Both the position numbers and the translations under genes were made by a program. From Crocinitomicaceae bacterium (lineage in GTDB: Bacteria > Bacteroidota > Bacteroidia > Flavobacteriales_D > Crocinitomicaceae), in assembly GCA_017983465.1 (NCBI GenBank), contig JAGOBK010000004.1:62001-126000 (forward strand): 64,000 bases of DNA, given 5' to 3'. Positions 1 through 64,000 of the stretch are shown here, piece by piece; the first letter of the stretch is position 1; each line of letters starts with the position of its first letter. Below the pieces are notes generated by a model. The model worked only from the letters and a program-made list of their open reading frames with translations. It had not been told where the DNA came from and did not search any database.

Positions 1-177
1 CAAATTGCTTGGTGGATGACATCAGCTTTAGAGTCCTCCATTGGATTAAATGCCATTGCTCAATTTACCGCTACGTTTCCGGACCTTCTTCCTCAAGGAT
101 TAGGTACAGGCGGACTTTATACAAACAATTTCGAATCTTCCCTTGTTGTATCAAAAGGAAAACTAAGTATACTGTGA
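1..177 (+). CDS. menC: o-succinylbenzoate synthase-like (MenC), C-terminal end only
   Basis: Frame 1 is open from the window edge to a TGA at 175-177 and encodes 58 residues. The peptide contains WWMTSALESSIGLNAIAQ, which resembles the C-terminal barrel segment of enolase-superfamily o-succinylbenzoate synthases. These dehydrate SHCHC in menaquinone synthesis, and menaquinone is the usual Bacteroidota quinone. The start and the metal-binding region lie outside the window, so the name rests on one motif. Its stop shares a base with the msrB start (TGATG), so the two genes are probably translationally coupled. Confidence 0.65.
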   Translation, partial: QIAWWMTSALESSIGLNAIAQFTATFPDLLPQGLGTGGLYTNNFESSLVVSKGKLSIL

Positions 178-548
178 TGAAAGAAAGAAATGAGTGGAAT
201 GAGCTCACACCAGATGAGAAACGTGTGATCCTTAACAAAGGAACAGAATATCCAAATACAGGAGAATACAATTCCTTTTATGAAAAAGGAACATTTGTCT
301 GTCGTCAATGTGAAGCTCCCTTGTACCGCAGTGAAACGAAGTTTAATTCCGGCTGTGGCTGGCCAAGTTTCGATGATCAAATCGCTAAGAATGTGGAACA
401 TGTATTAGATGCAGATGGACGAAGAACAGAAATTGTTTGCGCCAATTGCAAAGGGCATTTAGGACATGTGTTTTTTGGTGAACGATTCACGGAGAAAGAT
501 ACACGTCATTGTGTTAATTCAATTTCCATGAAATTCATCAAAGATTAA
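177..548 (+). CDS. msrB: peptide-methionine (R)-S-oxide reductase
   Basis: This gene encodes a 123-residue MsrB that reduces methionine-R-sulfoxide in damaged proteins. Two CxxC pairs (C42/C45 and C88/C91) form the structural zinc site. The catalytic cysteine is C112 in RHCVNS, and C60 in SGCGWPSF sits where many MsrBs carry the recycling cysteine. The reading frame is open further upstream, but the ATG at 177 is chosen because it gives the normal family length and overlaps the stop of the upstream menC-like gene by one base. No signal peptide is seen, so the protein is probably cytoplasmic. It converges on the transglycosylase gene, with a 4-base overlap at the ends. Confidence 0.93.
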   Translation: MKERNEWNELTPDEKRVILNKGTEYPNTGEYNSFYEKGTFVCRQCEAPLYRSETKFNSGCGWPSFDDQIAKNVEHVLDADGRRTEIVCANCKGHLGHVFFGERFTEKDTRHCVNSISMKFIKD

Positions 549-1492
549 CGTGAAGGGCAGTTGGTGATTTCATCACATTGTTGGTACACCATTTCGTGCA
601 AAATTAATTGAGCAGCTAAGGCCAATTGTGTGTAATTCTGAGAATTATTCCCAAACCCGCCAGCGGTGTTTTGCCACATATCCAAGATTAATTGCTGTGA
701 TCCAACCGACGGTTGAATTTTATTCACTACTGCAGCAACATTCATGGATCCAGCATGATAAACATGTAGAACGAATAAGCGAAACCACAAATCACTTTCA
801 TTGTAACTTAATTGATGACGGTCTAGAATTCGTTTCGCTTCTGGAATACACACCTTGCTAATTAAGCGTGCTGAACCATAGGCACAGCGATCAAAATCTT
901 TTCGTTCATCAACGCTTCCATTTACGGTGAGTCCGGCTGCTCGTGCGACATCAGGCATTAATTGAAATGCACCATATGCACCAGAAATCGATTTTTTCAT
1001 TTGTCCGGGACACTCAATTAATAAAATGGCCTGAGCATACCATGGATCTACGCCAAAACGTTCGAAAGCAGCAACTCCTTTTGATAGTTGTGGGTATACT
1101 TCATTGAATTTGTAAAAATCATTTTTACCAGATGTCACATAAATACGTGCGCTAGGATCTAAACCATATTGAGCACGTAAAATAGCTCTCGTACTGTCTT
1201 TCTGAGCTTCAGTCTGACGGTTCCAGTCCTTCAAGGACATTTTCTTTAACACTTGACGTGTGCTAGCATCATTCACGAGGCAGGAGTCTGGAGCTAATAA
1301 CATGATCTGTTTCCAAAACTGTGGTTGAGCTAAGACATCCCAGCGATCCTCGAATAATGCTTCGGCATGCATGAGCGTACTCATGTTATTCGATTTTTTC
1401 ACCATGATTTTTTCATCATCCCAATTAGAAAGTGGTTGTCCGTAGGCGAGACTAAAATAAATGGTAAAGATGAAAAAGATTAGATGTTGCAT
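545..1492 (-). CDS. Secreted lytic transglycosylase-like (SLT domain) protein
   Basis: This 315-residue protein has an N-terminal signal peptide (hydrophobic residues 3-17, ending in AYG). A goose-lysozyme/SLT-type lytic transglycosylase domain follows from about residue 140. The probable catalytic glutamate is E160 in LLIECPG, and GAYGAFQLMP at 171-180 is the family's GxxGxxQ/M motif. It would cleave peptidoglycan glycan strands in the periplasm. The catalytic motif reads IEC rather than the usual IES. Residues 20-140 match nothing I recognise. A near-consensus promoter TAATTTTA lies at 1514-1521 on the minus strand. Confidence 0.8.
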   Translation of the reverse strand: MQHLIFFIFTIYFSLAYGQPLSNWDDEKIMVKKSNNMSTLMHAEALFEDRWDVLAQPQFWKQIMLLAPDSCLVNDASTRQVLKKMSLKDWNRQTEAQKDSTRAILRAQYGLDPSARIYVTSGKNDFYKFNEVYPQLSKGVAAFERFGVDPWYAQAILLIECPGQMKKSISGAYGAFQLMPDVARAAGLTVNGSVDERKDFDRCAYGSARLISKVCIPEAKRILDRHQLSYNESDLWFRLFVLHVYHAGSMNVAAVVNKIQPSVGSQQLILDMWQNTAGGFGNNSQNYTQLALAAQLILHEMVYQQCDEITNCPSR

Positions 1493-1589
1493 GTTTCGTT
1501 TGATTGAGTTCCCTAAAATTAGTAAGATAGTTCAATCTAGAGATTTTGTTACATCAAAGCTTTAAACACAATGGTGTTAAATAAGTGTG

Positions 1590-1597
1590 TAACTTTG
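1590..1597 (+). promoter_or_regulatory. Bacteroidota -7 promoter element (TAACTTTG) of yidD
   Basis: TAACTTTG matches the Bacteroidota TAnnTTTG consensus and ends four bases before the yidD ATG at 1602. This implies a leaderless or nearly leaderless transcript. Confidence 0.6.
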
Positions 1598-1601
1598 AAA
1601 A

Positions 1602-1886
1602 ATGAAATGGATATACAAGCTTTTAGGACTTCCTTTTATTTTATTGGTTCGCATATATCAATGGATTATTTCTCCCATTTTTCCACCTTCGTGTAGGTAT
1701 ACACCAACCTGTTCGAGTTACATGATTGAAGCTATTCAAGAATGGGGCCCAATTAAAGGACTGTGGCTCGGTTCAAAACGAATCGCGTCTTGTCACCCAC
1801 GTGGTGGATTCGGCTATGACCCTGTTCCGAAGAAACATGTTAATGAAGCGTCCAACCCCGCTGACGAAGTACATCAAAACGATTAG
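1602..1886 (+). CDS. yidD: Membrane protein insertion efficiency factor YidD
   Basis: This 94-residue protein of the YidD family is a small, amphipathic, membrane-associated factor that assists YidC/Sec insertion of inner-membrane proteins. The family signature is clear: a hydrophobic N-terminus, [13 protein letters not shown] at 28-40 with its paired cysteines, and [14 protein letters not shown] at 63-76. The C-terminal 18 residues are a variable polar tail. Its 3' end overlaps the convergent helicase gene by 47 bases, and that overlap encodes only the non-conserved tail. In many genomes yidD sits by rnpA/yidC; here it stands alone. Confidence 0.95.
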
Positions 1887-4800
1887 AGAAGGAAAGGAAG
1901 TCTTCTTCCTCATTCAACAATTCTTCAAAACTTTTTTCTTGTGATATTTCTGAATTGAATAGTTCTTGCTGATTTTCTGCAAAAACAAACCAATCCATTA
2001 TACGTTGAACACCTTCATTCTTTGAAGAGGTGAAGTCTGAACTCGTAATACTTGCAACAAATTGAATGGTCATTCGAGCACGACTAAATAAAACATTCAG
2101 TCGTTTTGCACCATTCATTAAATTGAGCGGCCCGAAGCGAAGTTCAAATTTCCCTTCTGGATTTTTTCCGTAGCCAAAACTAATGAGTAAATGATCGCAT
2201 TCCTCTCCCTGAACTTGCTCCAAGGCCTTGAAAAAAATGCGGTCTTCATGAATCGCTTCATTTAAAGCAACTTGATGTCTTGCCGACAAACAAGAATGTA
2301 TGGCGCTTAACTGAGCTTCCGAGAAAGCCACAATTCCGTATTTTTCCTTAGCGGACAACGCTTTTTCTATCAATTTCGCTACAATTTTTGCTTCCGTTAA
2401 GTTGACACGGTTTTCATAAATTCCAGTGGAAACATAGGTGAATGTGACCGGATTTTTTGTTTGCGATCGATCGGCAAAAGTCCGTAATCTTCCTCCATAA
2501 AAATGGTCATTCGAAAAGGCGATTAACTGTGGATTCCGACTTCGGTAATGGCGAGTTAATAGGATGTTTTTAAAGTAAAAAGCTGATTGATGCAATACAT
2601 CCACCACCACATCGTCAGATTTCTTAAAGTAACTAGATGGACTCATTTGCTGATGGTCTCCGGCTACTACAACTCGTTTCGCTCGTTGTAATGCGCCCAA
2701 AGCATAACTCATCGGAATTTGACCCGCTTCATCAAAGATCAAAAGGTCAAATTGTCCTGTTTCCATGGGATAAATCGAAGCGAGAGAACTTGGATTAGAT
2801 AATTGAATCGGTTTCAGTACGTCTATCCATAAACGCGCCTCACTTTTACGTAATTCCCTAATCGATAAATGTTGGCGTGTTTTTGCAAATTCTTTGACTA
2901 AAATTGATTTGCCTTTCCGGAGAATTCCGCGCATTTCTTTTTCCTCTGTGGACAATTTCTTCAATGGTGCACTTAAAATGTGTTGAAATTGTGCAAATTT
3001 CTTCGCTTGATGATGAATCAAAAAACGAGAAAAATCATTTTCCTCATGTCGTCTGGCTTTCAACTGTTTTTCTACTTGTTCTTTAAAGGATTTCACCTCA
3101 AAATCTACCATATTGGGATGGACGGAGATAAACGTTTGCCACGTATGTTGATTTATATGCCCATTCAATGCAGCGAGATCCTGTTCGAACTTGAGTGCTT
3201 GAAAGGTCTTTTCAGATAGTTCTTGTAATAAAGCGATGTCTTGCTGAATACTGGAAATCGCATCCTTTGTGATGCTTAAAATTGTTCCAATTTCAGCATC
3301 AGTGACAATGGTAAATAGTTGTTGAAAGGATTGATTAAATGTACTGATGGTGAGATTTGCCGCTGCCAACGCGATTCTTTTCTCTGGTGCCAAAGCTTGA
3401 TACCAATTCCAATCATCCAAAGAATTATGTTGGAGCATTTGTTCTATAATCGGTAATTCTACATCTGAATTGACAATGCCTAAATCAGCAAACGTCAATG
3501 CGATTTTATTTTTTGCTTGAATGAGCGATAAATGGTTTTCTTTCGAAAGAATGCTTTTAATTGGATCTAGTCCTGGAGTGCGTGTCCATTTTTTCCATAA
3601 TTTTTTCCACCTCAATTCAGCGAAAAAACCATGTTCTTGAGCCGCTTTTTTGAGTACTTCTAATTCCGCGAAACTTGGCTCATTCATCCAATGATTCTGA
3701 TCCGCCTCACAATCTTCGATTTCCAAGCATACTTGTTTCCACTTTTTGAGTGACTTTTTGATGAGGTTCAGGTCCTTGCCTAAAAAACGGCCATATTTCT
3801 CATAAATATTCCCTTGAAATTGATGACAAAGTACAGCTTCTCTCACTGCCAACTGAATATCGCTAGCACGTTCAAAACGAAACAAATGTGAAAGTTCATC
3901 GTGCGTATTCAAGAGTTTTGTCAACTGCTGAACATTATTTGAGAAGTTCTTGGGTTCCTTCCAAGTAAGTCCTAAAAACGGAAGGCATGTCAGGGTGTTT
4001 TTTTGTAGCTGATGAAGAAGAGATTCATCTTTCTTCCAAGTTTTAAACGATGGAATTGGGCTAGAAATGTGTGATTTTTTCACACTTTTAGACACTTGTT
4101 TTTTTACATCCAAAATGGAAACTCCACATTCCGATTCAAACTGCTTAAATCCTTCAAAAATCTGCTTTAACCTCACTTCGGCATCAAGTGTTGGGAAGTT
4201 GATTCTTTGCGATATTTCTTGTTGTGATAAAAATTCCCAAGTAGCTTTTAAATCGGAGTAATAAGCGTTGGAATTGGAATGAAAGGCGACATGAGAACAA
4301 AGAAATCCGAGGTTTTTTTGTTCAAGTTTTTGTTGTAAAACATTCAGAGCCGCTTTCTTTTCTGATACGATCAGCACATTTTTATTTTGACTGATGCAAG
4401 AACCGATGAGATTGCTTATCACTTGAGATTTACCCGTTCCCGGTGGTCCCTGAACGGTTACCGATGAATGATTGATTGCTTCAAAAACAAGTTGTTGGTC
4501 AGGATCGTAAGGAAAAAGGTATGGTGCTTGAAAGCTCCAATTATCTTTTTCCTCAGGCAATTCCGAATGCCCCAGCAATTGTTGTAACGGTTCAGATATG
4601 TCCTCGCATAAAAGAAGTTCATCCACTTCTTTTAGTAATTCGTAACGTTGCGGATGAAAATTCCCAAAAAAGGATATTTCATCTAAATAGAGATGACCAA
4701 TTGTGGCTAAAACAACTGAAAGCTGCTCTCGTTTTTCAAAGCAAGGAGGAGTCGTGTTAAATTCACTACGAAACCAACGGTCAAAGTATGGATTCAGGTA

Positions 4801-5130
4801 ATATTCTGCCTCAAATTCTACTTTGGGTAGTATGCTGGATTTTTTGAATTCCAATGGGACATCTGAAAGATATATGGGTGTTTCGAGTTGCTTTCCATGC
4901 TGTTCCCAACGCATGACACCTTTGCTTTGACAAAAAGCCTGGACACCAATTTCACGGTAAATGCGTTGTGCCTCGCGCAAAATCCGTTGCGCTTTCGCTT
5001 GATGAGGTTCTACCCATTCAGTTTCCTCAAGGACCTTCTCCATATGGAGGTGTACAAGAATGTCATCTGACTGAAAATGAGTCAATTCATCTTTAAATCC
5101 AAGAAGTTGTTCTTTCAAGCCAAGCTCCAT
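1840..5130 (-). CDS. Superfamily 1 DNA/RNA helicase (AAA_11/AAA_12 type)
   Basis: This 1096-residue cytoplasmic protein has a Walker A motif GPPGTGKS at 228-235 and a Walker B DEAG near residue 796 ([13 protein letters not shown]). The next motifs are GDHQQMSP, the motif IV-like [11 protein letters not shown], and a motif VI-like NVLFSRAR near residue 1000. A long predicted coiled or helical insert (about 310-720) separates the two ATPase halves, as in Dna2/Upf1-like SF1 proteins. The N-terminal [11 protein letters not shown] segment resembles the leader of large DUF4011-like helicases. Substrate and role are unknown: DNA repair, RNA metabolism and phage defence are all possible. The nearest promoter-like element is TAACTTTA at 5136-5143 (minus), five bases before the ATG. 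Confidence 0.88.
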
Positions 5131-5195
5131 TGTGGTAAAGTTAAGTCCATTTTTACAATGATGGAAGAATTGACAGCAATGCTTTTAAAATTCGT

Positions 5196-5203
5196 TATAT
5201 TTG
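5196..5203 (+). promoter_or_regulatory. Bacteroidota promoter (TTGACA ... TATATTTG)
   Basis: TATATTTG at 5196-5203 lies 20 bases downstream of TTGACA at 5170-5175 and 19 bases before the start codon of the T9SS cargo gene. Both elements fit the Bacteroidota -33/-7 promoter pattern. Confidence 0.6.
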
Positions 5204-5222
5204 TTTAGACTAAACTTATTCC

Positions 5223-6317
5223 ATGCTAAAATCAATTTTGATCGTTTGCTTTTTCTCCTTTTTCGTGTTGGATGGTCAAGCACAAATTTCATTAGCCGTA
5301 TCTGATTTTGCGAATGCGGCAGATACTGTTCGACTGAGTCAAATGCAAACTTCAAATCTCGATTTTGCGACTACAGGTTCCAACTATACTTGGGATTTCA
5401 GTAGTTTAACTGCAAGTACACAGTCTTTAAAAGATTACACGCCAATCGGCTTTGGATCCTTTTTAATTCTTGCAACTTATGGTCCTTTCGCGGGATCCTA
5501 TTCAGCAACGTATTTCAACTTAACGACAGAGTTGCCCATCGATCAATTGTCTGCATTTCTACCTATTCAAATTAGTGATTTAAGTCAATATACAAAACGT
5601 TCAAATAGCGCGATTACTTCCATTGGTTATTCAATTAATGTACAGGGACAAGGCGTCCCGTTTAAATCAGATACGATTGAAACGCGTTACAGCCTCCCAC
5701 TAACGTTTGGTGATGTTCACGATTCACGCGGATACACCTTCGTTGATTTAAATCCAGCTGCCGACATCAAGTACATTCAACACCGACAAAGACATACGGA
5801 AGTAGACGGATGGGGAACGGTCACTACGCCCCTTGGAACTTTTCCTGCATTGCGTGTACGTCACGACATTAATGAGATTGATTCGATCTACCAAACCTTT
5901 TTTGGTTCGGGTAGTTGGATTGGTACACCAGCCATTAATCGAACGGAATACGAATGGTGGACGAATGGTAAAAAGGAATATTTATTGAAAGTTGTTGCCA
6001 CAAATGTCAATGGTAATCAAAACATTAGTTCCATTGAATTTCAAGAAGAATACCTTGGACTTGACGCGGGAATAAATGAAATCACCTTAACCGCATTGGT
6101 ATATCCGAATCCAGCCGAGGACTTATGTTTTTTTGAAACACAAGTAGCAGTTGACGATGTAGCTTTTTATAATCAAATGGGTGAATTAGCCTTAAGCACA
6201 TCGTTTAATGGTGTCCAAAGTGCTTATATAGATATTTCAAACCTGAAACCAGGAGTTTATTTCTGTCACTTGCACAGCAATAAAGGGACAATCGTTCAGA
6301 AACTGACGAAACTTTAA
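5223..6317 (+). CDS. Secreted protein with T9SS type A sorting domain
   Basis: This 364-residue protein begins with a signal peptide (hydrophobic core, cleavage near GQAQ at about residue 21). It ends with a type A T9SS sorting domain of about 75 residues: VYPNPAEDLCFF, then NLKPGVYFCHL, then a final IVQKLTKL. It should cross the outer membrane through the Gld/Spr secretion system encoded at 18.4-25.5 kb. The central 260 residues are beta-rich and include YTWDFSSL near the N-terminus. I recognise no enzyme motif there. It is followed directly by the rnpB promoter, so the two are separate units. Confidence 0.85.
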   Translation: MLKSILIVCFFSFFVLDGQAQISLAVSDFANAADTVRLSQMQTSNLDFATTGSNYTWDFSSLTASTQSLKDYTPIGFGSFLILATYGPFAGSYSATYFNLTTELPIDQLSAFLPIQISDLSQYTKRSNSAITSIGYSINVQGQGVPFKSDTIETRYSLPLTFGDVHDSRGYTFVDLNPAADIKYIQHRQRHTEVDGWGTVTTPLGTFPALRVRHDINEIDSIYQTFFGSGSWIGTPAINRTEYEWWTNGKKEYLLKVVATNVNGNQNISSIEFQEEYLGLDAGINEITLTALVYPNPAEDLCFFETQVAVDDVAFYNQMGELALSTSFNGVQSAYIDISNLKPGVYFCHLHSNKGTIVQKLTKL

Positions 6318-6325
6318 TACCTTTG
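6318..6325 (+). promoter_or_regulatory. Promoter -7 element (TACCTTTG) of rnpB
   Basis: TACCTTTG begins immediately after the stop codon of the preceding gene and ends three bases before the P1 helix of RNase P RNA at 6329. Mature rnpB 5' ends normally equal the transcription start, so this pair calibrates the start-site spacing for the window at roughly four bases past the element. Confidence 0.75.
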
Positions 6326-6328
6326 AAC

Positions 6329-6712
6329 AGGCAAATCAGGCTATCGCTTTTTTAAAGAGGAAAGTCCGGGCAGTATAGAGCGTCGTACTTCCTAACGGGA
6401 AGGTCTCGAAAAAGGAATTTTTCGGGAACAGAAAGTGCCGCAGAAAGGAAAACTACCTGAGCGCTTGCGCAAGGGAAAAGGTGAAAAGGTGAGGTAAGAG
6501 CTCACCGCTTTGACAGCGATGTGAAAGGCAAGGTAAACCTTACGAACTGAAAGACCAAATAAACCGAGGATTGCAGCAATGCATAAAGGGCTGCTCGTCC
6601 GATCTCGGAGGGTAGGTTGATGGATTCCAAGCGTGAGTTTGGAACAAGATAAATGATAGATAACTGCGTTGTTTTTCAACAAAGGAGACAGAACCCGGCT
6701 TATGATTTGCCT
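6329..6712 (+). ncRNA. rnpB: RNase P RNA, bacterial class A
   Basis: This is the catalytic RNA of ribonuclease P, which cleaves tRNA 5' leaders. The 5' AGGCAAATC (6329-6337) pairs with GATTTGCCT (6704-6712) to close helix P1. Conserved region I is present as GAGGAAAGTCCGGGC from about 6357. Conserved region V appears as AGACAGAACCCGGCTTA near 6686-6702. The internal CR-IV-like segment AAGGGCTGCTCG is at about 6586. The length of about 384 nt is normal for class A. A run of seven T residues directly after P1 probably acts as the terminator. Confidence 0.96.
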
Positions 6713-6726
6713 TTTTTTCTTATCAC

Positions 6727-7401
6727 ATGAGACAGTACATTGAAGATGTTGCGCAGCGTCTAGAAAAAGTGCGTGATCATTCCTTAGTTCAAGGAATGGA
6801 AAATTACATGAAAAATAATTTCACCTTCCTCGGTGTAAGAAGTACCCCTCGAAGAAATGAAATGAAGGAATGGAAAAATTCCTTGCCTGCAGAACTGAGC
6901 AGGAGCGAAGCGTGGGAGATCGTTTTGGAATTATGGCAAAAAGAAGAACGCGAATACCACCATTTCGCTCTTGATTGGATGATGACTTGGTCCATAAAAA
7001 GCTATGAAAAAGAAGATATCCATGGAATTTACTTTATTCTAAGTAACCAAAGTTGGTGGGATACAATAGATGGAATCGCGGTGCACATCGTCGGTAAATA
7101 CGCGAAGAAATTCCCTGAGGAAATGCCTCGGATTATTTCAGAATGGATGAGTCATCGATCATTTTGGCTGAATCGAACCTGCTTATTATACCAATTAAAA
7201 TACAAGGAACAAACGAACCTAGGGCTGCAACAATCCTATATTCATGCACTAAAATGGAATAAGGAATTTTTTATTCAAAAGGCCATTGGATGGAGTTTGC
7301 GAGAAATTTCTAAATGGAATCCTACTTGGGTGAAAGAAGTCGTTTTACAAGAGGAACTCAAAGGACTCGCGTACCGCGAGGCCATGAAATATGTCCCCTG
7401 A
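6727..7401 (+). CDS. DNA alkylation repeat protein, AlkD-like glycosylase
   Basis: This 224-residue all-helical HEAT-like protein belongs to the AlkD family of DNA glycosylases, which excise cationic N3/N7-alkylated purines in base-excision repair. The key residues are visible: SWWDTID at 109-115 corresponds to the Trp/Asp pair that cradles the lesion. W189 in FIQKAIGWSLREISK matches the third conserved tryptophan. Length fits the family (about 220-240). It lies 14 bases after rnpB and may depend on read-through or on its own weak promoter. The cellular site is cytoplasmic. Confidence 0.88.
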   Translation: MRQYIEDVAQRLEKVRDHSLVQGMENYMKNNFTFLGVRSTPRRNEMKEWKNSLPAELSRSEAWEIVLELWQKEEREYHHFALDWMMTWSIKSYEKEDIHGIYFILSNQSWWDTIDGIAVHIVGKYAKKFPEEMPRIISEWMSHRSFWLNRTCLLYQLKYKEQTNLGLQQSYIHALKWNKEFFIQKAIGWSLREISKWNPTWVKEVVLQEELKGLAYREAMKYVP

Positions 7402-7432
7402 ATTCTCAACACTTTTTTGTAATTTCACACAC

Positions 7433-10400
7433 ATGAAGAAAAAACTAATCATCAGTTGCTTGCTGATCTTCCAATTTAGCTCGTTTTTCGCACAATTTGG
7501 ACCAGAAAACGGGGTGAAAAAATCGGAACCCAAAGCCATTCTAATTCAAAATGCCCGTATTTACGTCTCTCCAAATCAAGTGCTGGAAAAAGCCGATCTT
7601 TTAATCGTTGATGGAAAAATAAAAGAGGTCGGTAACAATATTAAAAACAAGGAGGCTCTTGTATTTGATTATTCGGGAAAGACAATTGTTCCATCTTTTG
7701 TCGAGTTATACTCCAATGTGGGTTTGCCAAAATTAAATTTTAATGAAGGTGGATTTCGACCGCAATTAGCGAGCGACAAACAGGGTGCCTATTATTGGAA
7801 CGAAACAATTCATCCTGAATTAAAAGCAGCCGCATCTTACTCAATCGATCAAAAATCGAATGAGTTGCTCATCCAAGAAGGATTTGGTTTTGCTGTGAGT
7901 CATTTTATGGATGGAATGGTTCGTGGAACCGGAGCATTAGTTTCTTTGGGAAATAACCAGCCAAATAGTCAAATGTTGAAAGGTGAATCGGCGCAATTCA
8001 TGTCCTTTTCGAAAGGTTCTTCTTCGGAAGGATATCCATCCTCTCAAATGGGTTCAATCGCTTTGTTAAGACAAGCACTTTATGACTTGAAATATTACAC
8101 AACCGCGCCACAATCAGAATTTTCTATCTCATTGGATGCGTGGTCAAAACAAAGTAAATTGCCGAGTTTCTTCAAAACGGAGGATAAATGGGAACTTGTA
8201 CGTGCTGCTAAAATTGCTAAGGAGTTTGATTTAAAACTTTGTTATGTCGGAAGTGGGAATGAATATGCTGCACTCGATGAATTAAAGAAATTGAATAGCA
8301 CCATAGTGATTCCCATAAATTTCCCTGAACCATTTGAGGTTCGAGATATGTACATCGCCCGACAAATTCCGTTAAGCGATTTGAAACATTGGGAATTAGC
8401 CCCTTCCAATCCAGTATTATTGCACCAAAACAACATTCCCTTTTGCATCACGAGCTACGGTATCAAAAGCAGCGAACAGTTTTGGAAAAATTTGAGGTTA
8501 TCTATTTCGAAAGGATTGCCAGTTCATATCGCTTTGTCGGCATTAACCATTAATCCAGCAAATGAATTAGGAGTGAGCGATCAACTTGGAACGTTGGATC
8601 AAGGCAAATGGGCGAATTTCACCGTATTCAGTTCAGACCCGTTTACCACTGAAGCACAGTTGGTGGATTCTTGGATTCAGGGTGATTTAATTCGAGGAAA
8701 GGAATTGCCTAGTTCAAGTATTGCTGGAAAGTACACGCTACTGATTGATGGAGAAAAATATGACCTGGAAATTGAAGGGTCAAATGAGCGTCCAACAGGG
8801 AAAGTATCATTGGCGGGAAAAACCAACGCTTCTTTACAGGATACCACTACGAAAAAAGTAAGTGTCCAATTTGTAGAAAACGATATCACATTACAGTTCT
8901 CTTCTTTTCAAAAAAACAAACCTGGTATCGTTCAATTACATGGAAAAGTCAGTCGTAACACAGCTGTTTTTGAAGGAGATGGTACAAATTCTGAAGGAAC
9001 GTGGATTTCCTGGTCTGGAATTAGAGCGGATAAGCCCGCAGAAACGGTAAAAGCAACTGAAATCAAAGCGGATACAGCGTTTGTTGGGAAACCATGGTTG
9101 CCGAATATGGCTTTCGGACTAGATAGCAAAGCGACGAATCAAACCATTGTCATCAAGAATGCGACTGTATGGACCAACGAATCTGAAGGAGTCCTGAAAA
9201 ATGCATCGGTATTGATCCAAAATGGGAAAATTACGAAAGTGTCCAAAAATAATGGAATTCAAGTTCCGAATTCAGCCATAGTTATCGACGGAAAAGGAAT
9301 GCATTTAACCGCAGGAATCATTGATGAACACTCGCACATTGCCATTTCAAAAGGTGTCAATGAAGGTAGTCAATCTGTGACTTCTGAGGTGAGTATTGCA
9401 GACGTCGTGAATCCAGATGACATCAACATTTACCGTCAATTAGCTGGTGGAGTAACGGCCGCTCAATTGTTACACGGTTCGGCAAATCCAATCGGTGGCT
9501 GTTCCGCTTTAATCAAATTGAAATGGGGTTCCTCACCAGAAGAAATGTTGATTCCTAATGCACCGAAATTTATTAAATGTGCACTTGGTGAAAATGTGAA
9601 ACAATCCAATTGGGGTGATTACAGTACTTCGCGTTTCCCTCAAACACGAATGGGTGTTGAACAAGTTTTTTACGATGCATTTTACCGTGCTAGGGAATAC
9701 AAAGCTGCTTGGGAAGCATATAATGCGAAACAAACATTGAATCCACCTAGAAGGGATTTGGAATTGGATGTTCTTGTAGAGATTATGGATAGCAAACGTT
9801 TTGTTACATGTCACTCCTACGTGCAATCTGAAATTAATATGTTGATGCATATGGCAGATTCCATGGGATTCCACATCAATACCTTTACACATATCCTGGA
9901 AGGATACAAAGTTGCTGATAAGATGAAAAATCACGGCGTCGGTGGATCAACGTTCTCTGACTGGTGGGCCTACAAATATGAAGTAAATGAAGCCATTCCT
10001 TACAACGCGAAATTAATGGCGGACCAAGGGGTGATTGTAAGTATCAATTCAGATGATGCAGAAATGGGCCGACGCTTGAATCAAGAGGCTGCAAAAAGTA
10101 TTAAATATGGTGGAATGTCTGAAGAAGATGCGTTGAAAATGGTAACCTTGAATCCAGCGAAACTGCTGCACTTGGATGACCGAATGGGAAGCGTCAAAGA
10201 AGGGAAGGACGCAGATGTTGTTTTATGGTCTGATAATCCACTAAGTATTCAAGCAAAAGTACAATTTACCATTGTCGATGGTGCTATTTTGTATAATGCG
10301 TCCAAAAACGAAGCATTAAATGCCAGAAACGAAGCGGAACGAGCAAGAATTATCGCGAAAATGCTTTTATCCAATGAAAATGGGGAGAAGTCGACTCCTT

Positions 10401-10477
10401 TTATAAAAAAACCGAGAAGACATTATCATTGCGATACCATTGGTGAAGAAGGTGAAACAGGAGAAAACACACATTGA
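7433..10477 (+). CDS. Secreted double amidohydrolase-fold protein
   Basis: This 1014-residue protein begins with a signal peptide (MKKKLIISCLL...FFAQ). The ATG at 7433 is chosen over an in-frame upstream ATG because the signal peptide starts here. The chain carries two tandem amidohydrolase modules. In the first (about 40-440), the usual PGFID-HxH entry is replaced by VPSFVELYSNVG, so its metal site is lost. The second (about 575-990) keeps IIDEHSHI near residue 632, CALGEN near 717, TCHSY near 792, THILEG near 819 and SINSDD near 872, so it is probably metal-dependent. The substrate is unknown; imidazolonepropionase- or prolidase-like activity is possible. The next gene starts two bases after this stop. 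Confidence 0.85.
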   Translation: MKKKLIISCLLIFQFSSFFAQFGPENGVKKSEPKAILIQNARIYVSPNQVLEKADLLIVDGKIKEVGNNIKNKEALVFDYSGKTIVPSFVELYSNVGLPKLNFNEGGFRPQLASDKQGAYYWNETIHPELKAAASYSIDQKSNELLIQEGFGFAVSHFMDGMVRGTGALVSLGNNQPNSQMLKGESAQFMSFSKGSSSEGYPSSQMGSIALLRQALYDLKYYTTAPQSEFSISLDAWSKQSKLPSFFKTEDKWELVRAAKIAKEFDLKLCYVGSGNEYAALDELKKLNSTIVIPINFPEPFEVRDMYIARQIPLSDLKHWELAPSNPVLLHQNNIPFCITSYGIKSSEQFWKNLRLSISKGLPVHIALSALTINPANELGVSDQLGTLDQGKWANFTVFSSDPFTTEAQLVDSWIQGDLIRGKELPSSSIAGKYTLLIDGEKYDLEIEGSNERPTGKVSLAGKTNASLQDTTTKKVSVQFVENDITLQFSSFQKNKPGIVQLHGKVSRNTAVFEGDGTNSEGTWISWSGIRADKPAETVKATEIKADTAFVGKPWLPNMAFGLDSKATNQTIVIKNATVWTNESEGVLKNASVLIQNGKITKVSKNNGIQVPNSAIVIDGKGMHLTAGIIDEHSHIAISKGVNEGSQSVTSEVSIADVVNPDDINIYRQLAGGVTAAQLLHGSANPIGGCSALIKLKWGSSPEEMLIPNAPKFIKCALGENVKQSNWGDYSTSRFPQTRMGVEQVFYDAFYRAREYKAAWEAYNAKQTLNPPRRDLELDVLVEIMDSKRFVTCHSYVQSEINMLMHMADSMGFHINTFTHILEGYKVADKMKNHGVGGSTFSDWWAYKYEVNEAIPYNAKLMADQGVIVSINSDDAEMGRRLNQEAAKSIKYGGMSEEDALKMVTLNPAKLLHLDDRMGSVKEGKDADVVLWSDNPLSIQAKVQFTIVDGAILYNASKNEALNARNEAERARIIAKMLLSNENGEKSTPFIKKPRRHYHCDTIGEEGETGENTH

Positions 10478-10479
10478 TT

Positions 10480-11754
10480 ATGAGAAAGATAGCAACGATT
10501 TTTAGCCTTTTGTTTTTTGTCCAAATCGGACAAACGCAACGCATTTTAATTATCAATGGAACTGCTCATATCGGTAACGGGGAAGTAGTTGAAACAGCGG
10601 CCATTGGAATTTCGAATGGAAAAATACTTTTTGTCAAAAATGCCTTAACGAATGGGATTCAACGAAAAGAATGGGATACCATTATTGATGCAGAAAACCA
10701 ACATGTTTATCCTGGATTTGTAGCGGCAAACTCAACGCTTGGACTCACGGAAATTGATGCAGTTCGTGCAACGCGCGATTTTAATGATGTAGGAGAACTC
10801 AATCCACATGTTCGTGCACAAGTTGCTTTCAATGTGGAATCAAGAGTCATTGAAACAGTGCGGTCAAATGGAGTAATGATTGCTCAGGCATGTCCAAGAG
10901 GAGGAATCATTTCCGGATCTTCTGCAGCAATGTTTTTAGCTGGATGGAATTGGGAAGATGCGACGGTGTTAGCAGATGATGGGATTCACGTCAATTGGCC
11001 CGCAAGTACACAAGGTGGAGGATGGTGGGCTGAACCAGCACCGAAATCGAGAAATACTAATTATCAAAAGGAAAAACAAACAATCGTTGACTTCTTCCAA
11101 TTAGCGAAAGTCTATGCGGAAAGTCAAAAGACAATTGAGGATTTGCGCTTGGAAGCAATGAAAGCATGTTTTCAAGGTTCAAAAAGAGTTTATTTTCATG
11201 CAGATGGAGTCCAACAACTGCTAGACATCATTGAGTTTGCTGAAAAATTTGAGTTGAAATATCCTGTAATTGTTGGTGGATATGAGGCGCATTTACTTGG
11301 AAAACGACTGAAAGACGCGAAGATTCCTGTGATGCTGAACCGAGTTCATAGCCTGCCAGAACGAGAGGAAGATGATGTAAACTTGCCTTATTCGTTGCCT
11401 GCTTTACTTCAGAAACAAGGGATATTATTTTGCATTCAAAATGCCGGAGACATGGAGGCAATGAATACCCGAAATCTTCCATTTCAAGCAGGAACAGCCA
11501 TGGCTTATGGCTTGACAGAAGAAGAAGCATTACAAGCAATTTCTTTAAATCCATCCAAAATCATAGGGATTTCAGATCAATTTGGTTCTTTAGAATCTGG
11601 GAAATCAGCAACCTTGTTTATTTCAAAAGGACCAGCATTGGACATGAAGTCGAATCAAGTGAGTTGCTTAATGTTTAACGGTCAAATCGAATCAGCAGAG
11701 AATTTTCAGTATAAATTGTATCAAAAATACAAGAGAAAATACCAAGGTAAATAA
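10480..11754 (+). CDS. Secreted amidohydrolase-like protein, metal site degenerate
   Basis: This 424-residue protein has a signal peptide (MRKIATIFSLLFFVQIGQTQ). A TTG lies two codons upstream, but the ATG at 10480 is preferred. The fold is amidohydrolase-like: an N-terminal beta-sandwich (IISNGKILFV), then YPGFVAANSTLG where PGFID-HxH is expected. The C-terminal NPSKIIGISDQFGSLESGKSA is the usual metal-loop/sandwich return. The HxH ligands are missing, so catalysis is doubtful. The gene follows the double amidohydrolase by two bases and probably makes its partner; pairs of this kind are common in Bacteroidota. It may stabilise the larger protein or bind substrate. Confidence 0.8.
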   Translation: MRKIATIFSLLFFVQIGQTQRILIINGTAHIGNGEVVETAAIGISNGKILFVKNALTNGIQRKEWDTIIDAENQHVYPGFVAANSTLGLTEIDAVRATRDFNDVGELNPHVRAQVAFNVESRVIETVRSNGVMIAQACPRGGIISGSSAAMFLAGWNWEDATVLADDGIHVNWPASTQGGGWWAEPAPKSRNTNYQKEKQTIVDFFQLAKVYAESQKTIEDLRLEAMKACFQGSKRVYFHADGVQQLLDIIEFAEKFELKYPVIVGGYEAHLLGKRLKDAKIPVMLNRVHSLPEREEDDVNLPYSLPALLQKQGILFCIQNAGDMEAMNTRNLPFQAGTAMAYGLTEEEALQAISLNPSKIIGISDQFGSLESGKSATLFISKGPALDMKSNQVSCLMFNGQIESAENFQYKLYQKYKRKYQGK

Positions 11755-11807
11755 ACTGAAATCTACTTGTAACTTTTCTTGGATGGACGCGTCTTATCTT
11801 CGGTGTT

Positions 11808-12293
11808 ATGACGGTAAGTGAGTATAATCAAAGTGTAAAAGACTTTGCGGATCGATTGTATCGATTTGCATTGAAGAATCTGAATGACTCAGATTTAGCA
11901 AAGGATTTTGTGCAAGACGCCTATGAGAAATTATGGGTTAGAATAGAACAAGTCGACTACAATAAGGTTAAGTCTTATTTATTTCGCACGGTCGTGAACG
12001 CTCAAATTGATCGGTCGCGAAGAGCTAAACTACAGCAGAATCACTTGGCATCGATTGATGTACATCAAACCGAGGAACAAACACCATTTGATGTACAAGA
12101 GAAAATCGATGAAGGTGTGAGCCGTTTAACGGAGATTCAACGAACTGTTTTGACACTAAGGGATTACGAAGGATATTCCTATCAGGAAATTGCTGAGTTG
12201 TCCGGATTAAGTGAGGATCAGGTGAAGGTATATATTTTTAGGGCTAGAAAATTTTTGAAAGCTTACATTGGACAAGTAGAAGTATTGATATGA
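11808..12293 (+). CDS. ECF-type RNA polymerase sigma factor
   Basis: This 161-residue sigma-70 family protein has only regions 2 and 4. Region 2 holds AKDFVQDAYEKLW (about 27-39) and a YLFRTVVNAQIDRSR helix. Region 4 has IQRTVLTLRDYEGYSYQEIAEL followed by a helix-turn-helix ending VYIFRARKFLK. It should redirect RNA polymerase in response to an envelope or nutrient signal. The stop overlaps the next ORF by four bases (ATGA), the classic sigma/regulator coupling. A TATCTTCG element at 11795-11802 may be its promoter. Confidence 0.9.
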   Translation: MTVSEYNQSVKDFADRLYRFALKNLNDSDLAKDFVQDAYEKLWVRIEQVDYNKVKSYLFRTVVNAQIDRSRRAKLQQNHLASIDVHQTEEQTPFDVQEKIDEGVSRLTEIQRTVLTLRDYEGYSYQEIAELSGLSEDQVKVYIFRARKFLKAYIGQVEVLI

Positions 12294-13339
12294 ATTGGTC
12301 GAAAGAACATTTGGAAGCGCGCATGCTGGATGCACTCGAAGGAAGACTTTCGGGTGACCAATTGGTTCAGTTGCAGCAACTTTTACAGGATAATCCTGAG
12401 TTTGGGGATCTTGATGATTCAATGATTTTTGTTCATCAAGATGAGACAATCGAATTTGACCATTCTTCCTTACTAAAAAAGGAATCCTTCAATCCGACAG
12501 CGTATGTAACAGAAGAAGGCACGGATAAAGAAAAAATGGCTATTGCCATGATGGAAGGAATCTTATCCAAACAGGAAGAACAAGACTTTCAACACCTACT
12601 TAAAGTCGATCATGAATTAAAACAACACTTGGAGCTCGTTCAACAAACAAAGCTGATTCCAAATGAACAGATTCAGTTTCCACACATTGAATCATTGACA
12701 AAGGAGAAAGGAAAAGTCATTCCTTTCCGCTTGTATTTTTCCTATGCTGCTGCGGCAAGTGTTATTTTAGTCTTGTTCTTGAATTGGCCTGGTCCAGAAC
12801 ACCAAGTGAAAACTGCGAGTATGGAAACACAAAAGCCGGTAAAAGTTGACCAAAAGGAAACTAATTCACAGGTAGCGGAGACGAATAAGACCATTTGTAA
12901 TTTAATAGCGAAGCCTAAAAACATTCGTGTCGAACATATCGATCTAGGACAGAATGAAGTGCGTGATTGCATTGTTCAAGAGGTTTTTCCAGAAGTTGAA
13001 CAAATCCCAAGTGAACAGTCGATTTCCTTAACTCAACCGATAATAGATCCGATTGAATTAGCAGCGGTGAATCCAACTGCCGAACCGATATACCCCGTAA
13101 ACAACTCGAAAGCTAGTGAACCAATTGGAATCCGTGAATTTGTGATTCAAAAAGGAAATGAAAAATTATTTGGGACTGCGAAACCGAGTACGTCGGAAAA
13201 ATATACTTCCATTACTAATTACCTAGCCCAAACAACTAAGATTCCGATTACCTACAAGGAAAAAGAAGATGAAAAGGTGAAGACAACCTATTTTAAATTA
13301 GGATTTATCACAATTGAAAGAAAACAAACAAAAAAATAA
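12290..13339 (+). CDS. Single-pass membrane protein, probable anti-sigma factor partner
   Basis: This 349-residue protein is coupled by a 4-base overlap to the ECF sigma gene. One transmembrane helix lies near residues 149-165 (YAAAASVILVLFLNW). About 145 residues precede it, presumably cytosolic, and about 180 low-complexity residues follow, presumably periplasmic. The N-terminal part contains two similar segments (LDALEGRLSGDQLVQLQQLL near 13 and AMMEGILSKQEEQDFQHLL near 83), a duplicated helical unit often seen in Bacteroidota anti-sigma-like proteins. No zinc-binding HxxxCxxC is present. The anti-sigma role is inferred from context and topology only. Confidence 0.65.
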   Translation: MNWSKEHLEARMLDALEGRLSGDQLVQLQQLLQDNPEFGDLDDSMIFVHQDETIEFDHSSLLKKESFNPTAYVTEEGTDKEKMAIAMMEGILSKQEEQDFQHLLKVDHELKQHLELVQQTKLIPNEQIQFPHIESLTKEKGKVIPFRLYFSYAAAASVILVLFLNWPGPEHQVKTASMETQKPVKVDQKETNSQVAETNKTICNLIAKPKNIRVEHIDLGQNEVRDCIVQEVFPEVEQIPSEQSISLTQPIIDPIELAAVNPTAEPIYPVNNSKASEPIGIREFVIQKGNEKLFGTAKPSTSEKYTSITNYLAQTTKIPITYKEKEDEKVKTTYFKLGFITIERKQTKK

Positions 13340-13395
13340 GCGGTTTGTAACAAATGCGATATAAACACGTCAAAGCAACGTCAAACAAAAACATT

Positions 13396-14448
13396 ATGAA
13401 ACAATTAGTACTTTTTGGATTCTTAGGAATCGCTTCAACATTTTTTGCGCAGAAAGATCAAGTAAAACGCATAGTGCAAATCAAAGGAAATGACACAACA
13501 GTTATTGTGATCAGTGAACGTATGGATAAAATGGATTCTATCTTAACTGAGGAGATGAAAAAAATCTATATGTCAGATTCAATGATGACACGTGTAGATG
13601 TATTTATGGAGATGGATTCAACCATCATTAGTCAAGATGGCGAAGCGTCTATTGACTCCATAAAAGTAAAAATCGGCAACATGAAAATTGTCATTTTAGA
13701 AGACAAAGACGGTGATTTAAAAGGCCAAAAACGAATGATCATCGATGAACGTGTGATTATTAAGGAAGATGGCGATATTGAAAACGCCTCTAATATGGGC
13801 TGTGACGATTGTAATGGAAACACAAACAATCCAGTTTGGTCAGGTTTTGGTTTAACAGCGAACGGGTTCATAAATGCACAAGACAAATTAGCGACAGGAA
13901 GTGAATTGGGCTTCTTAGAGTTAGATCCGGCAAGAAGCATCGGTGTTCAATTAAATTTATTAGAAAAGCGCTTTCCGATTATTAAAGGATATTTAGGTCT
14001 AACAACAGGATTGGGGATTCAATGGAACCGCTATTCCTTGAAAGGAAATTATGACATTACCGCAACGAACGACACCATTTTTGGAGTAGAAAATACAACA
14101 ATCAATTATTCAAAAAATGTATTGAGTTCTGCCTACCTTCAAGCTCCATTATTACTACAAATCAACACGAATAAAAACCCTAGTGAATCATGGACAATTG
14201 CTGCTGGAATCGTCGGAGGAATTAGAGTAGGTGGCCTTCACAAAGCAAAATGGGAAATCGATGGCAACGAAAATAAAGACAAAACAAAAGATGACTTTAA
14301 TTTCCGTCCTTTCTCTGCTTCTTTGATGGCCCTTATCGGTTACGGAGATTGGAACTTATATATGACTTACAACTTGACAGACGTCTTTAACGAAGGATCC
14401 GCTCTGTCATTGCGTGGTGTGAACGCTGGAATTTTACTCTCGTTTTAA
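13396..14448 (+). CDS. Outer-membrane beta-barrel protein
   Basis: This 350-residue protein begins at the ATG at 13396, where a signal peptide starts (MKQLVLFGFLGIASTFFAQ). An in-frame ATG 42 bases upstream would place 14 charged residues before it. Residues 20-130 are acidic and lysine-rich with no recognised domain. From about residue 145 alternating strands suggest an eight- to ten-stranded barrel, ending in an aromatic strand (LRGVNAGILLSF) typical of BAM-inserted proteins. It follows the sigma and anti-sigma-like genes and shares a terminator, so it may be the regulon's structural output. Ligand and function are unknown. Confidence 0.75.
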   Translation: MKQLVLFGFLGIASTFFAQKDQVKRIVQIKGNDTTVIVISERMDKMDSILTEEMKKIYMSDSMMTRVDVFMEMDSTIISQDGEASIDSIKVKIGNMKIVILEDKDGDLKGQKRMIIDERVIIKEDGDIENASNMGCDDCNGNTNNPVWSGFGLTANGFINAQDKLATGSELGFLELDPARSIGVQLNLLEKRFPIIKGYLGLTTGLGIQWNRYSLKGNYDITATNDTIFGVENTTINYSKNVLSSAYLQAPLLLQINTNKNPSESWTIAAGIVGGIRVGGLHKAKWEIDGNENKDKTKDDFNFRPFSASLMALIGYGDWNLYMTYNLTDVFNEGSALSLRGVNAGILLSF

Positions 14449-14481
14449 CAAATACCTCTTATCACCACCATAAATGAAGCG

Positions 14482-14516
14482 ACGGCGCAAAGATTTCTTT
14501 GCGCCGTTTCTTTTTA
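14482..14516 (+). terminator. Rho-independent terminator
   Basis: An 11-bp perfect stem (ACGGCGCAAAG / CTTTGCGCCGT, 14482-14492 and 14497-14507) with an ATTT loop is followed by TTCTTTTT. It closes the sigma factor/barrel operon. Confidence 0.9.
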
Positions 14517-14570
14517 ACTAATTTTCCGTTTATTACTTCAGACAGATTCGTGCCTTTCCGTGTTGATTTG

Positions 14571-14578
14571 TATATTTG
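14571..14578 (+). promoter_or_regulatory. Promoter -7 element (TATATTTG) of the E1 gene
   Basis: TATATTTG matches TAnnTTTG, lies between the upstream terminator and the gene, and is 29 bases before the ATG at 14608. Confidence 0.6.
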
Positions 14579-14607
14579 CCGCACTGAATAACAAAACTAA
14601 AAGAACG

Positions 14608-16671
14608 ATGAGTTCATTTGACCATAAAACCACTTCTTGGGACGCATTTCGTTTAATGTGTACCGCAAAAACAATGGCGGAAAAATATGAGCAAAACAAA
14701 GAGATCACCTCTAAGTATGTTCATGCAACTTCCCGTGGACACGAAGCCATTCAGTTGGCTGTCGGGATGCAATTAAAAGGACAAGATTGGGTTTCTCCAT
14801 ATTACCGCGATGACAGTATTCTGCTTGGGATTGGAATGAAACCCTACGAACTCATGTTGCAAGTATTTGCGAAGAAAGATGATCCGTTTTCTGGCGGAAG
14901 AACGTATTATTCTCATCCATCTTTAAATCGTGAAGGATTCCCAAGAATCCCACATCAATCTTCGGCAACCGGTATGCAAGCAATTCCAACAACTGGAATT
15001 GCCATGGGAATTCAATATAAAGAAAAAACAGGTATAGCTGAATGGGACATGAACGATGCACCTGTTGTTGTATGTTCATTGGGTGATGCATCTTGTACAG
15101 AAGGCGAAGTGTCCGAAGCTTTTCAAATGGCTGCATTGAAACAATTCCCCATTGTTTACTTAGTTCAGGACAATGGCTGGGACATCTCTGCAAATGCAAA
15201 GGAAACACGTGCTCAAGATATTTCAGAATACGCGAAAGGATTTCATGGCATCGAAGTCCGCTCGATTGATGGAAGCGACTTCATAACAAGTTTTGAAACC
15301 GTTCAAGAAGTATTTGACATCGTACGTAAAGAACGACGTCCTTTTATCATTCACGCAAAAGTTCCTTTACTCGGACACCATACATCCGGTGTACGCAAGG
15401 AATGGTACCGTGATGATTTGGAAGAAGCAGCGAAAAGTGATCCCTATCCAAAATTGAAACAAGCCGTTCAAGATTTAGGTCATAGTTTGGCTGAAGTGAT
15501 TAACCTGGAATCCGCTGTGCGTAAAGAAATCGATGAAGCATACGACCAAGCATTGAATGCGGAAGATCCTTCTTTAGACAGTGTAACAGATTTCATCTTT
15601 GCACCAACTCCGGTAACAGAAGAAGTTGGAGAAAGAGAACCAAGCGGAAAGAAAAAAACAGTGATGGTAGATTCAGCTCTGTTTGCCGTTCGTGAAATCA
15701 TGTCGAAACATCCAGAAGCCTTGCTTTATGGTCAAGATGTTGGTGGACGCTTGGGCGGAGTTTTTCGTGAAGCAGCTACTTTGGCACAAACTTTCGGTGA
15801 CGACCGTGTATTCAATACACCAATTCAAGAAGCATTTATCATTGGTTCCACTGTAGGTATGTCCGCTGTTGGACTAAAACCATTCGTTGAAGTTCAGTTC
15901 GCTGATTATATTTGGCCAGGATTAAATCAACTCTTTACAGAAGTTTCCCGTTCTTATTATTTATCAAATGGAAAATGGCCGGTGAGCGCGGTGATCCGTG
16001 TTCCAATTGGTGCCTATGGTTCTGGCGGACCTTATCACTCTTCTAGTGTGGAGTCCGTACTGGCAAACATTCGAGGAATTAAAGTAGTATATCCTTCAAC
16101 AGGAGCAGACTTAAAAGGACTTTTAAAAGCTGCTTATTACGATCCAAATCCCGTAGTTATTTTAGAACACAAAGGATTGTATTGGTCGAAAATCCCAGGA
16201 ACAGAAGGAGCAATGTCGATTGAACCTAGTGATGATTACATGATCCCAATAGGTAAAGCACGCATTGTACAAACAGCATCTGATGAAAAACGTTTGGCTG
16301 GTGAGTCCATTGGTGTTATTACCTATGGAAGAGGTGTTTATTGGAGCATGGAGGCTGCAACTTCATTCGAAGGACAAGTGGAAATCTTAGATCTTCGTAG
16401 CATCAATCCATTGGACATGGAAGCAATGGGTGCATTGTGTGAGCGTCATGGAAAAATTCTCTTGGTAACGGAAGAATCAATTGAATGTACCTTTACACAA
16501 GGGTTGGCTGGAAGATTGCAACGATCGCATTTCACTTACTTGGATGCGCCAATAGAAATTGTTGCCTCGGTTGATACACCCGCCATTCCATTAAATGGTG
16601 CACTGGAAGCAGAACTTTTGCCAAATGCATCGAAAGTAGCGGAGGGCATGAAAAAATTATTGAATTTTTAA
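14608..16671 (+). CDS. 2-oxoacid dehydrogenase E1, fused alpha and beta subunits
   Basis: This 687-residue thiamin-diphosphate enzyme has both E1 subunits in one chain. The alpha half (1 to about 345) carries the ThDP motif beginning GDASCTEGE near 158 and closing QDNGWDIS about 30 residues later. The beta half (about 350-687) has LLYGQDVGGRLGGVF, RVFNTPIQEAFI and the IRVPIGAYGSGGPYHSSS segment. It decarboxylates a 2-oxoacid and passes the acyl group to an E2 lipoyl domain. Branched-chain 2-oxoacids are the likeliest substrate, but pyruvate cannot be excluded. No E2 or E3 gene lies nearby. The ATG at 14608 is chosen because the longer frame begins inside the promoter region. Confidence 0.9.
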   Translation: MSSFDHKTTSWDAFRLMCTAKTMAEKYEQNKEITSKYVHATSRGHEAIQLAVGMQLKGQDWVSPYYRDDSILLGIGMKPYELMLQVFAKKDDPFSGGRTYYSHPSLNREGFPRIPHQSSATGMQAIPTTGIAMGIQYKEKTGIAEWDMNDAPVVVCSLGDASCTEGEVSEAFQMAALKQFPIVYLVQDNGWDISANAKETRAQDISEYAKGFHGIEVRSIDGSDFITSFETVQEVFDIVRKERRPFIIHAKVPLLGHHTSGVRKEWYRDDLEEAAKSDPYPKLKQAVQDLGHSLAEVINLESAVRKEIDEAYDQALNAEDPSLDSVTDFIFAPTPVTEEVGEREPSGKKKTVMVDSALFAVREIMSKHPEALLYGQDVGGRLGGVFREAATLAQTFGDDRVFNTPIQEAFIIGSTVGMSAVGLKPFVEVQFADYIWPGLNQLFTEVSRSYYLSNGKWPVSAVIRVPIGAYGSGGPYHSSSVESVLANIRGIKVVYPSTGADLKGLLKAAYYDPNPVVILEHKGLYWSKIPGTEGAMSIEPSDDYMIPIGKARIVQTASDEKRLAGESIGVITYGRGVYWSMEAATSFEGQVEILDLRSINPLDMEAMGALCERHGKILLVTEESIECTFTQGLAGRLQRSHFTYLDAPIEIVASVDTPAIPLNGALEAELLPNASKVAEGMKKLLNF

Positions 16672-16681
16672 AAAGTAAGAA

Positions 16682-17074
16682 ATGAAATTTAAGGAAATTA
16701 TAGGAGCGGTTGAAACGTTTCACGATTCCTTCGGAATTGAAAATCATTATGAATTAAAGTCGGACCTTACGGAGAAAGAAGTCCAATTGCGTTTTGACTT
16801 AATGAAAGAAGAAAACGAAGAATACTTGGAGGCAGCACTGAATGGAGACATGGTGGAAATTGCGGATGCGCTTGGAGATCAATTGTATATTCTTTGTGGG
16901 ACGATTTTAAGACACGGGCTTCAAGATAAAATCGTAGAGGTTTTTGAGGAAATCCAACGTTCCAATATGAGTAAGCTAGATGCAGATGGAAAACCAATCT
17001 ACCGTGAAGACGGAAAGGTGTTAAAGTCCGATCGCTATTTCAAGCCAAATATTGCCGCTATTTTAAATAAATAG
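16682..17074 (+). CDS. MazG-like nucleoside triphosphate pyrophosphohydrolase
   Basis: This 130-residue all-alpha NTP pyrophosphatase has the magnesium-binding EExxE...ExxD pattern: E43/E44/E47 in KEENEEYLE and E59/D62 in VEIADALGD. Such enzymes hydrolyse (d)NTPs or modified nucleotides to the monophosphate and pyrophosphate. The single-domain length fits the small MazG/PRA-PH-like class. It sits 10 bases after the E1 gene, suggesting co-transcription, though no metabolic link is evident. Substrate is unknown. Confidence 0.85.
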   Translation: MKFKEIIGAVETFHDSFGIENHYELKSDLTEKEVQLRFDLMKEENEEYLEAALNGDMVEIADALGDQLYILCGTILRHGLQDKIVEVFEEIQRSNMSKLDADGKPIYREDGKVLKSDRYFKPNIAAILNK

Positions 17075-17138
17075 AGTTTTACACGGAATCGTTTTCATTT
17101 CTTTTTAAATCCTCCGAGATTGCCTGCGGAATGATGTT

Positions 17139-17146
17139 TAGTTTTG
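17139..17146 (+). promoter_or_regulatory. Promoter -7 element (TAGTTTTG) before the arginase-like gene
   Basis: TAGTTTTG matches TAnnTTTG, with a TTG at 17120-17122 about 16 bases upstream. It overlaps an in-frame TTG codon at 17144, which argues that translation starts at the ATG at 17165 instead. Confidence 0.6.
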
Positions 17147-17164
17147 TTGTTCAAAGACAATAGA

Positions 17165-18307
17165 ATGAACGATATCTCGATATATTTCCAAGCCGTTAAG
17201 GATAGTGACTCTTGGCAAGGACAGCAATTAGGTGCATATATCACCAAAAACCTTTCAGATTTTCCAGAACTTGAGAAAAATAGTTGTGCATTAATCTACG
17301 TGCCCGAAGTGAGAGGGAGTGGTGCAGAGAATACCTCTTCAGCAACTAAATTCCGCGAAGCCTTTTATACATTGCATCATGAACAAGATTGGAAAAGTCC
17401 AATTTATGATTTAGGTGACATCCTACCAGGAAATACCTTGGAAGACACATACTTCGCTTTGTCCAAAGTTGTCGCAGAATTAGTCAAAAATCAAATCATC
17501 CCCATTATCATTGGTGGAAGTCAAGATCTAACTGTGGCAATGTATACAGGATATGAAAAGCTTGAACAACTTGTGAATATTTGCTCCATTGATCATTCAC
17601 TAGACCTTGGTTCTCCAGACGAAGAAATTCATGCAAATGGCTACTTGAGTCAAATCTTACTTAAACGTCCGTGTTACTTGTTCAATCATGCGAATATTGG
17701 CTTACAAATTCCTTATGCAAGTGCCACTGAATTTGATTTGTTTGAAAAACTCTATTTTGATATTTGTAGACTGGGTGAGTTCAATCAGGATTTCACAAAA
17801 GCGGAACCCCATATTCGTAATGCCGATATTATTAATGTAGATTTCCAATCCGTAAAGGGCTCAGAAACGATAAATGCGCAAGGAATTCCAAATGGATTTT
17901 ATGCCGAACAAATGTGTCAGATTGCACGTTATGCTGGAATAGCAGATAAAGTAACTTCCTTCGGGATTTTTAATTTCGAAAGCGTGAATCCAATGTCTGA
18001 TAAGTTGCTAGCGGAAATTATTTGGTACTTTATCCAAGGGACGATGTCCAGAAAAGGAGACTTTCCCATTGGAAGTAAATCGGAGTACACACGTTTCACG
18101 GTTTTCCTAGAAGATTCTGGAAGAGAAATCATTTTCTTTAAAAGCAATAAGTCAGCTCGTTGGTGGATGGAAGTTCCATATCCACCTCAAAGTGGAACCA
18201 AATACGAACGACATCACATGGTTCCGTGTAATAAATCTGATTATGACAATGCCATGAAGAATGAAATGCCAGACCTATGGTGGAAAACCTATCAAAAACT
18301 CGGTTAA
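17165..18307 (+). CDS. Arginase-fold (formimidoylglutamase-like) protein, probable pseudoenzyme
   Basis: This 380-residue protein resembles the arginase/agmatinase/formimidoylglutamase family, but its dimanganese site is damaged. The GGDHS motif reads GGSQD (117-121), DAHxD reads DHSLD (143-147), and SxDxDxxDP reads NVDFQSVKG (224-232). By alignment, three of six metal ligands are replaced: two His (to Gln and Ser) and one Asp (to Gln). No other hut or arginine genes are nearby. The next genes are PorP/SprF and gldKLMN, and I recall similar proteins near gld genes in other Flavobacteriia. A structural or T9SS accessory role is more plausible than catalysis; this is inference. Confidence 0.8.
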   Translation: MNDISIYFQAVKDSDSWQGQQLGAYITKNLSDFPELEKNSCALIYVPEVRGSGAENTSSATKFREAFYTLHHEQDWKSPIYDLGDILPGNTLEDTYFALSKVVAELVKNQIIPIIIGGSQDLTVAMYTGYEKLEQLVNICSIDHSLDLGSPDEEIHANGYLSQILLKRPCYLFNHANIGLQIPYASATEFDLFEKLYFDICRLGEFNQDFTKAEPHIRNADIINVDFQSVKGSETINAQGIPNGFYAEQMCQIARYAGIADKVTSFGIFNFESVNPMSDKLLAEIIWYFIQGTMSRKGDFPIGSKSEYTRFTVFLEDSGREIIFFKSNKSARWWMEVPYPPQSGTKYERHHMVPCNKSDYDNAMKNEMPDLWWKTYQKLG

Positions 18308-18423
18308 GAGGAGGATTAAATTCTGTTTTCGTTTTATTTTTACATTTAAATTTCTTATTTTAGCACCTTAAAATAGTATTTTCCCATTCGGATTTGCTGT
18401 TTTATACATGTTAAATAAACCAT

Positions 18424-19371
18424 ATGCTATTGAAAACCAAGCTATTAACTATCTTGTTAGTTGCAGTAATTGGATCTATCCAAGCGCAACAAGATAAGCT
18501 CGTTACTCACTTTATTTTTGATAAAATGAGTATTAATCCGGGTAAAACAGGTCTTGACTTGTACAATGGAATTTGTGCGACATCTATTTACAGAAACCAG
18601 TGGGACAAAGTCAACGGGGCGCCTAATTCGGCAATCCTGAACATTGAATCAAATTTATCTCGTTTCTTACCTGGTGGAATCGGTATCAATTTCTACCACG
18701 ATGCAATTGGTTTTTCTCGTCAAAACAACCTTTTACTGAACTATTCATATCCAATTCAAATTGGACGCGCCGCAGTACTTGGTGTTGGTGTAGGTATCGG
18801 TATTATGAATTTTGGAATGGATCCTAGTTGGGTACCACCGACATCTGCTATTGATCCAACTTTGCCCGTGGGTTTTGCTGCTACAGCAGTAGATGCGAAT
18901 TTTGGTTTGTATTTCCAAGCAAAAGATTATTACGTTGGATTATCCTCAACTCACCTAACAGAATCTGATTTAACGAAGGCAGTTGCAACGGTTACACAAA
19001 GCTACCAAACAGCTCGTCACTATTATTTGATGGGTGGATACAAGTTTAAGGATGTAGCAAATGGAATAATCGATGCCCAAATGTTGGTCCGTACAGACTT
19101 CATTAAGTTCTCAGCGGATTTAAATGCACGATATCTATTTAAAATGGATGGTAAAGATGCATACGGCGGTTTGTCCTTTAGAACATCTGATGCAATCGCA
19201 GTGATGTTAGGATATTCCCCAATCCCGAAATTTCAAGTAGGATATTCTTATGATATTACTGTAAACAAATTAGCAAGTGTTTCTCGTGGATCACACGAGA
19301 TGATGGTGAAATATTGTTATTTCATACCACCACCTCCGAAGACGAAAGCGAGACACCCACGTATGTTGTAG
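18424..19371 (+). CDS. PorP/SprF family T9SS outer-membrane protein
   Basis: This 315-residue protein has a signal peptide (LLVAVIGSIQAQQ) and the family opening THFIFDKMSINPGKTG, followed by IYRNQWDKVNGAPNS. The rest is a series of amphipathic strands forming an outer-membrane barrel. PorP/SprF proteins act in type IX secretion, attaching or delivering cargo at the cell surface and, in SprF's case, supporting SprB. Its place directly upstream of gldK is the standard arrangement. The C-terminus ends in a basic tail (PPPKTKARHPRML) rather than a terminal aromatic strand. A possible promoter TATTTTAG lies at 18356-18363. Confidence 0.92.
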   Translation: MLLKTKLLTILLVAVIGSIQAQQDKLVTHFIFDKMSINPGKTGLDLYNGICATSIYRNQWDKVNGAPNSAILNIESNLSRFLPGGIGINFYHDAIGFSRQNNLLLNYSYPIQIGRAAVLGVGVGIGIMNFGMDPSWVPPTSAIDPTLPVGFAATAVDANFGLYFQAKDYYVGLSSTHLTESDLTKAVATVTQSYQTARHYYLMGGYKFKDVANGIIDAQMLVRTDFIKFSADLNARYLFKMDGKDAYGGLSFRTSDAIAVMLGYSPIPKFQVGYSYDITVNKLASVSRGSHEMMVKYCYFIPPPPKTKARHPRML

Positions 19372-19482
19372 TAGGCATACAAAATATAATGTAACCATTT
19401 TTATAGTTCTTACGTTATACCCCAAGTTAAATGAATCCTGTAGCAAGGTAATTTGGATAATGGCAGAACCAAAAACAAAAGA

Positions 19483-21519
19483 ATGAAAAAATTAATTAGT
19501 TTTTTATTTGTACTAACTTTCTTATACTCTTGTAGTGATGTAGAAGGAAATTTAGTAGGTGTGAGTGGTAGAGACACCTGGTATCCAGATGTTTTAGGAC
19601 CTGGAAAAATGCCTTTAGGCATGGTCTATGTTCCTTCTGGTGCTTTTCAATCCGGTGAGGATGACGAAGACATCATGGGAATGCATACAGCTCGTAAAAA
19701 AACAGTGTCTGTTCCAGCTTTCTACATGGACGCTACGGAAATCTCTAACAATGAGTACCGTCAATTCGTTCATTGGGTTCGTGACTCTATTGCTCGCGAG
19801 AAATTGTACAGAAGAAGTTTCGATGAAGAAGCTGAACGTTGGGTAAATGTTCCCGACAACTTCTTTAAAGAGCCATACCGTACACTGATGAATATGGGTT
19901 CTGATATTCAAGGGGGTAACACTTCATTCCAATTATTTATGGATTCAACCAACAATGCCAATGCGGATCAAACGTATTTGACGATGATGGGAACATACGA
20001 TAAAGGAAAAGGTAAAGGAAAAAAACTAGTAAATGGTTTCCAATACGACCAAAAGAAATACGGTATTACTTCATCTCCCGATCAGAAAATTGATGTGGTG
20101 ATGTCTGATGACGATTTGAGAGGTATTTTCCAAATGTATAGTGGAGCAGCTAAGAAAAATGCTCCGGACAAACAAGCTAAAGGTGGTACGGCAAAAACAA
20201 CGTACAACCAAGGTGGACGTATTGAAAACAGAAAATATTTCACATTAAACTGGGCTGAACCAGTTGATTATGAAGATCCAGAGATTGCATTTTTGTTATC
20301 TGATATGTATTACAGTGCAGATGAAAGTTTCTACAAAAGAAGAGAAATCGATACACGTTTGTTGTTCTTTGATTACTTCTGGATAGATTACAAAGAAGCA
20401 GCTCGTCGTGGTAAAGTGATTACAAAAGCAATTGATGCGCGTAAATCATTTGCTTACGATAGTTTAAATGGTGAAGCAGCAAATAACATCTACAGAAGAG
20501 ATCGTCGTGAACCACTTGGGAAAGATTATAAGTCTAATGACCAACACCGTTCAACATTATACACAGTTGATCAAAACACAAATAAAGTTTGGGTCGATAC
20601 AACGCTTTATGTTGATCAGTGGGCAGAAGGTGTGACGAAAATTAATGATACCAATTCATTGAAAGGATCCATTCTTGCGAATCCAGGTCAGGATTTAGAC
20701 TTAGGTTTTACAGATAGTAAAGGACAACACAATGCCATTCGTGGGCATACAGATAGAAGTCGTTTCATCATTAAGGAACGTATCAACATTTATCCAGATA
20801 CACTTTGTTGGGTAAGAGACTTTACGTATGCGAATCATACACCTATGGCGCAAAACTACTTCTGGAATACTGCATATGACAATTATCCAGTAGTTGGTGT
20901 CACTTGGCCACAAGCGAAAGCATTCTCAGTTTGGAGAACACAAATTTTCCACTCTTGGTTGCAATCAAATGGTGACTTGTTTGTAAACGATTTCCGTTTG
21001 CCAACAGAAAGTGAATGGGAGAGAGCAGCACGTGGAGATCTAGACATGGCACAATATCCTTGGGGTGGTCCATATATTAGAAATGCAAGTGGATGTTTCT
21101 TAGCAAACTTTAAACCAATGAGAGGTCGTTACTTCGAAGATGGTGGATTCTATACAGTAAAAGTTTACTCGTATAATCCAAATGGATTTGGTTTGTACTG
21201 TATGGCTGGAAATGTTGCTGAATGGTGTTCAACAGCTTATGATCCATCTGCGTATGAGTTTGAAACGGATATGAGTGCGGACTACGAGTACGATGCGAAA
21301 GATGGTGATCATCCAGCTAAAAAACGGAAAGTAACACGAGGTGGGTCGTGGAAAGATATTGGATTCTACTTAATGAACAGTACACGTTCATTTGAATACC
21401 AAGACACAGCTAAATCTTATATTGGATTTAGAAACACAATGACTCACTTGGGTCGTGGTGGTAAAAATATCGAAGCGGAGAACGGAGAAGAGATCCAAAG
21501 CGATATCACAATTAAGTAA
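19483..21519 (+). CDS. gldK: T9SS/gliding lipoprotein GldK
   Basis: This 678-residue lipoprotein has the signal MKKLISFLFVLTFLYSC, with the lipidated cysteine at residue 17. It contains a formylglycine-generating-enzyme (sulfatase-modifying, FGE/SUMF1) fold split by a long insert: GMVYVPSGAFQSG and MDATEISNNEYRQFV near the start, and RLPTESEWERAARG, GNVAEWC and TRGGSWKD near the end. GldK (PorK) forms the periplasmic ring with GldN/PorN under the outer membrane and is required for secretion and gliding. The ATG at 19483 is used because the longer frame (from a TTG) puts charged residues before the signal. It is the first gene of the gldKLMN set. Confidence 0.96.
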   Translation: MKKLISFLFVLTFLYSCSDVEGNLVGVSGRDTWYPDVLGPGKMPLGMVYVPSGAFQSGEDDEDIMGMHTARKKTVSVPAFYMDATEISNNEYRQFVHWVRDSIAREKLYRRSFDEEAERWVNVPDNFFKEPYRTLMNMGSDIQGGNTSFQLFMDSTNNANADQTYLTMMGTYDKGKGKGKKLVNGFQYDQKKYGITSSPDQKIDVVMSDDDLRGIFQMYSGAAKKNAPDKQAKGGTAKTTYNQGGRIENRKYFTLNWAEPVDYEDPEIAFLLSDMYYSADESFYKRREIDTRLLFFDYFWIDYKEAARRGKVITKAIDARKSFAYDSLNGEAANNIYRRDRREPLGKDYKSNDQHRSTLYTVDQNTNKVWVDTTLYVDQWAEGVTKINDTNSLKGSILANPGQDLDLGFTDSKGQHNAIRGHTDRSRFIIKERINIYPDTLCWVRDFTYANHTPMAQNYFWNTAYDNYPVVGVTWPQAKAFSVWRTQIFHSWLQSNGDLFVNDFRLPTESEWERAARGDLDMAQYPWGGPYIRNASGCFLANFKPMRGRYFEDGGFYTVKVYSYNPNGFGLYCMAGNVAEWCSTAYDPSAYEFETDMSADYEYDAKDGDHPAKKRKVTRGGSWKDIGFYLMNSTRSFEYQDTAKSYIGFRNTMTHLGRGGKNIEAENGEEIQSDITIK

Positions 21520-21557
21520 TCAATGTTAATCTATAGTTTAATTTAAAATCAAAAGTT

Positions 21558-22379
21558 ATGAGTGGTAATGGTGGTTTTTTTGCTTCAAGAAAGTACAAGT
21601 TATTTGTTAAATACCTTTCTGGATTTGGAGCATCGGTGGTAATTGTTGGTGCATTATTTAAGATCATGCACTGGCCTGGATGTGATGCGATGTTGATCGC
21701 GGGGTTGTTGACAGAGGCGGGGATTTTTGCATTTATTGCACTTGAACCAATGCACGAAGATCCAGATTGGACACGTGTTTTCCCTGAGTTAGCAGTACAA
21801 GAAAATAATGAAGAAAATCGTTTATTACCTTTATTGAAAAAAGGTGGTTTAGGTGGCGGTGGTGCTGCTGACGGTTTAGCAAAAGAATTGGATAAAGCAG
21901 GAATTGATTCAGCGTTATTAACACGTTTGAAAGATGGTATGTCCAACCTAGCAGATAACGCGAAGTCTCTTGGTGCAGTAGCAACAGCTGCTGGAGCAAC
22001 TGATTCTTACGTGAAAAGTTTAGAAACAGCTTCTGCTGGATTGACTAAATTGACTGACCAATATGCAACGTCTGCACAAGCTATCGCTGGTATTGCTGGT
22101 GAAGGTCAAGGTAACTTCGGTTCGGAAATGCAAAAATTAGGTCAAAACCTAGGAGCATTGAACAATGTTTATGAATTACAATTGAAATCTTCTCAAGATT
22201 ACTTAGACTCTTTAGGTCAAATGAGTGCTCTTCAAGAAAACATTAAAAATATTATGACGGATCTTGCTGCTTCAGCAAAAGATACGGCATCTTACCGTGA
22301 AAACATGTCCATGTTATCTCAAAACTTAACTGATTTGAATAACGTATATGGTAACATGTTAAAAGCTATGAGAGCTTAA
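21558..22379 (+). CDS. gldL: T9SS motor/inner-membrane protein GldL
   Basis: This 273-residue protein has two N-terminal transmembrane helices (about 15-35 and 43-60). They include the conserved KIMHWPGCDAML and the charged residue in LLTEAGIFAFIALEP. A long helical cytoplasmic domain follows to the C-terminus. GldL surrounds a GldM dimer to make the proton-driven rotary motor that powers type IX secretion and gliding. It starts 38 bases after gldK and is followed 53 bases later by gldM, so they are probably one transcript. Confidence 0.96.
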   Translation: MSGNGGFFASRKYKLFVKYLSGFGASVVIVGALFKIMHWPGCDAMLIAGLLTEAGIFAFIALEPMHEDPDWTRVFPELAVQENNEENRLLPLLKKGGLGGGGAADGLAKELDKAGIDSALLTRLKDGMSNLADNAKSLGAVATAAGATDSYVKSLETASAGLTKLTDQYATSAQAIAGIAGEGQGNFGSEMQKLGQNLGALNNVYELQLKSSQDYLDSLGQMSALQENIKNIMTDLAASAKDTASYRENMSMLSQNLTDLNNVYGNMLKAMRA

Positions 22380-22432
22380 TTTTAGTACGTACTAATTTTA
22401 TTTAATTACAAACAAACTAAAAGCTAGAAATT

Positions 22433-24199
22433 ATGGCAGGTGGTAAGGAAACCCCAAGACAGAAGATGATTGGTATGATGTACCTCGTTTTGACTGCTCT
22501 TCTTGCATTGAACGTTTCCAAACAAATTTTGGATGCATTCGTTGCGATTGAAGAAAACATTCAACGTGGGAGCATTACACAATTAGAGCGTGGTAACGCT
22601 GCAAAAAGTGCCTTGATCGAAGAAATGAGTTCAACGGCAAAAGACGAATCAGGTAAAGCAAAAATCGAAAAAATCAAAAAATACCTTGGTATGATTGAGA
22701 AAATCGATAAAGAAGCTGGTTCTTTAATCAAGTACATCGATGACATCAAGCTTGAAATGATGGAATTGGCGAAAGAAGATGTGAAAACGGTAAAAGATGA
22801 TGATGAAAAAGTGATTGTATGGAAAAAATACGATCCTAAATTTCCACTTCAACCAACTCGTTTGAACTTAATGGCTGTTCAAGCAAAGGATCAATTTGAT
22901 ATTCCAATGCATGAAATCGTCGGTTCTGAAATCACAAAATTAGATCCAACTAAACATGGCGCTAAGTTGTGGAAGCAATACAATGCTTTCCGTAAATTTA
23001 TTGTTGAGCAAACTGGAACATACCGTGAAGGGGAGAAAAACAATTGGAAAGTAAAGGTTACGGATATTAATGACAATATGCCTAACCTTAAATTGCAGGA
23101 AAAAATTGCTGCAATGATCAATGCAAAATCGAATAAAGTGAATCCAGAGGATGTAGAAGTTCTACTCGGACTTTACCAAGAGTTAACGAAAATCGAATTT
23201 GCTGATCACCATGAGCAAAAGAATATCCATTGGATGGGACGTACATTTGACCACGCTCCGATGGTAGGTGCTTTGGCTTCATTGTCTTCTTTGCAAAATG
23301 AGATTTTAAGTGCTCGTGCGAAAGCAGTGAACTTATTGAAAAGTAAAGTGACTGTTGGAGAATTCTCTTTTAATAAAATTCAAGAACTTGTTTCTGGTCC
23401 AGGTGTGGCTACGGAAGGTGAAGAAATTGAATTGAAAGTGACAATGGCAGCTTACGATTCAGATAACAATCCTGAAGTAACTGGTTCTGGTTCGATCGTT
23501 GTAAAAGATGGTGTTGGAACAGTGAAAACAAGAGCTTCTGGTTCTGGTGAAATGAATTTAAGTGGTACTGTAATGATCCGCAACAAGTCAGGTGTTGAAT
23601 ACCGACGTCCTTGGTCTTGGAAAGTGGCAATTGCGAAACCTCAAGGTTCTATTTCATTACCTGAAATGAGTGTTCTTTACAAAGGATGGAATAACAAAGT
23701 TGTTCCGGTTGTTGCAGGAATGGTAAGTTCGGATATTTCTGTTAACGGTGGATCCAAAACGAAAGCTTCTTGGACAGATGCAGATGGAAATAAGTACAAC
23801 GGATTCTATGTAAACATTACAGGTCCTTCGAAATTTGTAACGATTACATTGTCTGGTAAAGATAAAGATGGAAAGTCAAAAAGCTTTGGTACGTTTAAAT
23901 ACAAAGTGAAACCTTTCCCTAGTGCACAGTTACAAGGAACAACGATCTCTAAAACTACTGGTTTCAAAGCTGTAGTTAGTTTAGGTCCAGACAGTCCTTT
24001 TACAGGAGTAGGATTTACGGTAATGGGTGGTGAGGTATCAATCGGAAACGAAACAATTCCTTTCTCTGGTGACCGTGTTCCTTCTAGTGTTGTAGCTAAA
24101 ATAAAAGCTGGTAAGAAAATCGCGATTGATGTAACCTACAAAAGAACAGGTACAGCAACGCCATCTATTGCCTCAGGAGTTCTTAAGGTAGTTCCTTAA
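22433..24199 (+). CDS. gldM: T9SS motor/periplasm-spanning protein GldM
   Basis: This 588-residue protein begins MAGGKETPRQKMIGMMYL, with one N-terminal transmembrane helix (MMYLVLTALLALNVS) followed by four periplasmic domains. The C-terminal part holds the beta-rich domains that contact the GldK/GldN ring (for example the GSISLPEMSVLYKGWNN segment). Together with GldL it forms the rotary motor. The chain is longer than the roughly 515 residues of the best-studied GldM. Codon usage and spacing match the neighbours, giving no sign of transfer. Confidence 0.96.
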   Translation: MAGGKETPRQKMIGMMYLVLTALLALNVSKQILDAFVAIEENIQRGSITQLERGNAAKSALIEEMSSTAKDESGKAKIEKIKKYLGMIEKIDKEAGSLIKYIDDIKLEMMELAKEDVKTVKDDDEKVIVWKKYDPKFPLQPTRLNLMAVQAKDQFDIPMHEIVGSEITKLDPTKHGAKLWKQYNAFRKFIVEQTGTYREGEKNNWKVKVTDINDNMPNLKLQEKIAAMINAKSNKVNPEDVEVLLGLYQELTKIEFADHHEQKNIHWMGRTFDHAPMVGALASLSSLQNEILSARAKAVNLLKSKVTVGEFSFNKIQELVSGPGVATEGEEIELKVTMAAYDSDNNPEVTGSGSIVVKDGVGTVKTRASGSGEMNLSGTVMIRNKSGVEYRRPWSWKVAIAKPQGSISLPEMSVLYKGWNNKVVPVVAGMVSSDISVNGGSKTKASWTDADGNKYNGFYVNITGPSKFVTITLSGKDKDGKSKSFGTFKYKVKPFPSAQLQGTTISKTTGFKAVVSLGPDSPFTGVGFTVMGGEVSIGNETIPFSGDRVPSSVVAKIKAGKKIAIDVTYKRTGTATPSIASGVLKVVP

Positions 24200-24218
24200 T
24201 AGTGATAAATTAAAAGAA

Positions 24219-25481
24219 ATGCGTATGAAAAATGTATTGTTGGTTGTCGGATGTATGTTTACAGCAGTAAGCTATAGCCAAGATCGTCCTCAAAGAGGAC
24301 CCTATAATACATTGCCCAATGGGGTAAAAGACGGGGTCGTAATTAAGGAAGAAGTTCCTGTAAGACAAGCTGTTCAACCAGAATTCGTTCGCGAAGCGGA
24401 TTTAGTTTGGTCGAAACGCGTGTTTTCTCGAATTGATTCACGTGAAAAGATTAATCATGATATCTTTTTGCCTTATGATAACTTTGATGGTGATTTAGCT
24501 TCTGGCTCATCTTATCGTCCGTCTTCGCCTAACGACATCGATGATCCAACATGGAACAAAGATCAACGTCGTTGGTCCCTTTGGACAATCATGTTACGTC
24601 ACCTTATGTTGGGAGATTTAACAATGTACCGTGTTTCTAGTGAATTTTATCCAGATGTTGAGGATGGATTCAGCTTCAAGTATCCAATCGCACACCAAGG
24701 TCAAAACGACTATTTTGAGGTGAAAAAATACCGTAACGAAATCAACGGTGTGGTTACTTCAGGTGGTATTGGTCCTAAATTGCGTATTTACCGTCCAGTT
24801 TCTGAAGATACACTTGACATTGTTAAGACTGATCAAACATTAACTGCATATTTAGATTCATTGCGTTCAGATCCTGATTACGAAGATTTATTCGGAATTG
24901 AAATCACGAAATTGCAAGAGTGGTGGGACTTCGCTTCTGTGAACTCTCCAGTTCGTAAAGATGGTATCACGATGTACATCCCTTCTAACAATATTGTTGC
25001 TTACAATATCAAAGAGGATTGGTTTTTTGATAAAGAACGCTCATTATTGGATCGACGAATTATTGGAATTGCTCCTGTGGCACGTTATACCTACGAAGAA
25101 CCAGGAGAAGGAGAACTTCCAACTCGTGGTGAGTTATTGGTTTACGATCAAACAGGAAAGCCTTTTCTTTTCAGCTCTACAGGTAATACGTTTGAAGAGT
25201 ACGAAGGACGTGTTGAAGAACGTGAGATGTTCTGGATTTATTTCGAGGAGTTACGCAACGTAATCATTAACTATTACGTGTACAACGACCGAAATGATGC
25301 ACAATGGATGTCTATGGATGACCTGTTCTGGAAACGTAAGTTTAACTCAACAATCTATAAAGTATCAGATAAGTTTGATCGTGAGATTCAAGATTACAAA
25401 TATGGTGTAGATGCATTGTATGAGGCAGAAAGAATCAAAGAAGATATCCGTAAATGGGAACACGATTTATGGCATTTCTAA
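24219..25481 (+). CDS. gldN: T9SS/gliding protein GldN
   Basis: This 420-residue periplasmic protein has a signal peptide ending near VSYSQ (residue 21). The family features follow: DLVWSKRVFSRIDSREKINH, then DDPTWNKDQRRWSLWTIM, and a C-terminal MDDLFWKRKFNSTIYKVSDKF. GldN (PorN) pairs with GldK in the ring complex. Two ATGs (24219 and 24225) are possible starts, differing by two residues. It lies 19 bases after gldM and ends the cluster, with a strong terminator following. No gldO-type paralogue is seen in the window. Confidence 0.96.
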   Translation: MRMKNVLLVVGCMFTAVSYSQDRPQRGPYNTLPNGVKDGVVIKEEVPVRQAVQPEFVREADLVWSKRVFSRIDSREKINHDIFLPYDNFDGDLASGSSYRPSSPNDIDDPTWNKDQRRWSLWTIMLRHLMLGDLTMYRVSSEFYPDVEDGFSFKYPIAHQGQNDYFEVKKYRNEINGVVTSGGIGPKLRIYRPVSEDTLDIVKTDQTLTAYLDSLRSDPDYEDLFGIEITKLQEWWDFASVNSPVRKDGITMYIPSNNIVAYNIKEDWFFDKERSLLDRRIIGIAPVARYTYEEPGEGELPTRGELLVYDQTGKPFLFSSTGNTFEEYEGRVEEREMFWIYFEELRNVIINYYVYNDRNDAQWMSMDDLFWKRKFNSTIYKVSDKFDREIQDYKYGVDALYEAERIKEDIRKWEHDLWHF

Positions 25482-25500
25482 AATAATCGAATAAGTTGAA

Positions 25501-25530
25501 AGCCCCGTTGTGAAACGGGGCTTTTTTATT
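25501..25530 (+). terminator. Rho-independent terminator after gldN
   Basis: A 9-bp GC-rich perfect stem (AGCCCCGTT / AACGGGGCT) with a GTGA loop is followed by TTTTTT. It closes the gldKLMN unit. The next promoter element begins two bases downstream. Confidence 0.95.
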
Positions 25531-25531
25531 T

Positions 25532-25539
25532 TAATTTTG
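25532..25539 (+). promoter_or_regulatory. Promoter -7 element (TAATTTTG)
   Basis: TAATTTTG lies directly after the gldN terminator and ends four bases before the GTG start at 25544, another case of almost no leader. Confidence 0.55.
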
Positions 25540-25543
25540 TAAG

Positions 25544-26101
25544 GTGAAGTGGATAGGAAATAGAATCAGTTTTGTTGACCAACGTACGAAAACAACAATC
25601 GTAGTGGACCCAGAAAAGAACCTGTGGATCAATGCAATTATGGGTTCGTGGCTTGCCATGTGGTATGCAATTGGTGGAACGGTTTTTTGGGCACTTAATG
25701 TTATGCCCTTAAAAGAACAGGAAGTCATCATTTTATGGGTTTTTGTGGTGTTCTGGTGCTACTATGCGTTCAGAGTAACCAAATCCTTTCTTTGGATCAT
25801 GTTCGGACAAGAATTCATCAAGATTGATGACCGTGCCTTTCATTTGAAAAAAAGTATTTTATCCTACGGGAAATCTTATCCGTATTATTTCGATAACATC
25901 AAGAACATGACCTACGAAATTCCAAAGCAAGGTTCCATTCAAAGTATTTGGGAATCTTCTCCATGGATTAACGGTGGGGAACGTTTTTCCTTCGATTATT
26001 TCCAAAAGAAAATAACTTTTGGTAGAAAATTGTCCGAAAAGGAAGCAAAGTTGTTATCACAACTCATCACAAAGAAAATTCAAGAACGCGCAAAAAATTA
26101 A
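25544..26101 (+). CDS. Two-helix membrane protein of unknown function
   Basis: This 185-residue protein, read from a GTG start, has two transmembrane helices (about 30-52 and 59-78; [20 protein letters not shown] and [15 protein letters not shown]). A soluble C-terminal domain of about 100 residues is rich in aromatic and basic residues. The arrangement resembles small PH-like or EbsA-type membrane proteins, but no motif confirms this. Its stop is one base from the kbl start, so the two are probably co-transcribed and coupled. Function unknown. Confidence 0.7.
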
Positions 26102-26102
26102 T

Positions 26103-27290
26103 ATGTACGGATCAATCAAACAATTTTTATCTGAAGAATTAAAGTCTATTGAAGAGAATGGACTCTTAAAGAAAGAACGAATTATTACAAGTCCGCAAGG
26201 AGCACAAGTAACCATTTCAACGGGTGAAGAGGTTGTTGTCATGTGTGCAAACAATTACTTGGGACTATCTTCACATCCAGAGGTAGTTTCTGCGGCTAAA
26301 AATGCGTTGGATACACATGGATTTGGTATGTCTTCAGTTCGCTTTATTTGTGGTACACAGGACATACATAAAGAATTAGAAGCAAAAATTGCGCAGTTCT
26401 ACGGGACAGAAGATACGATTTTGTACGCAGCTGCGTTCGATGCAAATGGAGGTGTTTTTGAACCCTTGTTTACCGAACAAGATGCAATCATTTCAGATGA
26501 ATTGAATCATGCTTCCATTATTGATGGAGTAAGATTAGCGAAAGCAGCTCGTTACCGCTACAAACACTCAGACATGGCTGATTTGGAGCAGCAGTTAATT
26601 AAAGCACAAGACCAACGTTTTCGAGTAATCGTTACAGATGGTGTCTTCTCCATGGATGGTGACATCGCCAAAATGGATCAAATTTGCGATTTAGCAGATA
26701 AATACGATGCGCTTGTCATGACAGACGAATGTCACTCCGCTGGATTTATCGGGAAAACAGGTCGTGGTGTTCCCGAACATTGTGGAGTAATGGATAGAGT
26801 AGACATCATTACAGGAACACTTGGCAAGGCTTTAGGTGGAGCAATGGGAGGATATACAACAGGTAAAAAGGAAATCATTGACATGTTACGTCAACGTTCT
26901 CGTCCGTATTTATTTTCGAATTCACTCGCACCAGCAATCGTTGGCGCATCGATTAAAGTTTTCGATATACTTAGCTCAACGACTGAACTAAGAGATCGCC
27001 TTGAAGAAAATACGCGCTATTTTAAAAAACAAATAATTGAAGCAGGATTCGATATCAAACCTGGAGACTCTCCAATTGTACCGATTATGCTTTATGATGC
27101 AGCACTTTCTCAAAAGTTTGCTAATCAATTATTAGAGGAAGGTGTCTATGCCATCGGGTTCTTTTATCCAGTTGTAGCGAAAGGACAAGCACGCATTCGC
27201 ACACAAATTTCCGCAGCACATACTCAGGCAGATCTTGATAAAGCAATTGCAGCATTTATCAAAGTCGGAAAGAATTTGAATGTCATCTAA
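26103..27290 (+). CDS. kbl: Glycine C-acetyltransferase (2-amino-3-ketobutyrate CoA ligase)
   Basis: This 395-residue PLP enzyme of the alpha-oxoamine synthase family resembles Kbl. It converts 2-amino-3-oxobutyrate and CoA to glycine and acetyl-CoA in threonine breakdown. Visible features are [15 protein letters not shown] near the start, [27 protein letters not shown] and the PLP-lysine motif [15 protein letters not shown] near residue 243. Serine palmitoyltransferase and KBL share this fold, but the overall match ([18 protein letters not shown]) favours Kbl. The ATG at 26103 is used because the longer frame runs through the upstream gene. No threonine dehydrogenase gene is nearby. Confidence 0.9.
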
Positions 27291-27305
27291 GAAGGGACTA
27301 AATCC

Positions 27306-27644
27306 ATGAGTTATAAATTGAAATCTAAAGAGTTATCCACGTTTTTTTTGCTGGTATTCATCAGTCAATTATTCTTGGTAACCCTAGTTTCTTTCACCAT
27401 GGACTCGAAATTTGTTTCTTTCGATACAGAATTAACCACCGACGGTGATTTTTCGGATGAATTAGATTCTTCAGATGAAGGTGATTTCTCCCTATTACTG
27501 GAGGAGGAACTTGAGAAGGAATACTTTTTACATTCAGAAACGAATCTTTTCTTCCCAACAGAAAAGGAAGGGTTCTTCACCTATATTCATTCACAATCAC
27601 TTTTATTTCCTTTTAAATACCACCAACCTCCTGAAGACGTTTAA
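27306..27644 (+). CDS. Small acidic single-helix protein upstream of the SulP gene
   Basis: This 112-residue protein has one N-terminal hydrophobic helix (STFFLLVFISQLFLVTLVSF, about 11-30), which could be an uncleaved anchor. A very acidic stretch follows (about 40-72, runs of D, E and S), then an aromatic tail ending FPFKYHQPPEDV. I recognise no family. It is 15 bases after kbl and 36 before the anion transporter, in the same direction. A role with the SulP/carbonic anhydrase pair is possible but unproven. Confidence 0.6.
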   Translation: MSYKLKSKELSTFFLLVFISQLFLVTLVSFTMDSKFVSFDTELTTDGDFSDELDSSDEGDFSLLLEEELEKEYFLHSETNLFFPTEKEGFFTYIHSQSLLFPFKYHQPPEDV

Positions 27645-27680
27645 AGATAAGTTAGTTAACTATTTATTAAAACGATTAAA

Positions 27681-29228
27681 ATGAGTGTATTAAATAAATT
27701 TCTTGGGAAAGATTTTCTCGCAGGATTAGTAGTGTTTTTAGTGGCTTTGCCACTTTGTTTAGGAATTGGATTGGCTTCAACAAATGTGGAAGATATACCC
27801 TCTTTACCGAGTGTTTTCCCTGGACTTTTAGCAGGAGTTATTGGTGGGATCGTAGTAGGATTAATAAGCGGTTCCCGTGTAGGCGTTTCTGGCCCAGCTG
27901 CCGGATTAATTACTATCATCATTTCATCCATTGGAATCCTTGGAAGTTATGAGGCTTTTTTAGTCTCTGTGATTTTGGCTGGTGTTATTCAACTTATTTT
28001 TGGCTTTTTTAAATTAGGAATTATTGCGAAATATGTTCCAACTTCCGTAATCAAAGGAATGTTGGCTGCAATCGGGATTACCTTAATTTTGAAAGAAATA
28101 CCTCATTTATTGGGTTACGACAAGGATTTTTTTGGAGATGAGTCCTTCTGGCAATTTGATGGACATAATACGTTTACTGAGTTAGTCTATTCTATGAATG
28201 CGTTCCAAGAAGGGTCGGTATTAATAGGCCTCTTATCCATATTGATCATCATTGTTTTGGATAAACCTTTCTTTAAGAAAAACAGTGTAATGAAATTAAT
28301 ACCAAGTGCACTTATAGTGGTCTTGGTTGGAGTAATGATTCAGTTACTGACCAAAGGATCATTTCTTGAAGTAAGTTCCAAACATTTGGTTCAATTGCCC
28401 GTCTTGAAAAGCTTTTCGGAAATTTCTACCGTTCTCTTTTTTCCAGATTTCAATGCATTGGGAAATTGGCAGGTATACACCGTTGCGATTACGATTGCTC
28501 TTGTTGCTAGTTTGGAAACTTTGCTCAGTGTCGAGGCAACAGATAAGTTGGATCCAGAAAAAAATACAACGCCCACGAGTCGCGAGCTAAGCGCTCAAGG
28601 TATTGGAAATATTTTCTCGGGTTTTATTGGTGGTTTACCAATTACACAGGTTGTTGTTCGAAGTTCTGCAAATATCGATGCCGGTGGAAAAACCAAGTTA
28701 GCAGCGGTGATTCATGGAGTACTGTTAATTTTGGCCGTCATTCTTTTACCCGTGTTGTTGAATCAGATTCCTTTAGCGTCACTCGCAGCCATCTTAATTA
28801 TGGTTGGATATAAATTAACAAAAGCAGGATTATTCAAGGAAATGTATATGAAAGGAATGGATCAGTTTATACCATTTATTCTAACCATAGTTGGAGTTCT
28901 CTTCACGGATTTATTAAAAGGAATTGGGATAGGTCTCGTCGTTTCTATTTACTTTATCTTACGAAGAAATTCTCAAAATCACTTTACGAAAACTGAGACA
29001 GATGGTGAATTACACATCAGATTATCGGAGGAAGTAACCTTTTTGAATAAGGTCGGTATTCACACAACATTAGAAAATGCGGCTCCTCATTCTAAAATCA
29101 TCATTGATGCAAGTAATTGCAAGAGCATCGACCAAGACATACTCGAATTATTAGAAGAGTTTAAAAAATATGGATCAGTTCACAAGGAAATAGATTTCCA
29201 ACTGATCAATTTTCAACATTTAAGATAA
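27681..29228 (+). CDS. SulP family anion (probably bicarbonate) transporter
   Basis: This 515-residue inner-membrane protein of the SLC26/SulP family has 12-14 hydrophobic segments. They include the family's LAGLVVFLVALPLCLGIGLAS in helix 1 and SGPAAGLITIIISSIG in helix 3. SAQGIGNIFSGFIGGLPITQ and VRSSANIDAGGKTKL lie in the later helices. A shortened STAS-like domain ends the chain (about 440-515; KIIIDASNCKSIDQDILELL). Sulfate and bicarbonate are both known SulP substrates. The carbonic anhydrase gene starting 7 bases downstream favours bicarbonate uptake or exchange. Confidence 0.9.
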   Translation: MSVLNKFLGKDFLAGLVVFLVALPLCLGIGLASTNVEDIPSLPSVFPGLLAGVIGGIVVGLISGSRVGVSGPAAGLITIIISSIGILGSYEAFLVSVILAGVIQLIFGFFKLGIIAKYVPTSVIKGMLAAIGITLILKEIPHLLGYDKDFFGDESFWQFDGHNTFTELVYSMNAFQEGSVLIGLLSILIIIVLDKPFFKKNSVMKLIPSALIVVLVGVMIQLLTKGSFLEVSSKHLVQLPVLKSFSEISTVLFFPDFNALGNWQVYTVAITIALVASLETLLSVEATDKLDPEKNTTPTSRELSAQGIGNIFSGFIGGLPITQVVVRSSANIDAGGKTKLAAVIHGVLLILAVILLPVLLNQIPLASLAAILIMVGYKLTKAGLFKEMYMKGMDQFIPFILTIVGVLFTDLLKGIGIGLVVSIYFILRRNSQNHFTKTETDGELHIRLSEEVTFLNKVGIHTTLENAAPHSKIIIDASNCKSIDQDILELLEEFKKYGSVHKEIDFQLINFQHLR

Positions 29229-29235
29229 CATTCAC

Positions 29236-29871
29236 ATGGAAAATTTATATAATCAATTATTACAGAATAATAAGGATTGGGTGAAGTCAAAGTTGTCTCA
29301 AGACCCTGATTATTTTAACCGCTTATCACTTGGACAAAGTCCACCAATTTTGTGGATCGGTTGTGCGGATAGCCGAGTTCCAGCGAATGAAATCATTGGA
29401 GCAAAACCAGGAGAGGTTTTTGTTCACCGTAACATCGCTAACATGGTAGTACATTCAGACATGAACATGTTATCTGTCTTGGATTATGCAGTGAATGTAT
29501 TAAAAGTTAAACACATTATCGTTTGTGGTCATTATGGTTGTGGTGGTGTACAAGCTGCCATGACAAACAAGCATATCGGCCTAATTGACAACTGGATTCG
29601 CCACATTAAAGACGTTTATCGTTTTCACCAGGAGGAATTAAACGCTATTGAAAATGAGAAGGATCGTTTTAACCGATTTGTTGAGCTGAATGTAGTGGAA
29701 CAAGTGTTGGACTTAGGAAAAACGTCTATTGTTCAAACAGCTTGGGAAAGTGGACAAACGGTTCACGTTCATGGTTGGGTTTATGATATCCATGATGGGT
29801 TGATTAAAGACCTTGATGTTACCTTACGAGACAATAAGTCACTATCGGATGTTTATCAATTAGATATTTAA
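29236..29871 (+). CDS. Beta-class carbonic anhydrase
   Basis: This 211-residue cytoplasmic zinc enzyme interconverts carbon dioxide and bicarbonate. Zinc ligands C43, H99 and C102 and the dyad D45/R47 are visible in CADSRVPANEI and GHYGCGGVQAAM. It is of normal length and has no signal peptide. It lies 7 bases after the SulP gene. The pair likely moves inorganic carbon for carboxylation reactions or pH control. A bidirectional hairpin follows. Confidence 0.95.
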   Translation: MENLYNQLLQNNKDWVKSKLSQDPDYFNRLSLGQSPPILWIGCADSRVPANEIIGAKPGEVFVHRNIANMVVHSDMNMLSVLDYAVNVLKVKHIIVCGHYGCGGVQAAMTNKHIGLIDNWIRHIKDVYRFHQEELNAIENEKDRFNRFVELNVVEQVLDLGKTSIVQTAWESGQTVHVHGWVYDIHDGLIKDLDVTLRDNKSLSDVYQLDI

Positions 29872-29880
29872 AAAGTAGAA

Positions 29881-29908
29881 ACAAAGGACAAAGCAATTTG
29901 TCCTTTGT
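29881..29908. terminator. Bidirectional terminator between convergent genes
   Basis: A 12-bp perfect stem (ACAAAGGACAAA / TTTGTCCTTTGT) with a GCAA loop is followed on the plus strand by TATTTT. The hairpin touches the stop codon of the minus-strand gene and can serve both transcripts. Confidence 0.8.
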
Positions 29909-32058
29909 TATTTTAGCAATTCTCGCACACGAAGGTTGTCTACGTCAAAAAAGATATTTTTTCCCGAACCACGCAAGAAGCAATTATACTTGCAAAGAAA
30001 ATCCTGAGATTTAAAGCGAATTTTTACGCTGATTGAGTTGCGCTGTATTCCTGTGTAAGACCCAATACTTCGCCCATAAAACCAACGTACCTCCTCCGTT
30101 TTTGAGTCAATGTATTCAAGGTAACATACATTGTCAATTGGTTTTTTCCAATCAGGAAAATAGTCAAAAGTGACTTCGTACCAACACCCAGGTTTCACTT
30201 GACTTGAATCTAAAGTGAGAAGTGTATTATAATTCTCAATGAGCCCATGAAATTTGTTGTGAACGATTTGTCCGCCCCATTTCTGTTGATCATCAAAATT
30301 ATCTGAAACGATTTGTTTGAATGTCCTGTTCGATTCTTGATTATTTGGATTTTTCGAATATGACTTTAAATCACCAAAGTGATTTTGGTAAATTGAATTG
30401 GCTTTGTTAAAAATCAACTGTTCATCCTCATCGTATAAAACACTTGTTGGGGAATGGTAAATCCAGAGATTTGATAAATCTGTTTTAGACCGAGTATTTT
30501 CGTTTCCCAGTGAATGGAAATAATCAACTGTTTGCTGTTTGGATGTCCTTCCCATCATGACGGCATATATTGGAATGCCTGTGTGAGCGGAGAGAAGAAA
30601 TGAATTTCGAAGGGTTTCAGCGTTTGCTTCCTTCCCATAAATCTCTGATCCAATGTGAAACCAAGGAAGCGGTAAAATGGCAGGTTTCGTCCCTTTTTTA
30701 CCTATTTTTATTAGTGCTTTTTCTTCCTTATTTAGCTGTTTATAATCAAAAATATTAGCTGTAAAAGATTTCGGAATGACCAATAAGTTCCAAGCTTCAA
30801 CTAGTTGAAAACTGAATAATACGGAAACAAAAACGATGGATGTATATGGTCTGATTGGATTTTTCTCAAAAGAACTTAATTGCTTATAAAGCAATGATAA
30901 AACGACAATTCCAAGGACACCACTCACATAGAAAAATGGCCAAGAGAATCTTCCAAGTGCCCTGAATTGTTTCAGAAAAGTAAGTGTTTCTAACCAACCT
31001 GGATTGCCATTAAAAGGGAATCCAAATGAAAGAATCAAGATAAATAGTGCTGCAGTAAAAGCAAAGAGTAAATTTCGAGTAGCATCATTCAAAGATTGCC
31101 TTCTCTTCAACAGGTGGATGATTCCATAAATCAATCCCACACTCAGCATGAGGATTGTTAAGAAACCCACATAAGCTTGTCCTTCCCAGCGAAATTCTTC
31201 GAAGGAGATAAACTGTTCAATCCATTGATGAAGCCCACCCTTCGGAGGCAAGAAAATACTTTTCCAATGTGCTTGGTAGTCAAAAAATCCATATGGATTT
31301 ACAGGTCGATCCGTGATATAGTCGGTCCACTTCAAAAACAGCTGAACGAATAATACGGGGAAAACAACAGGAATCAGGTCCATGACGCGCCCTTTCCAGG
31401 CCAATTTGTTCGAAAATTGTTGCAAAGTCCATTGAATTCCGTAAAATAAGGTAATCATGAATCCGAGGTAAGGATGCATGAAATACCAGAAAAGTTGATT
31501 GATGATTAAGATTAACATCCATTTTTTTGATGCTAGGCTTTCTTTGTAACGGATGTATAGATACCAAGATAAAGGAAAAAAGATGGAATAAGCTAAACTT
31601 AAATGACTGAATAACCGAGGAAATTGTGGTTGCAATAAGAATAAAGTAAGCGATCCAACAATGGCGATCCAGGTTTCAGTTCGAAATTTCTTTAATACGA
31701 AGTAAATGAAAAGGGGTGTGAGCCATAAACTTAAAAGCAAACTTAAGTGAATGACGGCAATTCCATAAGGTTTTAAGAAGGGGAGTAGCTGGATAATCCA
31801 AGCAATAGATGGAAATCCATCCGTAAATAAATAATGTTCCCCGTGTGGGTAATTCATTCCAGAAAAGTGAATCAGGGAATCATCGTAATGTGTGTGGTAA
31901 AAAAAGCAAAAGTAACTTTTTAGTCCATCTCCATCTCCCGCTAAAAGGATGTCGTTGGGATGAAAAATTAAGTCTGGCATCCATATACTAAGGAAAGTAC
32001 CAGGTATGAGTAACATTAAAAATATCGCCCAGTTTTGCTTGATATGATTATAGATCAC
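29908..32058 (-). CDS. Polytopic membrane protein with C-terminal soluble domain, GT-C-like
   Basis: This 716-residue protein has about 11-12 predicted transmembrane helices over residues 1-430 and a soluble region to the end. The first extracytoplasmic loop has a DGDGLKSYFCFF motif with acidic residues, the position of the catalytic acidic site in GT-C glycosyltransferases. The loop NYPHGEHYLFTDGFPS follows. The C-terminal 150 residues look like a beta-sandwich that could bind carbohydrate. A lipid-linked-sugar transferase or YfhO-like role is plausible but inferred. Its start overlaps the upstream LiaF-like gene by four bases (ATGA). Confidence 0.7.
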   Translation of the reverse strand: MIYNHIKQNWAIFLMLLIPGTFLSIWMPDLIFHPNDILLAGDGDGLKSYFCFFYHTHYDDSLIHFSGMNYPHGEHYLFTDGFPSIAWIIQLLPFLKPYGIAVIHLSLLLSLWLTPLFIYFVLKKFRTETWIAIVGSLTLFLLQPQFPRLFSHLSLAYSIFFPLSWYLYIRYKESLASKKWMLILIINQLFWYFMHPYLGFMITLFYGIQWTLQQFSNKLAWKGRVMDLIPVVFPVLFVQLFLKWTDYITDRPVNPYGFFDYQAHWKSIFLPPKGGLHQWIEQFISFEEFRWEGQAYVGFLTILMLSVGLIYGIIHLLKRRQSLNDATRNLLFAFTAALFILILSFGFPFNGNPGWLETLTFLKQFRALGRFSWPFFYVSGVLGIVVLSLLYKQLSSFEKNPIRPYTSIVFVSVLFSFQLVEAWNLLVIPKSFTANIFDYKQLNKEEKALIKIGKKGTKPAILPLPWFHIGSEIYGKEANAETLRNSFLLSAHTGIPIYAVMMGRTSKQQTVDYFHSLGNENTRSKTDLSNLWIYHSPTSVLYDEDEQLIFNKANSIYQNHFGDLKSYSKNPNNQESNRTFKQIVSDNFDDQQKWGGQIVHNKFHGLIENYNTLLTLDSSQVKPGCWYEVTFDYFPDWKKPIDNVCYLEYIDSKTEEVRWFYGRSIGSYTGIQRNSISVKIRFKSQDFLCKYNCFLRGSGKNIFFDVDNLRVRELLK

Positions 32059-32801
32059 TTGACTAAAAGTATGTCCTTTATTTCTACCCCACCCATAATT
32101 ACAGTTCCTTTTAATTGAATATACTTTATGGATGTGCTTTCAACTTTTGACTTATTTCTATTGTCTTTCACGCCACCTAAATAAACGCTCAAGTTATTTT
32201 TAATTTCCCAATTGGCAGGTAAAAATAATTCAACTCCACCCATGGTGTTGGAGATTTCAATGATGGGACTATCTTGAAAAGTAGAATTCGCGAAAAACAC
32301 TTCAACTCCTCCCATGAAGCAGTTGATTGTTCCGCCGAGAAATTCATTAGACGTAATCGTTTTCTGTACTCCTCCCATGAATACTTGAATGGAAACGCCA
32401 TTATCAATCGCATGCTTGTCGTTAATTTCATCGACCGATTCGATATTCGAATTTCGTTTCCTCCACCATCTAATTGGGTTGAAAATCAAAGTTAATCCTA
32501 GTACGACTAAAAATAAGGGTAAAAAATACTGCCTAAATTCCCATGATAAAAAATGCTCTAACATTAAAACAAGACTTATCAATATCCAAACATACGCTCC
32601 AAATTGGTTATATCCATTTTTAAAAAGTTTGTAAATACCGATGAGTAAAAATACGTTGTGAAATCCGAACATCCATATGGGGAAAGACACGCCACTTTCG
32701 TTTGCAAACCAAATTCCTCCGATGATGAGTAAAATGACACCTAGTGCAGATTGATTTCTTTTTTTCTGACCTACTTCGTTTGTATGATTAGTCTCTGCCA
32801 T
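32055..32801 (-). CDS. LiaF-like membrane protein (cell-wall stress type)
   Basis: This 248-residue protein has about four N-terminal transmembrane helices (about 15-110; ALGVILLIIGGIWFANESGV first). A C-terminal beta-helix-like domain repeats MGGV (FMGGVQKTI, FMGGVEVFF, TMGGVELFL, YLGGVKDN, IMGGVEIK). That repeating glycine-rich domain is the mark of LiaF-type proteins, which in Firmicutes restrain the LiaRS envelope-stress system. No LiaRS pair is nearby here, so the role is open. The stop overlaps the start of the GT-C-like gene, so the two are probably coupled. A near-consensus TATCTTTA lies upstream on the minus strand. Confidence 0.85.
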   Translation of the reverse strand: MAETNHTNEVGQKKRNQSALGVILLIIGGIWFANESGVSFPIWMFGFHNVFLLIGIYKLFKNGYNQFGAYVWILISLVLMLEHFLSWEFRQYFLPLFLVVLGLTLIFNPIRWWRKRNSNIESVDEINDKHAIDNGVSIQVFMGGVQKTITSNEFLGGTINCFMGGVEVFFANSTFQDSPIIEISNTMGGVELFLPANWEIKNNLSVYLGGVKDNRNKSKVESTSIKYIQLKGTVIMGGVEIKDILLVK

Positions 32802-32887
32802 TGTTCCTAACGTGTTAATTATTTTTCTAAACTAAAGATATTAAAATCAATCAGTAAATCCTATTTCCTTGGGTTGCTTTAGATTTA

Positions 32888-34303
32888 TCAATCCTCCCAA
32901 TGATCTGTTCGAAAAGGAAATAAGGGTAAGCCTGCACTATTTTTCACATTTCCAATTTGGTAGTTTTTAAAACAGTATCGAAGCGCATGAAAAGTTGTCC
33001 CCGTTTCAAGCGTGATAATAACGGTGTTTTTTTCTTTTCCAATCTTCGCATCAACGGGATGGAATGCATGCATGGTATCACCAAGTTCAAATCCGATGAT
33101 CGTCCCGTCATGTTGAAGACCTTGGTATGTATTGTCAAAAAATACAATCACCGAATCATTGCGAATTTCAATTCGATTAAAACTGGGTGATAGCGCTTGA
33201 ATGGTATCGTAATCATATGTTTGGAGTAGGGATAAATTCCCCAATCTTTCTCCGATGGTTCGCTTATTTGATGGATGTATGCAAGTGGATTCCGTTTCAG
33301 GTACTAAATCATTCGTTGAAATAATTCCTGCATGAGTTAGTGTATGCGTGGCAATGTATTGCGCCTCTCGGATTTTTGCTGGTTCACTGACGGTTTCATA
33401 TAGATACGGGGCAATTTCGACCACATAAAAGGGAAGTTCTGGATTGTCAAACGTAAAGCGCCAAAGATAAGCGAGGTCCTGAAGCTTTTGCGAATAAGTT
33501 GCTGAGCGACCAACATTTCCTTCTCCTTGATACCAAGCAATTCCTTTGATTTGATAATTCCGTAGTGGTCTGATCATCCCCTGAAACATCACGCACGGAC
33601 GCAAATGACTTAAAGAATCGGGGATAATCGCATTTGCAGGATAGTCTGTATATTTCTGGACCGTCGTTTGATTCAGCCATCCTTCAACAGTTGATCCACC
33701 ATAGCTACTATTGATAATTCCAACGGGGCAATTCAGTGTTTTTTGAAGTTGCTGAGCGTAGGTGTATCCGACTACGCTAAATGACAACAAGTTTTTAGGG
33801 TTGCTGAGCAACCATTTTCCTTTGATAGAATTCGTTGGTACATTGGAAGCCGTTTTATCAACATTGAACATACGAATTCCACTTTCCTCAGTTGCTTTCT
33901 CTATGTCCTCTTTTGCATTGGCTATGGGCTGATTTCGGTATCCAGAATAAGTCATCGCCATGTTGGATTGACCAGCGCACAGCCATACTTCACCAATCAG
34001 GATGTTCGTTAAGGATAGAGGCAGGCCATCACTGATGGTGATACTTTGTTTTTCGAAAGAACCTTTTGGTGTAAAAATACTTAGTTCCCAAGAACCGTCA
34101 GGTTTAGACGCACAGGAGAAAAGCGTGTTGGTCCAGCTCACTCGCACACTGATGTTTTTTTTTGTCGTACTTATTCCCCATAATTTCACCACACTTTTTT
34201 GTTGCAAGATCATGTTGTCACTGAGTATCGCTGGCAATTTGATCGCCGCATGGACATGTAATTGTAACAAAAGAAGGAAGGTGAAATAGCTAAACTTTTT
34301 CAT
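32888..34303 (-). CDS. Secreted sialate O-acetylesterase-like SGNH esterase
   Basis: This 471-residue protein has a signal peptide (LLLLQLHVHAA) and a SASA/DUF303 SGNH hydrolase domain. The nucleophile is S113 in LCAGQSNMAM. Oxyanion and block motifs are seen in INSSYGGSTVEGW and IAWYQGEGNVG. The catalytic His is probably H281 in TLTHAGIISTNDL or a later one. It would remove O-acetyl groups from sialic acids or from other glycans such as hemicellulose in the periplasm. It is divergent from an acyltransferase/esterase operon at 34.5 kb, which suggests linked handling of glycan acetylation. Confidence 0.88.
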   Translation of the reverse strand: MKKFSYFTFLLLLQLHVHAAIKLPAILSDNMILQQKSVVKLWGISTTKKNISVRVSWTNTLFSCASKPDGSWELSIFTPKGSFEKQSITISDGLPLSLTNILIGEVWLCAGQSNMAMTYSGYRNQPIANAKEDIEKATEESGIRMFNVDKTASNVPTNSIKGKWLLSNPKNLLSFSVVGYTYAQQLQKTLNCPVGIINSSYGGSTVEGWLNQTTVQKYTDYPANAIIPDSLSHLRPCVMFQGMIRPLRNYQIKGIAWYQGEGNVGRSATYSQKLQDLAYLWRFTFDNPELPFYVVEIAPYLYETVSEPAKIREAQYIATHTLTHAGIISTNDLVPETESTCIHPSNKRTIGERLGNLSLLQTYDYDTIQALSPSFNRIEIRNDSVIVFFDNTYQGLQHDGTIIGFELGDTMHAFHPVDAKIGKEKNTVIITLETGTTFHALRYCFKNYQIGNVKNSAGLPLFPFRTDHWED

Positions 34304-34428
34304 TGAAACGAATTGGAAAAACGAAATTAGTCAAATGTGTTGTTCAACTTACAAAATTCACTCCAAAATATTGCAGTTCTTTCTATTCACAATTTGATGT
34401 AAATCAAAGGAAATACTAAAACATTGTT

Positions 34429-34436
34429 TAAATTTG
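34429..34436 (+). promoter_or_regulatory. Promoter -7 element (TAAATTTG) of the acyltransferase operon
   Basis: TAAATTTG matches TAnnTTTG exactly and lies 31 bases before the ATG at 34468 in the divergent intergenic region. Confidence 0.5.
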
Positions 34437-34467
34437 GATGATTGTCCAACAAAAATAGTTCTAAGTA

Positions 34468-35640
34468 ATGTCCATCCTACGTCGATTGTTTCAATTTGAG
34501 ATTTCAGAAAACAGAATTTTTGGTTTGGATGTATTGCGTTTTGTAGCCATTTTTATGGTCTTGCTCGGACATAGTTTAATCCTTGTTCCCAAAGAATTTA
34601 AAAAAGCAGTCAACCCCTTTTTGTACGATGGTGTCGCCATTTTCTTTGTTTTAAGTGGATTCTTAATCGGAGGAATATTGGTGAAAATTGTCAATAAGCA
34701 AGAAGCTTCCTGGGCAGGACTTTTAGATTTCTGGAAGCGACGATGGATGAGAACCCTTCCAGTTTATTTGGTGGTACTCCTTTTCCTTATGGCTTATACC
34801 TTGTTGTTTTTCCCGGTTAATTTCCCGAAAGAATGGTATCGTTTTTTCATTTTTACTCAAAATATATTTGGACATTATCGTCCGGGATTCTTTGCCGAAG
34901 CATGGAGTTTAAGTATTGAGGAATGGTTTTATTTATCGGTCCCCTTGATTCTATTTGTGGCACTGATGGTTTTCAAATCTTCAACGAAATGGACCATTCT
35001 AATTGTTTCCCTTGGATTGCTTGCCGCAATAACGTATTACCGTTATTACTTGTATTACTCTTACGGAATCTCTGACAACCCGAATCCTTATCAAATCAAA
35101 TTGTTTAAGAAATTCTTAACCTACGGAATCGATTATCAAGTAATCCCTAGATTGGACTCCATTATGTTTGGTGTTTTAGCGGCATTTATCGCACACTATT
35201 ATCCAAAGGTGTGGAATGCGAAATGGAACATTTTATTAGTCATCGTTGGTTTGTATTTACTGTATTATTCGAAATTTCATATGGGTAAAAGTTACGGTCC
35301 TTTTGCAAATATATGGTGTCCGACTTTGAAGTCTTTAGCGGTGTTTTTTATGTTGCCGTTTATGTCAAATCTTCGTAAAGGACTTGGGAAATGGACCATT
35401 TGGATTTCCTTCTTTAGTTTGATTTCCTATTCGATGTATCTCGTGAACTTAAACGTGGTAACCATAGCGATCATCAAGCATACGATTCATGGAAATTACG
35501 GTGTGGGAAAATTCGTTCCCGGCAATTATTGGCAATTGGATTACCTGTTATTTTGGGTATTTACCATTTCTATTTCATACGTTCTATACCAATGGATTGA
35601 AATTCCATTTATGAAGATGCGGGACAAAAAACGCGCTTGA
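34468..35640 (+). CDS. Acyltransferase 3 family (OafA-like) membrane protein
   Basis: This 390-residue protein of the acyltransferase-3 family has about ten transmembrane helices. It begins with a typical RIFGLDVLRFVAIFMVLLGHS helix containing the conserved R and H. AEAWSLSIEEWFYL at about 140-153 is the family's second signature. These enzymes move acyl (often acetyl) groups across the inner membrane onto polysaccharides, LPS or peptidoglycan. No SGNH domain is fused, but a separate SGNH gene starts four bases downstream. Acceptor unknown. Confidence 0.9.
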   Translation: MSILRRLFQFEISENRIFGLDVLRFVAIFMVLLGHSLILVPKEFKKAVNPFLYDGVAIFFVLSGFLIGGILVKIVNKQEASWAGLLDFWKRRWMRTLPVYLVVLLFLMAYTLLFFPVNFPKEWYRFFIFTQNIFGHYRPGFFAEAWSLSIEEWFYLSVPLILFVALMVFKSSTKWTILIVSLGLLAAITYYRYYLYYSYGISDNPNPYQIKLFKKFLTYGIDYQVIPRLDSIMFGVLAAFIAHYYPKVWNAKWNILLVIVGLYLLYYSKFHMGKSYGPFANIWCPTLKSLAVFFMLPFMSNLRKGLGKWTIWISFFSLISYSMYLVNLNVVTIAIIKHTIHGNYGVGKFVPGNYWQLDYLLFWVFTISISYVLYQWIEIPFMKMRDKKRA

Positions 35641-35644
35641 TTCC

Positions 35645-36739
35645 ATGCGAAAAATAGCGACATACGGATTCCTATTTGCATTTCTAGGAACGATCGTCTA
35701 CATCATTTACCATTTTTCACAGAAAGAGGATCTGTCTTTTTTTCAGGCGAAAGACAAGCGAATTCACTATGTTGGAAGATTTGACTTTTCAGATAATCAA
35801 GACCCAAAAACCTGGGCTCCTGGATCCTATTTTGAATTTGTCGCACAAGGAACAAGTTGCGATCTCATCGTAGAAGATGAAGTTAAATTCGGAAACACGC
35901 ACAATTACCTTGAAATTGTGGTAGATCATTGCATCACGAAGCGCATCAAATTGAATTCAAAAATCAATCGGATTCATTTATTTAAAAATTTAAAGGCTGG
36001 GAGACATCACGTGTTGGTCTGTAAAAACACTGAAAGCGCCATCGGTTTTATCAAAATCAAAGGAGTTTATTGTCAAAAGTTGTGCAACTGGAAGAAACCT
36101 CGTAAGCGATTATTTGAATTCATTGGAGATTCGATCACTTGTGGAAATGGGGCGGATTCCTCGAGTTGTTCTTTTGGAAAAGGATCTTGGTACGATTACC
36201 ATAACGCGTACTTAAGTTATGGTGCACGTTTGTCACGAAGTTTGAATGCGGATTGGATGTTGAGTTCCGTTTCGGGTATCGGAATGAATAAAAGTTGCTG
36301 CGGTGTGAAACATTCTATGCTACATGTCTATGAACGAATTGATTTTCAAAAGGGAAATAAAAAATGGTTCTTTTCCATGAAACCTGATGTCGTATTTATT
36401 ACCTTAGGTCAAAACGATGGTGGAAATGAAGCTGAGGAATTTGAGAAAAAGTACAGAATATTTCTTCAAAAGTTAAGAAGGAATTATCCTAAAAGTTGGT
36501 TTGTGTGTTGCACGAGTCCGATGGCGGGCAAAGAACTAAAGCAAAAATTAAAAAAGAGCATTGAAAAGGTAATAAGTGCACATCGTCAAACCGGTGATCA
36601 GCGAATTGCTGCCTTTCAATACGAAGGAATTTATAACGGTGGCTACGACAAGCATCCAACGGTGGAGCAACATCAAATGATGATGCATGAATTAAATCAA
36701 TTTGTGCGAACTCAAGCGATTTTGTCCCAGTTAAGGTAA
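35645..36739 (+). CDS. CE2-type SGNH carbohydrate esterase, membrane anchored
   Basis: This 364-residue protein has an N-terminal hydrophobic helix (about 6-24), likely an anchor or uncleaved signal. A beta-sandwich (about 40-145) precedes an SGNH hydrolase domain, the layout of carbohydrate esterase family 2. The nucleophile is S163 in FIGDSITCGNG. The GxND block is ITLGQNDGG near 253, and the terminal dyad is YDKHP near 338. Several extra cysteines are present (SSSCSFG, KSCCGV). Such enzymes deacetylate glycans or transfer acetyl groups. It is four bases after the acyltransferase gene, so the two probably act on the same glycan. Confidence 0.88.
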   Translation: MRKIATYGFLFAFLGTIVYIIYHFSQKEDLSFFQAKDKRIHYVGRFDFSDNQDPKTWAPGSYFEFVAQGTSCDLIVEDEVKFGNTHNYLEIVVDHCITKRIKLNSKINRIHLFKNLKAGRHHVLVCKNTESAIGFIKIKGVYCQKLCNWKKPRKRLFEFIGDSITCGNGADSSSCSFGKGSWYDYHNAYLSYGARLSRSLNADWMLSSVSGIGMNKSCCGVKHSMLHVYERIDFQKGNKKWFFSMKPDVVFITLGQNDGGNEAEEFEKKYRIFLQKLRRNYPKSWFVCCTSPMAGKELKQKLKKSIEKVISAHRQTGDQRIAAFQYEGIYNGGYDKHPTVEQHQMMMHELNQFVRTQAILSQLR

Positions 36740-36776
36740 CCAATACGAAGTAATAAGTTTCCCTTTAAACACATGT

Positions 36777-38057
36777 ATGCTTACATCGAAGTTAGTGCCT
36801 TATTTCCTTATGTTTTTAGTTCTATTTCATACTGGACTAGCACGCACATGTAGTATGTATAAAGTCACCAAGGATGGAAAAACGTTCGTTGGTTGCAATG
36901 AAGATGCTTGGCGCACAAGTCCGAGAATATGGTTTGAAATAGCAGGGAAAAACGCAATATATGGTGCCGCTTTCACGGGATCAAGGTTCGATGGTTCGAA
37001 TGGGTTTGCGCCGCAATCAGGCATGAACGAATCAGGACTTTCTTTCTCTCGATTAGCATCGTTTACCCCAAGGCGCAGGGCCAATGGAATAAAGCCTCCG
37101 ATTTTAAATCAGACAAACTTTTTAAAACACGTTTTGCATTCGTGTCGCACCGTTGAAGAGGTTCAAAGATATGTGTCTCAATTCGACCGGTCCACGTTTA
37201 TGGAAGATGTGCTGATTTACATTGACAAATCAGGAAAGTATTTGATTGTGGAACCCTATTCTACACAGATTGGCTACGAGAACACGTATGTTTTGTCCAA
37301 TTTTTGCCCTTCGATTACGTCTAAAAAAGAAGCACTGAAGCTAAATCGATACCGAAAAGGCATTGAACTCCTGAATTCGAAACTCGATACGACACTTGTT
37401 TTTTTAAGATCATTGTCTGATTCTATGCATGTGTGTCGGCCAAAAATCGGAGATGGAACGCTATTGACATCTATTTGGGAACTTAAGGAAGGAAAAATTC
37501 ACTTGTATTTTTATCATGACTATACACATCACATTTCCTTTCAACTAAATGATGAATTGCAAAAAGGCGACCACCTACTTTCCATAGATGACTTGTTTCC
37601 AAAAAACGCAGAATTCGAAAAATTAGGCACTTACAAAACGACGAAAAACACATTGTGGATTATGTTATCCATGATTTTCTTTTCCTTTACCTTGTTTTGC
37701 TCTGCCATCTATTTTTGCATCAATTTTTTCTTTAAAAGAAACAAGTATCATTTCTTGAAGCTCATGCTTACCATGAGTGGATTTTTAGTAAGCTATTATG
37801 TATATGTTTTATGTACTCACCAAAATATCTTTTATTTTTCGGCCCCATATGAAGATCGATTTAGTATGGTTGTTAGTCTATTAGCTTATGTACCGAATAT
37901 ACTTGTACTTATAACCATTTCATTCATTTATTGGAATCTTATTGTTTTTAGAACAAAATCTTGGTCGATTATCCCCCGGAATCTATTCATTCTAAACAAT
38001 GTAGTTTACGTCATTCTTTTGTGTTTTTTCTTTTATTGGCGCTTGGTTTGGTTCTGA
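36777..38057 (+). CDS. Ntn-type linear amide C-N hydrolase with C-terminal membrane helices
   Basis: This 426-residue protein joins a signal-like N-terminus (VPYFLMFLVLFHTGLA) to a choloylglycine-hydrolase/C45-like domain whose expected N-terminal nucleophile is C25 in ARTCSMYKV. Family features include GCNEDAW and SGMNESGLSFS. After about residue 285 there are four transmembrane helices, which the usual enzymes lack. Removal of the signal up to C25 would expose the nucleophile in the periplasm. Substrates may be N-acyl amides such as acyl-amino acids or bile-salt-like compounds. It lies 37 bases after the CE2-type esterase gene. Confidence 0.8.
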   Translation: MLTSKLVPYFLMFLVLFHTGLARTCSMYKVTKDGKTFVGCNEDAWRTSPRIWFEIAGKNAIYGAAFTGSRFDGSNGFAPQSGMNESGLSFSRLASFTPRRRANGIKPPILNQTNFLKHVLHSCRTVEEVQRYVSQFDRSTFMEDVLIYIDKSGKYLIVEPYSTQIGYENTYVLSNFCPSITSKKEALKLNRYRKGIELLNSKLDTTLVFLRSLSDSMHVCRPKIGDGTLLTSIWELKEGKIHLYFYHDYTHHISFQLNDELQKGDHLLSIDDLFPKNAEFEKLGTYKTTKNTLWIMLSMIFFSFTLFCSAIYFCINFFFKRNKYHFLKLMLTMSGFLVSYYVYVLCTHQNIFYFSAPYEDRFSMVVSLLAYVPNILVLITISFIYWNLIVFRTKSWSIIPRNLFILNNVVYVILLCFFFYWRLVWF

Positions 38058-38183
38058 ATAGTTGCCTGACTTCATTCTTTAAATTCATGTAAGAAACAGT
38101 TTTTTTTCTGTAAGCTGAATTCTTTGAAATGACGAGACCTTTGTCCAGCAGTAACAATATCGTTACGCGTTAAAAAATTAACG

Positions 38184-38429
38184 ATGGAAAAATCAATTAA
38201 ATTGGGTCTAGCTTCAATGATGATTGCTAGTTCAGTTTTATTCATTTGTTCAACTTCTACGGAGAAAATCGAGCAGGCAGAAGAAAACGTTGTGGACTCT
38301 AAAAATGAGTTAAAGGTAGAAAAAGAAGCGTATCAAAAAGAGCTGAAAGAATACCGCAAAAATGCAGAAAAAAGAATTTCTGAAAACGAAAAAAACATCT
38401 CTGAATTTGCCGTTATTGGTTCAATTTAA
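38184..38429 (+). pseudogene. Truncated coiled-coil lipoprotein-like gene (5' part)
   Basis: This 81-residue frame starts with a signal (IKLGLASMMIASSVLFICS) and continues as a charged coiled coil (EKIEQAEENVVDSKNELK). It then runs out at EKNISEF, after which AVIGSI and a stop come from a different sequence in another frame. Small coiled-coil lipoproteins of this kind are common in Bacteroidota and are longer. At the break the sequence passes into a beta-barrel gene, so this looks like the front half of a deletion fusion. The lipobox FIC-S is also weak. It may still be expressed as a short peptide. Confidence 0.6.
38395..38410 (+). other. Fusion junction between two unrelated gene fragments
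   Basis: Around TCTCTGAATTTGCC the coding signal switches from the coiled-coil frame to the barrel frame. The reading frames differ, so no functional fusion protein results. A deletion joining the two is the simplest explanation. Confidence 0.55.
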
Positions 38430-38721
38430 ACCAATTGAGTATTTCACCATCCTTGCTGGACCTCAATTTTCATATTTATTCAATGAAAAAAATGTATACA
38501 CATTTGGGTCAAACAGCACGGAACAAGAACAAGCGTTTAATAACGAAGACCCAAGGAACAATATTCTTGGATTTGTGATAGGTGCTGATCTGAATATTGA
38601 TATGCTTGTTATTTCAGCACGCGCTGCTTGGGATTTTCAGACAAATAATAAAAACAGTGTATCAACTACGCCTCGTTATAAAAATCAATTGTTGCAATTG
38701 ACGGTTGGATTTAGAATCTAA
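38401..38721 (+). pseudogene. 5'-truncated outer-membrane beta-barrel (porin-like) gene
   Basis: From 38401 the frame reads LNLPLLVQFKPIEYFTILAGPQFSYLF and continues through paired strands to LLQLTVGFRI. This is the C-terminal part of a PorT-like/porin-family outer-membrane barrel with its terminal aromatic strand. The expected signal peptide and first strands are missing. The in-frame ATG at 38362 lies in the coiled-coil fragment and would add unrelated residues. A terminator follows. It is probably a remnant of a gene whose front was lost in the same event that truncated the coiled-coil gene. Confidence 0.65.
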
Positions 38722-38748
38722 ATGACCATTCAGAATATTTATAACTTG

Positions 38749-38775
38749 AAAAGAGCATGAAAGTGCTCTTTTTTT
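38749..38775 (+). terminator. Rho-independent terminator
   Basis: A 9-bp stem (AAAAGAGCA / TGCTCTTTT) with a TGAAAG loop and following T residues ends the remnant genes, just before the convergent tRNA. Confidence 0.8.
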
Positions 38776-38789
38776 GATTTTATTCCTTG

Positions 38790-38861
38790 TAGCCCTGCCA
38801 GGAATCGAACCTGGATCGAGCGTTTAGGAAACGCTTATTCTATCCGTTGAACTACAGGGCT
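38790..38861 (-). tRNA. tRNA-Arg (anticodon CCU)
   Basis: On the minus strand this folds as a 72-nt cloverleaf. The acceptor AGCCCTG pairs with CAGGGCT plus discriminator A. The D-stem is GTTC/GAAT, and the anticodon stem AGCGT/ACGCT holds loop TTCCTAA (anticodon CCT, reading AGG). The variable loop is CGAT. The T-arm is CCAGG-TTCGATT-CCTGG. CCA is not encoded, as is usual in this phylum. A TATCTTTG promoter element lies six bases upstream, followed further upstream by tandem copies of the promoter and the 5' half. Confidence 0.95.
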
Positions 38862-39046
38862 ATGTATCAAAGATAACGCTTATTCTATCCTTCCGATTCT
38901 TCGGAAGAACTACAGGGCTATGTATCAAAGATAACGCTTATTCTATCCTTCCGATTCTTCGGAAGAACTACAGGGCTATGTATCAAAGATAACGCTTATT
39001 CTATCCTTCCGATTCGAATTACAGAGCTATGTAACAAAGTTACGCT
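38862..39046 (-). repeat. Tandem 58-bp repeats of promoter plus tRNA-Arg 5' half
   Basis: Two identical 58-bp units (38862-38919, 38920-38977), a 51-bp variant (38978-39028) and a partial fourth (39029-39046) lie directly upstream of tRNA-Arg in its direction. Read on the minus strand, each full unit carries AGCCCTGTAGTTC, then TTCCGAAGAATCGGAA in place of AAC, then GGATAGAATAAGCGT. TATCTTTGATACAT, the tRNA's own -7 element and leader, follows. The insert is a perfect 6-bp hairpin (TTCCGA-AGAA-TCGGAA). The copy stops exactly at the 5' anticodon stem. Promoter-like elements occur at 38868, 38926, 38984 and 39035. The array runs up to the stop codon of the glycosyltransferase gene. Confidence 0.9.
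38868..38875 (-). promoter_or_regulatory. Promoter -7 element (TATCTTTG) of tRNA-Arg
   Basis: TATCTTTG on the minus strand lies six bases before the mature tRNA 5' end. Identical copies at 38926-38933 and 38984-38991, and TAACTTTG at 39035-39042, repeat upstream. Confidence 0.65.
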
Positions 39047-40220
39047 ATTTCTCTGCTAACACCTCCCAAACTTGATTCGCGGCAAGGTCCCAACTGAATT
39101 GCGAAGAACGGTCCAATGCTTTTTCTGATAAACTTGAATGTAGGGCCGAATCGTCAGCCAATTGGCTCATTTTTTCGGTGATATCATTTACAGAAAATGG
39201 ATCACAATAAATGGCTGAATCTCCAGCGATTTCAGGTAGGCAACTGGCATTCGCACTGAGGATTGGTACGCCACAGCGCATTGCTTCTATTAACGGAATA
39301 CCAAATCCTTCAAAGTAAGGAACGTAGCTTAACGCAAATGCGGCTCCTGTTACGCGACTTAATTCATTCGTTGATAAATGACCTAGAAAATGAACTCGTG
39401 CTTTGGTTTCTTTTGAAAGTTTGAATTCTTCTTGCTTCCACATCGCGTTTCCAACAATGACTAAATCGATCTCTGAATTGGTCAAACTAAATGCTGTAAA
39501 AGCCTGAACCAAACGCTGTACATTCTTTCGTGGATGCAAGGATCCAACAAAGATAAAGTATGGTTTCCCATTTGAATATTGGTGACGCGTTTCTGAGATT
39601 TTATCTGAAGTCAGGATTCGGTAATCCTCACTGATGCCATTGTAAACAACAGAGATTTTGTTGCTCGGAATATCATAGGTTTCAACGATGTCCTTTTTGG
39701 AAAAGTTCGAAACAGTTAAAATATGCTTCGCTTTCCGAGCAAATTTTGGGTAAAAACTGCGAAAATATAGTGATACAAGCCAAGGTAAGTCTTTTGGATA
39801 ATGTTCGAAGTTTAGATCGTGAATGGTAGCAACTTGCGGGACCTTGGAACCCAGTGAGCAAAAGCCATCTGGAGACCAAAGAAGATCGATTCGGTATTTT
39901 TTCATCGCCCTCTTCAAACTCCATTCAAACCAAAGTATCCACAAAAGTGGATGTCTCGTTGGAGGAAATAACACGACGGTTTTCACATTGTCCGGAAAGA
40001 CAAATTTCGGATCAACGGAACGATCGAAAAATAACACAAAGGATTGTTCAGGATGGTTTACAGCGATTCGTTTAACGAGTTCGTAGGAGTAATTTCCAAA
40101 ACCTTCCATTTTGGATCCAAGTATATTTCGTGCGTTAATTCCTATGATCAAAATCCTAGAATTGATGGATGTAATTCGTTCTTTTTTCTTGTCCAATGGT
40201 AGTTTCTGGACCATGTCCAC
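39045..40220 (-). CDS. Glycosyltransferase family 4 protein
   Basis: This frame of up to 391 residues encodes a GT-B glycosyltransferase with GT4 features: FGNYSYELVKRIA near the start and KHILTVSNFSKKDIVETY in the middle. GKPYFIFVGSLHPRKNVQRL and the catalytic-region FEGFGIPLIEAMRCGVP follow, with E-x7-E present. It would add a sugar from a nucleotide donor to a surface glycan. The first 22 residues precede the usual start (ILIIGINARN) and overlap the upstream MBL gene by 65 bases, so the true start may be a later non-ATG codon near 40150. It ends in the tRNA repeat region. Confidence 0.85.
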   Translation of the reverse strand: MDMVQKLPLDKKKERITSINSRILIIGINARNILGSKMEGFGNYSYELVKRIAVNHPEQSFVLFFDRSVDPKFVFPDNVKTVVLFPPTRHPLLWILWFEWSLKRAMKKYRIDLLWSPDGFCSLGSKVPQVATIHDLNFEHYPKDLPWLVSLYFRSFYPKFARKAKHILTVSNFSKKDIVETYDIPSNKISVVYNGISEDYRILTSDKISETRHQYSNGKPYFIFVGSLHPRKNVQRLVQAFTAFSLTNSEIDLVIVGNAMWKQEEFKLSKETKARVHFLGHLSTNELSRVTGAAFALSYVPYFEGFGIPLIEAMRCGVPILSANASCLPEIAGDSAIYCDPFSVNDITEKMSQLADDSALHSSLSEKALDRSSQFSWDLAANQVWEVLAEK

Positions 40221-40803
40221 AATAAACGACTGTTTCTTCAGGATATTTGAAAAGGATATTAAAAATGGAGGATTTTAAGGTTTCCAAATTTCCTCCAGGC
40301 AAATCTACTCGTCCAAAACTTCCTTTAAAAAGAACATCTCCATTAATGATGAATTTGTCTTCTTCAAAGTAATACACCACATGTCCGGGTGCATGTCCCG
40401 GCGTATGTCTCACATGTATTTTAAACGAACCAATCTGTAATTCTTGACCATCCTCTAAGGAATGTGCGGGAACAGTTTCTAACTGATATCCTTCAAATCC
40501 ATAAACATGGGCATAACTCGCAACTGAGTTCCAAGTCTCATGATCTAATTTATGTAAATATGCAGGAGCGTTGTAACGCTTTTGGACAAAAGCTGCGCCT
40601 AAAATATGATCGATGTGTGCATGTGTGTAGAGAACAGCAAGCACGGACAATTCATTTTCTGCAATGAAATCTGACAGCTCATTTTCTTCATCTTTAGAAT
40701 AACATCCCGGGTCAAAAATGATGGCTTCACCTTGATCATTGGAAACAACGATTGTGTTCTCTTGAAAGGCATTAAATGGAAAAACGCTTACATGTACACT
40801 CAT
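40156..40803 (-). CDS. MBL-fold metallo-hydrolase, glyoxalase II-like
   Basis: This 215-residue metallo-beta-lactamase-fold protein has the metal motif THAHIDH (H61, H63, D65, H66). The further ligands lie in HTPGHAPGHVVYY, the bridging Asp in FIINGDVLFKGSFGR and the last His in YCGHGPET. Such proteins usually hydrolyse thioesters such as S-lactoylglutathione or related conjugates. The true substrate here is unknown. Its promoter TAACTTTG ends four bases before the ATG. The next gene's frame overlaps its 3' end. Confidence 0.9.
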   Translation of the reverse strand: MSVHVSVFPFNAFQENTIVVSNDQGEAIIFDPGCYSKDEENELSDFIAENELSVLAVLYTHAHIDHILGAAFVQKRYNAPAYLHKLDHETWNSVASYAHVYGFEGYQLETVPAHSLEDGQELQIGSFKIHVRHTPGHAPGHVVYYFEEDKFIINGDVLFKGSFGRVDLPGGNLETLKSSIFNILFKYPEETVVYCGHGPETTIGQEKRTNYIHQF

Positions 40804-40807
40804 GTAG

Positions 40808-40815
40808 CAAAGTTA
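40808..40815 (-). promoter_or_regulatory. Promoter -7 element (TAACTTTG) of the MBL gene
   Basis: TAACTTTG on the minus strand is separated from the ATG at 40803 by only four bases, so the mRNA is probably leaderless. Confidence 0.6.
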
Positions 40816-40831
40816 GCGCAAAGAACTTGGA

Positions 40832-43800
40832 CTAACGCAATAAATTGATGTGTCCGGTGATTTCTTTTTTATTGTTTGCGAAATCTTTATACTTCAATTT
40901 CCAAACATAGGTACCATCTTGACAAGGTATATTGTTGAAGGTTCCATCCCAATAGTCATCGACAGAAGTCATTTCATAGACAATCTCTCCCCAACGATTA
41001 AAAACGAGCATTTCAAATTCTCTGATGTTTCCTAAAATCGGTCTAAATTCGTTGTTGTGTTCGTCGCCATCCGGAGTAAACGTATTCGGAACGTAGATAA
41101 ACGGATCGAAATACACACTCACTTGACTTTGTGCTTGACAACCGTTTACATCCGTAAAGTAAACATTATACACGGCATTCTGACTTGGAGAAACGGTGGT
41201 GCTCGCACAGGTAGAACACGAAAATTCATCCTGAGGTGTCCATAGTATATTTCCGGGCCCACTTGTCACAGCATTGAATTGAATGGTTTCTCCAACCAAT
41301 GCATACACATCGATTCCAGCATTGATAAACGGAGGTGGAAATACACTAATCATCACATCTGCTGTATCTTGACATCCAAATGAGTCGGTTCCAATCACCA
41401 TGAAATTTGTATTGACTTGCGTTTGAACAACAGCAAAAGCACCATTATTCGCTGTAGATACGGGTGATGGAGACCAAACATAATACGATGCGCCGCTTGC
41501 CCAAACAGCTGCAGGGGAACCTGGACAAACAATGGTATCATTACCAGCAAAAATTTGTGGTGTGATAATGCTTACCCAAATAGAGTCGCTTTCTGTACCA
41601 CAGCTATTGGTGACATCACAATAGTAGTATTGTTCAGTTAAAGGACTCAATTCAACTGTTTGATTCGTTTGTCCAATTAAGTTATTGCTTGGATACCAAA
41701 AGTAACTTGAACCGCCTGAAATGAAGGCAGATCCAGATCCGCCATAACAAATGGTGAGTGTATCTTCTAAAACGGGTATAGGTGGATTAAAAAACACCTG
41801 AACGTTCAACGAATCACTTGCCGTACATCCGTTTGCAGAAGTTACTGTCGCGGTATAGGTAATTGTATTTGTTGGAGTTGCCGTTGTGGTAAACGTATTT
41901 GTATTCGTTAAGAAACTCGAAGGTGTCCATGAAATGGTTCCAGTTCCTGTCGCAACCAAGTCAACAGATTCACCAAGACAGATAGTCGTGTCGTTACTTA
42001 AACTCACGGATGGCGCGTTGACATTTAAAGTTACTTGAACCGTATCTGAACCACAGGAATCTGCAATGATCACGCTAAATGTTGTTGTGGCATTAATGGT
42101 GGCTGTCGGATTCGCAATGTTTGGATTGTTTAATACATTGGCCGGACTCCAACTGTAGCTTGTTCCACCATAAGCATCCAACTGATACGAATCTCCCGGA
42201 CAAATTGTTGTTGTTGGTTGAACAGCTCCAGCTGTAAATGCACCAATGTTTACAGTAACAGTGACGGAATCTGGCGCAAAACAGCCAGTTGAGTCATAAA
42301 CGATTAATTGAACATCATACGATCCAGGGACTGTATATTGATGAATGGGCTGCATGAGCGTTGAACTAGATCCATCGCCAAAATTCCATATGTATGCGTT
42401 ACCATTTACGCTATTATTCACAAAATAAACGGATTGAGGAATACAAATGAGCGGTGCGGGTTGTGCTGCGATAGCTTGAATGGTATTTAATTCGAATTTA
42501 AAGGTCGCCATGTTGCAATTGGAACTTTGATTTTGAGGTGACCAACTTCCCGGTGTACTTGTAAAACCAAAATTGTTTCCACCACACGCACCACAAACGG
42601 CATGGTAAATTCTTCCGGCATTGTCAAAGCGACTTGTTCCTCCATCCACATGGTTTGAACTACTAGTCATTCCACCCATAAAAGTGGCATATTTCAAGGC
42701 GCTTGCGTCGTCATCCAATACAGCAATGTAAAAATTGCTGCCATTTGTACTTAGTTGATATCCATCAAGCGTCGTTTGAAACCCATTCGTTGTAGAGAAT
42801 GCAGCTTGCGCATACGTTTGATTCAAGATTCCACCCCAACCAGCAAGGTAAATATCGTAACAGTCGGAAACTAAAAAAGCAGTTGGTGAAAGTTCAACAT
42901 GACCGGTACCTGCGCCAACCATTGTTGTCCATGAAATTGTTTGAAGATCTGAAGAATATTTTCGAACGAATTGACCAGAATTCGGATTTCCGTAGCAACC
43001 TGCTGAAATAGCCCAAGAGGATTCTGTTTGACCATAGACATAGGCAAAATTGTCAATATCAACTCGAACAAAATACGTTTGATCATATTCAGATAATCCC
43101 ATGTAAGATCCCGACTGGAAATTCCCTGATCCCGCGTTCATTTTAAGTACATATCCGTCAGCAGCTCCACCGTTAAACGTTAGGTCATTTCCTGAAGAAA
43201 TGGGTAGTGACGAAGAAGATGTTCCACCACCAACGTAAACGGAACCATTCGTTCCCACAGCAATTGAATTCCCTGTTTCGTTTCCAACCCCACCAAAAAA
43301 GGTGCTCCACTGTAAATTCGAAAGCGTGGAATTAAATTTGAAAATAACGGCATCTTGACTTCCGTTTAACATAGCTTGAGAGGCACCAACAGTAGGGAAA
43401 TTCATTGAAGATGTCGAACTTGCGATATATACATTTTGATTGTTATCTAAAACGATTTCTCCACGGAATTGATCACCGTAATTAAAATTGAGCGTGCTTG
43501 TGTTGAGCCCGTCTGTGCCTGTTCCACCGATATATGTAGAGGAGAGTAAGGCTGTCCCGCTTGGATTTAATCGAGCAATGTAAATATCCGAACCATTAAA
43601 TTCTAATTCATTTTGCAATTGGTAAGGACCTCCGTTAAAGGAATTATCATATGCTCCTGTTGTAATCGGGAAGTTAGCTGATGAGGTGACTCCATAAATG
43701 TATAATTCACCATTTGGAGCTGAAACAATCGAATGTGGTGTTTCGTTCCCAGAACCACCAAGGAAGGTCGAATACAACAACGCTGAACCGCTTGCATTGA

Positions 43801-44701
43801 ACTTCGTGATTGCTGCATCCATTGGAAAAAAACCAGTTCCACTGCCGAAACTAGAGTCGAATGCCCCAGTTGTGATTGGGTAACCTGTTCCAAAGACGAT
43901 CCCGCCACCAAATAGATTACTGTTCGGGTCAGGTGTCGCAGTGAATCCCCAGTTATCTGCGGTAGAACCCGAGAACGTAGAAAAGGTTAAGCTTGGATCG
44001 ATGTAAAGGCGTTCAGATGAATCGTACCCTTCCGGTAAAACAAAAGAAATGAGCGTGTCCTGAAGTTGGAAGCGCATTTGAACTTCTGATTTCTTTCCGT
44101 TTTCAGAGATGTTCCATGCTAAGGGCGCAGAATAGGTAATTGTTCCAAGTGAATGGGTGAGTACTAGGTTTCCTTGTGAATCGATTTGAATTTTGTCTGC
44201 CCCTTCAAAGTAAAAAGATAATTGATTCAAGTCAGCATGTGGTTGGACATCAAACGAGAACCGGAGCTGTTCCATTTCACCATCGTAAATTAAATCAATG
44301 CCATCAAAGTATGAAGGCATAACTAATTTAGAAACGCCATGAATTGATGATTTCCATTTAGACTGGTCACTGCCTAACATGTAGTTGAAATAGTGCGAAC
44401 TTGAATCACTTTCCTGAATTTCAACAGGATTCTTGGCGTGAGGGAAAATGTGTTTAATGGCATGATACTTTGTTGATTCATGCGTTGTTTCTTCGCCGTC
44501 ATGATGGTTGTGGCTCATGGCATTCGTAAGAAAATAGGTCATCCCTTGATTTTCCACGTACAATTTCCCGCCATTTAGATCTACGTTGTATAGAATTCGT
44601 TCATCCCACTGACCTTTATTGGGAATCATCCACACCTTCTGCCCCAATAAGACGAAAGAAGAGGATGTGATGAGAAGAAAAGTGAGTAGGCCTTTTATCA
44701 T
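40832..44701 (-). CDS. Giant T9SS type B secreted protein with SBBP-like repeats and PKD domain
   Basis: This 1289-residue protein has a signal peptide (MIKGLLTFLLITSSSFVLLG). A beta-rich N-terminal domain (about 25-235) is followed by SBBP-like propeller repeats (about 240-740, recurring STFLGG/STYIGG/STFFGG). A PKD domain (IWNFGDGSS near 772) is followed by several Ig-like beta modules (CPGDSYQLDAYGG, CLGESVDLVATG). The last 85 residues form the gliding-motility-type CHU_C/type B sorting domain (FTPDGDEHNNEF, FNRWGEIVYE, GTYVWKLKY). It is probably displayed on or released from the surface as an adhesin or matrix protein. A near-consensus promoter TATCTTAG lies upstream. Confidence 0.9.
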   Translation of the reverse strand: MIKGLLTFLLITSSSFVLLGQKVWMIPNKGQWDERILYNVDLNGGKLYVENQGMTYFLTNAMSHNHHDGEETTHESTKYHAIKHIFPHAKNPVEIQESDSSSHYFNYMLGSDQSKWKSSIHGVSKLVMPSYFDGIDLIYDGEMEQLRFSFDVQPHADLNQLSFYFEGADKIQIDSQGNLVLTHSLGTITYSAPLAWNISENGKKSEVQMRFQLQDTLISFVLPEGYDSSERLYIDPSLTFSTFSGSTADNWGFTATPDPNSNLFGGGIVFGTGYPITTGAFDSSFGSGTGFFPMDAAITKFNASGSALLYSTFLGGSGNETPHSIVSAPNGELYIYGVTSSANFPITTGAYDNSFNGGPYQLQNELEFNGSDIYIARLNPSGTALLSSTYIGGTGTDGLNTSTLNFNYGDQFRGEIVLDNNQNVYIASSTSSMNFPTVGASQAMLNGSQDAVIFKFNSTLSNLQWSTFFGGVGNETGNSIAVGTNGSVYVGGGTSSSSLPISSGNDLTFNGGAADGYVLKMNAGSGNFQSGSYMGLSEYDQTYFVRVDIDNFAYVYGQTESSWAISAGCYGNPNSGQFVRKYSSDLQTISWTTMVGAGTGHVELSPTAFLVSDCYDIYLAGWGGILNQTYAQAAFSTTNGFQTTLDGYQLSTNGSNFYIAVLDDDASALKYATFMGGMTSSSNHVDGGTSRFDNAGRIYHAVCGACGGNNFGFTSTPGSWSPQNQSSNCNMATFKFELNTIQAIAAQPAPLICIPQSVYFVNNSVNGNAYIWNFGDGSSSTLMQPIHQYTVPGSYDVQLIVYDSTGCFAPDSVTVTVNIGAFTAGAVQPTTTICPGDSYQLDAYGGTSYSWSPANVLNNPNIANPTATINATTTFSVIIADSCGSDTVQVTLNVNAPSVSLSNDTTICLGESVDLVATGTGTISWTPSSFLTNTNTFTTTATPTNTITYTATVTSANGCTASDSLNVQVFFNPPIPVLEDTLTICYGGSGSAFISGGSSYFWYPSNNLIGQTNQTVELSPLTEQYYYCDVTNSCGTESDSIWVSIITPQIFAGNDTIVCPGSPAAVWASGASYYVWSPSPVSTANNGAFAVVQTQVNTNFMVIGTDSFGCQDTADVMISVFPPPFINAGIDVYALVGETIQFNAVTSGPGNILWTPQDEFSCSTCASTTVSPSQNAVYNVYFTDVNGCQAQSQVSVYFDPFIYVPNTFTPDGDEHNNEFRPILGNIREFEMLVFNRWGEIVYEMTSVDDYWDGTFNNIPCQDGTYVWKLKYKDFANNKKEITGHINLLR

Positions 44702-44835
44702 TACTAGCTAAGATACACTAATTGTAAATGTCTGCAAAACATAGACAAACTTTAGGCCGAAAGGTTGCCTCTTTTTTCATTAAATAGTAATTTTCAGATG
44801 TATTTTTTGTTTATTTGTTGTGCTAAACTCGACCT

Positions 44836-47676
44836 ATGAAAAATTTTTTACTCTCCATCCTTTTCTTAGCCATAAATTGGACAATGTACGCACAAGACTA
44901 TTCTCGCTTAAAAGTATTTGTCAATGAAGAGCAATTATATAAACTTGGTAATCTCGGAGTGGCTGTAGATCACGGAATACGCAAAGAAGGAACCTTTTTT
45001 ATTTCTGACTTTTCAAGTGTAGAACGTGCTACCATGGATCAATATGAGTTCAATTATGAAGTATTAATTGAGGACGTTGAGCAGTACTACATCGATTTAT
45101 TAAACACTCCTCAAAAACAAGAGTCAATTCTGAAAAACACCAATTGTACAAGTACATCTGGAAGTGGCGCTAGTTACGCGAATCCAACAACTCCTACAAA
45201 TTTCAATTTAGGAACGATGGGTGGATACTTGAAGTACAATGAAATGTTGGCCGAATTAGATGCGATGGTACAACAGTATCCAAATTTGATTACTGCAAAA
45301 GCACCGATTTCAACCTTTGTCACTTTCGAGAATCGTCCAATTTATCATGTGAAAATCTCTGATAATCCAAATGTAGATGAAAATGAACCGAAGGCTTTGT
45401 ATACGGCGATTCATCACGCCAGAGAACCAATGAGTTTGATGGAAACTATTTTCTTCATGTGGTATGTTTTGGAGAATTATGGTACAAATGAAGAGATTAC
45501 CTATTTAGTGAATGAAACTCAGTTGTTTTTTGTCCCATGTATCAATCCAGATGGATATGTCTACAATGAAACCACGAATCCAAACGGTGGTGGAATGTGG
45601 CGTAAAAACCGACGTAATAATGGAGGTGGAGTGTATGGTGTGGACCTAAATCGCAATTATGGTTACGGTTGGGGAACAACGGGAACAAGCTCCAACGCGA
45701 GTAATGATACGTATTGTGGAACAGCTCCGTATTCTGAACCAGAAGTTCAAGCGATGCGTTGGCTCGTCCAAAACCACAAATTTGTGACAGCCTTTAACGC
45801 ACACACCTATGCACGAGACATTTTGTTTCCTATAGGGACAACGACAGCAGAATTTGCGGATCACCACGATTATTTTCAAGCAGAATCGAATCATATGGTC
45901 GAATTCAATGGTTACACTGCAATGAAAAGTTCAGCATTATATCCGGCATCGGGAGATTCAGATGATTATATGTACAAAATGGACATTGGAGTCGGAGTAA
46001 AGGATACGATGTTTGTACATACACCTGAAGTTGGAACCGCCTTTTGGCAACCTTCCTCTGAAATCATTGCTACGTGTAAAGAAATGGTGTTTCCAAATTT
46101 AATTTTGGCACATATCACACGCAATTATGTTGTAGTGAAAGATACGGATCCAATGAATATTTCAACGTTAAGTGGAAATTTCAGTCATTCTGCTTACCGT
46201 TTAGGTCGCATGTCCGGACCCGTTACCGTTTCTATTCAGCCTTTGTTAAATATAGTCAATGCAGGTCCTTCTGTTGTGTACAATTTGAATCAAATGCAGA
46301 CGTCCACAGGTGTCATTTCTTATACCTTGAATCCATCGATTCAATTTGGGGATCAAATTAAATACATCTTGAAAACAGATAATGGTTTATGGGTGAAGAG
46401 AGATACCATTGTTAAAACATATGGAGCGTATAATTTGCAAATTACAGAGAACGCAAGTGCCTCGACAAACTGGACTGGTAACTGGAACACGACAACGAGC
46501 ACCTTTGTTTCTTCTCCAAAATGTTTTACCGATACGCCGACAGGAAATTACGTGAATAATGCGAATACAACTTATTCTTATGTTCCCACGATAGATCTTA
46601 GTAATGCTTACGCAGCAAAAGTTACCTTTTACGCAAAATGGAATATTGAAGCAGATTTTGATTTTGCACAATTTCAGGTTTCAACGGATGGTGGAACAAC
46701 CTGGATTGGACAATGCGGAAATTATACGAATGCAGGAACCAACGCAAATGGAAGTGTTCAACCAAATAACCAACCTATTTATGACGGAATTACGACCAGT
46801 TGGGTGTTGGAGGAAATTAACCTAAGCGATTACTTAGGTCAAGTGATTAAAGTTCGTTTTCAGTTGAAATCGGATGGTGGAACAAGAAAAGATGGATTCT
46901 ATTTTGATGATTTTTCTATCTACTTTAACAATCAAGGTCCAGCGGTAACGCCAACTGCTCAATTTACGACGGCAAATTCTGTCTTATGCTCGGGTATGAT
47001 GACAGATTTCAATGATACGTCTTTGGATAATCCAACATCATGGTCTTGGAATTTTGGCGATGGCGGAACAGACAATGTTCAAAATCCAACACACATTTTT
47101 ACGACAGTAGGAACATACACCGTTCAATTAACGGTTACGAATGCTGCGGGAAGTAACTCGACATCTCAAGTGCTTACCGTAAATCAAACTCCGAATTTGA
47201 TCATCTCAACTTCTGATAGTGATGGAGTCGTTTGTCTTGATGGTGGAATAATTACCTTATCATCCAATCAGAATGGTGCGGTATTTAGTGGGAATGGTGT
47301 CAATGGAAGTTCATTTGATCCAACGATTGCTGGAATCGGATTGCAAATGATCACAGGAACCTACACAGATGGAATTGGTTGTACGGCAAATGAGTCTTTA
47401 TCCATAGTTGTAGAGGATTGTGCTTCTCTTTCTGACTTGGAAAATAACGGCGTAGTTGTATTTCCAAATCCAAATCAAGGTTCGTTTACCATCAAAGGAC
47501 TAGAACTTGAAACAGGATTTTCCGTGTATGATTTGAATGGTAAAATCATCTATGAAGGAACTGCTTCGTCAACAATTGAGCAAATCCAATTACCAAAAAT
47601 CACTGCTGGAATTTACTACCTACAGTCTTTTAAAAACGGACAGATTGGTCAATTGAAATTCGCTGTCTTAAACTAA
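44836..47676 (+). CDS. Secreted M14 zinc carboxypeptidase with PKD and T9SS type A domains
   Basis: This 946-residue protein has a signal peptide ending near MYAQ (residue 20). An M14 carboxypeptidase domain (about 125-440) shows zinc ligands H194 and E197 in IHHAREPMS, substrate-binding GVDLNRNYG, a later His in FNAHTYARD and the catalytic Glu in HTPEVGTAFW. A beta-sandwich/MAM-like region (about 535-705) and a PKD domain (WSWNFGDGG near 735) follow. A type A sorting domain (VVFPNPNQGSF to the end) completes it. It should digest proteins or peptides outside the cell after T9SS export. It converges on the alpha/beta hydrolase gene with a 4-base overlap. Confidence 0.93.
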   Translation: MKNFLLSILFLAINWTMYAQDYSRLKVFVNEEQLYKLGNLGVAVDHGIRKEGTFFISDFSSVERATMDQYEFNYEVLIEDVEQYYIDLLNTPQKQESILKNTNCTSTSGSGASYANPTTPTNFNLGTMGGYLKYNEMLAELDAMVQQYPNLITAKAPISTFVTFENRPIYHVKISDNPNVDENEPKALYTAIHHAREPMSLMETIFFMWYVLENYGTNEEITYLVNETQLFFVPCINPDGYVYNETTNPNGGGMWRKNRRNNGGGVYGVDLNRNYGYGWGTTGTSSNASNDTYCGTAPYSEPEVQAMRWLVQNHKFVTAFNAHTYARDILFPIGTTTAEFADHHDYFQAESNHMVEFNGYTAMKSSALYPASGDSDDYMYKMDIGVGVKDTMFVHTPEVGTAFWQPSSEIIATCKEMVFPNLILAHITRNYVVVKDTDPMNISTLSGNFSHSAYRLGRMSGPVTVSIQPLLNIVNAGPSVVYNLNQMQTSTGVISYTLNPSIQFGDQIKYILKTDNGLWVKRDTIVKTYGAYNLQITENASASTNWTGNWNTTTSTFVSSPKCFTDTPTGNYVNNANTTYSYVPTIDLSNAYAAKVTFYAKWNIEADFDFAQFQVSTDGGTTWIGQCGNYTNAGTNANGSVQPNNQPIYDGITTSWVLEEINLSDYLGQVIKVRFQLKSDGGTRKDGFYFDDFSIYFNNQGPAVTPTAQFTTANSVLCSGMMTDFNDTSLDNPTSWSWNFGDGGTDNVQNPTHIFTTVGTYTVQLTVTNAAGSNSTSQVLTVNQTPNLIISTSDSDGVVCLDGGIITLSSNQNGAVFSGNGVNGSSFDPTIAGIGLQMITGTYTDGIGCTANESLSIVVEDCASLSDLENNGVVVFPNPNQGSFTIKGLELETGFSVYDLNGKIIYEGTASSTIEQIQLPKITAGIYYLQSFKNGQIGQLKFAVLN

Positions 47677-48560
47677 GATTGAATAAACGCTGCAAGACGT
47701 TCGATGTATGCTTGATATCCCATTACAAATGGGGTCGTCTCGTGTTCTCCTCCTGGAACTAACACGGATTCTTTTACTCCTGTTTTGTTATCGTAAACAA
47801 GCTGGCCATGACTGGACATCGACAAGAACGAATCCGCCATTCCATGAATCCAAAGCAATGGTACATTAACTTTTTTAATTTCTGTCGCATTGTCAATTTT
47901 TAAATCTACAAGGAAAGAACCTGGCATCGATAAAAGAGCGGCATCTTGAATCATGATTTCAGCTGAAGCAAAGGGTGCTTCCAATATAATTTTGGATGGC
48001 TGTAATGCGTAATCACTCGAATGTCCGGCAACTTCACAAACTGGAGCGGAACCCAAAGAAAAGCCAAACATCACAAATCGATCGTTACTTAATCCGCGGT
48101 CTTTTAACCAAGAAATGGCCGATGAGGTCGCTGCGTACATGTTGTTTTCAGTGGCAGTTCCTTCGGTTAAACCAAATCCAGGATAGTCAAACATCAACAC
48201 ACCGTATCTTCCGAGTCCGCCAATGTTTGCGTATAGTTTTTCACGGCACCAATAGAAATCCATGTGATCCTTATTTCCGTGACAATATAAAATCACCGTG
48301 TCTTGATTGATGTGATTTGTGTCACCAACATAGACACCCTGTACTTGAACGGTTTCCCCATCAATTTCCACGGGAAAATGGACACGGTTAATCATACTAT
48401 CCGGAACAGCAAATTGTCCGTTTAGCTCCAAAGAAACTTCACCCGTGTAATTGTCAAGTTGGTAACTTTCCAGTTTTGAACCATTAAACAAAAAGGAATC
48501 AAGACGTTTACGACAAGAAAGTAAACTAACTGAAATGAAAAGAAGTGCGATGTATTTCAT
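47673..48560 (-). CDS. Alpha/beta hydrolase lipoprotein
   Basis: This 295-residue protein begins with a lipoprotein signal (MKYIALLFISVSLLSC, lipidated C16). The alpha/beta hydrolase core has ILYCHGNKDH, FDYPGFGLTEG and the nucleophile elbow GFSLGS. The triad Asp and His are probably in HGMADSFLS and GGEHETTPF. The pattern fits ABHD13/BEM46-like serine hydrolases acting on esters. The start shares a base with the stop of the upstream gene, so the pair is coupled. Substrate unknown. Confidence 0.85.
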   Translation of the reverse strand: MKYIALLFISVSLLSCRKRLDSFLFNGSKLESYQLDNYTGEVSLELNGQFAVPDSMINRVHFPVEIDGETVQVQGVYVGDTNHINQDTVILYCHGNKDHMDFYWCREKLYANIGGLGRYGVLMFDYPGFGLTEGTATENNMYAATSSAISWLKDRGLSNDRFVMFGFSLGSAPVCEVAGHSSDYALQPSKIILEAPFASAEIMIQDAALLSMPGSFLVDLKIDNATEIKKVNVPLLWIHGMADSFLSMSSHGQLVYDNKTGVKESVLVPGGEHETTPFVMGYQAYIERLAAFIQS

Positions 48561-49276
48561 TATTTCAAGTGATAAGTGATGCCGAAATAGAGTCCAAGTG
48601 CGCCGCGATTATTGAGCATACTTGGATAATTCACAACAATATTTTGATTTGATTGATTGGGTGCAAGCATTTTTAATTCTGCTTGGTAACTCCATTTAGG
48701 ACGAATCCATTGGTGTCCGAGTTGAATACTTGGTATCCAAAATTGCGCATTTGGACGTCCCTGAGATTCTGTCTTATACGGGTCAAACCAGTTGCTTAAT
48801 CCTGCATAAAAGAAATTATAATGCTTGCTTTCTATTTTACACATTGCATCCAACTGAACTGGTTTCGAATGCTTTCCATACTTAAAATAATAATTGGCGT
48901 CCACTTGTGGCCAAAAACGATTTGCGCCTGTATAAAAGTCCACGAGGATGTTCATCGTTCCCTGCGCGCTAATGCCCATTTTGTCATTTTTCCAAATGCT
49001 TTGTGAGACACCAATGTCCGTTTGACCAATTCCAAATGCCAAAGACGTGGTGTGCAAGTTCCCGAAAACGGTGGTCTTATTACTCACACCGTATCCATAA
49101 CCCACAGCTGTAAAAGGGATTGGAATGGCACCAATTCCGGGGGTTTTAGCGACAGGTCCACCGAAGTTACCTGTGATTACTTGTTGTCCCTTTTTCAAAG
49201 GTTCCACGAAGCGGGCAGGAGCGCAGCTGGCTAATGCAACCAGAACAGCGATAAAAAAGATATTTATTCGATACAT
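48560..49276 (-). CDS. Lipoprotein/outer-membrane barrel-like protein of unknown function
   Basis: This 238-residue protein has a lipobox (FFIAVLVALASC, C18) followed by CAPARFVEPL. Alternating strands then run to a terminal aromatic strand (GLYFGITYHLK). It could be a small outer-membrane barrel with a lipid anchor. No specific family is recognised. Its stop overlaps the next gene's start by one base. A perfect TATCTTTG at 49281-49288 lies four bases before its ATG. Confidence 0.75.
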   Translation of the reverse strand: MYRINIFFIAVLVALASCAPARFVEPLKKGQQVITGNFGGPVAKTPGIGAIPIPFTAVGYGYGVSNKTTVFGNLHTTSLAFGIGQTDIGVSQSIWKNDKMGISAQGTMNILVDFYTGANRFWPQVDANYYFKYGKHSKPVQLDAMCKIESKHYNFFYAGLSNWFDPYKTESQGRPNAQFWIPSIQLGHQWIRPKWSYQAELKMLAPNQSNQNIVVNYPSMLNNRGALGLYFGITYHLK

Positions 49277-49280
49277 GAAT

Positions 49281-49288
49281 CAAAGATA
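49281..49288 (-). promoter_or_regulatory. Promoter -7 element (TATCTTTG)
   Basis: TATCTTTG on the minus strand ends four bases before the ATG at 49276, back to back with the aroC promoter. Confidence 0.6.
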
Positions 49289-49313
49289 GGAACTTTGAAC
49301 AAACCAAATTCAT

Positions 49314-49321
49314 TACCTTTG
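49314..49321 (+). promoter_or_regulatory. Promoter -7 element (TACCTTTG) of aroC
   Basis: TACCTTTG, the same octamer as the rnpB promoter, ends four bases before the aroC ATG, implying a leaderless mRNA. Confidence 0.6.
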
Positions 49322-49325
49322 TTTT

Positions 49326-50393
49326 ATGGCAGGGTCAAGTTATGGTACGCTTTTTAAAATCAGCACTTTTGGTGAATCTCACGGGGATGCCATTGGTGGT
49401 GTAATTGACGGCGTTCCAGCTAATTTTCAACTGGATTTAGTAGCGATTCAAAACGAACTAAATCGCCGTAAACCTGGACAATCGGAACTAACGACAACGC
49501 GTTCAGAAATGGACCAAGTTCAATTTTTATCCGGTATTTTTGAAGGAAAAACAACGGGAACTCCGATTGGATTCATTATTCCAAATACCAATGTGAAATC
49601 TGCAGATTACGATCACATCAAAGATGTTTTTCGTCCATCACATGCTGATTTTACTTATCAAAATAAATACGGACACCGTGATTACCGAGGCGGTGGACGC
49701 AGCAGTGCTAGGGAAACTGCATGCCGTGTGGTCGCTGGTGCAATTGCCAAACAACTATTACAATCGATTGGAATTCAGTTTAGCACCTATGTTTCTCAAG
49801 TGGGAACGATTGCTATGAACAATAAAGAATTTTATTCGCTTTCAGAAATTGAAGCAACACCGGTTCGATGTCCGGATACAACGATTGCTGCACACATGAT
49901 TGCTCGTATTGAAGAAATAAAGAATTTGGGTGATTCCATTGGTGGAGCTGTTCAATGTGTCATTACTGGTGTTCCGGCAGGACTCGGCGAACCTGTTTTC
50001 GATAAATTGCATGCTGAGTTAGGCAAGGCAATGTTATCCATCAATGCAGTGAAGGGATTTGAAATAGGATCTGGTTTTTCTTCTTTAGGAATGACTGGTA
50101 GCGAGCACAACGATGTGTTTTTGGCGAATGGTCAAACAAAGACGAACTTTTCGGGTGGAATACAAGGTGGGATTTCGAATGGAATGCCGATTGATTTCAG
50201 GGTAGCGTTCAAACCGGTAGCGACGGTCATGCAAACACAAGAAACGATCGATTCATCAGGAAATACGATACAGTTGGAAGGGAAGGGCCGACATGATGCT
50301 TGCGTACTTCCAAGAGCGGTTCCTATTGTCGAGGCGATGGCAGCAATCGTTATCCTTGATTTTTATTTAAGACAAAAAACAACTCAACTTTAA
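49326..50393 (+). CDS. aroC: Chorismate synthase
   Basis: This 355-residue FMN-dependent enzyme converts EPSP to chorismate, the last shikimate step leading to aromatic amino acids and other products. The signatures are [14 protein letters not shown] near the start, [29 protein letters not shown] and the C-terminal [20 protein letters not shown]. The start MAGSSYG is the normal family N-terminus, so the ATG lying only four bases after the promoter element is credible. The DUF4293 gene follows after 10 bases. Confidence 0.97.
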
Positions 50394-50403
50394 TATTAAG
50401 CAT

Positions 50404-50886
50404 ATGTTACAGCGCATTCAAACCATTTATTTCATCATTGTGATGGCCATTTTGGCTAGTTTATTGTTCGGAATGGAGCTATTTACCATGTCGGACGGAA
50501 AACTTAATTACACTCAATCCGTATTTGGTGTCGAGCGACAAGATGTCAAAGGTGGATACGTAGAATGGTTGACCAATTATCAATTCACATATATTTTCGT
50601 TATTATGTTTGTGCTTTTCAACTTCGTTGCGATGATGTCGTACAAAAATTTAAAACGTCAATACACCTTAGTGAAAATGTCATTATTCATTTACATATTG
50701 TTTGTACTTGCCGTCGTTTTGGTTACGACATTCGGAATGAATGGCTATTCTTCCAAAGAGATTACTGGAGTTCACGTTGGAATTGGTTTTTATCTGCTCG
50801 TTTGTGGATTGCCATTTACGTACTTTGCAATGAAAGGCGTACAAAAGGATAAGGGCTTATTGGATTCCTTGAATCGATTGAGGTAG
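50404..50886 (+). CDS. DUF4293 family membrane protein
   Basis: This 160-residue protein has four transmembrane helices. It begins MLQRIQTIYFIIVMAILASLL, the typical opening of DUF4293 proteins, which are found in Bacteroidota and have no known function. A polar loop (about 30-55) follows helix 1. The C-terminus is short and basic. It is 10 bases after aroC and probably shares its transcript. It converges on the toxin gene. Confidence 0.85.
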   Translation: MLQRIQTIYFIIVMAILASLLFGMELFTMSDGKLNYTQSVFGVERQDVKGGYVEWLTNYQFTYIFVIMFVLFNFVAMMSYKNLKRQYTLVKMSLFIYILFVLAVVLVTTFGMNGYSSKEITGVHVGIGFYLLVCGLPFTYFAMKGVQKDKGLLDSLNRLR

Positions 50887-50887
50887 G

Positions 50888-51175
50888 TTAGAATAACTCA
50901 TTTAAATCTTGACGACCTATGATGGACATGATTTCAACTTCTCCGTTTAAAATCCGAAAGAAAATACTATCAACTCCGCACGGACATCGTCGATAACCTT
51001 CTTTGATGTAATCAACAGATTCAAACATTAGTGGATTCTGTGCAATTAGTTCAAATTGTTGAAAGAAATTCTCAAAGTATAGATCTGCTTGAATCTCTCC
51101 AAATTTTTCAAAACCGTATTGATGAATTCTTATTAGGTCATCCTTTGCAACTTGACTAATTTTATAGTTAGCCAT
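50888..51175 (-). CDS. RelE/ParE family toxin
   Basis: This 95-residue protein of the RelE/ParE fold begins KISQVAKDDLIRIHQYGFEKFG. It has the central LIAQNPLMFESVDYIKEGYRRCPCGVDSIFFRI and ends with VEIMSIIGRQDLNELF, the standard ParE C-terminal strand and helix. ParE toxins poison gyrase and RelE toxins cut mRNA; which applies here is not determined. The start overlaps the antitoxin stop by 8 bases, giving translational coupling. Confidence 0.9.
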   Translation of the reverse strand: MANYKISQVAKDDLIRIHQYGFEKFGEIQADLYFENFFQQFELIAQNPLMFESVDYIKEGYRRCPCGVDSIFFRILNGEVEIMSIIGRQDLNELF

Positions 51176-51407
51176 TTAACAAAGCTTTAGATTGCTTTAA
51201 AATATCCTCTTTTGAGTCTACCGCGAATCCACTTTTTTCGGCTTGATCTAATTTCATACGTATCCAATCAACTTGTTTTTGTTGTTTTCGGGCCTGACGA
51301 ATTAAATCGTTGATTATTTCACTTTTGCTAGCATATTCCTTATTGTCTACTTGGTTTTTCAACCACTCGTCGTTTGGTTCTGTAAATGTGATGCTCAGTC
51401 TTCTCAT
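51168..51407 (-). CDS. ParD/CopG-like antitoxin
   Basis: This 79-residue protein begins MRRLSITFTEPNDEWLKNQVDNKEYASKSEIINDLIR. That is a ribbon-helix-helix DNA-binding domain, then a helical toxin-binding tail (KQVDWIRMKLDQAEKSGF). The ATG at 51407 is preferred over a longer frame because the RHH strand must sit at the N-terminus. A perfect palindrome lies 16 bases upstream of the ATG, the expected autoregulatory operator. It neutralises the toxin encoded next. Confidence 0.9.
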   Translation of the reverse strand: MRRLSITFTEPNDEWLKNQVDNKEYASKSEIINDLIRQARKQQKQVDWIRMKLDQAEKSGFAVDSKEDILKQSKALLNG

Positions 51408-51422
51408 TGAAATTGTTTTAAC

Positions 51423-51440
51423 TGGTGTAAAAATACACCA
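51423..51440. promoter_or_regulatory. Palindromic operator of the toxin-antitoxin operon
   Basis: TGGTGTA-AAAA-TACACCA is a perfect 7-bp inverted repeat with a 4-base spacer. On the minus strand its centre forms TATTTTTA, a near-match to the -7 element. Binding of the RHH antitoxin would therefore block transcription. Confidence 0.75.
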
Positions 51441-51523
51441 CTTAAGCATCAAATGCAAGTGATTCCTACAATACTTTATTCGGTGCTGATTAAACGTCGA
51501 TTCATGTTGCATTAATTTATCCG

Positions 51524-51531
51524 TATCTTTG
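51524..51531 (+). promoter_or_regulatory. Promoter -7 element (TATCTTTG) of the ABC-F gene
   Basis: TATCTTTG matches TAnnTTTG, with TTG at 51507-51509 upstream. It leaves a leader of about 25 bases before the ATG at 51558. Confidence 0.6.
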
Positions 51532-51557
51532 CCCGCCCAACTTACGGGAATTAGACT

Positions 51558-53435
51558 ATGAATTTCTTATCCATTGAAAATTTAACCAAATCATACGGCG
51601 AGCGAATGATTTTCGCAGACCTTACTTTTGGTATCGACCAAGGTCAAAAAGTGGCCATAGTAGCAAAAAATGGATCAGGAAAGACAACCATGATGCGCTG
51701 TATCATGGGAATGGAGCCTGTTGATTCTGGTAAAGTTACCTTTCGTAAGGACATTCGCGTAGCGTTTATGGAGCAGACCGAAAACATGCGCGAGGATCAA
51801 ACAATCCTCGAATCGATTTTCGATCACGATTTACCTGAACTAAAATTAATCAAGGAATATAACATCGCCGTTGCTAAAAACGACGAAGCGAAATTAGAAG
51901 AATTATATCAGTCCATTACGGAATTGAATGCATGGGATACAGAGGTGCGCGTGCAACAGATTTTGTCTGTATTGAAATTGGAGGACATGGATAAACGCAT
52001 TAGCGAATTATCCGGAGGACAAAAAAAGCGCGTTGCGTTGGCAAAAGTGTTGCTTTCAGATGCAGATTTTTTAATCCTCGATGAGCCAACCAATCACTTG
52101 GACCTCGACATGATTGAATGGTTAGAGAACTATTTGTCTTCTTCCAAATCAACCATTTTAATGGTGACTCACGACCGTTATTTCTTGGAAGTAGTGTGTG
52201 ACACCATTTTGGAATTAGCTGATAAAACCATATATCGCTATAAAGGAAATTTCTCCTATTACTTAGAGAAAAAAGCGGAACGTCAAGAACAAACACAATC
52301 AACGATTGAGAAGGCAAAAAATACGTTTCGAAAAGAATTAGATTGGATCCGACGTCAACCAAAAGCACGTGGAGTAAAACAAAAAGCCCGTGTGGATGCC
52401 TTTCAAGATGTGAAAAAAGTAGCTTCACAACGTTTGGATGAAGACGAACTAGAATTGCCAGTTAAAATGGAACGACTTGGATCTAAAATCGTTGAATTCC
52501 ATAAAGTCAGTAAGTCGTATCCAAACCGTGTCATTTTAAATGATTTCTCCTATAATGTCCAACGTCAAGAACGCTTGGGTATTGTTGGGAATAATGGTGC
52601 AGGAAAAACAACTTTCCTAAAAATGTTGGTGGGCCAAGAAGAGGTAGACAAAGGGAAAATTGTTCTCGGAGAAACCGTTGTTTTTGGATACTATTCACAA
52701 GATTTAATTAAAGTCAATGACGATTTCAAGGTGATTGATGTCGTGCGTGAAGTGGCTGAATACATTCCATTGGAAAAAGGACGTCAATTGTCCGCCGCGC
52801 AATTATTGGAGCGTTTCTTATTTCCGCGGGACATGCATTATCAATTCGTCCATAAATTAAGTGGTGGTGAAAAACGTCGCTTGAAATTATTGCGCGTTCT
52901 AATGAGCAATCCAAATTTCTTGATTCTTGATGAGCCTACGAATGATTTAGATATTTTCGCGATGTCTGTTCTGGAAGAATATTTGCGCCAGTTCCAAGGT
53001 TGTTTGATTGTCGTTTCTCACGACCGTTACTTCATGGATAAAATGGTGGATCATTTATTCGTATTTGAAGGACAAGGAGAACTGAAAGATATCGTAGGGA
53101 ATTATACCGTTTTCCGTCAGCAACAATTGGATAAAAAACGTGGTGTAAAACAGAATATCACGAAAGAAGAACCGGAAATAAAGGAAAAGACCATTTCTCC
53201 ATCCGCAGTGGAACCGAAAAAACGAAAATTATCCTTCAAGGAAAAAGAAGAATACGAAACCATTGAACGACGCCTGCCGGAATTGGAAAAGACGAAAGAT
53301 GAACTGACCTTGACCTTGTCGAGCGGTGAATTATCCAATGACGAACTGATGAAAAATGGAACTGCTTTAGGAAAAGTCGTGGAAGAGATTGATGCCTTAA
53401 CAGAGCGTTGGATTGAATTGGCGGAGTTCATCTAA
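51558..53435 (+). CDS. uup: ABC-F family ATPase, Uup-like
   Basis: This 625-residue protein has two ABC ATPase domains and no membrane helices. The first has a Walker A AKNGSGKTT, signature LSGGQKKR and Walker B FLILDEPTNHLDL. The second has NNGAGKTT, LSGGEKRR and FLILDEPTNDLD. The linker (about 240-310) carries the arm/P-site tether region with a basic cluster. The C-terminal 90 residues form a charged coiled coil, as in Uup. ABC-F proteins act on the ribosome; Uup also affects transposon excision and branched DNA. Its paralogue class is judged from the coiled coil only. Confidence 0.9.
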   Translation: MNFLSIENLTKSYGERMIFADLTFGIDQGQKVAIVAKNGSGKTTMMRCIMGMEPVDSGKVTFRKDIRVAFMEQTENMREDQTILESIFDHDLPELKLIKEYNIAVAKNDEAKLEELYQSITELNAWDTEVRVQQILSVLKLEDMDKRISELSGGQKKRVALAKVLLSDADFLILDEPTNHLDLDMIEWLENYLSSSKSTILMVTHDRYFLEVVCDTILELADKTIYRYKGNFSYYLEKKAERQEQTQSTIEKAKNTFRKELDWIRRQPKARGVKQKARVDAFQDVKKVASQRLDEDELELPVKMERLGSKIVEFHKVSKSYPNRVILNDFSYNVQRQERLGIVGNNGAGKTTFLKMLVGQEEVDKGKIVLGETVVFGYYSQDLIKVNDDFKVIDVVREVAEYIPLEKGRQLSAAQLLERFLFPRDMHYQFVHKLSGGEKRRLKLLRVLMSNPNFLILDEPTNDLDIFAMSVLEEYLRQFQGCLIVVSHDRYFMDKMVDHLFVFEGQGELKDIVGNYTVFRQQQLDKKRGVKQNITKEEPEIKEKTISPSAVEPKKRKLSFKEKEEYETIERRLPELEKTKDELTLTLSSGELSNDELMKNGTALGKVVEEIDALTERWIELAEFI

Positions 53436-53514
53436 GCAACTTATTTTTCAATAAACCGTTCTTTTTTGCGTTGTTCAAATAATTTGACCAAATTTAAGCT
53501 TCAAAACAGTTTAC

Positions 53515-55626
53515 ATGAAATTACCGCATATTTTATTTCTATTGGGCATCTTTTTTTTAGGGAAAGCTCAAGCTCAAACCTTGGTTTTTGCTGAGTTAAC
53601 GGGTTCTCCAACTATGAATACAAGCGGATGGAATCTGACAGGAGCTGCCGCAACAGGGGATACCGGTGGCGATGCGAATGTAGATCCAGATGAGTTGATT
53701 TTAACCAATAACGTTGGAAATTCGAGTGGTGCGATTTTTTATAACCAAGCGATCGATTTAGGAACGTGCTATCAATGGAATGTGGAATTCGATTTTCGCA
53801 TGTTTGATGGGAACAGTGCAGATGGAATTGCCTTTTGTTTTTTAGATGTTCCACCTGCCGGATTCGTTTCCGGAGGAGGAGTAGGCATCCCTTCTACAGC
53901 GAATGGAATAAAAGTTGTTTTCGATACGTACAACAATTGCGGTGGAGCCAATCCCGAAATTCAAATTTACAGTGGACCAGGTTATAATGAATGTATTGCC
54001 GGAATCACGACGCTCAATAATGTTGGTGGAAATTTGAATTTCCTTCGATCTAGCACGTATAATACAGCAGTCATCAGTTACAATTACGGTGTAGTCACAG
54101 TTTCTGTGAATGGCACTCAATATTTATCCGGAACCTATAACTTGAATTTTGCGGGTTATATGGGTTGGACAGCAAGTACGGGGGGATCCAATGACCGTCA
54201 TTCAATACGTAATGCGACAATTTTCGCAGACATTGCTACGTCAAATGCAGGTCCAGATGTCAGTATATGTAATGGACAAACGGCTCAAATTGGCAGTACA
54301 AATAACACAAGTTACATTTACTCATGGACCACTGCTCCGGGCTTAAGTCAAAATACGATTTCTAATCCAATTGTCAATCTGTCGAATTCTGGTAATACAC
54401 CGATTTCTCAGACTTATTCAGTGATGACAAATTTGGCCTCCAATCCAAATTCATGTCCGTCGTTTGATAGTGTTGTGGTAACGGTTAACCCTTTATTTAA
54501 CGATACCTTACCGATTAGTATTTGTCAAGGTGCAATGTACACCTTGGGAACTCAAACATTTTCCACTTCGGGGTTTCATCCGGTCGTTTTTCAAAGTACA
54601 ACGGGCTGTGATTCAACCGTTGTTTTAAATTTAAATTTACTACCAAATATAACGAATAATCAAACCGTGCATATTTGTCAAGGTGCTTCCTACATATTTG
54701 CCGGAAATACGATTTCTGCAGCTGGTACTTACACTCAATTATTGCAAACTGCGACCGGTTGTGACTCAACGATTAACTTAACGTTAGTCGTGGATCCTAT
54801 CATCACATCCAACATTCAAGCCTCCATTTGTCAAGGTGGAAGTTATACGTTTGGCTCACAAACATTAACGGCTGCAGGAAATTACAGTCGAACCATTCAA
54901 ACGGTAGCAGGATGTGATTCCATCATTAACTTATCTTTAGCAGTAAATCCAGAATTATCCTCTAGTAGCTCCATGACTTTGTGTCAAGGACAATCCACTT
55001 TGTTTTATGGACAAACCTTAACGAATTCTGGAGTGTATAACCAAACTTTGCAAACGGTAGCAGGTTGTGATTCCGTAGTCACTTTGAATTTAACGGTTTA
55101 TCCAATTCCCGCGGCACCTATTTTAACAGGAAATAGTCCTGTTGAGTGTCCTGGTGATGTTGTTTCCTTACAGGTTGATCCCGTGTCAAATGGATTGTAT
55201 AACTGGTCCGGACCACAAAATTTCACTTCATCGAGTGAAGTTGTGTATTTTCCAGTTCAACTTGCTCAAATAGGTATTTATAGTGTCACTGTATCGATCA
55301 ACGGATGTGTTTCAAGTCCATCGGTGATCCCTGTTTCCATTACAAATATTTACAATTACGAGGACTTTGAATTTCCTAATGTCATTACACCAAATGGTGA
55401 TGGAAACAATGATGAATTGGATATTGAATCCATGTTTAAATCGTGTCAGGAATATCAATTAAAGGTATTCAATCGCTGGGGGAACATGATTTATTCCGGT
55501 AAGCGTTTCGACGCGCCATTCGATGGGAAAGACATGAATGGAACTCTTCTTCAGGATGGTGTTTATTTCTACTTACTCGAATTCGACCAAAAGAAGAAAA
55601 GTGGATTCATCCACCTCATTCGTTAA
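53515..55626 (+). CDS. Lectin-like T9SS type B secreted protein with four CQG repeats
   Basis: This 703-residue protein has a signal peptide (ILFLLGIFFLGKAQAQ). An L-type-lectin-like jelly roll follows (about 25-240; ADGIAFCFLDV and KVVFDTYNN are typical). From about 328 to 525 there are four tandem repeats of about 50 residues, each starting ICQGxxY or LCQG and ending TGCDSxxxLxL. Their paired cysteines could cross-link. An Ig-like module and a CHU_C/type B sorting domain (ITPNGDGNNDEL, FNRWGNMIYSG) end the chain. It likely binds glycans on surfaces or prey. It overlaps the convergent ABC permease gene by 4 bases. Confidence 0.9.
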   Translation: MKLPHILFLLGIFFLGKAQAQTLVFAELTGSPTMNTSGWNLTGAAATGDTGGDANVDPDELILTNNVGNSSGAIFYNQAIDLGTCYQWNVEFDFRMFDGNSADGIAFCFLDVPPAGFVSGGGVGIPSTANGIKVVFDTYNNCGGANPEIQIYSGPGYNECIAGITTLNNVGGNLNFLRSSTYNTAVISYNYGVVTVSVNGTQYLSGTYNLNFAGYMGWTASTGGSNDRHSIRNATIFADIATSNAGPDVSICNGQTAQIGSTNNTSYIYSWTTAPGLSQNTISNPIVNLSNSGNTPISQTYSVMTNLASNPNSCPSFDSVVVTVNPLFNDTLPISICQGAMYTLGTQTFSTSGFHPVVFQSTTGCDSTVVLNLNLLPNITNNQTVHICQGASYIFAGNTISAAGTYTQLLQTATGCDSTINLTLVVDPIITSNIQASICQGGSYTFGSQTLTAAGNYSRTIQTVAGCDSIINLSLAVNPELSSSSSMTLCQGQSTLFYGQTLTNSGVYNQTLQTVAGCDSVVTLNLTVYPIPAAPILTGNSPVECPGDVVSLQVDPVSNGLYNWSGPQNFTSSSEVVYFPVQLAQIGIYSVTVSINGCVSSPSVIPVSITNIYNYEDFEFPNVITPNGDGNNDELDIESMFKSCQEYQLKVFNRWGNMIYSGKRFDAPFDGKDMNGTLLQDGVYFYLLEFDQKKKSGFIHLIR

Positions 55627-56813
55627 TTTAAAATACGGGCTTCGTTACCAAATTGACGGTAAGAAACAATCACCGAAAGTGTTGCTAGAAGTAACATAAT
55701 TCCTAAACTAATACAATAGTATCCCACTGATAATGTTCCTGAAATCAATTCTTTTGTGGAAAGAACGATGTTCACGACAGGAATTGCTGCTGTTATCGCG
55801 TTTAATTCAATTCCTGGAAAAAATCCAATCATAGCAGGAAGAACCATGACAAAGTTCAACGGTGTGATGATACTTTGGGCTTCCTTAAATGATTTTGCGT
55901 ACACAGCAATAGGAATCATGGCGCCAGCAAAAAAGACGACTAGAGGGAAAAGCAAGCTAAACATCGCAATAATAAACGATGGTGTCAGAATTCCATGAAC
56001 GATGTCTAAAATCTCTTTGTTGTGAACGATGTCTAAAAACTCAATGGAAACAAATAATCCCAAGAGTGCACAACTTGCTGCTAACATTCCAGACGTGACA
56101 ACAACCATCATTTTACCCACTAATATTTGCCATCTAGAGACAGGAGTAGTCAGTAAGGTTTCGATGGTTCCACGTTCTTTTTCCCCAGTGAACAAATCAA
56201 TAGCAGGATACATGCAACCAATAAATCCGAAGGCAATGAAGATGTATGGCAAGAATCCACCAGCTAATTGTCCAATCATTTTTTTGTCGCTAGCGCAATT
56301 TTGATACACCGGTACAAGTGGATGTAGTTTTTCTGAATCCACACCAAGTTCTTTTAAACGCATAACCTCAGCATTGTCTGACATGTAATTCATGTAAGAT
56401 TCCGCTCGTTGTTGTCTTCCAACGGAGGAAGCGTCAAATAACCAAGTTAGTGGAATAGACTGTTTCATTCGTGCCAATTCTGCTTCGTTTGTAGGCACGA
56501 TGAGTCCAAGTTGAATTTCTCCTTGTTCAATTGCTCTTTTAAGCGCAGCAGAATCTTCATAGTTTTTCAATTCCTTTTTCCCTAAGCCATCGGGCATTTC
56601 TTCAAGTTGTTTCCAATATTTGGCACCAAGATCTCCCCAAACGCCAATTTTTAATTTCTCTTCACTTGCTTTTTTTTCAAAAGAAGAGGAGACATTCACG
56701 AATAAGGTTAGGGTAATCGGGAAAACAAGTAAAGGAATGAGTAACATCGTACGCATCGTGCGTTTGTCACGTAAGGTATCGATGAGTTCTTTTTTGAATA
56801 TGGTAAAGATCAT
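55623..56813 (-). CDS. ABC-2 type transporter permease, NatB-like
   Basis: This protein of about 396 residues has an N-terminal transmembrane helix (TMLLIPLLVFPITLTLF), a periplasmic domain of about 130 residues and five or six C-terminal helices. The ATG at 56813 (MIFTIFKKELIDTLRDKRT) is preferred to one 24 bases upstream because it matches the family start. It includes the GEKERGTIETLLTTPVSRWQILVGK loop typical of ABC-2/NatB permeases that export sodium or other substrates. It lies 10 bases after the ATPase gene and forms a transporter with it. Confidence 0.88.
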   Translation of the reverse strand: MIFTIFKKELIDTLRDKRTMRTMLLIPLLVFPITLTLFVNVSSSFEKKASEEKLKIGVWGDLGAKYWKQLEEMPDGLGKKELKNYEDSAALKRAIEQGEIQLGLIVPTNEAELARMKQSIPLTWLFDASSVGRQQRAESYMNYMSDNAEVMRLKELGVDSEKLHPLVPVYQNCASDKKMIGQLAGGFLPYIFIAFGFIGCMYPAIDLFTGEKERGTIETLLTTPVSRWQILVGKMMVVVTSGMLAASCALLGLFVSIEFLDIVHNKEILDIVHGILTPSFIIAMFSLLFPLVVFFAGAMIPIAVYAKSFKEAQSIITPLNFVMVLPAMIGFFPGIELNAITAAIPVVNIVLSTKELISGTLSVGYYCISLGIMLLLATLSVIVSYRQFGNEARILN

Positions 56814-56823
56814 GTGAATTGAA

Positions 56824-57582
56824 TTAACGTTGAACAATACGGATGAACTCTTCCGTTAGATTACTAGCTTCCATGTTTTGACGAAAATCAGACATAGGAC
56901 CATTGTACTTCAGTTGTCCTTTGTGAACAATGGCAAGTTCGTCACATAACAAATCCACTTCGCTCATGATGTGACTCGAGAAAATGACTGTTTTTCCTTG
57001 GTCCTTACAATCGCGAATGAGTTTGATGATATTTTCTGCTGTGATAACGTCGAGTCCACTTGTCGGCTCATCGAAAATCACCACTTCTGGATTATGAATC
57101 ATGGTGCGGCAAATGGAAACCTTTTGTTTCATCCCCGTACTTAACTTACCGATTCGCTTTTGAAGAAAATCGTTCATGTTCAACAAATCGAACAAGTACT
57201 TTTTCCGTTCTTCTTTTTCCTTTGTAGGAACTTGATAAAGTGCGGCGAAATAATCGATGATTTCGAGGGGAGTCAAACGGGCATAAAGTCCAGTTGATCC
57301 AGTTAGAAAACCAATTTTTGAACGAGCCTCTTGTGGATATTTCACAGCGTCAACACCTGCAATTTCGATACTGCCTGAGGTTGGTGATAAAATTGTGGAA
57401 AGCATCCGAAGGGTGGTTGTTTTTCCAGCTCCATTTGGACCTAACAGTGAAAATACTTTTCCGGGTTGACATTCAAAACTCAGGTCATCAACAGCAAGCG
57501 CTTTGTCAGCGGTTGTATTAAGTTCTTTCTTTTGTTGGCGACTTAGTTCAAATTCCTTTCGGAGGTGAGATACTTTAATCAT
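56824..57582 (-). CDS. ABC transporter ATP-binding protein, NatA-like
   Basis: This 252-residue ABC ATPase has Walker A LLGPNGAGKTTT, Q-loop IGFLTGSTGLYARLTP, signature LSTGMKQKV, Walker B VVIFDEPTSGLD and the switch His in IFSSHIMSE. The closest group is NatA, which pairs with a NatB permease, and the next gene supplies that. The transported substrate cannot be read from sequence. The rlmN gene lies 44 bases upstream in the same direction. Confidence 0.93.
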   Translation of the reverse strand: MIKVSHLRKEFELSRQQKKELNTTADKALAVDDLSFECQPGKVFSLLGPNGAGKTTTLRMLSTILSPTSGSIEIAGVDAVKYPQEARSKIGFLTGSTGLYARLTPLEIIDYFAALYQVPTKEKEERKKYLFDLLNMNDFLQKRIGKLSTGMKQKVSICRTMIHNPEVVIFDEPTSGLDVITAENIIKLIRDCKDQGKTVIFSSHIMSEVDLLCDELAIVHKGQLKYNGPMSDFRQNMEASNLTEEFIRIVQR

Positions 57583-57626
57583 AGCAAAGAGGTTTCAATA
57601 AGCAGGACGATAGTCTATTCTGTATG

Positions 57627-58700
57627 TTACTTTAGAATGCGTTCGTCCTTCAAGATAGCTTTGTTTTTATTGGCAAGTTGTCCGCATGCAGCATCGATGT
57701 CTTTTCCGCGACTCCTTCTGACATTCACGATAAGGTTTTTCGATTCCAAAAAGGCAGCAAATGCATCAACTTTGCGTGCGTCTGCTTGTTGGAATTCTCC
57801 ATTTTCAATTGGATTGTACTCAATGATATTGATTTTACACGGAACACATTTAGCAAAGTTTGCTAGTTCACGTGCATCTTCAATTTCATCGTTAAAGTCT
57901 TTAAAGATGATGTATTCGAAGGTGACTCTTGAGCCCGTTTTTTCATGGAAGTATTCTAATGACTCTGATAATTCAGAAAGGTTATTAGATTCGTTAATCT
58001 CCATTATTTTATCTCGTTTCTTGTCGTTTGCTGCGTGAAGAGATAGTGCTAAATTGAATTTAACATCATCGTCACCAAGTTTGCGAATCATTTTTGCAAT
58101 TCCAGCAGTGGATACGGTAATGCGTTTCGGTGAGATTCCAAGTCCATCTTCGCTGCAAAGACGGTCAATCGACTGAAGAACATTTTTATAATTTAAGAGC
58201 GGTTCACCCATTCCCATGTAGACAATGTTGGTCAGGTTTTGACCGTAGCGTTCTTCTGCTTGATTTTTCAGGTATACAACTTGGTCAACAATTTCACCAG
58301 CACTTAAATTCCGGAGTAATTTCAATCTCCCGGTTGCACAAAAGGTACAAGACAAACTGCATCCAACCTGCGAAGAGATGCATGCTGTAGTGCGTGAAGT
58401 AGTTGGAATCAATACACCTTCAACTACCTTACCTTCTTCGATCGTAAAGGCACATTTGATGGTTTTATCCTTGCTAATTTGTTGGTCCTGCAGATGGATA
58501 TGATCGATGAAATAATGTTGTTGCAACATCTCCCTGAGTTCTTTACTCAAGTTGGTCATTTCATCAAAGGATGCGGCATTTTTTTTCCATAGCCATTCAT
58601 AGACTTGTTTGGCACGAAATGATTTTTCATTACGTTCAACAAATTCTCCCTGAAGTTCCTTCAAGGATAAATTCCGAATATTGCTCAGTCCTTGAGGCAT
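57627..58700 (-). CDS. rlmN: 23S rRNA (adenine2503-C2)-methyltransferase
   Basis: This 357-residue radical-SAM enzyme methylates C2 of A2503 in 23S rRNA and A37 in some tRNAs. The CxxxCxxC cluster motif is in QVGCSLSCTFCATG. Other family blocks are YMGMGEPLLNYKNVL, RITVSTAGIA and the C-terminal NVRRSRGKDIDAACGQL, whose cysteine is the methyl-accepting residue. Length is normal. It is followed by natA and preceded by dnaN 15 bases away. Confidence 0.97.
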   Translation of the reverse strand: MPQGLSNIRNLSLKELQGEFVERNEKSFRAKQVYEWLWKKNAASFDEMTNLSKELREMLQQHYFIDHIHLQDQQISKDKTIKCAFTIEEGKVVEGVLIPTTSRTTACISSQVGCSLSCTFCATGRLKLLRNLSAGEIVDQVVYLKNQAEERYGQNLTNIVYMGMGEPLLNYKNVLQSIDRLCSEDGLGISPKRITVSTAGIAKMIRKLGDDDVKFNLALSLHAANDKKRDKIMEINESNNLSELSESLEYFHEKTGSRVTFEYIIFKDFNDEIEDARELANFAKCVPCKINIIEYNPIENGEFQQADARKVDAFAAFLESKNLIVNVRRSRGKDIDAACGQLANKNKAILKDERILK

Positions 58701-58715
58701 GTATGAAAAGGTGGA

Positions 58716-59840
58716 TTAACGGTTGAGCATCACTGGCATCACGAGCATTAAAATGTCTTCGTGTTCGTTTGACGGAATAGCAGGAGTTAAGATACCTGCA
58801 CGACTTGGCTCACTCATTGAAAGTTTAATTTCATCTGAATCCAAATTGTTCAACATCTCCATTAAGAAACGCGAGTTGAATCCAATTTCTAAATCATCAC
58901 CATCATAGTTACAAGTCAAACGCTCACTTGCCTCGTTTGCAAAGTCGATATCCTCAGCGAACAAAGAAAGTTCAGAACCAGCTAACTTCAATTTAATTTG
59001 ATGTGTTGTTTTATTAGAGAAAATCGACACACGTTTGATGGATGAAAGCAATTGAGAACGGTCAATTGTTAAAACATTTGGATTTTCTTTAGGAATCACA
59101 GCTTCGTAATTCGGGTATTTCCCATCGATTAAGCGACACACTAAAATGAGGTCGTTAAACGTGAAAACAGCATTAGATTCGTTGTATTCTAATAGAACTG
59201 CCTCATCGCCACGAAGATTTGATTTCAACATGTTCAACGGTTTCTTTGGCAGAATGAAAGCTGAGCTTCCACTTGCTTCTGCATCCGTTCTTCTGAAACG
59301 AACAAGTTTATGTGCGTCTGTCGCAACAAAGGTGATTTCACTTGCAGAGAATTGACAGAACACTCCGCTCATTACTGGACGAAGGTCATCATTTCCTGAA
59401 GCAAATAAGGTTTTATTGATGGCGCGAGAAAGAATATCTCCGGATAATTTAATGGCACTTTTACCTGCTAATTCAGGAATTTTTGGGAATTCATCTCCAT
59501 TGAATCCAACCATTCTTGATTTACCATTGTCGTAAGCAATTTCAATTTGGTAATTACTTGCATTGACTTTGAACGTACACGGTTGGTCTGGTAGACTTTT
59601 TAATACATCCAACAACAATTTAGCAGGAATGGCAATTTTGCCATCCTCCTCCGAATGAACATCCATTTTAGTCACCATGGTCGTTTCTAAATCTGAAGCA
59701 GATGCTGTCAGTTGTCCGTTGGTGATTTCAAATAAAAAGTTATCTAAAATCGGCAAGGTATTGCTTGTATTCAGTACACCTGAAATACTTTGAAGATGTT
59801 TTAAAAGACTTGTGCTTGAGGCAATGAAATTCATACTCAT
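58716..59840 (-). CDS. dnaN: DNA polymerase III beta subunit (sliding clamp)
   Basis: This 374-residue protein has three clamp domains. Typical segments are LDNFLFEITNGQLTASASDLETTM, VMSGVFCQFSASEITFVATDAHKLVRF, DGKYPNYEAVIP and the C-terminal LMLVMPVMLNR. It encircles DNA and tethers polymerase. Two ATGs occur two codons apart (59840 and 59834); the second gives the more usual MNFI start. The -7 element TAAATTTG ends 11 bases before. dnaN is not next to dnaA here. Confidence 0.96.
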   Translation of the reverse strand: MSMNFIASSTSLLKHLQSISGVLNTSNTLPILDNFLFEITNGQLTASASDLETTMVTKMDVHSEEDGKIAIPAKLLLDVLKSLPDQPCTFKVNASNYQIEIAYDNGKSRMVGFNGDEFPKIPELAGKSAIKLSGDILSRAINKTLFASGNDDLRPVMSGVFCQFSASEITFVATDAHKLVRFRRTDAEASGSSAFILPKKPLNMLKSNLRGDEAVLLEYNESNAVFTFNDLILVCRLIDGKYPNYEAVIPKENPNVLTIDRSQLLSSIKRVSIFSNKTTHQIKLKLAGSELSLFAEDIDFANEASERLTCNYDGDDLEIGFNSRFLMEMLNNLDSDEIKLSMSEPSRAGILTPAIPSNEHEDILMLVMPVMLNR

Positions 59841-59851
59841 TAATTTAGATA

Positions 59852-59859
59852 CAAATTTA
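59852..59859 (-). promoter_or_regulatory. Promoter -7 element (TAAATTTG) of dnaN
   Basis: TAAATTTG on the minus strand matches TAnnTTTG and lies 11 bases before the first dnaN ATG. Confidence 0.55.
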
Positions 59860-59916
59860 ATAAATCAAACGAGATGATGTACAATGAAACGCGTGAAAAC
59901 GACTTCTTTCTGCGAT

Positions 59917-60435
59917 TTAACGCTGAATTGTTTCATTCCACTCTGAAACGAAAGAATTTGGGTCGTCAGGTGTGAGGACAATTGTTCTGCCATTGGATCG
60001 TTCGATGACCACAAATTGATCGCGTCGAGTAGCATACCAAATCATGGTTCCGTAGCGAGTGTTTCGAAACAAACCAAAGTATCCGAATAGGCCGCCAACA
60101 CCAAAAACGCGCAGCGAATTTTTCAAATCTTTTCGATCCACCAAGGAAACATTGAGAATATCCGTTGTTGCATGGAACTTGTTTTGAAAAGGACGAAGAA
60201 CGACCAGTTTACCGTCTTCTAACGCGTATCCTTTTGGACTAAACCCATAGGTTAATACAAGCATTATGATCAATGAAATTGGTATGACATACACAGCACT
60301 TGGAAACATCAAATCTGAAAATTGAAATTCATTGTTTGACAAAAAAGGAACAAATCCAGATAAAAGTAGGAGGATGCTTACGCCAATTGTGAGTCCTTTC
60401 GTCAAGGTATCCATGGAAGCTTTGTGTGTACTCAT
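59917..60435 (-). CDS. Membrane-anchored bacterial PH-domain protein
   Basis: This 172-residue protein has two N-terminal transmembrane helices (about 13-30 and 44-65). A PH-like domain follows with SPKGYALEDGKLVVLRPF, LRVFGVGGLFGYFGLFRN and VVIERSNGRTIVLTPDD. This layout fits the bPH2/YdbS-like or PF-type PH-domain membrane proteins, which lack known catalysis. The start overlaps the upstream gene's stop by four bases. Function unknown. Confidence 0.82.
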   Translation of the reverse strand: MSTHKASMDTLTKGLTIGVSILLLLSGFVPFLSNNEFQFSDLMFPSAVYVIPISLIIMLVLTYGFSPKGYALEDGKLVVLRPFQNKFHATTDILNVSLVDRKDLKNSLRVFGVGGLFGYFGLFRNTRYGTMIWYATRRDQFVVIERSNGRTIVLTPDDPNSFVSEWNETIQR

Positions 60436-60761
60436 TGTTCGCTAAATTTAGTTCGTAAATATACTTTTAATGCTTCTCTCATCAAAATGGCTTCGCTTAA
60501 ATCTTGATGGAAGGTTTCTTTTCTCGCAAGAGAAATAAAAATTGATTCTGGAATGTCGATGAGGTAAATTAATTGCTGAAGTTGGGTGGTTGAAACGTTT
60601 TTGATACATGTTGCAATCGATGAAAGTAAATCATCCACATCTGTTGAAAGAAGAGTCAAACCGCAACGCTGAAAATCCTTTGCCAATTGAGCAAGTGTAT
60701 CCCTGCGAAAAGACTGATCAACGAGGGCTTGTTTCACTTGTTCTTGAAGTTCCTGTGCCAT
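60432..60761 (-). CDS. Small helical protein of unknown function
   Basis: This 109-residue helical protein (MAQELQEQVKQALVDQSFRR... KVYLRTKFSEQ) has no signal or membrane segment. Its layout of 5-6 short helices (about 5-35, 38-60, 70-90, 90-107) could mediate protein contact. No family is recognised. It is coupled to the PH-domain gene by a 4-base overlap and is divergent from the sugar transferase gene. Confidence 0.65.
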   Translation of the reverse strand: MAQELQEQVKQALVDQSFRRDTLAQLAKDFQRCGLTLLSTDVDDLLSSIATCIKNVSTTQLQQLIYLIDIPESIFISLARKETFHQDLSEAILMREALKVYLRTKFSEQ

Positions 60762-60777
60762 GCTGAGGAAAAAAAAT

Positions 60778-60785
60778 TAGTTTTG
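60778..60785 (+). promoter_or_regulatory. Promoter -7 element (TAGTTTTG) of the sugar transferase gene
   Basis: TAGTTTTG matches TAnnTTTG and lies 20 bases before the ATG at 60806, in the short divergent gap. Confidence 0.55.
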
Positions 60786-60805
60786 TACCAAATGTGAAGT
60801 TACGC

Positions 60806-61396
60806 ATGAAAAGAATATTTGACATCATTTTCGCCTTGTTTGTATTAATTTGTTTTCTGCCAATTGGAATTTTTCTTTCCTTGTGGATAGCATTTGAATC
60901 TACTGGAGGAATTTTCTTTGCGCAAAATAGAGTAGGGAAGAACGGCGTTTCTTTTCGACTGTTAAAATTTCGCAGTATGTATAGTAATGCTGAATCGCAG
61001 GGAAGAATCACCGTTGGATCCCGTGATGCGCGCATTACTAAGGTGGGATTCTATTTGCGCAAATACAAATTGGATGAGTTCCCTCAATTTATCAATGTAC
61101 TGAAAGGCGACATGAGCATCGTTGGACCACGTCCAGAGGTTCAAGAATACGTCGATTTATACACAGATTCCCAACGAAAAATCCTTCAAGTAAAACCAGG
61201 AATTACTGATTTGGCTTCCTTGGCATATTTTCACGAGAATGAACTTTTGGCAAAATCAGACAATCCGCAGCAAACATACATTCAAGAGGTAATGCCAGAA
61301 AAGATTCGGTTAAATGAAAAATATTTGGCCAATCCATCGCTGGGTCAGGACCTTGTCATTATCTGTAAAACATTTGCAAAAATCTTTCGCGCTTAA
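60806..61396 (+). CDS. Sugar transferase (polyprenyl-phosphate sugar-1-phosphate transferase family)
   Basis: This 196-residue protein is of the WcaJ/PglC class. It has one N-terminal hydrophobic helix (MKRIFDIIFALFVLICFLPIG) and the catalytic domain: FFAQNRVGKNGVSFRLLKFRSM, LRKYKLDEFPQFINVLKGDMS and VGPRPEVQEY. It transfers a sugar phosphate to a lipid carrier to begin glycan assembly. A GTG at 60794 could add four residues, but the ATG at 60806 matches the family start. It is a stand-alone gene in this window. Confidence 0.93.
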   Translation: MKRIFDIIFALFVLICFLPIGIFLSLWIAFESTGGIFFAQNRVGKNGVSFRLLKFRSMYSNAESQGRITVGSRDARITKVGFYLRKYKLDEFPQFINVLKGDMSIVGPRPEVQEYVDLYTDSQRKILQVKPGITDLASLAYFHENELLAKSDNPQQTYIQEVMPEKIRLNEKYLANPSLGQDLVIICKTFAKIFRA

Positions 61397-61416
61397 TTTC
61401 CCGACAAAATCTTCGT

Positions 61417-61424
61417 TACATTTG
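61417..61424 (+). promoter_or_regulatory. Promoter -7 element (TACATTTG) of the ars operon
   Basis: TACATTTG matches TAnnTTTG and lies just upstream of the ArsR operator, so bound repressor would occlude the start site. Confidence 0.65.
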
Positions 61425-61435
61425 TTTTAATATCG

Positions 61436-61459
61436 TAATATTGCAATATAACAATATTA
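61436..61459. promoter_or_regulatory. Inverted-repeat ArsR operator
   Basis: TAATATTG and CAATATTA form a perfect 8-bp inverted repeat with an 8-base spacer. Within it, ATATTGCAATAT (61438-61449) is itself a 12-bp palindrome. The site lies between promoter and arsR ATG (61466), the usual place for ArsR/SmtB autoregulation. Confidence 0.75.
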
Positions 61460-61465
61460 TAAGCG

Positions 61466-61789
61466 ATGGGAACAACGAAAAGCGAAGGTTTTAGTGAAGA
61501 AGTGAACGAATTAGCCTCACTATTCAAAGCGATGGGACATCCCGCACGGATTGCCATTATTCAATTTTTGCGAACGCAGGAAAAATGCATTTGCACGGAT
61601 TTAGTAAATGAACTTCCACTCGCACAGCCGACCATTTCGCAACATTTAAAGGAATTGAAAACTGCTGGTATCATTCAAGGAAGTGTTTCAGGCACGAGTA
61701 TTTGTTATTGCTTGAATCTGGAGAAAATCAGTCAGCTAGATTCTTTTTTAGCTTCCCTAAAATACGATCAGAATCCAACATGTTGTTAA
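61466..61789 (+). CDS. arsR: ArsR family metalloregulator
   Basis: This 107-residue winged-helix repressor has the recognition region LPLAQPTISQHLKELKTAGIIQG (about 51-73). The preceding KCICTDL segment has Cys residues at the site where ArsR binds As(III) or Sb(III). Two further cysteines close the chain (NPTCC) and could join the metal site. It should repress the four-gene ars operon until arsenite binds. The DUF6428 gene begins 12 bases later. Confidence 0.93.
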   Translation: MGTTKSEGFSEEVNELASLFKAMGHPARIAIIQFLRTQEKCICTDLVNELPLAQPTISQHLKELKTAGIIQGSVSGTSICYCLNLEKISQLDSFLASLKYDQNPTCC

Positions 61790-61801
61790 AAAAAAGAAGC
61801 A

Positions 61802-62275
61802 ATGAAACTAAGTGAATTTAAAGCAAACTTGACAGGAATGACAACGGTGTCATTTCAATTACCGGATGGATCAACTGTTCCGGCACATTATCACATCACG
61901 GAAGTTGGACACGTTCAAAAACGATTCATAGATTGTGGAGGAACTACACGTTTAGAAGACCGCATTTGTTTTCAGCTATGGGAAGCGGAGGACTTTGACC
62001 ATCGTCTTCAGGCAGAGAAATTGATGAAAATCATTGAATTGTCCGAGCGAACCTTGAACTTGCCAGATGAGGAGATTGAAGTTGAATATCAAGGGTCGAC
62101 CATTGGTAAATATCAACTGGCATGGAATGGCACTTCTTTCGAATTGCTTTCAACAACTACAGCGTGTTTAGCAGAAGATAAATGTGGTATTCCACCTGCG
62201 AAACAGAAGATTAGTTTAGTAGAATTGACTCCATCCACAAAATCAACATGTACACCTGGAGGAGGTTGTTGTTAA
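61802..62275 (+). CDS. DUF6428 family protein of the ars operon
   Basis: This 157-residue protein begins MKLSEFKANLTGM and has PDGSTVPAHYHITEVG, IDCGGTTRLEDRI and FQLWEAEDFDHRL blocks that I associate with DUF6428. These are found beside arsR in Bacteroidota. The end is cysteine-rich (TTACLAEDKCGIPP, then TCTPGGGCC), suggesting thiol-metalloid binding. Role unproven; a chaperone or arsenic sensor/buffer is plausible. It is the second gene of the operon. Confidence 0.8.
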   Translation: MKLSEFKANLTGMTTVSFQLPDGSTVPAHYHITEVGHVQKRFIDCGGTTRLEDRICFQLWEAEDFDHRLQAEKLMKIIELSERTLNLPDEEIEVEYQGSTIGKYQLAWNGTSFELLSTTTACLAEDKCGIPPAKQKISLVELTPSTKSTCTPGGGCC

Positions 62276-62284
62276 ATCGAGTAT

Positions 62285-62905
62285 ATGAATACAAAGTTGA
62301 CTCAGTTTTCAGAAGAAATCGTCCTACAATTTGATTTGATTCCTGCGGATCGAAAATTATTACTGAACAAGTTGACGTCCTATATCCAAGGAAATCAAAA
62401 TGCGGGCAAGGAATCTTTATTGATGTTCATCTGTACACACAATTCGAGAAGAAGTCATTTTGGACAAGTTTTGTGTGCATTGGCAGCTGAATATTATCAG
62501 ATTCCATCCATTCGAACGTACTCTGCTGGAACGGAAGTAACTGCATTTCATCCAAATGCGATTTCAGCGCTACGTTCCATAGGAATGGACATACAGACAA
62601 CTGAAACGAGTGAAAATCCTCATTATATCGTTCAACTGAATGCTGCGCGATCAGTGGATGCTTTTTCAAAACTCATAGAGGATAAGGTCAATCCAAAAGA
62701 GCATTTCGCGGCAATCATGACGTGCACGCATGCAGAGCAAAATTGTCCGTTTGTTGCAGGAGCAGATTTCCGAATCGGACTTCCCTTTGAGGATCCAAAA
62801 GCATTCGACGGCACTCCTCAAGAAAGGGAAATGTACTTGACTCGTGTATATCAAATAGCCAGAGAAATCTTTTATGTTTTTTCACATTTAACTCATTCAT
62901 TATGA
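62285..62905 (+). CDS. arsC: Arsenate reductase, low-molecular-weight PTP type
   Basis: This 206-residue protein has a PTP-loop C50-THNSR-R56 (FICTHNSRRSH), followed by YSAGTEVTAFHPNAI. The TCTHAEQNCPF segment has the C-x6-C pair that forms the thioredoxin-coupled disulfide relay. It reduces arsenate to arsenite. The N-terminal extension of about 45 residues before the catalytic loop is longer than in classic 130-residue ArsC, as in many Bacteroidota forms. Its stop overlaps the start of the efflux gene by four bases. Confidence 0.9.
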   Translation: MNTKLTQFSEEIVLQFDLIPADRKLLLNKLTSYIQGNQNAGKESLLMFICTHNSRRSHFGQVLCALAAEYYQIPSIRTYSAGTEVTAFHPNAISALRSIGMDIQTTETSENPHYIVQLNAARSVDAFSKLIEDKVNPKEHFAAIMTCTHAEQNCPFVAGADFRIGLPFEDPKAFDGTPQEREMYLTRVYQIAREIFYVFSHLTHSL

Positions 62906-63957
62906 AGACCCAATCGCATGTAAAACAACTTTCATTTTTAGATCGTTACCTCACTTTGTGGATTTTCCTTGCCATGCTCGTTGGGATTTTGATCGGAAAC
63001 ATTGTTCCAAATATGGATCAAAAATTGGATGCGCTTTCTTATGGAACAACGAATATTCCGCTAGCCATCGGACTCATCTTGATGATGTATCCGCCTTTAA
63101 CCAAGGTGCAGTTTTCTAAAATACCAAGTATCCTTTCCAAACCAAAGTTATTGTTGGTTTCCTTTTTCATTACGTGGGTTGTTGGTCCATTCTTGATGTT
63201 TATATTATCCGTGTTATTCCTCAAAGCATATCCTGAATACATGACTGGATTAATTGTGATCGGACTTGCTCCATGTATCGCAATGGTCATTGTTTGGAAT
63301 GAATTGGCGGATGGAAATCGCGAACTAGTTGCGGGATTGGTTGGAATCAATAGCTTGCTTCAAGTATTTTTCTTTTCATCCTACGCGTATTTTTATTTGG
63401 AAATTGTATTGCCCTACTTTGGTGTCAAAGGACTACATTTAAACATCTCGATGCTCGAAATTGCCCAAACTGTTGGCGTTTATTTGGGGATTCCTTTTGT
63501 CCTTGCGGTTCTAAGTAGATCATTACTCATCCAACAAAAAGGGGAGGAGTGGTTTACGAATCGGTTTATTCCTTTCGTTTCGCCAATTACTTTAATTTCT
63601 TTGTTGTTCACCATCATTGTGATGTTCAGTTTAAAAGGAAAAATGATGTTGTCTATTCCGCTGGATGTGTTGACTATCGCTATTCCACTTGTCATTTACT
63701 TCGCCGTTATGTTTGTTCTTATGTTTTTGACCGCTCGATGGATGGGAGCAAGTTACGCGGATACAGCAGCACTGTCATTTACGGCATCTGGTAATAATTT
63801 CGAGTTGGCAATTGCCGTTTCCATTGGCGTGTTTGGACTTCATTCCGGTGAAGCATTTGCGGGAGTTGTTGGTCCACTTGTCGAAGTGCCAGCTTTGATT
63901 CTTTTAGTAAAATTAGCTCAGTTTTGGCGCAAGAAGTGGTTTACAATCCCTTCGTAA
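62902..63957 (+). CDS. acr3: ACR3 family arsenite efflux permease
   Basis: This 351-residue inner-membrane protein has about ten transmembrane helices. The ACR3 signatures are present: the conserved cysteine C125 in GLAPCIAMVIVWNELADGNRE, and the later SFTASGNNFELAIAVSIGVFG. It expels As(III) coupled to the proton gradient, completing arsenate reduction and efflux. The stop overlaps a convergent frame by 17 bases. Confidence 0.95.
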   Translation: MKTQSHVKQLSFLDRYLTLWIFLAMLVGILIGNIVPNMDQKLDALSYGTTNIPLAIGLILMMYPPLTKVQFSKIPSILSKPKLLLVSFFITWVVGPFLMFILSVLFLKAYPEYMTGLIVIGLAPCIAMVIVWNELADGNRELVAGLVGINSLLQVFFFSSYAYFYLEIVLPYFGVKGLHLNISMLEIAQTVGVYLGIPFVLAVLSRSLLIQQKGEEWFTNRFIPFVSPITLISLLFTIIVMFSLKGKMMLSIPLDVLTIAIPLVIYFAVMFVLMFLTARWMGASYADTAALSFTASGNNFELAIAVSIGVFGLHSGEAFAGVVGPLVEVPALILLVKLAQFWRKKWFTIPS

Positions 63958-64000
63958 TTTCTTGCCAAAGTCGGTCCGAAGGAACGGGAGCAACAACGGA
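63941..64000 (-). CDS. 3' end of a convergent gene, product not recognisable
   Basis: On the minus strand the frame is open from the window edge to a TAA at 63941-63943 and encodes about 19 residues (...APVPSDRLWQEITKGL). It overlaps the end of the efflux gene by 17 bases. Too little remains to name it; the evidence is only an open frame of plausible composition. Confidence 0.4.
   Translation of the reverse strand, partial: SVVAPVPSDRLWQEITKGL

Follow-up and report, generated by a model that had tools for sequence, protein, structure and literature searches.

Why should the only tRNA of its kind in a genome be preceded by a series of broken copies of itself? In the window, by which we mean the whole stretch of 64,000 nucleotides that was analysed, the tRNA-Arg(CCU) gene is the sole CCU tRNA in the genome tRNA list, and directly upstream of it lies an array of repeated units (Table 1). 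Each of these units combines a promoter-like element, a leader and the front half of the same tRNA, and the genome-wide search found the array once in the 2.56-Mb genome.

The anatomy of the array can be described in some detail. Tandem Repeats Finder reported a period of 58 bp with 2.9 copies, a 100% match and a score of 334 at positions 38849-39015, and a repeat search gave spacings of 58, 58 and 51, which confirms an earlier description of this DNA as containing, upstream of the tRNA, a pair of identical 58-bp units and a 51-bp variant. Read in the tRNA direction, copies of tRNA nucleotide 1 are located at 39028 in the 51-bp variant and at 38977 and 38919 in the identical units, followed by the start of the intact tRNA at 38861. 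The copies are front halves in direct succession, in agreement with the claim that the 5' half rather than the 3' half is duplicated. In both identical units, TTCCGA-AGAA-TCGGAA (TTCCGAAGAATCGGAA) stands in place of the D-loop AAC, and the insert and its neighbours form a 10-bp hairpin (z = -5.8 against mononucleotide shuffles), whereas the 51-bp variant contains GAATCGGAA only and lacks a strong hairpin (z = -1.6 in the shuffle test). The earlier note describes the array accurately, and only its span needs a small adjustment, from 38862-39046 to 38862-39042, since the glycosyltransferase gene upstream has its stop codon at 39045-39047. Nothing but RF00005 at the intact tRNA scored above the gathering score in Rfam 15.

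Table 1. Features of the tRNA-Arg(CCU) locus, in positions of the window.
Feature	Position	Strand	Evidence
Intact tRNA-Arg(CCU)	38789-38861	-	ARAGORN; Rfam RF00005, 64.4 bits; genome tRNA list
Unit 1, 58 bp: tRNA front end (nucleotide 1 to the 5' anticodon stem) with D-loop hairpin, followed by the TATCTTTG element and the next copy's leader	38862-38919	-	
TATCTTTG element nearest to the intact tRNA, without upstream TTG	38868-38875	-	
Extended D-arm hairpin of unit 1 (GTTCTTCCGA-AGAA-TCGGAAGGAT)	38887-38910	-	
Unit 2, 58 bp, identical in sequence to unit 1	38920-38977	-	
TATCTTTG element, copy 2, without upstream TTG	38926-38933	-	
Extended D-arm hairpin of unit 2	38945-38968	-	
Unit 3, 51-bp variant (AGCTCTGTAATTC-GAATCGGAA-GGATAGAATAAGCGTT...), without strong hairpin	38978-39028	-	
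TATCTTTG element, copy 3, without upstream TTG	38984-38991	-	
GAATCGGAA, insert of unit 3, left arm absent	39007-39015	-	sequence; alignment
Outermost promoter element TAACTTTG with leader TTACAT	39029-39042	-	
Glycosyltransferase gene directly upstream of the array	39045-40220	-	Pfam Glycos_transf_1, E 1.5e-27

The four elements of the form TAnnTTTG in the array start at 38875, 38933 and 38991 (TATCTTTG) and at 39042 (TAACTTTG), the last of these directly after the glycosyltransferase stop. We compared them with the Bacteroidota promoter form TTG ... TAnnTTTG. Among the other tRNA promoters of the same genome that contain TAnnTTTG, 17 of 20 have a TTG located 20-29 nucleotides upstream. In the array, a TTG at the usual spacing is absent from the three inner elements and present only at the outermost element (at -27). 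For this reason, and judging from the sequence, we think that the main transcription start, if any, would be at the outer element and that the inner elements would be weak. A sigma-70 scan of the array was discarded as being ill-suited to this phylum.

The layout is not peculiar to the tRNA-Arg(CCU) locus, and in this respect the earlier note was wrong in scope. When each tRNA locus of the same genome was checked for a copy of its first 40 bases further upstream, three more cases were identified, two at tRNA-Met(CAT) genes (L096 and L093) and one at tRNA-Arg(TCG) (L110), each having a D-arm hairpin, which brings the affected loci to 4 of about 32. The four hairpins have four different sequences. 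The tRNA-Met at L096 (G000:C10, around 158004-158279) has three units, and across the genus this locus has between zero and three units with at least three kinds of hairpin, including one genome in which three hairpins follow each other within a single D loop. The L096 units are without TAnnTTTG, a single promoter being located upstream of them all, and promoters are therefore not an essential part of such units.

Likewise, more than 100 loci in Bacteroidota show the layout. A scan of the genome collection for a front-half copy with a D-loop insert of 12-42 nucleotides, followed by an intact D arm, recovered at least 116 stretches, a lower bound that should not be read as a frequency; the matches listed include 101 from Bacteroidota and about nine from Patescibacteria. 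Among the matches listed, the affected tRNAs are those for Ala, Met, Phe, Gly, His, Asn, Trp, Arg and others, and the identity between the copy and its own tRNA is 85-96% over nucleotides 1-7, 54% at position -1 and about one third by -15, fading downstream from nucleotide 26 on. Insert arms of at least six pairs were found in 80% of these matches, as compared to 15% after shuffling. A strict pattern recovered 3 of 395 genomes in a phylum-wide sample (control 0), and the class is therefore widespread, not common per genome by that pattern. Furthermore, 38 upstream tRNA front halves were identified in 391 Cyclobacteriaceae genomes with a pattern that equally permitted a normal D loop, and 37 of the 38 contain a D-loop insert (control pattern 0); since several of these sites are orthologous, the number of independent events is smaller. 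The array in the window has the defining features of this class, namely a copy of the same tRNA from nucleotide 1 to the D stem just upstream of the gene and a D-loop insert that forms a hairpin, and we consider it to be one case of a recurrent and apparently undescribed Bacteroidota pattern. Full-text searches of open-access papers found no published description of tRNA front halves with D-loop hairpins; the earlier note, too, knew of no described system with this layout. A phage origin was also considered and rejected, the one viral contig match being unconvincing and without a hairpin insert of this type.

The hairpin inserts are often of similar sequence. In the 101 proximal Bacteroidota units among the matches listed, 59 inserts are of the form CCCGAT...ATCGGG, 6 are CCCGA...TCGGG, 3 are CCGCCGCGGCGG and 33 are others, many of which are degenerate forms. 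The usual insert is a dispersed palindrome of the TCCCGA...TCGGGA type, and CCCGATANNTATCGGG was found dispersed in six of the eight genomes tested (control 0), with 5-23 copies in at least five of the seven Cyclobacteriaceae genomes among the eight, and with zero copies in two, the genome studied here and G489. In the genome studied here, TYCCGANNNNTCGGRA is present at 4 sites, two of which are in the array (control 1), and related sites number 1-19 per genome across the genus (controls 1-2); the case for a dispersed family is therefore thin in this genome. The hairpin in the window, TTCCGA...TCGGAA, differs from TCCCGA...TCGGGA in the related genome G075 by one compensatory change from a C-G to a T-A pair, and by its sequence it looks like a member of the same type. 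The palindrome CCCGAT...ATCGGG also serves as a helix tip in the RNase P RNA gene of G804 (L355, 1122-1542), and hairpins are at times nested inside other hairpins (L141, L143, L179, L182, L213 and L218). Copies in tRNAs have duplicated flanks, whereas copies elsewhere mostly do not, with a few ambiguous cases, which fits insertions into tRNA genes that survive only beside an intact copy. One copy that the script had sorted as "other" (L184) sits in a tRNA-Leu-like D loop.

Palindromes of this kind were also seen in another arrangement. A regular array of TCCCGAAGG(G/A)TCGGGA palindromes with a period of about 52 bp is present in L387 (G030:C7:49283-49786), and a neighbouring copy lies in attagcac-type repeats (L382).

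The comparison of the locus with related genomes, suggested in the earlier note, was made in 86 genomes of the genus, the upstream sequence being read where a match existed, and front-half units were found there too, with other hairpins. The tRNA-Arg(CCU) gene follows the same glycosyltransferase gene in many members of the genus. There is one unit with the hairpin CTCCCGA-GACT-TCGGGAG in G075, one with CTCCCG-AGACT-CCGGGAG in G047, one with CCTGATG...CATCGG in both G045 and G059, and one with a degenerate hairpin in G027, and in another clade the same D arm holds a double hairpin that is unrelated to these. In two clades of the genus, the number of units ranges from one to two or more. At L013, L018 and L019 the promoter element alone is located upstream of the tRNA, with no unit, and at L016, L017 and L021 the start of the tRNA falls inside the last part of the glycosyltransferase gene, so that no promoter element separates the two. 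In the tree of a neighbouring gene, unit-bearing and unit-free genomes are sisters to each other, and units therefore come and go.

In L016, L017 and L021-L034, tRNA-Arg(CCU) starts inside the glycosyltransferase gene or directly at its stop, and in L022-L034 a conserved TAGCTTTG is found inside that gene, about 110 nucleotides upstream of the tRNA.

The stem of the insert seems to be maintained. In the leader of the Algoriphagus tRNA-Gly with a front-half copy (13 genomes), 7 of 18 consensus pairs are changed on both sides, including a copied D-stem base pair next to the acceptor side, although these compensations may represent few independent events. For eight Arg units of the genus, RNAalifold gave a weak consensus with a single two-sided change because MAFFT aligned the inserts of unequal length poorly; single-sequence folds are stable for most of them. 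Perhaps the stem is kept because the hairpin locks the broken half away, and its retention may be due either to a coupled mutational event or to selection against hairpin-free copies. More generally, tRNA-Gly(TCC) in Algoriphagus (L267-L296) has a structured 5' leader with hairpins that show compensatory changes, also in species without the front-half copy, where another small leader hairpin is present.

Predicted folding provides a further view of what the copies might do. At 94 Bacteroidota loci among the matches listed, the 3' strand is predicted to pair mostly with the copied acceptor strand. In these equilibrium nearest-neighbour predictions, which ignore tertiary contacts and co-transcriptional folding, correct acceptor pairing is 0.82 when the copy is left out and 0.29 when the native copy is present; restoring the D loop of the copy gives 0.16, and shuffling its insert gives 0.18. 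The rise to 0.29 with native hairpins (p about 1e-6) suggests that the hairpins help predicted folding somewhat on average. No such benefit was visible in the array of the window, where the predicted correct acceptor pairing for a single unit is 0.002 with the native hairpin and 0.064 once the D loop is restored. Read-through transcripts are predicted to misfold, as every copied acceptor strand is a competitor for the 3' strand of the tRNA. At L093 in the same genome, the copied half is predicted to be locked by its own complementary strand.

On balance, we consider it probable, by a small measure, that the array arose by local amplification of a hairpin-broken front half of tRNA-Arg(CCU), which is consistent with the expansion product that the earlier note had included among its readings. 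In this scheme, the promoter element, the leader and the tRNA from nucleotide 1 to the 5' anticodon stem would have been tandemly duplicated across short direct repeats. Two such repeats flank the unit, AGCGT ahead of the outermost promoter and AAGCGTT within the anticodon stem, and we infer from these sequences that they were the source of the unit ends; a duplication across them gives exactly the observed unit, and an end at the anticodon stem would then need no special mechanism. A dispersed short hairpin repeat of the TCCCGA-N4-TCGGGA type would have entered the D loop of the upstream copy, where it is tolerated because the intact gene remains downstream, and slippage would have multiplied the unit to three copies. 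A compensatory change would then have maintained the stem, probably because a self-contained hairpin lessens the competition of the half-tRNA with the real 5' half for the 3' half. The anatomy, the flanking short repeats, the recurrence over tRNAs and taxa, the dispersal of the palindrome, the patchy presence of units and the stems kept despite sequence change are direct observations, while we infer in what order the first two steps took place, that the hairpin is mobile and why the stem is kept. No movement of the hairpin was observed, and the palindrome is not found beside RAYT transposase genes.

Several other explanations can be thought of. The four TAnnTTTG elements in series could be taken to mean that the units are kept as serial promoters that raise the expression of a rare tRNA, and a local promoter could indeed be useful, given that in unit-free genomes such as G072 and G056 the last part of the glycosyltransferase gene contains the tRNA start, and the tRNA lacks a promoter element of its own immediately before it. 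However, the inner elements lack the TTG of most other tRNA promoters, the tRNA-Met units have no TAnnTTTG elements, and the predicted misfolding of the read-through RNA weakens this proposal further. We regard it as improbable and do not think that the array is an expression device for tRNA-Arg(CCU). Somewhat less unlikely, although still doubtful, is a regulatory pre-tRNA leader, in which the copied 5' acceptor strand would be under selection to rival the real one in pairing with the 3' strand, or the leader hairpins would direct RNase P processing, so that tRNA output is attenuated or tuned. The strong predicted competition, the structured and partly covarying Algoriphagus leaders, with small hairpins even where the copied half is missing, and the locked half at L093 all agree with such a role. 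Against it, native hairpins on average lower the competition when compared to shuffled inserts, the involvement of many different tRNAs and the patchy presence among close relatives are unlike conserved regulation, and the folding model leaves aside tertiary contacts and folding during transcription. A broader version, in which a 5'-half mimic with a hairpin D arm would tune maturation throughout the phylum by competing for the 3' acceptor strand, and would arise repeatedly by hairpin insertion, seems to us unlikely.

Integration sites typically show arrays of partial tRNA copies beside a tRNA, and the array might on these grounds be the scar or att site left where an element integrated by way of the tRNA 5' half. 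Yet no integrase was identified by Pfam among the six flanking genes checked, which encode a glycosyltransferase, a metallo-beta-lactamase fold protein, a secreted PKD/CHU_C protein, a lipase, an AAT-like protein and a beta-barrel protein. Only leader-length spacers separate the units, the front half is copied instead of the 3' half, no duplication of the tRNA 3' end flanks an insert, and arrays of 50-60 bp units are found at several tRNAs, all of which makes an att site highly improbable. Only slightly less remote is the idea that the hairpins are REP elements moved by a RAYT (Y1/TnpA_REP) transposase with a preference for D loops. The palindromes are dispersed, there is one Y1_Tnp gene in this genome, and GTAG is often found near the hairpin, which is due to tRNAs carrying TAG at nucleotides 8-10. 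On the other hand, among 24 Y1_Tnp loci from genomes that contain the palindrome or its relatives, not one is flanked by it, and the RAYT of this genome is flanked by a different hairpin, CCGCGGGATTGCAAATCCCGCGG; no association of the hairpin with RAYT/REP systems was found, and this origin was rejected. The single RAYT-like Y1_Tnp gene lies between two copies of CCGCGGGATTGCAAATCCCGCGG at L266 (G000:C13). An assembly artefact is the least credible explanation of all: the three-unit copy number is that of the assembly, but the same layout with other hairpins and copy numbers is present in independent assemblies, and related genomes have a single unit, differing in sequence, in the same place, which makes an error of a single assembly unlikely.

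Local amplification of a hairpin-broken front half, our preferred explanation, can also be viewed in relation to known systems. REP and REPIN palindromes, tagged with GTAG or CGTC, are short, dispersed in bacterial genomes and form hairpins as single strands (PMC3733652), and the Bacteroidetes have TnpA_REP subclasses with atypical structures (PMC6006769). The pattern resembles them in that a short palindrome is dispersed in many copies (CCCGATANNTATCGGG, although not in this genome), but it is without RAYT association, and its site is the D loop within a front half of a tRNA that has been duplicated. The Rickettsia palindromic elements, compared here by description, are palindromes inside genes for structured products, much like the RNase P RNA case in L355; here, in contrast, the hairpin-bearing tRNA copy is broken and an intact copy is kept. 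These elements are also mentioned in PMC3733652. The mobile GC clusters and double-hairpin elements of mitochondria are similar in being protein-free hairpin repeats that spread in a genome (PMC4478555, PMC5910586). They differ in belonging to another domain of life. We know of no tRNA front-half duplication among them. Finally, tRNA fragments of integrative elements are also partial copies beside an intact gene, but a 3' fragment, an integrase and a large insert are expected there, none of which is present here.

Taken in this light, the array points to a recurrent fate of tRNA genes in the Bacteroidota, in which the front half is copied, a palindrome takes the D loop and the essential tRNA survives just downstream. 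It ties dispersed palindromes of obscure origin to a preferred target, the D loop, and also to loops of other structured RNAs. Hundreds of natural cases are thereby offered for studying the spread of hairpin repeats that have no known transposase, and the ways in which cells deal with a decoy half-tRNA placed ahead of a tRNA. The findings also caution against taking such arrays for promoter amplifiers.

Some other unusual tRNA copies were seen along the way. Front-half copies similar to those described above, with other palindromes, are present in Patescibacteria (L200, L202, L203, L210, L226 and L230), several of them with a TTCACCC-like sequence after the anticodon stem. In L363 (1500-1660), two tRNA-Met-like front halves, in which the usual palindrome replaces the whole D arm, are located upstream of an intact tRNA-Met. 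Yet another tRNA-like gene in the genome studied here (L391, G000:C2:322129-322202) combines a tRNA-Val body with a different 5' acceptor strand, and is probably a chimeric pseudogene.
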